A DNA stretch of 25,693 bases from the IMG/VR virus record IMGVR_UViG_3300009436_000102, positions 1 through 25,693 of that record; one strand, written 5' to 3'. The notes beneath the pieces are model-generated. The model did not search any database and was not told the DNA's origin. It saw only the letters and a list, made by a program, of their open reading frames with translations. A program made the position numbers and the translations under genes. Positions 1 through 25,693 of the stretch are shown piece after piece; the first letter of the stretch is position 1; each line of letters begins with the position of its first letter. Origin of the DNA: a virus.

Positions 1-37
1 GACTCCATGTTAAACTAGTTGATAATACATTTGCCAT
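1..37 (-). CDS. Start of probable major capsid protein gene (partial)
   Basis: An ATG at 37 reading leftward gives MANVLSTSLTWS and then runs off the window edge. It is preceded by an A-rich tract (AAAAAAATAAAAAA just upstream), the start context used throughout this window. It begins 26 bases after the stop of the ClpP-like prohead protease, the position where most tailed phages of this kind encode the major capsid protein. The identity therefore rests on position only: twelve residues are too few to recognise a fold. It is probably co-transcribed with the protease from the promoter near 1066-1100. Confidence 0.5.
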   Translation of the reverse strand, partial: MANVLSTSLTWS

Positions 38-63
38 TTTTTTATTTTTTTAATTGTTAATTT

Positions 64-1062
64 TTAATTTTTAAAGTAAACTTTACTGTCTGATGCAATG
101 TTATTTGCGTAAACATCCCATTGATTTTCAGATTTAGCCATTGGAGATGGATTAGGATCTTTACTAGGTACTACATCACTTGGAGTTCCCTCCATTTTAG
201 CTTCTTTAGATTTATAGCCATTAAGCTCTTCAGTCAAAGTAGCAATGTAACCATCCTTTTCAACTATTGAACCATTTAGCTCAAGGATTGCTTTGTTAGA
301 CTCTTCAATAGACTCTTCTATAGCACTCATTTTACTAGACACTTCTTCATTGTCAAGAATTTTTACTTCTTTTGATTCTGCTGTTTTATTAAACATGTCA
401 GAAATAAAAGATTTTAAGTTTTCAAACTCTTTTTCCATTTGATTTTCTTTTTTTTGATTATTAAATAATTTTTCTACAATACCTTTGTTCTTGTAGTCGT
501 ACTTCTTTATATCAAACTTAGCTGCCATTTTTATAGGCTCTTCTACTAAATTGATAAAACCTGCTTCTTGTGCTTCAGAACTGTTAAACCAAGTTTCTGC
601 ATCCATCCATGAACGGATTTGCTCTTCTGATTGACCAGATCTTGAAACATATATGTTAATTAGCCTTTCACCCATTTTATCCATAAGGTCAGCAGCTTTT
701 CTTAAATCATCTGATTCTCCAACTTCACCTCCCCATACATTATGTATCATATAAAGAGAGTTTTCACTCATTATTACTTCATCAGCAGCAAGTGCAATAA
801 CACTAGCCATTGAAGCAGCAATACCTTCTATACGAGCAGTAACCTTTTGTGGCATCCTATTTATAGCATCATATATTGCTAAACCATCTATAACAGAACC
901 TCCTGGTGAGTTTATTCTTAAAAGAACAGATTTGTCGTTTGGAATATTTTTTATCTCATTAATAAAAGACTTGGCATCAACTCCAAAATTACCAATTTCA
1001 TCATATATCATTACTTCAGTCATCTGACTTTCAGCAACATTTTTTATACTATACCAATTCAT
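64..1062 (-). CDS. ClpP-like prohead maturation protease with C-terminal scaffold-like region
   Basis: A 332-residue protein of the S14/ClpP-like phage prohead protease group, expected to cleave scaffold and capsid proteins during head maturation. The N-terminal half has the ClpP landmarks: NSPGGS (51-56), the nucleophile Ser84 in IAASMAS, His107 in MIHNVWGG and a likely Asp154 in MDAETWF. From about residue 205 the protein becomes charged and helical (coiled-coil-like, ending in an STP/N-rich tail), as in proteases fused to a scaffold. I chose the ATG at 1062 (MNWYSIKN). The in-frame TTG at 1080 lies inside the promoter core and is unlikely to be used. A second ATG at 438 follows an A8 tract and could start a nested scaffold. 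The gene sits directly upstream of the probable capsid gene. Confidence 0.88.
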   Translation of the reverse strand: MNWYSIKNVAESQMTEVMIYDEIGNFGVDAKSFINEIKNIPNDKSVLLRINSPGGSVIDGLAIYDAINRMPQKVTARIEGIAASMASVIALAADEVIMSENSLYMIHNVWGGEVGESDDLRKAADLMDKMGERLINIYVSRSGQSEEQIRSWMDAETWFNSSEAQEAGFINLVEEPIKMAAKFDIKKYDYKNKGIVEKLFNNQKKENQMEKEFENLKSFISDMFNKTAESKEVKILDNEEVSSKMSAIEESIEESNKAILELNGSIVEKDGYIATLTEELNGYKSKEAKMEGTPSDVVPSKDPNPSPMAKSENQWDVYANNIASDSKVYFKN

Positions 1063-1065
1063 AAG

Positions 1066-1100
1066 TACAATATAACACAATGTTTTTTATAGAGTTTGGA
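1066..1100 (-). promoter_or_regulatory. Late-type promoter for the protease/capsid genes
   Basis: On the minus strand TCCAAAC (1100-1094), 17 bases, then GTTATATTGTA (1076-1066). The same arrangement with identical spacing occurs upstream of the gene starting at 21621 and of the terminase small subunit at 24422. TATATTG resembles the Bacteroidota -7 box TAnnTTTG. The core ends only 3 bases before the ATG at 1062, so the transcript would be leaderless or nearly so. This is a predicted promoter; no start site is known. Confidence 0.65.
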
Positions 1101-1131
1101 AGTTAGTGGAATAAATATTTATGCTAAATAA

Positions 1132-1165
1132 TTTGGTAAAGTAAAATATTAGTTATTATATTGTA
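1132..1165 (+). promoter_or_regulatory. Early-type promoter for the plus-strand block
   Basis: The plus strand has TTTG at 1132-1135, 21 bases, then TATATTG (1157-1163) within ATTATATTGTA (1155-1165), one mismatch from the 11-base core found at four other places. TTTG plus a -7 box at this spacing fits the Bacteroidota primary-sigma pattern. The first early gene starts 24 bases downstream at 1189. It is divergent from the minus-strand promoter at 1066-1100 and lacks the TCCAAAC box of the late set. Confidence 0.55.
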
Positions 1166-1188
1166 ATACTAAACAAAACTAAAAAGAT

Positions 1189-1530
1189 ATGAATTTTGAA
1201 ACAAGATTGGCTGAATTAAATGTCAGCATACACAATGGTAATTACAAAAACACTTACGACTTAGAAGGAGCTTTTATTGTATGTTGGGATTATTATACTG
1301 AAATGAGAGATTGGGGTGTAAAAGAAATAGGAGTTTATGCAACTAGAGTTTCAGGAGTAGTTTACAAATCAGATGAAGATATATTAGAATCAGAAAGACA
1401 AGAAATTGATAGTGATGATAAGGGTTGGGAGCTTAAATCTGATACATCAGATATTGAATTTGGTCAATGTATTCAGCCTTATGATATATATGTTGATATT
1501 GAAAACAAAGAAATAATTGTAAACTTTTAA
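1189..1530 (+). CDS. Hypothetical acidic protein, first gene of the early block
   Basis: A 113-residue acidic protein rich in Asp and Glu, with no signal peptide or membrane segment. I do not recognise a family. It is the first gene after the divergent control region and starts 24 bases after a promoter-like core, with AAACTAAAAAG before the ATG. The next gene starts two bases after its stop, so the two are surely co-transcribed. Small acidic first genes in phage early operons are often host-takeover factors, but nothing in the sequence shows that here. Confidence 0.7.
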   Translation: MNFETRLAELNVSIHNGNYKNTYDLEGAFIVCWDYYTEMRDWGVKEIGVYATRVSGVVYKSDEDILESERQEIDSDDKGWELKSDTSDIEFGQCIQPYDIYVDIENKEIIVNF

Positions 1531-1531
1531 T

Positions 1532-1861
1532 ATGATAAATAAAGAATTTTTTGAGGGATGGGTAAAAGCAACACATGCAAGTTATGGAGATGATCCTACT
1601 GATTTTGATGGAAAAAACCCTCCTTGCTGTATAGATGGATGTGAAAAAGACATAGAACATGATGATGATTATTGTGAAGATCATCAAAGGTGTGTGATTT
1701 GTGGAGATAATGATGATTGTGATTGTGAGGATGAATGGAGTCAAGTTTCAGCTTGTTGTGAAGCTAGAATGTCTGAATCAGGATTATGTTATAGCTGTAA
1801 AGAACATTGTTGTAGTTCTTGGGAAGCAGCAGTTGAAGAAGCAGATGGAAGATTCAAGTAA
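1532..1861 (+). CDS. Cysteine-rich probable zinc-binding protein
   Basis: A 109-residue protein with 14 cysteines, grouped as CCxxxC...C, CxxC....CxC and CC.....SGLCYSCKEHC. The last block resembles a zinc ribbon found in many small phage proteins (CCxA, then CxxC followed by EH). The spacing suggests two or three metal sites. The N-terminal 30 residues carry no cysteine. No enzymatic motif is visible, so the role is unknown; binding nucleic acid or a host protein is possible. It starts two bases after the previous stop and its end overlaps the next gene by 17 bases in another frame. Confidence 0.72.
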   Translation: MINKEFFEGWVKATHASYGDDPTDFDGKNPPCCIDGCEKDIEHDDDYCEDHQRCVICGDNDDCDCEDEWSQVSACCEARMSESGLCYSCKEHCCSSWEAAVEEADGRFK

Positions 1862-2069
1862 ATATTTAATTAAAGAACTAAAGGATGAAAGGTACTTCAA
1901 AGAACAATATAAATTAAATACAATAGATATGAATGATTATTTTGCATATAGTGGTAAAGGAGAGTTTAATCAAAGATTATCATCTCTAACACCTAAATAC
2001 AGAAACAAAAAGATAAATAATGATATGTCAAAATATGTGCTGAAGGATTACAAGAAAATTAATAATTAA
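1845..2069 (+). CDS. Hypothetical small basic protein
   Basis: A 74-residue protein rich in Lys, Tyr and Asn (begins MEDSSKYLIKEL, ends KDYKKINN). The frame is open further upstream, but that part is the out-of-frame reading of the cysteine-rich gene and looks unnatural. I therefore take the ATG at 1845, giving a 17-base overlap with the previous gene. No family is recognised. It is followed 10 bases later by a small membrane protein gene. Confidence 0.55.
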   Translation: MEDSSKYLIKELKDERYFKEQYKLNTIDMNDYFAYSGKGEFNQRLSSLTPKYRNKKINNDMSKYVLKDYKKINN

Positions 2070-2079
2070 AAATAAAAAA

Positions 2080-2229
2080 ATGGCATCAACAATTTTAACA
2101 GTATTTTCAATAGTATTAGCTTATGGTTTTGGATTTTTAAGTGGATCAATAGCAATGGCAGAAAAAAATGCTGATATACATAATGAAGAAAGAAAAAAAG
2201 CTTCAATACACTTTAATCAAATTAAATAA
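2080..2229 (+). CDS. Small single-pass membrane protein
   Basis: A 49-residue protein with one hydrophobic segment from about residue 4 to 26 (ILTVFSIVLAYGFGFLSGSI), followed by a charged tail. The ATG at 2080 follows an excellent A-rich tract (AAAATAAAAAA). The segment could be a membrane anchor or an uncleaved signal. Holin, superinfection-exclusion and host-membrane roles all fit a protein like this, and its place in the early block argues somewhat against a holin. It lies 10 bases after one gene and 14 before the next. Confidence 0.6.
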   Translation: MASTILTVFSIVLAYGFGFLSGSIAMAEKNADIHNEERKKASIHFNQIK

Positions 2230-2243
2230 CTAAAATAAATAAT

Positions 2244-2429
2244 ATGGGAAAAATGAAGGAGGTATTTGCTCAACACCAAGAAGAGCAGAATGATTTTGAA
2301 AGACACTATTCAGATATGTATGAGCTATCTAAATACATGAATACTGAACATGTTTTTAAAGAATTATACAAAGCAACAATTAAAATTAAAACTAGTAATA
2401 AATTAAAAAAAGAAAAAAATGTCAGATAA
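2244..2429 (+). CDS. Hypothetical small charged protein
   Basis: A 61-residue protein, mostly charged and predicted helical (QHQEEQNDFERHY near residues 10-22) with a lysine-rich end. No family is recognised. It starts 14 bases after the small membrane protein and overlaps the next gene by 11 bases, a translational-coupling arrangement that ties it to the DNA-metabolism protein downstream. Confidence 0.6.
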   Translation: MGKMKEVFAQHQEEQNDFERHYSDMYELSKYMNTEHVFKELYKATIKIKTSNKLKKEKNVR

Positions 2430-2814
2430 AAAAATTCCAGAAACAAAAAAAGATGTATTAAGAAGATTGTTTATTGCCAATAACTTAGTTAAAGAAGATG
2501 TTTTTAAACATGCTCATTATACAATCATAACTAGGGCTGGTGTAGATAAAATTATGTCTGCCCAATCTATTGAAATACACTATGAATTAATTAATTTATC
2601 AGAAGATCATTCTCATTGTTTAATTAAAGCAAAAGGTAAAATGGGAAGTAAGGTAATACAAACTTTTGGTGAAGCTAGTCCTAAAAACAATAAGAACGCA
2701 TATCCAGTTGCTATGGCCGAAAAAAGAGCTATGAGCAGAATTGTACTTAAGTTAGCTGGTTTTTATGAAAACGGATTTTTTGGGGAAGATGAGTCTGATG
2801 ACTTTAAGAAATAA
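2419..2814 (+). CDS. Conserved phage protein, possible recombination/ssDNA-annealing factor
   Basis: A 131-residue protein. Its best-marked part is near the end: NAYPVAMAEKRAMSRIVLKLAGFYENG followed by the acidic GEDESDDF. A block of the form A..MAEKRA.SR..LKL.G.Y..G.FGEDE recurs, as I recall, in proteins of Bacteroidota phages that sit beside replication genes, and resembles the Arg-rich motif of Erf/Rad52-type annealing proteins. The N-terminal half (YTIITRAGVDKIM) looks like a mixed alpha/beta core. The family link is from memory and unproven; a role in recombination or replication is inferred from the similarity and the neighbours (DnaA-like, SSB-like and primase-helicase genes). Confidence 0.6.
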   Translation: MSDKKIPETKKDVLRRLFIANNLVKEDVFKHAHYTIITRAGVDKIMSAQSIEIHYELINLSEDHSHCLIKAKGKMGSKVIQTFGEASPKNNKNAYPVAMAEKRAMSRIVLKLAGFYENGFFGEDESDDFKK

Positions 2815-2816
2815 AC

Positions 2817-3053
2817 ATGACTGACTGGATTGATGACATACTAGGAGATGAAGAATGCTCTATGTGGCAAATAGGATTTATTGAACAGCTTATGCAAACA
2901 TCTGCTGTAGGCAGAGAATATGATAATATTAATTTTAACGATTTGACTTATAATGAAGCAGAAAAAATCATCAAGGATCTTAGGGAGAACGACTGGCCTA
3001 GAGATCCTAAAGACCAGTATCAAGAGATGTTTAAAAGAGGAGTGTTTAAGTAA
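2817..3053 (+). CDS. Hypothetical protein with small helical domain
   Basis: A 78-residue protein. The pattern WQIGFIEQLM....LTYNEAEKIIKDLREN (residues about 17-60) resembles the short helical domain (Q..I..L, then LT..EA..II..L) often attached to the end of phage recombination or ssDNA proteins. It follows the candidate annealing protein by two bases, so it could be that protein's split-off domain or partner. Its last 101 bases overlap the next open frame, which lies in the +1 frame relative to it. Confidence 0.6.
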   Translation: MTDWIDDILGDEECSMWQIGFIEQLMQTSAVGREYDNINFNDLTYNEAEKIIKDLRENDWPRDPKDQYQEMFKRGVFK

Positions 3054-3486
3054 TGAACAAAAAGCTAGAAAAAATTACAGCTATATTCAAAAGTACAGAG
3101 ATATAATTATAGCTAGAAATAAAGAGGGTTATATACCAATAGAATATTTTATAAATTTTTTATCTGCTATTCCAAAAGAAATGTTTAGTGATAAACCAAT
3201 ATTTTACTTCAGAGATAATAAATGGGATTCTTTAGGTTTATTAGGAGAAAAGATACATTCATCAACATTAAGGACTAAATACTTACAATTATGTTACAAA
3301 GAGGTAGGTTTAGAGATAGCCAGGGTTTTAGATAATGAAGTGTCAAAATTTAAAAGCTTTAATTCTGAAAAGAAAAGATTTATAGCTTCATTACATTATG
3401 TTTCAGAAAATTTAAACATAGAAAGAGCAAAAAAAATATTAACACAATCAAGAAAATTAAGTGATGAAAGAAATAAGTATGAGTAG
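2953..3486 (+). CDS. Hypothetical protein in the early block, start uncertain
   Basis: The frame is open from 2947 to 3486 and encodes 177 residues if it starts at the only early ATG (2953). That start gives an unusual 101-base overlap with the previous gene. There is no ATG, GTG or TTG near the previous gene's stop; the next Met is about 75 residues in. The clearly natural part begins near 3055 (NEQKARKNYSYIQKY). Explanations are a real long overlap, a +1 frameshift fusion with the 78-residue gene, a non-standard start, or a sequencing indel. The protein is basic and helical and matches no family I recognise. Confidence 0.5.
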   Translation: MKQKKSSRILGRTTGLEILKTSIKRCLKEECLSNEQKARKNYSYIQKYRDIIIARNKEGYIPIEYFINFLSAIPKEMFSDKPIFYFRDNKWDSLGLLGEKIHSSTLRTKYLQLCYKEVGLEIARVLDNEVSKFKSFNSEKKRFIASLHYVSENLNIERAKKILTQSRKLSDERNKYE

Positions 3487-3865
3487 TAATGAAGAAGCTT
3501 TAACCAAAATAGTAGAATTGGTTTCAGGCTTCACAAGACAAACTATTAGAAGTAAAAATAGAGAACATAAAATAGCAATAGCAAGAAGTATTTTAGGCTC
3601 TATGTTAAGAGAAGAGGGTTGTTCTGCCACTAGAGCAGGTGTTTTAGTAGGTAGACATCATGCTTCTGTTTTAAAATACACAAAAGATCATAAGTGGAAT
3701 TTAAAATACTACCCAAAATATAAAGATATGTATCTAGCTGTACAAGATGAGTATGCAACTGGTTATAGAGCAGCAAAAATAGATCACATGCAGGAGCAGA
3801 TAGATGTAATGCAAAAGTCAATAAGGACTTTAAAAATGAACACAACTAAATTAATTAATAAATAA
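3479..3865 (+). CDS. DnaA domain IV-like DNA-binding protein
   Basis: A 128-residue protein whose segment from about residue 25 to 72 matches the DNA-binding domain IV of DnaA. It has R...IAIARSILGSMLRE (the basic helix), then the signature-like VGRHHASVLKY, corresponding to GGRDHTTVLHA in DnaA. The AAA+ part of DnaA is absent. The C-terminal 30 residues look like a short coiled coil. Such a protein would bind DnaA-box-like duplex DNA and could mark an origin, help load the helicase or compete with host DnaA. ATGs at 3464 and 3479 and a GTG at 3461 are possible starts; 3479 gives the 8-base overlap typical of this block. It is followed 5 bases later by the SSB-like gene. Confidence 0.75.
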   Translation: MSSNEEALTKIVELVSGFTRQTIRSKNREHKIAIARSILGSMLREEGCSATRAGVLVGRHHASVLKYTKDHKWNLKYYPKYKDMYLAVQDEYATGYRAAKIDHMQEQIDVMQKSIRTLKMNTTKLINK

Positions 3866-3870
3866 AAAAA

Positions 3871-4170
3871 ATGACAGAAAAACAGTATGTAAATGGTATG
3901 ATTATCAAAGAAAAAACATTTGATAATGGAGGAACTCAGCTTAAATTAAGCATTAAGCTTGAAGATTTCCTAAAACAAATTAAAGAACTAGATAATGATG
4001 GTTGGGTAAATTTAATTATTTCAAGAAGAAAAGAGCCTTCTGAAACTGGTGTAACTCATTATTCTTATGTAGATACCTGGAAGCCAAAAAAAGCTAGTGG
4101 TGGCTCTAAAAACCTACTAGACAATAAAGATAGCATGATGAATGGGGATGCAGATGATTTGCCATTCTAA
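3871..4170 (+). CDS. Probable single-stranded-DNA-binding protein
   Basis: A 99-residue protein ending in GDADDLPF. An acidic stretch with a terminal Pro-Phe is the hallmark tip of SSB proteins, used to dock replication partners. The preceding part (residues about 5-75) is predicted mostly beta (QLKLSIKLEDFLKQI..., DGWVNLIISRRK, HYSYVDTWKP) with a Lys/Gly/Ser linker after it, compatible with one OB fold, although it is shorter than cellular SSB. It sits between the DnaA-like gene and the replication organiser. I infer ssDNA binding from the tip and neighbourhood; the body is not clearly recognisable. Confidence 0.65.
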   Translation: MTEKQYVNGMIIKEKTFDNGGTQLKLSIKLEDFLKQIKELDNDGWVNLIISRRKEPSETGVTHYSYVDTWKPKKASGGSKNLLDNKDSMMNGDADDLPF

Positions 4171-4176
4171 ATAAAC

Positions 4177-4250
4177 AAAGGGGGGAGTGCCAACTACTGG
4201 CGAAATTTACTATTAATATTATTAAATGTTTTAGCTCCCCCTTTTTTTTT
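4177..4250 (+). terminator. Branched RNA structure with terminator-like closing stem
   Basis: GGGGGAG (4181-4187) pairs with CTCCCCC (4235-4241). The stem extends through a G-T pair and AAA/TTT, and is followed by a run of T to 4250. The enclosed 47 bases fold further: GCCA (4189-4192) with TGGC (4198-4201) around ACTAC, and ATTTA (4205-4209) with TAAAT (4223-4227), making a three-way junction. G-runs of this length stand out in this AT-rich genome. It lies between the SSB-like and replication-organiser genes. A plain terminator normally has a short loop, so an attenuator or small structured RNA is also possible. No known ribozyme or riboswitch consensus was recognised. Confidence 0.6.
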
Positions 4251-4271
4251 AATTAAAATTAATACAAAACT

Positions 4272-4922
4272 ATGGATGAAAAACCAAACTATTATTCAGT
4301 ATTACCTTCAAGCGTAAGGTATTCAAAAGATTTAACTTCTTTAGAGAAATTATTGTATTCAGAGATTACTTGCCTTACTAATTATAAAGGATATTGTTGG
4401 GCAACTAATAATTATTTTGGCAATCTTTATGGTAAATCTAAAGGAACTATTAGCAGATCTATAAATAAACTATCTGCATTAAATTTAATTGATATTTCAA
4501 TAATTAAAGTAGAGCATAAGATTGATAAAAGATTAATAAAGATAAAAGAAATAGAGGTACTCAAAAACATCATTAGCCATGGTCAAAAATCGCAAGGGGG
4601 GGTAGTCAAAAATGATAATGATAATATAAAAGTTAATATTAAAAAAGAAAAGATTGTGTTATTTAATAAATTTTGGGATGCCTATAATGTAAAGAAAAGC
4701 AGGAAGTTATGCTATGATAAATTTATGGCCTTAAAGATTGAGGTTTGCATTAAATGTGTAGATGCAGCAAAGATATATTCAGAATCTATAATTGATAAAC
4801 AATATCAAAAACATCCAGGCACTTGGTTAAATCAAGGTTGCTGGGATGATGAAATAATAAAAGAAACATCAAGAGATAAGAACAAAATTCAAGGAGGTGA
4901 ATATGATGGAATGGTATTTTAA
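4272..4922 (+). CDS. Replication organiser / helicase-loader-like protein with winged helix
   Basis: A 216-residue protein in two parts. Residues 1-95 resemble the winged-helix domain of phage replication organisers: YYSVLPSSVRYSKDLTS, then a helix-turn-helix around NNYFGNLYGKSKGTISRSIN and a wing. Residues about 128-200 match the C-terminal domain common in these proteins (FNKFWDAYNVKKSRK...HPGTWLNQGCWDDE). The linker is polar. Such proteins bind the phage origin and recruit the replicative helicase. Its last base overlaps the primase-helicase start (TAATG), so the two are translationally coupled. Confidence 0.75.
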   Translation: MDEKPNYYSVLPSSVRYSKDLTSLEKLLYSEITCLTNYKGYCWATNNYFGNLYGKSKGTISRSINKLSALNLIDISIIKVEHKIDKRLIKIKEIEVLKNIISHGQKSQGGVVKNDNDNIKVNIKKEKIVLFNKFWDAYNVKKSRKLCYDKFMALKIEVCIKCVDAAKIYSESIIDKQYQKHPGTWLNQGCWDDEIIKETSRDKNKIQGGEYDGMVF

Positions 4923-6619
4923 TGAGTTTTCATGAAAATGGTATAAAGATAAAAAGAAATTCAGGGCAAGTAAAAACACAATGTCCTAAATGTTCACAAG
5001 ATAGAAAAAAGAAATCTGATCCTTGCCTTTCAGTTAATATAGATGAAGGAGTTTGGAATTGCCACAACTGTGGATGGGCTGGAGGTTTAAAAAAACAAAA
5101 CAAATACATGAAAGAAAAACCTTTTATATTACCTAAAGAGATAAATGTAAATCAAGTTTATTCTGAAAAACTTATAAAATGGTTTAATTCTAGGGGAATA
5201 TCTGCTGAAACTATGATGAAAAATAGAATAGCTGAAGGTGAAGAGTATATGCCACAAATAGGTAAAGAAGCTAAAACTATACAGTTTAAATATTTTAGAG
5301 ATAGCAAATTAATTAATATAAAATATAGGGATGCTGCTAAAAACTTTAAATTAGTTAAGGATGCTGAAAGGATTATGTATGGTTTGGATGATATATTAGG
5401 TAAAAAAGATGTTATTATAGTTGAAGGAGAAATGGATAAATTAGCTTTTTATGAAGCTGGATTTAAAAATTGTGTTTCTGTTCCTAACGGAGCATCTAAT
5501 TTAAAGATGGAATATTTAAAAGACTTTCCTGAAAATTTAGAAAAAGTTTATTTAGCAGTAGATAATGATGAGCCTGGAAAAAAATTACAAGAAGAGTTAT
5601 CAAGAAGAATAGGTAGAGATATATGCTATAGAGTTTTTTATCCTGAAGGATGTAAAGATATAAATGATGTATTAATAAACTATGATATAGATGCTGTTAA
5701 ATATTGCATAGAAAGTTCGCAAACCTATCCATTGGAAGGAGTGTTGAATGTAAATGATTTTGATGTAGATATTGACACATTGTATGAAAACGGATTACAG
5801 AGAGGTTTAACTGTAGAACATGAATCTTTTGATAGTTTATTTAGTTTTTCATCCTCACAACTAACTGTTATAACTGGAATCCCTACACATGGTAAAAGTA
5901 ATTTTTTAGAACATCTAGCAATGAGATTGTCTGCTAAACATAATTGGAAGTTTGGTGTTTTTAGCCCAGAACATTATCCTATGCAATTACATTTTTCAGT
6001 ATTAGCTGAAAAGTTAATTGGCAAATCATTTAGAAAAATAACTAGATATGATAGGATGACTAAAAATGAATTACATTCAGCTAAAGAATTTATATCTCAA
6101 CACTTTCATTGGATTAGACCTGATGGAGATGTATATACTATTGATTCAATATTAAATACTGCTAAAGGCCTAATAAGAAGGCATGGTATAAATGCTTTAA
6201 TAATAGATCCATATAATAAAATAGATGCTAATATTGGTAATCAAAATGAAACTAATTTTATAAATAAATTTTTAACTAAGCTAACTATATTTAAACAAAA
6301 ATATGATATTCATATCTTCCTTGTAGCACATCCAAGAAAGATGCAAAAGAAAGATAATGGTCAATACGAAATTCCAACTCTTTATGATGTAGCTGGTTCT
6401 GCTAACTTTTATAATCAAGTTGATAATGGAATGACTGTTTATAGGGATTTTAAAAATAAACTTACTAATGTTTATGTTCAGAAAGTAAAGTTTAGACATA
6501 TTGGAAAAATAGGTGAAGCAACATTTAAGTTTAACTTAAAAAATGGTCGTTATAGTGAGATAGGAGAAAACTTAGATGATGATTCTTATCTTAAGGAAAT
6601 GCAACAAAGTATGCTATAA
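4922..6619 (+). CDS. Bifunctional DNA primase-helicase (T7 gp4-like)
   Basis: A 565-residue protein with the complete primase-helicase layout. A zinc ribbon comes first (C21, C24, C47, C50; CPKC...CHNC). A TOPRIM domain follows, with VEGEMD at about 167-172, then LAVDNDEPG at about 211-219 and KDIND. Last is a DnaB/gp4 helicase domain with Walker A GIPTHGKS (about 320-327), SPEHYP, Walker B LIIDPY (about 425) and FLVAHPRKM. It synthesises primers and unwinds the phage replication fork. The key motif residues visible by eye are intact. It starts in the stop of the replication organiser (TAATG) and is followed by a 114-base control region. Confidence 0.95.
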   Translation: MSFHENGIKIKRNSGQVKTQCPKCSQDRKKKSDPCLSVNIDEGVWNCHNCGWAGGLKKQNKYMKEKPFILPKEINVNQVYSEKLIKWFNSRGISAETMMKNRIAEGEEYMPQIGKEAKTIQFKYFRDSKLINIKYRDAAKNFKLVKDAERIMYGLDDILGKKDVIIVEGEMDKLAFYEAGFKNCVSVPNGASNLKMEYLKDFPENLEKVYLAVDNDEPGKKLQEELSRRIGRDICYRVFYPEGCKDINDVLINYDIDAVKYCIESSQTYPLEGVLNVNDFDVDIDTLYENGLQRGLTVEHESFDSLFSFSSSQLTVITGIPTHGKSNFLEHLAMRLSAKHNWKFGVFSPEHYPMQLHFSVLAEKLIGKSFRKITRYDRMTKNELHSAKEFISQHFHWIRPDGDVYTIDSILNTAKGLIRRHGINALIIDPYNKIDANIGNQNETNFINKFLTKLTIFKQKYDIHIFLVAHPRKMQKKDNGQYEIPTLYDVAGSANFYNQVDNGMTVYRDFKNKLTNVYVQKVKFRHIGKIGEATFKFNLKNGRYSEIGENLDDDSYLKEMQQSML

Positions 6620-6643
6620 TCAAGCATTTGTGAAATATTTTTT

Positions 6644-6654
6644 GTTATATTGTA
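6644..6654 (+). promoter_or_regulatory. Promoter core GTTATATTGTA for the second early gene set
   Basis: An exact plus-strand copy of the 11-base core also found upstream of three minus-strand genes. It lies just after the primase-helicase stop and 80 bases before the next gene, so it probably drives the cluster 6734-8815. The TCCAAAC box seen 17 bases upstream of the minus-strand cores is absent; the bases there read TCAAGCA. TTTG at 6627-6630 is the nearest -33-like sequence, with a spacing that is a little short. Confidence 0.6.
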
Positions 6655-6676
6655 AAAAGAAATTAAGTTTCAATTC

Positions 6677-6704
6677 TTAATAACTTGTAATTGTTAGTTA
6701 TTAA
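6677..6704. promoter_or_regulatory. Perfect 8-base inverted repeat in the 6620-6733 leader
   Basis: TTAATAAC (6677-6684) and GTTATTAA (6697-6704) form a perfect dyad around 12 bases. It lies between the promoter core at 6644-6654 and the next start at 6734. It could be an operator for a dimeric repressor or an RNA hairpin in the leader. In AT-rich DNA an 8-base AT-rich dyad can arise by chance. Confidence 0.35.
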
Positions 6705-6721
6705 CTTTAGTAATAATATAT

Positions 6722-6729
6722 TAATTTTG
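6722..6729 (+). promoter_or_regulatory. Possible Bacteroidota -7 box immediately before 6734
   Basis: TAATTTTG fits TAnnTTTG exactly and ends 4 bases before the ATG at 6734. I found no convincing TTTG box 17-23 bases upstream, so this may be chance or a second, nearly leaderless promoter for the same gene set. Confidence 0.3.
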
Positions 6730-6733
6730 ATCT

Positions 6734-6931
6734 ATGAAATATAAAACCATCAAATCAGTATTGAAGAGTCAATTAAAAAATAATGCAAAAGTTTTTTGGA
6801 CTTGGAGAAAAGGTGAAAATGAAGAATTTACTTGTATTTACAAGAACTATAATGATAATTTACCAATATATACTACACAACAATTACTTGATAAAATAGA
6901 TGAAAAAACCAATATACAGAGTGCTAGTTAA
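6734..6931 (+). CDS. Hypothetical small basic protein
   Basis: A 65-residue protein (MKYKTIKSVLKSQL, with WTWRKGENEEF near the middle). No family recognised, no membrane segment. It is the first gene after the control region at 6620-6733 and overlaps the next gene by 32 bases. Confidence 0.6.
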   Translation: MKYKTIKSVLKSQLKNNAKVFWTWRKGENEEFTCIYKNYNDNLPIYTTQQLLDKIDEKTNIQSAS

Positions 6932-7145
6932 TTTTGAATACAGAAATAATAGCAGAAGTAATTATATTAGAACTCAAGTTAAGCAAGACTATATAGATAC
7001 TTTTGCTTTATCAAAAGATAAAGATGAAATATATGATCAAATTAAAAGTAAATTATTAAGAAAGATTGGTAAAAAAGAAGGAGAAGTTCAAATTAAAATT
7101 ACAAATATAGATATTGAAGGCCAATATGGAGAAACAAACAGATAA
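6900..7145 (+). CDS. Hypothetical small basic protein
   Basis: An 81-residue Lys/Arg-rich protein with alternating beta and helical segments (YRVLVNFEYR, then KDEIYDQIKSKLLRKI, then VQIKITNIDI), suggesting a compact beta-alpha-beta fold. It starts with ATGAAAAAACC at 6900, inside the previous gene, and its end overlaps the next by 20 bases. No family recognised. Confidence 0.6.
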   Translation: MKKPIYRVLVNFEYRNNSRSNYIRTQVKQDYIDTFALSKDKDEIYDQIKSKLLRKIGKKEGEVQIKITNIDIEGQYGETNR

Positions 7146-7437
7146 ACATAGCAAGTATTATTATGATAAAAAAAGAAATATGAGTGATCAGTATGATGGT
7201 AAAACTAGAAGTGGAGGTATTATGAGTGATAGCAGAGTGCCTGAATATTATAAAGGCAAAGAAGGTTATGAAGCAAGAAAAGTTTGTGATAATTTTGAAC
7301 TTCCTTACCACCTTGCTACAGCAACTACTTACATTTTACGAAGCTATCACAAGCATGATAGTCCAGTAGAATGTCTTACTAAGGCAATAGCACATTTAGA
7401 GTTTGAATTAGAAAAAATAGAAAGACTTAAAAATTAA
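7126..7437 (+). CDS. DUF3310-type phage protein
   Basis: A 103-residue protein. Its C-terminal 65 residues match the DUF3310 pattern as I know it: P.YYKGKEGYEA..V, then LPYHLATATTYILRSYHK, then ECLTKAIAHLEFELEKIE. DUF3310 is widespread in tailed phages and sometimes fused to nucleotide-metabolism domains; its function is not established. The N-terminal 35 residues are polar. The frame opens at a TTG at 7114, but the ATG at 7126 (MEKQTDKHS) is the more natural start. Confidence 0.75.
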   Translation: MEKQTDKHSKYYYDKKRNMSDQYDGKTRSGGIMSDSRVPEYYKGKEGYEARKVCDNFELPYHLATATTYILRSYHKHDSPVECLTKAIAHLEFELEKIERLKN

Positions 7438-7441
7438 TAAA

Positions 7442-7726
7442 ATGGGTAAAAAAAATAAGCTAGTAACAAATGATAGAGTAGAGGTTATTGATAATGATTT
7501 AAAATATAGGGTTTGTATTGACATGAGAGCTTCAGGTAAAGCTGGAGGAGGTCAGTTTGTAGAACATAAAGGATTAAAAGATGCTATTGAAGCAATAGAA
7601 AAAAAAGGCATAAATAGAATGGTTGGATTAGTTTATGATGGCACAGATAGATTGGAGATTTTAACACAAAATATTATAGAAAATTTACCTAAAGAAAAAT
7701 TTGAAACTGCTGAAGAAATTGATTAA
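7442..7726 (+). CDS. Hypothetical protein, paralogue of the 8175-8435 product
   Basis: A 94-residue protein. Residues about 22-77 share a clear pattern with the protein at 8175-8435: ID..A.G.A.GG.F, then IEK.G, then VG.VYDGT..LEI..Q. The two genes lie in the same cluster with two others between them, so they arose by local duplication or were gained twice. The shared domain is predicted mixed beta/alpha with VYDGT probably in a tight turn. Function unknown. Confidence 0.68.
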   Translation: MGKKNKLVTNDRVEVIDNDLKYRVCIDMRASGKAGGGQFVEHKGLKDAIEAIEKKGINRMVGLVYDGTDRLEILTQNIIENLPKEKFETAEEID

Positions 7727-7835
7727 TTTTTTTAAAAATATTATTGAGCTTGTTAAAATGTGTTTAAGTGCAAACTATGGATATAAAAACAAATTATTTG
7801 AAAATTTAGAGGATTATGAAAAGAAAAGAAAATGA
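7719..7835 (+). CDS. Possible small ORF between 7726 and 7816
   Basis: A 38-residue frame opening at TTG 7719 (MINFFKNIIELVKMCLSANYG...) or 25 residues from ATG 7758, ending with EDYEKKRK. It fills the only notable gap in this cluster, overlapping the previous stop by 8 bases and the next gene by 20. Neither start has strong support, so it may not be expressed. Confidence 0.25.
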   Translation: MINFFKNIIELVKMCLSANYGYKNKLFENLEDYEKKRK

Positions 7836-8019
7836 ATCTTATGAAGATTATGTTGAGAGAAGAAAGCAAGACAACATAAAAACTAAAAGAAGATTAAAAG
7901 GAGTTAAAGTTTGGCCAGGAGATTGGGGTACTTATAACTCAAGTGTAGATGGAGCTGTAGAAACTAAACTAAAGACAATAATGGATAAGTTGAAAAATAA
8001 AGAAGATGAAAAGATCTAA
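7816..8019 (+). CDS. Hypothetical small basic phage protein
   Basis: A 67-residue basic protein. ESYEDYVERRKQDNIKTKRRLKG and the following WPGDWGTYN give it a charged helix followed by a Trp/Gly-rich turn. I do not recognise a named family. It starts at 7816 with ATGAAAAGAAAAG and overlaps the following Cys-containing gene by 14 bases. Confidence 0.55.
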   Translation: MKRKENESYEDYVERRKQDNIKTKRRLKGVKVWPGDWGTYNSSVDGAVETKLKTIMDKLKNKEDEKI

Positions 8020-8185
8020 TATATTGCAGCCAGATTTAAAAGATTTATGCCCTATGTGTAATCAAGGCTTTAAAGGTTGCCCATGCAATAGAAAAAGAGC
8101 TGATGATGAAAAAGTAGTTCATGCTAATTGTTTAAAGAAATATAATCACATGTTAAAATTAAATAAAATTGAAAATGGAAAATAA
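8006..8185 (+). CDS. Small protein with zinc-binding-like cysteine cluster
   Basis: A 59-residue protein: MKRSNILQPDLKDLCPMCNQ, then GCPCN, then HANC. CPMC (15-18), CPC (25-27), His39 and Cys42 could form one zinc site. It starts within the end of the previous gene and runs 11 bases into the next, the dense packing seen across this cluster. Function unknown. Confidence 0.55.
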   Translation: MKRSNILQPDLKDLCPMCNQGFKGCPCNRKRADDEKVVHANCLKKYNHMLKLNKIENGK

Positions 8186-8435
8186 AGAAAATTTAAAAGA
8201 AGAACTAGGGGAAAATGTTAGAGCTTTTATAGATTTAGATGCTACTGGAGCAGCTAAAGGAGGAATTTTTTTAAGAAGTGATTTAGTAGAGCATGTAGAA
8301 AAAATTGAAAAAGATGGTAAAATGAAAGTTGTTGGAATCGTTTATGATGGCACTTATAATTTAGAAATAGTTTGTCAGGAAGTAGGTAAAGAAGAAGCAA
8401 TGAAAATAAGCAATCCAGTTCCTTTTATGAAATAA
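8175..8435 (+). CDS. Hypothetical protein, paralogue of the 7442-7726 product
   Basis: An 86-residue protein carrying the same domain as the 7442-7726 product (FIDLDATGAAKGGIF..., IEKDGKMKVVGIVYDGTYNLEI). The ATG at 8175 is chosen over the TTG at 8169. The N-terminus (MENKENLKEELGEN) is charged and the C-terminus differs from its paralogue. Its last base overlaps the RusA start (TAATG), so expression of the two is probably coupled. Function unknown. Confidence 0.68.
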   Translation: MENKENLKEELGENVRAFIDLDATGAAKGGIFLRSDLVEHVEKIEKDGKMKVVGIVYDGTYNLEIVCQEVGKEEAMKISNPVPFMK

Positions 8436-8815
8436 TGATTTTATATCCCAAAAAAGGAATGGCTAAACCAAGAATGACACAAGCTGATTCTTGGAAAAAA
8501 AGACCTATCGTTTTAAAATATTGGGAATATAAAGATCATATAAAAAACTGGTCTAGTCAAAATGACTTTAACTTAGGCAATGACATATATTGTGTTTTTA
8601 ATATACCTATGCCACCTTCTTGGAGTAAAAAAAAGAAAGCTCAAATGTTGGGTAAACATCATCAGCAAAGACCAGATATTGACAATCTTTTAAAAGGATT
8701 AATGGATGCTCTTCTTGAAGAGGATTCGCATATACATACTGTTTATTCAAAAAAAGTTTGGAGTGAAGAAGGATCTATTGAGTTTTACAAAGACATAGAA
8801 GTAAGGATATATTAA
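8435..8815 (+). CDS. RusA-like Holliday-junction resolvase
   Basis: A 126-residue protein of RusA-family size. The catalytic region reads RPDIDNLLKGLMDALLEEDSHI: D81, D83, N84, K87 and D91 match the D-x-D-N..K...D metal-binding pattern of RusA. An upstream stretch (FNIPMPPSWSKKKK) fits the strand before the active site. It resolves branched recombination and replication intermediates before packaging. It is the last gene of the plus-strand block; its stop overlaps the convergent gene's end by 4 bases. Confidence 0.88.
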   Translation: MILYPKKGMAKPRMTQADSWKKRPIVLKYWEYKDHIKNWSSQNDFNLGNDIYCVFNIPMPPSWSKKKKAQMLGKHHQQRPDIDNLLKGLMDALLEEDSHIHTVYSKKVWSEEGSIEFYKDIEVRIY

Positions 8816-9132
8816 TCTTCTCTTTTTATATTAAAGTCTTTATTCATTTTATATCTTTGCTTGTAGATAATATTTCTACATTGCTTTTCACATATATTAT
8901 GCTTAATAGATAGATCCATAAATGTATGTCCTATATGCCCATGATTTTGTATTAAAAATTTATCAAAATCTTTAAACATCATATAATTTCTTAAAGTTTT
9001 AGGAGAGATGATTCCATTTTCAATTAGATGATAAACTAAATCTTTAACTGTAAAATCATTACCCCACCTTATAATAGATTCTTTAAATACAGAGTCTTTA
9101 AACTCTTCAATAACCTCTATGCTATTTGGCAT
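8812..9132 (-). CDS. Hypothetical protein, last gene of the late block
   Basis: A 106-residue basic protein with two possible helical DNA-binding-like stretches (FTVKDLVYHLIENGIISPKTLRNY at about 27-50 and DLSIKHNICEKQCRNIIYKQRYK at about 73-95). The latter looks faintly like the helix-turn-helix of Mor/C-type activators; this is a weak impression. It starts one base after the stop of its upstream neighbour and ends overlapping the RusA stop by 4 bases in convergent orientation, with no terminator between the two transcription units. Confidence 0.6.
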   Translation of the reverse strand: MPNSIEVIEEFKDSVFKESIIRWGNDFTVKDLVYHLIENGIISPKTLRNYMMFKDFDKFLIQNHGHIGHTFMDLSIKHNICEKQCRNIIYKQRYKMNKDFNIKRED

Positions 9133-9369
9133 TTATCTCCACCAGTTTTTTGGGCACTTTATAAAATCTTCATCTATATTGTTCTTAGCTCTCAAGAAAC
9201 ATCCACAAGCACCACATTTTTCAAGCACATTAAGCTTTAGAGGGTTCTGGTAGACATTACAAGGGTTGCTCCTACATATAGACATCCTTTCTTCATAAAG
9301 TTCTTTAGAAGCGATTTTAATTCCTTTTCCTAAAATTAACTGATAAAATAATTTCCTTAAATCTTTCAT
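9133..9369 (-). CDS. Small zinc-ribbon-like protein behind the tape measure
   Basis: A 78-residue protein with a cysteine set of the form ICRSNPC, then CGACGCFL..K, then KCP..W. This resembles a small Cys-rich family I have seen encoded near tail genes of phages (R..IC..C, CGxCGC, CPxxxW). The first 25 residues are a basic helix. It follows the tape measure by 20 bases and precedes another small gene by none. Its precise role is unknown. Confidence 0.65.
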   Translation of the reverse strand: MKDLRKLFYQLILGKGIKIASKELYEERMSICRSNPCNVYQNPLKLNVLEKCGACGCFLRAKNNIDEDFIKCPKNWWR

Positions 9370-9389
9370 GTTACAAATATTATATTAAA

Positions 9390-12300
9390 TTATGAAAATA
9401 ATGAAGCTCTACCTTCAGAGATTTCAACAACTGATTGTGAAGTAGTTATTTCTGATTCTGAAACAAAAACTTGTTGTGAATTTATAGCACCAGATATTAA
9501 GTTAGCAACATCTTTAGCTTTCCATCCATCTGTAGCTGAATCCATTTGTGTTTTAGTACCAGGAGATATTCCTCCTAAAGCAAACTTTTTACCCCCTCCA
9601 GCAACATTCATAGAAGATAACTGAGTCTTAAACATTGCTGTAGATTTTTTATTGATTACAGCTTCACCACCTTCTAACTCTACAACTCTACCTCCTGCTT
9701 TAAATTTTTCCCCTCCTTGTGCATGTGATTTTCCATGAACCATTCCTCCAGCAGCAAACTTCTCTAAAGTTCCATCTGATGTTGCACTAGGAGTAATACC
9801 ACCTTTAGCACCAACAAACTTTTGTGCCATTATCATTCCTATTTGAGCAGCTACTAATGCAGATGTTAAAGGAGCAGCAGCAATAGCACCAATACCAGTT
9901 TGTGCTGTTACTTTAGTAATAGCTTGTGCTCCATTAATAACAGCCATTACAACATTATTGGCTTTCTCCATCATAAACTGCTTTCTCTTAATTTCTGTTA
10001 TATCAAATTCTTTTTGCCTTTCTAATGCTAACATTTTCATAGAATGCTCTTCTTCCATTCCTTGAGTATCTTGTCCTGCTGCTTCTGCTATTTCAAGTTT
10101 TCTGTCAAACTTAGTTTGTTCATTTTCTGATGTAGTAGTAAAATCTGTTTCTAAATCTGCTATTCTTGCTTCAGCTATATTGTTAAATACACTTAATATC
10201 ATTCCAGAGATTTGGGAATAAACCTCTTTCATTTTACCTATCCTTGCATCTTCAATAGCATTCATTTCATCAGAAAGAGTTTTTGCAGCAGCTAATCTCT
10301 CTGCATTTGCTTCTAATTCTGTTATAATACCTAATTTTTCTCTTGTCTTTATATCAGCTAATTCTTCTGTATTAGTTTGAGTGGCAAGTGAAGCTCTTTT
10401 TTTCCATACTTTACCTATATTAACAAGACTGGTATCCATCATTGCTAATTCAGTTTTGTTTTTATCTCTTATTGCATCTATATCTCTTTTGTTAGTTTTA
10501 TATGCAATTTTTAACTTTTCATTTTCCCAGTAATCAAAAGTAGCAGATTGTAGCTCTAAGTTTGTTTCTAATTTAGCATCTTCTTCTCCTTGTAGTTTAA
10601 GCAATACAGCAGTAAGCTCTTCTTTTTTTACTCCAGTCTTAGCCATTAAATCATTCCATTCATCTTCATTCATGTTCTTCAAAGTGGCAAACTTATTTCT
10701 ATTTGCTTTTATGTCTGCTTGTATTTGGGCAACATTACTTTTACCCATAATAATCCCAATAGACTCCTGATTTGTTCTTATTAATTCTTCTTCATCATTA
10801 TATTGTTGCATCTTTAAAAGATAACCTTGATCAGCAGCATCAGCTTGTCTTACAAGCACATCATTAATAGTTTTAATTTGAACATCCATTAATTCTTTTA
10901 ATCTGTCTTTTGTTTTGTTTAATTTAAAACCTGAAAGACCTGATTTATCAAAGGCATCACCATTTTTAGTTAATGATTTAGAAAGATTTGTAACAAATTT
11001 TCTGAACTCAGATATTTTTACATTTATAGTTCCTTGCTGAGAAACAAATTCATCATAAAAAGCTTTACCTTCTTTACTTGTGTTATTCCACATTTTAGTG
11101 TATAATGCCTGGTATTTAGCTGTAGTTTCATCATCACCTTTTGCTTTTATTTTATCTAACTCTTGTGAAGCATTTAGTAAATCTCTAGCTCTTTGTAAAT
11201 CTTCTAATCTAACTTTTGCTTTACTTTGGATTACTTCTTGTTCTTTAAATGTCTTTACTCTAAAATCTTCAAGAGCAGAAAGATTTATCATTCTTTCTTT
11301 TTGTCTATAGCTTTCTTGTCCTTTCAGGTCAATTCCGTTAGCTTCAGCTTGATTCGCTATATCTTCATCCCTTGATGCTTGTTTTTCTTCTACATATTTA
11401 ATTTGATCCTCTATTTCTTGATTCTTGCTCTCAAGCATAGCTTCTCTTCTTCTTTGTTGTTCTTCAATAGCTTCATTATTAGAAATTTTAATTTCATTAA
11501 AAGGTTGTGAAAATTGCTGAGTAGGATTAAAATTAAGGTTTTTAACCAATTTTTTCCCAGCTTCTCCAGTTTGTTCCAACCTATCTATTTCTGCTATAAA
11601 AGCAGCATCTGCTGCATTTCTCTCTTCTTCTATTTTCTTGATTCTATTATTAGCAGCATCAATTAATACTTGTTCCCCTGAACCTGAATTTACAATATCT
11701 CTTACTTTTTTTAATTCTTCAAGAGAAAGTATTTCTAAATCTATCATTCCAACTAGATCTCCATAGGTTGCTGTCATTTCTCTAAGAGCATCATGTCTTT
11801 CTTCTGTAAATGTACCTAGTTCTTTTACAGTTTTCATTTCATCATTAAAAGCTTCATTTAATCTTTCTACATTAAATTTAGCTTCTCTCATGCTATCATC
11901 TGTTTTTCCTAACCAAGCCACTAATTCTCCTAGACCAACTATAAGTAATCCTATACCAGTAGTAGCTAATGCTACCTTTAAACCTTGTAATGCTATAGTT
12001 TGTGCATAAACTGCTGCTGTTCCTCTTCTTAGGTGTACTTGAAAAACTTGCATAAATCTAGTTAAACTAACTACTGATCTACCAGTAGCTATTTGTGTTA
12101 TTCTCATTATAGCTAATCTTGCTATATAACCTTTTATTAAAAATGATAATGCTCTAAAAGTTCCATTTACTCCATTTAAAAATTTATCACTTTCTGCTAA
12201 ACTTTGAACCCATTTTGTTAATCCAGTTGTAGACTCTCTTAATGCTAAATTAAATGTTTCTCCTATAGCAATACCCAAACCTTCTGTTGCAGACTTTAAT

Positions 12301-13406
12301 AATGTAAAATCTCCAGTAAGAGTATCAAGTCTAATAGATGCCATTCTATTTATATCTCCTTCAGCTTGATTTAATAAATCGCTTGATAATTTTAATTTTT
12401 CAATATTATCAATTAATATTAAGAATGCTGGAGCAGACCTTTTGTCAAGAAGAGTAGTTGCATCTGTAAGATTAAAAGTTTCTTCCTTCATTCTCTCAAG
12501 CTCTACTATAAGTTGAGGTAGTCCCTGAACAGTATGACCTATGCTTTTGTTTAATGAAGAGTTAGCATCACCTAATCTTATAAAAACATTTTTTAGTGCA
12601 TTACCAGCAATAGATCCATGAATACCAGCATCAGCCAATGTCATTAACATTGCACTTGTTTCTTCAATAGTAAATCCTGCTGTCTTTGCTACTGGAGCTG
12701 CAAACTTCATAGATTGCGTAAATCTTTCAAGATTTAAAGCTGAACCAGTAAAAGAAGCTCCCATGACATTTGTTACTCTAACTACTTGTGATGCTTCTAA
12801 TCCATAAGCTCTTAATGATGATCCTGCAATGGCTGCTGCTGAAGATAAACTTTCACCAGTTGCAGCAGCTAAATCTAATGTTGCATCTTGAGCTGCTAAT
12901 ATTTCTGGAGTAGTAAAACCTAAACGAGCAAATTCTTCTTGTAGTTGTGCTACTTGTATAGCAGTAAAAACTGTTGTTCTACCTAATTCTTTAGCACTAG
13001 CTGATAATTCTTTAAACTGTTCATCAGTAGCTCCTGAAATAGCCCTTACAGCAGCCATCTGCTCTTCAAACTTAGCAAAGACAGTAATAACACCCTTTAT
13101 ACCACTAATAATAGCTCTAAAGGCAAATGCAGCAGCAATAGCTATACTTGCAGACTTAAATATAGATACCATTCTAATCCCAGAAGAATTTAATCTTTTA
13201 GTAGATGCAGTAGTTTTTTTAATAGCACTAGATGTTCTGCCCATTTGAGCAGTCATAGTAGACATTTGTTTAGAGGTAGCAGCATATTGTGCTGTTCCAC
13301 TTTTTAAAAGTTTTAACTGGGCTGTTGCTTCCTTAAGCTTTGTATTAAGTAATATTAATTCCTTGAGATTAGCTTTAAATCTATATAGAGTTGTTTCTGT
13401 AGCCAT
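9390..13406 (-). CDS. Tail tape measure protein
   Basis: A 1338-residue protein. Residues about 110-350 carry the TP901-type tape-measure core (KELGRTTVFT, QLQEEFARLGF, LDLAAATGES, AMLMTLADAGI, GNALKNVFIRLG). Hydrophobic stretches lie near 480-510 (ALATTGIGLLIVGLGELVAW) and again near 1160-1200. Between them is a long charged coiled-coil region. The C-terminus has a Gly-rich motif (GGMVHGKSHAQGG, ELEGGEAVINKKS) that recurs at the end of many tape measures. It sets tail length and probably enters the cell envelope with the DNA. At roughly 1.5 angstrom per helical residue it would span up to about 200 nm. It lies after the two large virion genes. Confidence 0.93.
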   Translation of the reverse strand: MATETTLYRFKANLKELILLNTKLKEATAQLKLLKSGTAQYAATSKQMSTMTAQMGRTSSAIKKTTASTKRLNSSGIRMVSIFKSASIAIAAAFAFRAIISGIKGVITVFAKFEEQMAAVRAISGATDEQFKELSASAKELGRTTVFTAIQVAQLQEEFARLGFTTPEILAAQDATLDLAAATGESLSSAAAIAGSSLRAYGLEASQVVRVTNVMGASFTGSALNLERFTQSMKFAAPVAKTAGFTIEETSAMLMTLADAGIHGSIAGNALKNVFIRLGDANSSLNKSIGHTVQGLPQLIVELERMKEETFNLTDATTLLDKRSAPAFLILIDNIEKLKLSSDLLNQAEGDINRMASIRLDTLTGDFTLLKSATEGLGIAIGETFNLALRESTTGLTKWVQSLAESDKFLNGVNGTFRALSFLIKGYIARLAIMRITQIATGRSVVSLTRFMQVFQVHLRRGTAAVYAQTIALQGLKVALATTGIGLLIVGLGELVAWLGKTDDSMREAKFNVERLNEAFNDEMKTVKELGTFTEERHDALREMTATYGDLVGMIDLEILSLEELKKVRDIVNSGSGEQVLIDAANNRIKKIEEERNAADAAFIAEIDRLEQTGEAGKKLVKNLNFNPTQQFSQPFNEIKISNNEAIEEQQRRREAMLESKNQEIEDQIKYVEEKQASRDEDIANQAEANGIDLKGQESYRQKERMINLSALEDFRVKTFKEQEVIQSKAKVRLEDLQRARDLLNASQELDKIKAKGDDETTAKYQALYTKMWNNTSKEGKAFYDEFVSQQGTINVKISEFRKFVTNLSKSLTKNGDAFDKSGLSGFKLNKTKDRLKELMDVQIKTINDVLVRQADAADQGYLLKMQQYNDEEELIRTNQESIGIIMGKSNVAQIQADIKANRNKFATLKNMNEDEWNDLMAKTGVKKEELTAVLLKLQGEEDAKLETNLELQSATFDYWENEKLKIAYKTNKRDIDAIRDKNKTELAMMDTSLVNIGKVWKKRASLATQTNTEELADIKTREKLGIITELEANAERLAAAKTLSDEMNAIEDARIGKMKEVYSQISGMILSVFNNIAEARIADLETDFTTTSENEQTKFDRKLEIAEAAGQDTQGMEEEHSMKMLALERQKEFDITEIKRKQFMMEKANNVVMAVINGAQAITKVTAQTGIGAIAAAPLTSALVAAQIGMIMAQKFVGAKGGITPSATSDGTLEKFAAGGMVHGKSHAQGGEKFKAGGRVVELEGGEAVINKKSTAMFKTQLSSMNVAGGGKKFALGGISPGTKTQMDSATDGWKAKDVANLISGAINSQQVFVSESEITTSQSVVEISEGRASLFS

Positions 13407-13416
13407 TTATTTATTT

Positions 13417-16400
13417 TTAATATTTAGAACCCCCTTGTATTTTATTTTTATTATCTTTTTCTTCTTGTGTTTGTTCTGATGAAAAAAGTTTTTCTATGTC
13501 TGTATCTGTAAATTCAACTGATTTTATAACATTATCTCCATTTTCATTTATCTCTCTTTCTGCCACTTGATAAGGATCTTTTTTAATAATTAAATCATGT
13601 ATTGTTCCATCTGCTTCTTCTACATAAATTTCTCCTCCTCCAATCTTTACACAACCATCCTGGCTAATTGAAAAAGCAGTATGTCTGTCATCATCACTTG
13701 TTCCCATTCCTACTTGAAATATATCTGTAGTGTTAGGGTTATTAAACCTTCCAAGTACAGTTTGATTGTCATTAGCTACAACACCAGTACCTATAGCAAC
13801 ACCTTTTCCTAAAGCAGTATTATTGGTTTCGTTTTCTATTGCAAAACCTCCACTTCTTTTTAAAGAATTTTTTGTTTTACCAGGAGCACCACTTAAATCT
13901 AATTTTCTTTTTTCTACATTTCCAGAATATTCTCTTGCAAAATCTTTTGCTTGTTTAAATTCTAAAAGCTCTACTTTAGTAAGTGTGTTTTTATTAGGTT
14001 GATAATCAATTATTTTATTTACAGTCCAATATGTTGAAACACTATCAATTCTTAAATGAATTAAATCTCTAAAATCAAATGTTGCAATATCAATAGGAGT
14101 AAGATTAAAATATGCTGTTCTTAAAACAGAACCACCATTCATTTTTTCATAAGCAACTCTCCAATACTTTTCAAAAAGACCTAAACTTTCTTTACCATTT
14201 TGATCATCATGATTACACCATGATAAGCAATAAGGATCTGTATCAATACCCTGCTTCCAGCCATCTACCCAATCCATGTAAGGATATTCATCTTTAGTTT
14301 GAGCAAATCCAGCATCATTTTCCCATTGGTAAGGACTACATTTATGAGTTGATCTTTTAGTTGAAGAGCTATCCATCCACCAATCAGGTTGTTCATTATG
14401 ATGCCCATTTAGTAAACTGTAATGATTTAATATTCTTAATTTCATTTTAGGAAACCTTATTCTTTCAGGTCTAGCTGCTGTATTTATAGATCCTCCATCA
14501 TCATACCAATAAATAGGCATTATTGGATTTGCTTTTTTAGTAGCAGGATTATTCCAAGACTGATCTCCCCAACCATAATGACCATTAGAATGTTGAGAAG
14601 GATTAGGCTGAACTCCATATTGGTTTGTTCTTACTGAAATAGCAACTTCTTTTGTTCCAAGCTCTACAGTTTTTTTTCTAAATCTTTCACTTTGAATTTC
14701 AATATGAGTTTGATATTCACCTTTTCCTACATTTTCTCTCCAGCGATCAATAACTTCTATTAATTCATCTCCACTATCTCTAGTGTATCTAAATACTATT
14801 TCTTTAGCTAGTTCTTCTACTATAAATTTATCATTCCATTTAGAAACATCTAATTTTTCAGACCAATCTTTTGTTTCTCCACTACCAAAAAAATCATTAT
14901 AAGGCTCTATATGAATAGTTCTATTAATAGCATCTGCTTTCCATTGAAGATTAAACATTTCTGTCAATCCTTTTAATAAATCAATTTGTTTTGTTTCACA
15001 ACTTAATATTTGATTATTATTTACATCTACAGATGGTATTCCTCCAGATGCTAAAGGATAAACTAGGGCTTCCATACCTACACCTCTAACCCAATATTTA
15101 TATGCATACATATATGATTCTGCTACTATTCTCCAACTTAATACATCTCCAGCTTGGCATCCAGTCATTGTAATATCATCTGCATAAGCATGAAGGCCAT
15201 GATCTCCCAATCCTGGTAATTGTCCCCACCATACATCTCCTTGAACTACACCATTTTTTAAAAAATGAATCCTTACATGTCCACCATCTCCAAATGTTCC
15301 ATAACTAACATCTATATCCCCAGAAAGAACCATTTTGTAATCTCCAGCGAAAGGAACTGTATAGCCATGGTTAGAAGATCCATAAGCCGATCCAGTACCA
15401 CCATTACCAGAAAGGCAATTACTTAAATCACTATGTATATGTATTGAAGGGTACCAAGTTCTATTATGACCATTTTGAGGAATATATCCACCATTTTTAA
15501 AGTTAGATTGTCCTAAAAGGTCATCAGCTTGATGACTTCCTGATATTTTGGCTTTTGCATAATAATCACCATTAGAACCAAAAATATTATTAGAAATTAA
15601 ATATGATTCTCCAGCACCAAAAGGTTGGCATAGTAAATGTGCTGTTGTACTGTTAAAAAATCTACTTTCTACAGTATAACCAATAGATTCAAATATTTTG
15701 TCTACTAAGATTTTAGTATAAACAACTGGATGAAAATCTTGAGCATTATGAGTATATTGTTTATTAGCAGTATTTATAGATTTGTGATACCATTCTCCGT
15801 ATTGAGCTAATCCCCAAAACCAAGGTTGAGCAGGAATCTCAACTCCAGTTTCATCTTTTGTAGGAAATGGTTTGTTAAATAACCAGCTTAATTGTACCAA
15901 CTCAGAGTTTTTTGATGTTGTAGGAGAAACTTGACCATTCCAATCTTCACCCAACATAAGTATATCACATAATTTACCTTCTCCTAATTCTTCAGTCCAA
16001 TCAATAGTATCTTCAACTATATGACATTTGTAAAAACCTCCATTTGCAGTATTACCTTCTTCTATACGCATTAATCCTTCAAAGACATGAACTCCATTTG
16101 CTTTAACCCTACCTCTTTGCCATCCAATAGTTCTTTTTTCTGAGTTTACACCTAACATTGGTGTTAAAACTGAATTATTATGAGGACTTGCTGGTAACAT
16201 AAATGTTTTTGAATATCCAGCAGTTCTTTTTGAAATATCACTAATATCTCCTACACTAAAATTTAAAGATAAAGGCACTCCTTCACTTTCAAATACTTCA
16301 AGAAAATTCCATTTGTAATTATCAACATCATAATCAAGAGTTGATCCATAAATAGGCTCTTGCTCTCTTCTTAAGTCTGGATCTTTTTTATTAAGTTCTA

Positions 16401-17628
16401 TTGATTCTATAATTACACTTGCACCAGCACCAGAATCTATTTGCTCAACATTTAAAAGTGTTAGCTGACCATCCATCATATCAGCAAATTCAGGCAATGG
16501 ACTTCCTGCAACTCTTTCCATGCCAGTATCAGCAAGTGCAAAATTACCACTATTATTTTTTCCTTTCCAAACAGCACTATGAGGTAATGCTGCCAGACAA
16601 ACAGTATAAACACCAGGAGTTACAATTTCAAAACCATTAGTTAATCCAGAAGTTATAGCTGAATTTTCAGGAGTTCCTTCAAAAAGTTGAATTTTAGCAT
16701 TTACTATTGAAGCTACAGTAATTTTAATTTCCCATGATTGCAATCCAGTATTTATACCTGGCTGATTATCATCCCAATTAGTTCCAACTATAGCTTCTCT
16801 AAAATCTGATCCTCTTAATCCAAGATAACCTTCATTTACAAAACATTCATTTATTTCTAAGTTTTGTTGTGAACCACTAAACATTTTACCTCTATAAGAC
16901 ATTGCTTTTGACTGACTTTCTGCATTCCAGCTTAATGTGTTTCCACTACTATCCCATTTCCCAGAATGAACATAAGGAGAAACATACCAAGTATAATCTT
17001 CATGATTAAAAGCTTGATTACCTACATGCCATATATTATCTATTTGAGCATAATCATCTAAATGATCTCCACCATTACCTTTTACAATTAACATATCGTT
17101 ACCATAAGAGTCTACTATATCAAAACACATAGTAACTACACTACCTACAGTTCTTTTTATATAAAGACATCTACCTTGAACATTCCAATCTCCTTGTCTA
17201 GCTTGTTGAACACCATTATAAGGCCTATGCAATCCATTACCCCAACTCCAAGGCTCTAGTCTATGAAAATTGGGAGGGCTAAATCCAACAACACCTAAGT
17301 TAAACATAATTAATTTAGCATTACTAGAAGGCTCGTAAGCTATTCCAGCTAAATTAGGCTGTATTTGAGTTTGAGAACATCCAAGAGCAGTATCTCCTAC
17401 TCCCCAATAATAACCTATGTAAGCTCCACTATAACCTTCCTTGTATATATCAGGAAATGCATTAGTAGGATTAAATCCCATATCTCCTGATGAATTTGCA
17501 GGTTCAGTACATCCATGGTAAACATCTATATCATTATACCCTATTATTACATTATTAGAAATATTCTTAGTTCCATCAAGCTCTCCAATCTCTAATACTA
17601 CATTGTAGGGTTCATTACTTTCGGCCAT
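13417..17628 (-). CDS. Large tail/receptor-binding virion protein
   Basis: A 1403-residue protein, rich in Trp, Asn, Gly and Tyr and largely beta. Residues about 440-560 (LNFSVGDISDISKRTAGYSKTFMLPAS...) resemble a domain shared by tail proteins of Bacteroidota phages. Near residues 1265-1340 it has FAIENETNNTALGKGVAIGTG, QTVLGRFN and DDRHTAFSISQDGCVKIGG, a tail-fibre/spike pattern found near the ends of host-recognition proteins. It is therefore probably a baseplate or fibre component. It overlaps the preceding gene by one base (TAATG) and ends 10 bases before the tape measure. Whether it is processed is unknown. Confidence 0.7.
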   Translation of the reverse strand: MAESNEPYNVVLEIGELDGTKNISNNVIIGYNDIDVYHGCTEPANSSGDMGFNPTNAFPDIYKEGYSGAYIGYYWGVGDTALGCSQTQIQPNLAGIAYEPSSNAKLIMFNLGVVGFSPPNFHRLEPWSWGNGLHRPYNGVQQARQGDWNVQGRCLYIKRTVGSVVTMCFDIVDSYGNDMLIVKGNGGDHLDDYAQIDNIWHVGNQAFNHEDYTWYVSPYVHSGKWDSSGNTLSWNAESQSKAMSYRGKMFSGSQQNLEINECFVNEGYLGLRGSDFREAIVGTNWDDNQPGINTGLQSWEIKITVASIVNAKIQLFEGTPENSAITSGLTNGFEIVTPGVYTVCLAALPHSAVWKGKNNSGNFALADTGMERVAGSPLPEFADMMDGQLTLLNVEQIDSGAGASVIIESIELNKKDPDLRREQEPIYGSTLDYDVDNYKWNFLEVFESEGVPLSLNFSVGDISDISKRTAGYSKTFMLPASPHNNSVLTPMLGVNSEKRTIGWQRGRVKANGVHVFEGLMRIEEGNTANGGFYKCHIVEDTIDWTEELGEGKLCDILMLGEDWNGQVSPTTSKNSELVQLSWLFNKPFPTKDETGVEIPAQPWFWGLAQYGEWYHKSINTANKQYTHNAQDFHPVVYTKILVDKIFESIGYTVESRFFNSTTAHLLCQPFGAGESYLISNNIFGSNGDYYAKAKISGSHQADDLLGQSNFKNGGYIPQNGHNRTWYPSIHIHSDLSNCLSGNGGTGSAYGSSNHGYTVPFAGDYKMVLSGDIDVSYGTFGDGGHVRIHFLKNGVVQGDVWWGQLPGLGDHGLHAYADDITMTGCQAGDVLSWRIVAESYMYAYKYWVRGVGMEALVYPLASGGIPSVDVNNNQILSCETKQIDLLKGLTEMFNLQWKADAINRTIHIEPYNDFFGSGETKDWSEKLDVSKWNDKFIVEELAKEIVFRYTRDSGDELIEVIDRWRENVGKGEYQTHIEIQSERFRKKTVELGTKEVAISVRTNQYGVQPNPSQHSNGHYGWGDQSWNNPATKKANPIMPIYWYDDGGSINTAARPERIRFPKMKLRILNHYSLLNGHHNEQPDWWMDSSSTKRSTHKCSPYQWENDAGFAQTKDEYPYMDWVDGWKQGIDTDPYCLSWCNHDDQNGKESLGLFEKYWRVAYEKMNGGSVLRTAYFNLTPIDIATFDFRDLIHLRIDSVSTYWTVNKIIDYQPNKNTLTKVELLEFKQAKDFAREYSGNVEKRKLDLSGAPGKTKNSLKRSGGFAIENETNNTALGKGVAIGTGVVANDNQTVLGRFNNPNTTDIFQVGMGTSDDDRHTAFSISQDGCVKIGGGEIYVEEADGTIHDLIIKKDPYQVAEREINENGDNVIKSVEFTDTDIEKLFSSEQTQEEKDNKNKIQGGSKY

Positions 17629-19115
17629 TATCCTCTAGGTTGTGTTTTTTGACTAGATAAAGTATATTCAAATTGCACAAAATATGTGCTTTCATCTGAT
17701 GAATATAATTCAAAAGTGTTAGGGTTAATTAATATAGGAAATAATTGATTTGCTCCCATAGGATCGTGATTCTCTACATGTTCGTATGGCATTTGCACCC
17801 ATACTCTTGCACTTGTAGCTAATTCAGATAACCAGAGTGCAGTTTTTTTATCAACTGGTTGAGTTACTACAGTATAATTATCTTCTCTTTCTGTGTTTAA
17901 CCAAGTTCTTGTGTGATAACCATTGTGAAAACTACCATTATTACCTCTTTCATATTTAGTTCCACTTAATGTAACACCTTGCTTATGAGTTCCATAAGAA
18001 CTAAACCAATCAAAACCTCCTAATCTGTTTTGAAAAATAAACTTAGTTCTTTCACATTTTCCTTGATTTATATCATGTACTTTATTAAAATCATTGTGGT
18101 CTAAAAAATTTTTAGTTGAATTATCATAATGTATATTTTGCCAATGTGCTAGTACATAGCTAGTATTTTCATAATGACTAGTGCTCCAAAAATTATTAAT
18201 AGAAAAAAAACCAGATCCAGCCATCATACAGATTGCTACTCTTTTACAAATTAATTCACCACTAGCGTTTACTATTTTATTGTAAGGAGCTCCAGAGGAA
18301 AATGCTAAAAACATATCAAGTGATTTTGGATGTACTGGTAATCTAAACTTTTCTTCAACTTTGGGAGTAACATCTATAAAGTCTGCTCCAGTCGCATTAA
18401 TTCCATCATTATATCTAATTATAAGTACATATAATTTAGGACTAGATGTGGTTTTATTAAAATATGTATATAAAGAATCTCCTTGCTGGTCAAACATACT
18501 TATGTGTTGCCCATGTCTATAATCATTATTAAAAGGATTAGGCATCCTAGTTAATGGAAGTGTAGTTTCAGGGGTACTACCTGCAATTAAATTTGCTCCT
18601 AAAGTGTATCTATCTAAATGACCAAAAGTGCTCCAAGATGATGTACTTATGTTTATATCTGTATTTGCTGGAGTTGCTATAAAAGCTGTTGAGCTTATTA
18701 TATCTTCAAGAGCATCATAAGTTTGTCCTTGAGCAGTAGCAGAATATCTTACTGGCCAAATTCTAAGTTGAAATCTATTAGTTTCTAATCTACCCATTGA
18801 AACATAAGTAGCCCATGACCACATAGGACTATTAGCTTGACCAGTATAATGTCTACAGTATTCCATAACATTAAATTCAAACATTCCAGGTTGTGCTGTT
18901 CCATCAAGTGTTTTTGTGTAAGCATTCATCATAACTCCAGTAGAAACCCATTGATCTTTAATTCCATTTTGATAACCAGAATCTATATATAATTCTCCTC
19001 TTAAATGTGCTACATCACCATCAGATATATAAGCAGTCATTAAAATAGGCCTATATGCAGATACAAAGACTCTATTTATATCTTGCATCATCATTAATTT
19101 CATTGCTGTTGCCAT
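17628..19115 (-). CDS. Virion (tail/baseplate-like) protein
   Basis: A 495-residue protein, Asn/Tyr/Trp-rich and predicted mostly beta, without Cys clusters or signal peptide. I take the ATG at 19115 (MATAMKLMMMQDINRVF), 4 bases after the stop of the upstream gene; the frame opens earlier at 19151 only by overlap with that gene. Its size, composition and position between the neck-type gene and the large fibre-like gene suggest a tail or baseplate structural protein. I do not recognise the family. Confidence 0.65.
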   Translation of the reverse strand: MATAMKLMMMQDINRVFVSAYRPILMTAYISDGDVAHLRGELYIDSGYQNGIKDQWVSTGVMMNAYTKTLDGTAQPGMFEFNVMEYCRHYTGQANSPMWSWATYVSMGRLETNRFQLRIWPVRYSATAQGQTYDALEDIISSTAFIATPANTDINISTSSWSTFGHLDRYTLGANLIAGSTPETTLPLTRMPNPFNNDYRHGQHISMFDQQGDSLYTYFNKTTSSPKLYVLIIRYNDGINATGADFIDVTPKVEEKFRLPVHPKSLDMFLAFSSGAPYNKIVNASGELICKRVAICMMAGSGFFSINNFWSTSHYENTSYVLAHWQNIHYDNSTKNFLDHNDFNKVHDINQGKCERTKFIFQNRLGGFDWFSSYGTHKQGVTLSGTKYERGNNGSFHNGYHTRTWLNTEREDNYTVVTQPVDKKTALWLSELATSARVWVQMPYEHVENHDPMGANQLFPILINPNTFELYSSDESTYFVQFEYTLSSQKTQPRG

Positions 19116-19119
19116 ATTT

Positions 19120-19659
19120 TTATATTGTTCTATGTAAAGCTCTATGAGCATCTATATTAACAGCCATCATAACTTGTGATCTCATATACTCTACTAATTC
19201 ATTATCTAATTGTCTTACTATCTCTTGCACCCAACCTAAATTCATAGGAGCTTTGTTTTTCTGCTTCTGAGTTGCTGCAATACGAAAAGCAGCTTTTAAT
19301 CCTTTTTTATAATCTCCTTTATAAAACTTTTTAGCAGCCCAGGCAGCTAATCCTCTTATATATGCACTTCCTGGCTTTCCTCCTTCTCCTGAACCTTTAG
19401 AAAAAGGAACATCATTAATTCCTCTGTCTAAAAATAAACCATATTTATGTTCTGTAGTTACAACTACAGTTATTCTATTACCACCAGCATTTGTAACCTC
19501 TGATTTAAGACTTTTTGATAAATCTCCAGAAGTTGTCATCCTTTTTGTACTAGGATCACCACCTTTAGTTCTGATAATATTTAACTGCTTTCTTATTCTT
19601 TTTTCAGCAATTTTACCAGCTCCTTTTACTAAATTATCTATACTGCTTAATCTACTCAC
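19120..19659 (-). CDS. HK97-gp10-like head-tail/neck protein
   Basis: A 179-residue basic protein. The pattern S(G)DLSKSLKSEVTNAGGNRITVVVTTEHKYGLFLDRGI (residues about 43-82) matches the HK97 gp10-like tail-completion fold: short helix, beta strands, then YG.FLDRG. The end is helical. It starts with GTG at 19659, two bases after the previous stop; no ATG lies nearby (the next Met is residue 41), so GTG is the likely start. It presumably helps join head and tail. Confidence 0.7.
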   Translation of the reverse strand: MSRLSSIDNLVKGAGKIAEKRIRKQLNIIRTKGGDPSTKRMTTSGDLSKSLKSEVTNAGGNRITVVVTTEHKYGLFLDRGINDVPFSKGSGEGGKPGSAYIRGLAAWAAKKFYKGDYKKGLKAAFRIAATQKQKNKAPMNLGWVQEIVRQLDNELVEYMRSQVMMAVNIDAHRALHRTI

Positions 19660-19661
19660 TC

Positions 19662-20369
19662 TTAGTCTATGTCTAATTCTGGGTTACTTGTTTGATCATC
19701 AGGGAAAGCTGGAGGGAATACACTACCATCATTCTCTACACATGGCTGTTCTCCTTCTCCATAACAACAAGTTCCATCATCAACCCCAGCATTAGGATCA
19801 TAGTTAATTGCTAATGGATCAGTACATCCACAAGCACCAAAATACTCTGCACAAGGGCTATCACATCCTTCCCCACCACCACCATTACTACAAGGATCTA
19901 CAGTTACAGCAATATTTGCTATAGCATCAAACTTAACTTTTAAAGTTATTAAATTATCATTGTAAGTTCCTTTATCTCTATATATTTGAATTTTATGTTT
20001 TGGTATATGAGCTTTACACCCACCACCACCACTAATACCAAGTGCAAGGCAAGACAACATATTCCATAACTTTAATTCAAGAGCAGCCATTGCTGTAACA
20101 GCATAATTGTCAAATTTTTGAATACCCTCTTTGCTACCTCTGTTTAATGGTCTAGCTAATACTAATTCAAAAGTATAAACTTCTTTAATACCTTCTGCAA
20201 TATAAGATGAAGGGTAATCAATATTAAGCAAATCATAACAAATATTATGATCAAAATTTATATGGTCTGGCTTTCCAAATTTAACAGTACAAAAACCAGC
20301 AGCTTTTGCACAAGTCTGAAAGTCTGTCATTAATGATGTTAAATCGTAGGTAGTATTATAGGTACTCAT
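19662..20369 (-). CDS. Tail-terminator-like protein with C-terminal GCTDP module
   Basis: A 235-residue protein. Residues 1-155 are a mixed alpha/beta domain (YDLTSLMTDFQTCAKAAGF, YTFELVLARPL, KVKFDAIANI) of the size and layout of tail-terminator proteins; that assignment is tentative. Residues about 160-210 are Cys/Gly-rich and contain GCTDPLAINYDPN and then DDGTC (181-201). This is the short module repeated in secreted surface proteins of marine Bacteroidota. The rest is acidic and Pro-rich. The module may be displayed on the virion surface, possibly to bind the host envelope; this is inference. The gene is 3 bases after the frameshift extension and 2 before the gp10-like gene. Confidence 0.7.
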   Translation of the reverse strand: MSTYNTTYDLTSLMTDFQTCAKAAGFCTVKFGKPDHINFDHNICYDLLNIDYPSSYIAEGIKEVYTFELVLARPLNRGSKEGIQKFDNYAVTAMAALELKLWNMLSCLALGISGGGGCKAHIPKHKIQIYRDKGTYNDNLITLKVKFDAIANIAVTVDPCSNGGGGEGCDSPCAEYFGACGCTDPLAINYDPNAGVDDGTCCYGEGEQPCVENDGSVFPPAFPDDQTSNPELDID

Positions 20370-20372
20370 ATT

Positions 20373-20651
20373 TTATTTATTATGTAATTCATTTAAACTT
20401 TTTTCATACTGATTACAAGCAGATTTCCAAGATAAATATGTCAATATATCAAAAAGATTAGCTAACTGAACACTTACAAGGGGAGTTTCACCTGGCAAGG
20501 TAAATATTCCATCTTGAGCAATGTTATACAAGGAATTTAACCAACCATAACCATCTATTGTTGATTTTGCAGCTATCCTTGCTTTTGCATCTCCTCCACC
20601 TCCTGAAAGGTTAGGGAACTGATCACTAATCTTTGTTCTAACTTGTTCAAA
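20373..20651 (-). CDS. -1 frameshift extension of the tail assembly chaperone (GT part)
   Basis: The frame continues from the T9 run to a stop at 20373, giving about 92 residues (FEQVRTKISDQFPNLSGGGG, then hydrophobic and helical, ending NELHNK). It contains no Met and no plausible ATG, and the only early initiation codon is a TTG at 20669 inside the upstream gene. It is therefore best read as the product of -1 slippage from the upstream gene. The predicted fusion is 191 + 92 = about 283 residues. This is how lambda G-GT and many siphovirus chaperones are made. Confidence 0.75.
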   Translation of the reverse strand, partial: FEQVRTKISDQFPNLSGGGGDAKARIAAKSTIDGYGWLNSLYNIAQDGIFTLPGETPLVSVQLANLFDILTYLSWKSACNQYEKSLNELHNK

Positions 20652-21223
20652 AAAAAAGCGACATCCCAAATGGTTGCCATATCTAATTTTTTAAACATTT
20701 CTGCTCGTTTATCTATTATTCCATCATCTAGCTTTTCACTTTCTCCTTCTTTTTTACAAAGTATAGCAATTTGTCTTGGCAATATATCTAAATTACCTTT
20801 ATCTAACATATTACTATGTAATTCTAATTGTTCGGCTTCTATATATCTACCAAAAGATGATTTTTGCATAAACTCTACTGGTAAATAAAATTTTTCTTCT
20901 TTTAATACAAATGATTCTATATGTATAGGAACATAAGACTCATTTAAGAATGTAAGATGATTCATTAAATTAGCAGCTACATCTATATCTAGCATACTTA
21001 CTTGCTCTTCTGTTAGCTTAGACCAATAACAAAGTATTTGAGTGTTATCCTTTAAATCTAAAAGAGCATTTTCCCATTCTTTTGTAACATCATTTTTATT
21101 AGCAGCTTCTCTATTAACAAAGTTTTGTATCAGTTTAGTAAACCCTACAAAATCGCCAAAACTAACCTCCATCCAATTATCTGGAAGTTCTATAATATTA
21201 TCATTTAGATTAAATTCAGTCAT
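20573..21223 (-). CDS. Tail assembly chaperone (G-like), zero-frame product
   Basis: A 216-residue acidic protein, predicted mostly helical (LPRQIAILCKKEGESEKLD, then RAEMFKKLDMATIWDVAFFL). The shape and the frameshift site fit a G-like tail assembly chaperone, which binds the tape measure and recruits tail-tube subunits. At codon 188-192 it reads GCT TTT TTT TTG AAC. The frameshifted form would replace its last 25 residues with a 92-residue extension. It starts in the stop of the upstream gene (TAATG). In most siphoviruses G-GT lies next to the tape measure; here four virion genes separate them. Confidence 0.75.
   Translation of the reverse strand: MTEFNLNDNIIELPDNWMEVSFGDFVGFTKLIQNFVNREAANKNDVTKEWENALLDLKDNTQILCYWSKLTEEQVSMLDIDVAANLMNHLTFLNESYVPIHIESFVLKEEKFYLPVEFMQKSSFGRYIEAEQLELHSNMLDKGNLDILPRQIAILCKKEGESEKLDDGIIDKRAEMFKKLDMATIWDVAFFLNKLEQRLVISSLTFQEVEEMQKQG
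20648..20657 (-). promoter_or_regulatory. Programmed -1 ribosomal frameshift site (T TTT TTT / T TTT TTG)
   Basis: On the minus strand the run of nine T's (20657-20649) followed by G is read in the zero frame as GCT TTT TTT TTG. Both T_TTT_TTT and T_TTT_TTG obey the X_XXY_YYZ rule for -1 slippage. The -1 frame has no own start and stays open for about 92 codons. A weak GTTAG/CTAAC pairing lies downstream; I see no strong pseudoknot. Transcriptional slippage on the T9 run is an alternative route to the same product. Confidence 0.8.
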
Positions 21224-21621
21224 TAGTTTAGGTTTATTTTTCCATCTACATAAGTTAAAGGATCTATAACTAAAGCTAGATCAAGCTCTAGTATAAAATT
21301 TTCAATCAAAGATATAACTTTTTTCTTATAAATCATTATATTACCTTCGTTTTCAAGAGCTGCAAAATAACCATTAGTAGCCCAATAAACATTATTTGCT
21401 AATGAATGATACCAATTTTTAATCTCTACTTCTCCTGCAACACAAGAAGCTCCTAGTTTATTGTGATAAATAACACATTCTGCAATAACTTCTTCAAAAC
21501 TAAAAACATCTTCATCATAATAAGTGGCATCATCTATAATATCTTGTAGATCTTTTAAAAAAGTACAAACTAACCTAGAATGTAACTTGTTTAAGCAATA
21601 AATCTCAACATATTTATCCAT
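21223..21621 (-). CDS. Hypothetical protein upstream of the tail chaperone
   Basis: A 132-residue protein (MDKYVEIYCLNKL...), acidic and helical, with no motif I recognise. The frame also opens at TTG 21636, but that lies in the promoter core; the ATG at 21621 is the real start by analogy with the protease gene. It overlaps the chaperone gene by one base (TAATG) and is directly behind its own late-type promoter. Its position suggests a head-tail connector or tail assembly protein. Confidence 0.65.
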   Translation of the reverse strand: MDKYVEIYCLNKLHSRLVCTFLKDLQDIIDDATYYDEDVFSFEEVIAECVIYHNKLGASCVAGEVEIKNWYHSLANNVYWATNGYFAALENEGNIMIYKKKVISLIENFILELDLALVIDPLTYVDGKINLN

Positions 21622-21623
21622 TA

Positions 21624-21658
21624 TACAATATAACAAAAAGTATCTGGAACTTTATGGA
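21624..21658 (-). promoter_or_regulatory. Late-type promoter between terminase and tail genes
   Basis: Minus strand: TCCATAA (21658-21652), 17 bases, GTTATATTGTA (21634-21624), then the ATG at 21621 two bases further on. Same boxes and spacing as at 1066-1100 and 24446-24480. It separates the terminase genes from the tail genes and would give an almost leaderless transcript. Confidence 0.65.
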
Positions 21659-21673
21659 ACAAAAAATCACTTT

Positions 21674-22993
21674 TTACCTCCAGCCTAATATTCTGTTACC
21701 TCCTTTAAATAAATATCTCATTCTCATCATAAGAGCATCTGCAAAATCTGGAGAATGCCCTAAAACAGCTTTCATTTCTTTTTTTGATAGAATTGCCAAT
21801 TTACTATCATTATCTATGTTTTTTCTTCTAATAACCTCAAATTCTTCAATAATCTTGTTTCTAAGGTCAGTATCATTGCATTTTACCCAGATATTACCTA
21901 CATTTATCTGTTCTGCAAGTTTATAATAGCATTGTGTCTTTAAATTCTGATAACTCTCTTTACTTAAAGGTTTGGCATTATTTACAAAAGGTTGCACTCC
22001 TTTCATGTAATGAGAGAGATATTGGCCTACTCCATCACTATCTATTATGATGTTTTTTTGTGGTATTTTGTGTATTTCTGCTAGGTTTCTTATCAGTTTC
22101 TCCACATTATCGGCAGATGTCTTGTCTTTTGTAACTATTTCTTTAACAACCATGCCATACCAGACACAAATCACTAATTTATCACTTCCAAGTAGAGCAA
22201 TATCACATGAAAGATACCTTTCTCCTTCATCTTCAGATACAGATGAGTTAGTAAACATGTTTAATACTGATTCATAGTCAAAAAGTCTATCTTCTCCAGA
22301 ATCATACTCCCAGTTACCATGTAATAGTCTTTCTCTTGATACTGGATCAAGTTTCTTTAATTGTTCTTCATAAAATTCTGAAATATGAGGGTTGTCTGAT
22401 AATTTAGCCTTAACAAACTTCTTATGAGTAGCTAAAGTACCATCTCTATCTTGTTTATAGAAGTCATACACCCAATTTTTCGCAGGATTACAACTCATAA
22501 GCACTTTTGGTCGTAATTTATAGTCAGAAAGCATAAAACGAATCCTGGAAGCTACAACATTCTTTGCCTTTTCTGTACATTGGTTCACCTCATCTATAAA
22601 AGCACCTGAAATTTCTAGTGAACCAAGTGAATCAAAGTTTGGATCAGCAGGGTATTGATAAAGGTCTTTTAAAAGTATTGTACTGCCATTTGTAAACTCA
22701 ATAACATTACTTTGGGCATTAAATTTGTAAGTTTCTCCTTTTTTAACTCCCCAATCACTACAAACCATGAAAAAAGAGTTTAAAGTTGTTTCTTTTAGTG
22801 TTTTCAATACAGCTCTACCCATTAACCAGCGAGTTCCAGGATAACGAAGGCAAGAATACAATAACCAAGCTGCTCCAAAATAACTTTTACCTCCTCCAGC
22901 ACTTCCTCCAAAAAGAACTTCACTTGTTTCTTGATCGTGAAGATAATTCCAAGCTTTATCTTGTTTTGGGGTGGGATTAAAATCTATTTCCAA
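21674..22993 (-). CDS. Terminase large subunit (ATPase-nuclease)
   Basis: A 439-residue protein with both terminase domains. ATPase: Walker A GGSAGGGKS (29-37), Walker B with D134 E135 (GAFIDEV), and coupling motif SCNP (167-170). Nuclease (RNase H-like): D264 in SCDIA, D318 and D320 in IIDSDG, D416 and D419 in SPDFADA. It packages DNA into the prohead and cuts it. The start is TTG at 22993, because no ATG lies in frame before Walker A; the start overlaps the end of the small membrane protein gene by 10 bases, which supports coupling. Confidence 0.95.
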   Translation of the reverse strand: MEIDFNPTPKQDKAWNYLHDQETSEVLFGGSAGGGKSYFGAAWLLYSCLRYPGTRWLMGRAVLKTLKETTLNSFFMVCSDWGVKKGETYKFNAQSNVIEFTNGSTILLKDLYQYPADPNFDSLGSLEISGAFIDEVNQCTEKAKNVVASRIRFMLSDYKLRPKVLMSCNPAKNWVYDFYKQDRDGTLATHKKFVKAKLSDNPHISEFYEEQLKKLDPVSRERLLHGNWEYDSGEDRLFDYESVLNMFTNSSVSEDEGERYLSCDIALLGSDKLVICVWYGMVVKEIVTKDKTSADNVEKLIRNLAEIHKIPQKNIIIDSDGVGQYLSHYMKGVQPFVNNAKPLSKESYQNLKTQCYYKLAEQINVGNIWVKCNDTDLRNKIIEEFEVIRRKNIDNDSKLAILSKKEMKAVLGHSPDFADALMMRMRYLFKGGNRILGWR

Positions 22994-23157
22994 ATTTTAC
23001 GAAATAATTTGTATGATGGTTGCATTATAAGTTTAACCAGTATAAAATATGTCATTCCAACTGGAAATACAGCACAAAAAGCTATAATGCCAAAAAAATA
23101 CTCTAAAAACCCAGCATTATCCATTACCTTGTCAATTCCTTTATTAAATTCTTTCAT
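22984..23157 (-). CDS. Small membrane protein between the terminase genes
   Basis: A 57-residue protein, MKEFNKGIDKVMDNAG followed by a long hydrophobic segment (about residues 17-45: FLEYFFGIIAFCAVFPVGM, YFILVKLIM) and a basic tail KLFRKIWK. The segment is long enough for one strongly hydrophobic helix or a short hairpin of two. Size, membrane segment and basic end fit a holin, but the position between terminase genes is unusual for one. Its stop overlaps the terminase large subunit start. Confidence 0.6.
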   Translation of the reverse strand: MKEFNKGIDKVMDNAGFLEYFFGIIAFCAVFPVGMTYFILVKLIMQPSYKLFRKIWK

Positions 23158-23167
23158 TGTTTTTTAT

Positions 23168-23758
23168 TTATAGGTTAAATATTTGATTTTGCTCAAGACT
23201 TGGAACATCAGAAGGTAAATTAGCAGGAAGCCAAGTTGTTTTAATATAATTCTGTATCGTACTGTTTGCTCCTTGACCATTATTAACAACATACTTTAAA
23301 TCTGGAAATTGCTTACTTTTATTAACCATTACTTTAAATTGCTCTAATGTTATTGTTCCAGATGGAGTAGATGGAGTTGCAGGATCATTTTCAAGAAAAG
23401 CAGCATGAGCAACTATAGTATCATAGAAACTTTCTGATTCTTCTGGCATTACAACATAGGAAGATAAGTTTTTTATTTCCCCAAGAGTTAATCCAGGATG
23501 CAGTACATCTTCTTCTGTTCCAAAAAAAGTTATTGTTATAGCATAGACAGTTCCTTCTACAAACTCTGTTTTGCTCCCACCAACTGATTTTATAATATCT
23601 TCTCTTTGTGTTTCTGCCTTAATATATTTACCTTCAGATGTATGTTTCTTTAAAGACTTAACAAGTGATTTACTTGTAGTTCCTCTGTCTAATGTTGTTC
23701 TTACATGTGCAGATTTACCAGCATTCTTAACTTTTCTAGCTTTAATTATGTATGTCAT
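23168..23758 (-). CDS. Hypothetical protein between terminase subunits
   Basis: A 196-residue protein. The N-terminal 40 residues are basic (KARKVKNAGKSAHVRTTLDRG), the middle mixed alpha/beta, and a Pro/Ser/Thr linker near residue 130 (NDPATPSTPSG) separates a small C-terminal part. I do not recognise the family. The terminase region often holds packaging or head proteins, so a virion role is possible. It is separated from the upstream terminase small subunit gene by 154 bases of structured non-coding DNA. Confidence 0.6.
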   Translation of the reverse strand: MTYIIKARKVKNAGKSAHVRTTLDRGTTSKSLVKSLKKHTSEGKYIKAETQREDIIKSVGGSKTEFVEGTVYAITITFFGTEEDVLHPGLTLGEIKNLSSYVVMPEESESFYDTIVAHAAFLENDPATPSTPSGTITLEQFKVMVNKSKQFPDLKYVVNNGQGANSTIQNYIKTTWLPANLPSDVPSLEQNQIFNL

Positions 23759-23774
23759 TTTTATTCTTTTTTAT

Positions 23775-23806
23775 TCCAAACTATGTTAATTATTTTCATT
23801 ATATTA
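23775..23806 (+). promoter_or_regulatory. Possible antisense promoter, plus strand
   Basis: Plus-strand TCCAAAC (23775-23781), 16 bases, ATTATATT (23798-23805). The box and most of the core match the late-type promoters of the minus strand, but the core ends AGC instead of GTA and the spacing is one base shorter. It would fire rightward through the structured element at 23837-23913, against the terminase small subunit gene. Confidence 0.25.
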
Positions 23807-23836
23807 GCACTCTAAAGTTTAGTTAATTACTTTAAA

Positions 23837-23913
23837 GATATATACCCCTTTAACAAAAGTGATAACGGAGTTGTCGTGCTTTTGTTTAAGCGATTATATG
23901 GGGATATTATATC
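23837..23913. other. Long imperfect stem-loop next to the terminase small subunit
   Basis: Nested pairs around one centre: GATAAC (23861-23866) with GTTGTC (23870-23875) around a GGA loop, one G-T pair; AACAAAAG (23852-23859) with CTTTTGTT (23879-23886); CCCC (23845-23848) with GGGG (23900-23903); and GATATATA with TATTATATC outside. The remaining intergenic stretch 23759-23836 holds only AT-rich sequence and the short palindromes CTAAAgTTTAG and CTTTAAAG. The element may be an RNA processing or stability structure in the late transcript, a packaging (cos/pac) site beside the terminase genes, or a small RNA. Confidence 0.5.
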
Positions 23914-24422
23914 TACTCCTCTGGTGGCTTATAGTTAAATACAAAACCTTCCCCACCACTAGTAACATCAACTCTATCAATTACAATCCCTTTCATTTTT
24001 GCAATATCCTGAAGCAACAATCTACAGATATTCAAATCCCCTGCCTTATATCCTTGACTGTATAAATCTTGCAACATGATCGCATGTTTATCCATTTCAT
24101 ATTCTCTTTCCTCAGAAAATTGCTCTGCAAAAGTTTCTAATGCCTTTTTATAATAGATACTAGCCATCCTCCTCTTAATCCCCCAATGAGCTTCACAATA
24201 CTCCATTATATCAGTATATCTTACTCCTCTTAAAATTAATTTTACAACTTCAGTAGTTCTTTTATAACTAACCAATGATGTAGCCTTTCCTGAGTCTTTT
24301 GTGATGTCTAAAGCTGAAGTTTTTTTATTAGAAACTACAGCCTTAATAGTTTTTAAATCTTCCTCCTTTTGAAGCAGCTTGGCATTCCTCTTATCAGCTC
24401 TTTCTTGATCTCTTTTGTTCAT
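23913..24422 (-). CDS. Probable terminase small subunit
   Basis: A 169-residue protein. Residues about 55-95 look like the DNA-binding helix-turn-helix of small terminases (TTEVVKLILRGVRYTDIMEY, then WGIKRRMASIYYKKALE). Then follows the oligomerisation-like helical part (EREYEMDKHAIMLQDLY, AGDLNICRLLLQDIAKMKGI) and a Gly-rich end. The first 40 residues are charged and flexible. It would recognise the packaging site and recruit the large subunit, encoded three genes downstream on the same strand. The ATG at 24422 is preceded by TAACTTTG and by the late promoter core. Confidence 0.75.
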   Translation of the reverse strand: MNKRDQERADKRNAKLLQKEEDLKTIKAVVSNKKTSALDITKDSGKATSLVSYKRTTEVVKLILRGVRYTDIMEYCEAHWGIKRRMASIYYKKALETFAEQFSEEREYEMDKHAIMLQDLYSQGYKAGDLNICRLLLQDIAKMKGIVIDRVDVTSGGEGFVFNYKPPEE

Positions 24423-24426
24423 TTTA

Positions 24427-24480
24427 CAAAGTTACAATATTTATGTACAATATAACAAAGAATAAATAATAAAGTTTGGA
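24427..24480 (-). promoter_or_regulatory. Late operon promoter(s) upstream of the terminase genes
   Basis: Two overlapping readings on the minus strand. First, TCCAAAC (24480-24474), 17 bases, GTTATATTGTA (24456-24446), identical in layout to the promoters at 1066-1100 and 21624-21658. Second, TTTG (24459-24456), 21 bases, TAACTTTG (24434-24427), a textbook Bacteroidota -33/-7 pair ending just before the ATG at 24422. Both may work, perhaps at different times in infection. Confidence 0.6.
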
Positions 24481-24753
24481 ACTAAAATATATATTATGCA
24501 GTAAGTGTAATAAAAGTTGAAAATCCGAAAATCTAGTGTGAATATTAGACTACCCTAAAACAAGGCTCAAATTGCGTAAATCAATGATTTTTAATAATTT
24601 ATTTTTTTGATTTTTGGCCTTGATTCCTGGCCTAATTGCTGCATTTTTTAACTGCTGTAATTATTTTTTTGCTTCTTTTTTGGTTTCTGTTTGTGGTTTG
24701 CTGCTCATTTTTTTGTGCTCTTTGTGGCCTTGATTAGTGTAAAATAGAATGTC

Positions 24754-25104
24754 TAGGAGTAACACCTGGAGCATATACTGGAGCCAATACAACACCAACA
24801 CCAACACCAACAACAACACCAGATTAAACTCCTGCTGCTCATGTTATATAATAGGCCTTTTGACCTAGTGCAGCCGTTATAAGGTTTAATAAACTAACGG
24901 CCTGGAGCGTGTACTGGAGCGTTAACTGGAGCGTGTACTGGAGCGTTAACTGGAGAGTATCCTGGAGAGTATCCTGGAGCATATAACCAGAAACACCAGG
25001 AGCAACACCTGGAGCAATACCAGGAGCAACACCTGGAGCGTATTTTTAGCCGTTCTAAGCTATTTTATCAGACTCAAGGCCTGGAGCATAGGCTGGAGAA
25101 AATA
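24754..25104. repeat. Clustered degenerate 12-base CTGGAG repeats
   Basis: Units of 12 bases beginning CTGGAG or a near variant. The main array runs 24902-25044: CTGGAGCGTGTA and CTGGAGCGTTAA alternate twice, then CTGGAGAGTATC twice, CTGGAGCATATA, one 11-base unit, then units alternating TGGAGCAAYACC and AGGAGCAACACC. Side groups lie at 24754-24825, where the 12-base phase runs on into CAACAC units, and at 25081-25104. The units overlap many CCWGG sequences. Possible roles are replication iterons, a packaging or recombination region, or the remnant of a repeat-protein gene. Confidence 0.75.
24873..24901. repeat. 7-base inverted repeat bordering the repeat array
   Basis: GCCGTTA (24873-24879) and TAACGGC (24895-24901) are perfect inverted copies around a 15-base AT-rich loop, directly adjoining the first CTGGAG unit. 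GCCGTT occurs again after the array at about 25049, so the array is flanked by related short sequences. It could be a hairpin, a protein site or a trace of the event that placed the array. Confidence 0.45.
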
Positions 25105-25108
25105 AGAC

Positions 25109-25141
25109 AAAAAAAAGGCTTTAAATTAATAAAGCCCTTTT
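25109..25141 (-). terminator. Rho-independent terminator for the 25162-25693 genes
   Basis: TAAAGCC (25130-25136) and GGCTTTA (25117-25123) form a 7-base stem with an AATTAA loop. Read on the minus strand it is followed by a run of eight T's (25116-25109). On the plus strand the stem is followed by only four T's, so it mainly serves the minus-strand genes, ending 20 bases beyond the stop at 25162. Confidence 0.75.
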
Positions 25142-25161
25142 AACTGGTTTATGTGTTTAGA

Positions 25162-25509
25162 TTATAATAGTTCTAGTTCCTTGTAACATTCGTGTATTAA
25201 TTCCTCTCCGTATATATACACCAACATATTGACCATGCTTTCAGCGTTTGTATAATGTTTAGCCTGGCCAAAATTAAACTCTTCGTATTCCTTAATATCT
25301 TCTAGGGCTTCAAATGTGTCAATGAAGTGCTTATCTAGCCATTGTTGAGCGTTAAAATATCCGATTATATAATAATCCTCGTTAAATAAAGACTGGTGCA
25401 ATTCGTTTGCATCTAGTCGGCCTGGTTTACTGGTTAGATTATCTAGGTTTAAATCTTTGATTCCCTCCAGGATGTACTCCTTTAGTTCTGCTTTTATTGA
25501 ATTTTTCAT
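25162..25509 (-). CDS. Conserved hypothetical phage protein
   Basis: A 115-residue acidic protein. The pattern NELHQSLFNEDYYIIGYFNAQQWL, then IKEYEEFNFGQA, then SMVNMLVYIYGEELI resembles a conserved family of small proteins in Bacteroidota phages and mobile elements (LH..LFN.DY.IIGY..A..WL, then N.F.YI.GEE); the family has no known function that I can recall. Codon use differs from the rest of the window, with more AAC, CTA, GGC and AGG. It is followed by a terminator and preceded by a partial gene 28 bases upstream. Confidence 0.75.
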   Translation of the reverse strand: MKNSIKAELKEYILEGIKDLNLDNLTSKPGRLDANELHQSLFNEDYYIIGYFNAQQWLDKHFIDTFEALEDIKEYEEFNFGQAKHYTNAESMVNMLVYIYGEELIHECYKELELL

Positions 25510-25537
25510 GATAGTTTTTTTTAGTTTTATTGATTAA

Positions 25538-25693
25538 TTATTGAATGTGTTTTTTTAATATGTTTAGCGTTTCCTGGTATAAACCTGGAGCAATTATAGA
25601 CCTATCCAGATTCCCCTCCTTTAAATCCTCCTCTAATTGTTGCATTCCCTGGATTATAATTTGCTCTAGTATAAAGGGCCCTATTTCGTACCC
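25538..25693 (-). CDS. C-terminal end of an unknown protein (partial)
   Basis: The last 51 residues of a minus-strand gene entering from the right edge. It reads GYEIGPFILEQIII, QQLEEDLKEGNLDRS, IAPGLYQETLNILKKHIQ and stops at 25538. Continuous open frame to the edge, natural amphipathic helix at the end, and the same composition as the neighbouring 25162 gene, with which it is probably co-transcribed. The IAPG portion is encoded by GCTCCAGG, the same word as in the nearby repeats. Confidence 0.6.
   Translation of the reverse strand, partial: GYEIGPFILEQIIIQGMQQLEEDLKEGNLDRSIIAPGLYQETLNILKKHIQ

Follow-up and report, generated by a model that had tools for sequence, protein, structure and literature searches.

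How would a phage make a protein domain whose reading frame holds no methionine? In the stretch of DNA analysed here (the window, a 25.7-kb IMG/VR phage record of 30.8% GC), a gene on the minus strand overlaps a second frame, displaced by -1, that stays open to position 20373 with no Met in the 91 codons after a run of nine Ts. The letters of the minus strand are GC (20659-20658), then TTTTTTTTT (nine Ts, 20657-20649), then G (20648). An earlier note on this sequence had read the run as a slippery site, GCT TTT TTT TTG, lying 25 codons before the 0-frame stop. Both that reading and the open, Met-less -1 frame are borne out by the letters and by the open reading frames: the 0-frame stop is the 25th codon after TTG, so that 24 residues precede it. 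Splicing the two frames at the run gives a fusion of 283 aa. Runs of nine or more As or Ts are rarer in the window than expected, with two observed against 4.3 under a first-order Markov model. The region of this gene is identical in a 40.9-kb contig (G001), and the features discussed below are listed in Table 1.

Table 1. Positions of the slip site, the two reading frames and the neighbouring genes in the window.
Feature	Position	Strand	Basis or remark
Slip site T9-G, read GCT TTT TTT TTG	20648..20657	(-)	U_UUU_UUU and U_UUU_UUG both in the 0 frame
0-frame gene, short product (G-like), 216 aa	20573..21223	(-)	ORF; 34-sequence alignment, 39-86% identity
-1 frame extension (T-like domain), 94 codons from the T run onwards	20373..20657	(-)	ORF; homologous to the -1 extension in P12024S and to one-frame proteins at their C-terminus
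Stretch directly before the run, TTGGGATGTCGC	20658..20669	(-)	Excess synonymous constraint; contains a TTG, the one candidate start of the -1 frame before the run
Terminase large subunit, 439 aa	21674..22993	(-)	PHROG 2, E 3e-39; Pfam Terminase_6N
235-aa protein after the frameshift gene	19662..20369	(-)	Weak similarity to its 158-aa counterpart in L098, E 0.0015
179-aa HK97-gp10-like (neck or tail completion) protein	19120..19659	(-)	Pfam PF04883, E 0.0025, below the cut-off
1403-aa protein, counterpart of P12024S gp45	13417..17628	(-)	phrog_38559; phmmer E 8e-8
Tape measure protein, 1338 aa	9390..13406	(-)	PHROG 1533, E 1e-61; Pfam PhageMin_Tail; read in the identical G001 contig

Comparison with relatives strongly supports a -1 frameshift at the T9 run, which we regard as very probable. 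The two products of 216 and about 283 residues that the earlier note had proposed are likewise strongly supported, given that the T9 is kept, the -1 extension has homologues, the same protein occurs in one frame elsewhere and some relatives have no start codon in the -1 frame.

In the clade of the window (clade 1), an unbiased search with an alignment of the 0-frame part that ended before the slip site returned 62 loci. T9 follows at once or within 5 nt in 60 of the 60 loci in which the match to this slip-site-free query reaches the site, and the two others (L097 and L098), read separately, both carry T9-G. The codons G[C/G]T TTT TTT TTG are identical in all 26 representatives that share less than 85% nucleotide identity with one another (minimum about 53%), and the alignment of relatives suggested at the outset as a check thus bears out a conserved slippery run. 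TTG accounts for 13% of Leu codons in these genes, GGT for 38% of Gly, GCT for 57% of Ala and TTT for 81% of Phe. A previous search with the -1 protein gave 28 loci, of which the distinct ones read all have T9 (one query pattern contained the slip site). In L099, the most distant member (23% identity), the base after T9 is A.

The -1 extension is 56-93% identical to that of the window in 31 other sequences. In this frame the residue after FFF may be E, D, G, V or A, and because these residues differ yet every codon starts with G, the G after the run seems to be held for its own sake. Immediately upstream of the run, GAT is kept in 26/26 representatives and GTC in 20/26, versus 2% of Val codons; this synonymous constraint may mark a stimulator or the trace of weak internal initiation. 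In the phage collection, similarity at the DNA level was confined to the terminase of Flavobacterium phage 11b (two records), and a search for host prophages in one genome each of 84,980 species yielded no relatives.

A second clade includes cultured phages. A Foldseek search with the 0-frame model led to gp38 of Nonlabens (Persicivirga) phage P12024S, a gene directly after the terminase. P12024S and P12024L, together with a marine and freshwater clade, have T9 at the corresponding position and in a different codon phase; in P12024S the run lies inside gp38, is read CTT TTT TTT TAT, and is the sole T run of nine or more in the 35 kb examined, and the -1 frame enters the annotated gp39. Searching with gp38 gave 63 loci, and the run is present in 43 of 43 non-duplicates, as T9 in 42 and T10 in one, a T9 count that is less clean than that of clade 1 because one of six query patterns spanned the slip site. 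In profile comparisons between the clades, the 0-frame parts score 57.5 (no more than 19.6 for shuffles) and the -1 extensions 59.6 (probability 97%), against at most 18.4 in 30 column-shuffled controls. The P12024S/L pair resembles the gene of the window in its homologous protein, the place of T9, the -1 domain, the position after the terminase and the following genes. It differs in codon phase, in the A after T9 and in being annotated as two genes. These comparisons suggest that gp38 and gp39 are one frameshifted gene, and they should be annotated as such; the cultured phages make the frameshift testable. In the P12024S record (L154:23136-23830, NC_018271.1; T9 at 23578-23586) both are annotated as hypothetical genes, and the annotated ATG of gp39 is an internal Met of the -1 extension.

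Elsewhere the same protein is encoded without a frame break. Flavobacterium phage 2A, Cellulophaga phage Ingeline, Polaribacter phage Leef_1, Bacteroides phage BT-TP2 and Microcystis phage Mea-Yong924-1 have a homologue of 259-301 aa in one frame, without T9. When the profile of the fused marine protein is compared with the 2A protein, the alignment crosses the junction (probability 95.7), and the -1 domain alone matches the C-terminus of the one-frame set with a probability of 90.6, versus 0.5 for the best shuffle. Where the two halves join, the FFF-E/D of clade 1 stands opposite LFFAS, LFFEG or LYFAS in the one-frame proteins. Given that the same protein is encoded in one frame elsewhere, the 283-residue fusion should be a real protein. 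PHROG 25418 (2A, Ingeline of the Duneviridae, and relatives) is homologous over both halves; its members differ in having one continuous frame of about 293-301 aa and no T9, and therefore no short form is predicted for them.

On these sequences the frame break is confined to certain clades. Continuous relatives had been named at the outset as grounds for abandoning the shift; they do exist at a distance, yet the shift in the gene of the window is not refuted, since the nearer clades keep both T9 and the break. In Flavobacterium phage 6H (L150:2001-2880, KC959568.1) a frame change near 2555-2580 interrupts the one-frame homologue, which is intact in 2A, 23T and the FPSV phages (at least 87.9% identical); the 6H break is more suggestive of a local error in the sequence than of a programmed shift.

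We suspect that most decoding stays in the 0 frame and yields the 216-aa protein, while a fraction would slip back one base on T9, at U_UUU_UUU or U_UUU_UUG, with tRNA-Phe re-pairing in the P site and a Leu or Phe tRNA in the A site of the ribosome. Slipped reading would give the 283-aa protein, with its conserved C-terminal domain from the -1 frame. An X_XXY_YYZ heptamer is present in the 0 frame at the overlap in both clades, as T_TTT_TTT and T_TTT_TTG in clade 1 and as T_TTT_TTT in clade 2, and ribosomal slippage on U_UUU_UUU fits them both.

T9 could also be slipped on by RNA polymerase, in which case mRNAs with one extra U would encode the fusion by ordinary translation. Runs of nine As or Ts are a documented substrate for RNA-polymerase slippage in bacteria (PMC5009743), and for this reason such slippage also fits the locus. 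It would account for a run length of nine almost everywhere, in two codon phases and with either G or A after the run. The comparisons returned no ribosomal stimulator: a search of 26 sequences for RNA structure conserved downstream of the site gave none (consensus fold energy -0.9 kcal/mol), and Rfam gave no match. A downstream stimulatory structure is usual in -1 frameshift cassettes, although not obligatory. We nevertheless consider polymerase slippage unlikely, and ribosomal slippage likelier, since a perfect U_UUU_UUU heptamer is kept in the 0 frame by both clades, the G that always follows the clade 1 run is not needed for polymerase slippage, and the nine Ts of clade 2, where one member has T10, can be explained by the heptamer plus amino-acid needs. 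In Shigella mxiE and related genes, homopolymer slippage also gives an extended product, but there RNA-polymerase slippage is the mechanism (PMC5009743).

The -1 domain might instead be a separate protein with its own start. The earlier note had held that this frame could be made only by slippage, and for the window this was too strict, as a -1-frame TTG at 20669-20667, 12 nt upstream of the run, is a candidate start (ATG in 3/26 relatives). An NTG stands at this place in every clade 1 representative (23 TTG, 3 ATG), the upstream synonymous constraint preserves the -1 reading LG[CY]R, and dual coding of FFF and FFL could alone fix T9. The constant NTG has another explanation, however, because conserved 0-frame Ile-Trp codons dictate it. 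Most members of clade 2 offer no start codon upstream of the run in the -1 frame. The -1 ORFs of two members, L175 and L179, are free of ATG, GTG and TTG throughout, so that there the -1 part could be made only by frameshift and the original claim holds. The one-frame homologues moreover show the domain working within a fusion, and we judge an independent start from the TTG or ATG to be very improbable. The chance that the true gene is one continuous frame, disrupted by an assembly or sequencing error, seems negligible even though homopolymers invite errors and homologues with a continuous frame are known: dozens of metagenome contigs and the genomes of two cultured phages show the same T9 with the same break in frame, and a 0-frame overlap of at least 24 codons is conserved. 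Chance and assembly artefact were both rejected as explanations of the run, which is conserved across many metagenomes and the two cultured phages.

The minus-strand order is terminase large subunit, a 137-aa protein, the frameshift gene, the 235-aa and 179-aa proteins, a 507-aa protein corresponding to P12024S gp44 (E 0.0015), the 1403-aa protein and the tape measure, so that four genes and about 7 kb lie between the frameshift gene and the tape-measure gene. Counterparts of the 179-aa protein in L098 and P12024S match PHROG 5 (tail completion/Neck1). P12024S gp45, which shares phrog_38559 with the 1403-aa protein beside the tape measure, has 754 aa and carries a BACON carbohydrate-binding domain in its annotation. 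Portal and ClpP-like head protease genes are found elsewhere in the 40.9-kb contig, the protease being a ClpP-type head maturation protease of 338 aa read in that contig (window 64-1080, minus strand). The head genes and the tail genes are separated by a block of early genes.

Tail assembly chaperones of the lambda gpG/gpGT and HK97 type (PMC5009743, PMC3711429) share with this gene two overlapping frames connected by a -1 slip towards the end of the first, a short and a long product, and a place in the tail gene cluster. They differ in that the gene of the window showed no sequence or profile similarity to them and has a homopolymer T9 as its slip site, a larger first protein, four genes before the tape measure, and sister families fused in one frame. 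The protein matches no chaperone family and no family with known function in Pfam or PHROGs, and searches of the PDB by sequence and by fold gave no usable match. Structures were modelled for the 0-frame part and the -1 part separately. The 0-frame model (mean pLDDT 73.7) resembles many unnamed phage proteins, and among its BFVD fold matches are two weak ones named tail assembly chaperone (E 0.079 and 0.53); the -1 domain model gave no named family in a fold search.

The G-GT tail chaperone pair proposed in the earlier note stands in part. Two overlapping open reading frames joined by a conserved slippery site, within a tail operon, agree with it; the missing profile match does not, nor does the position, as such a pair would be expected between the gene for the major tail protein and that for the tape measure, immediately before the latter. 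In the usual siphovirus gene order the two are not so far from the tape-measure gene. We think it rather probable that the pair has a G/GT-like tail chaperone role, in keeping with its position among the tail genes, its two products, the length of the extension and the weak match in fold. The long form's extra domain would then recruit tail-tube subunits to the tape-measure complex. The pair works like G/GT in this account, but because neither position nor profile agrees we do not count it as a proven member of the lambda-type chaperones.

With a real frameshift, the protein could still be a head-tail connector or neck assembly factor and not a tail-tube chaperone. Its gene stands directly after the terminase, before neck/tail-completion-like genes and away from the tape-measure gene, and in Leef_1 the homologue is upstream of the portal gene. 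In Ingeline, by contrast, it lies three genes upstream of the tape measure, and both the G/GT-like pair of products and the weak resemblance in fold to annotated tail assembly chaperones also speak against a connector, a role that we take as the chief alternative, possible but doubtful. Counting against the two-product account, one-frame relatives appear to manage without the short form. We lean, on balance, towards the whole account, in which a presumed ribosomal -1 slip would give two proteins that act as a G/GT-like chaperone pair. A bolder variant, which strikes us as improbable, is that the G/GT-like pair is made by RNA-polymerase slippage on T9 and that sister families encode the long form only. 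If so, the short-to-long ratio, which is thought to be essential in lambda, would be dispensable across one protein family.

In the open-access literature we found no report of tail-chaperone frameshifting in a flavobacterial phage, and the flavophage genome papers searched there do not describe a frameshift in this gene. With a G/GT-like role, recoding of this type would reach into a wide group of Bacteroidota phages, most of them uncultured, in which the protein family is an unrelated one and the slip site a homopolymer. The one-frame cousins, which have the same two domains, offer a natural test of why phages keep the short form. A third and distant type of the gene, at L098:3782-4659, is known from two near-identical loci only; it has T9-G, a 0-frame overlap that extends about 52 codons beyond the slip, and a -1-frame ATG 6 nt downstream of the run.
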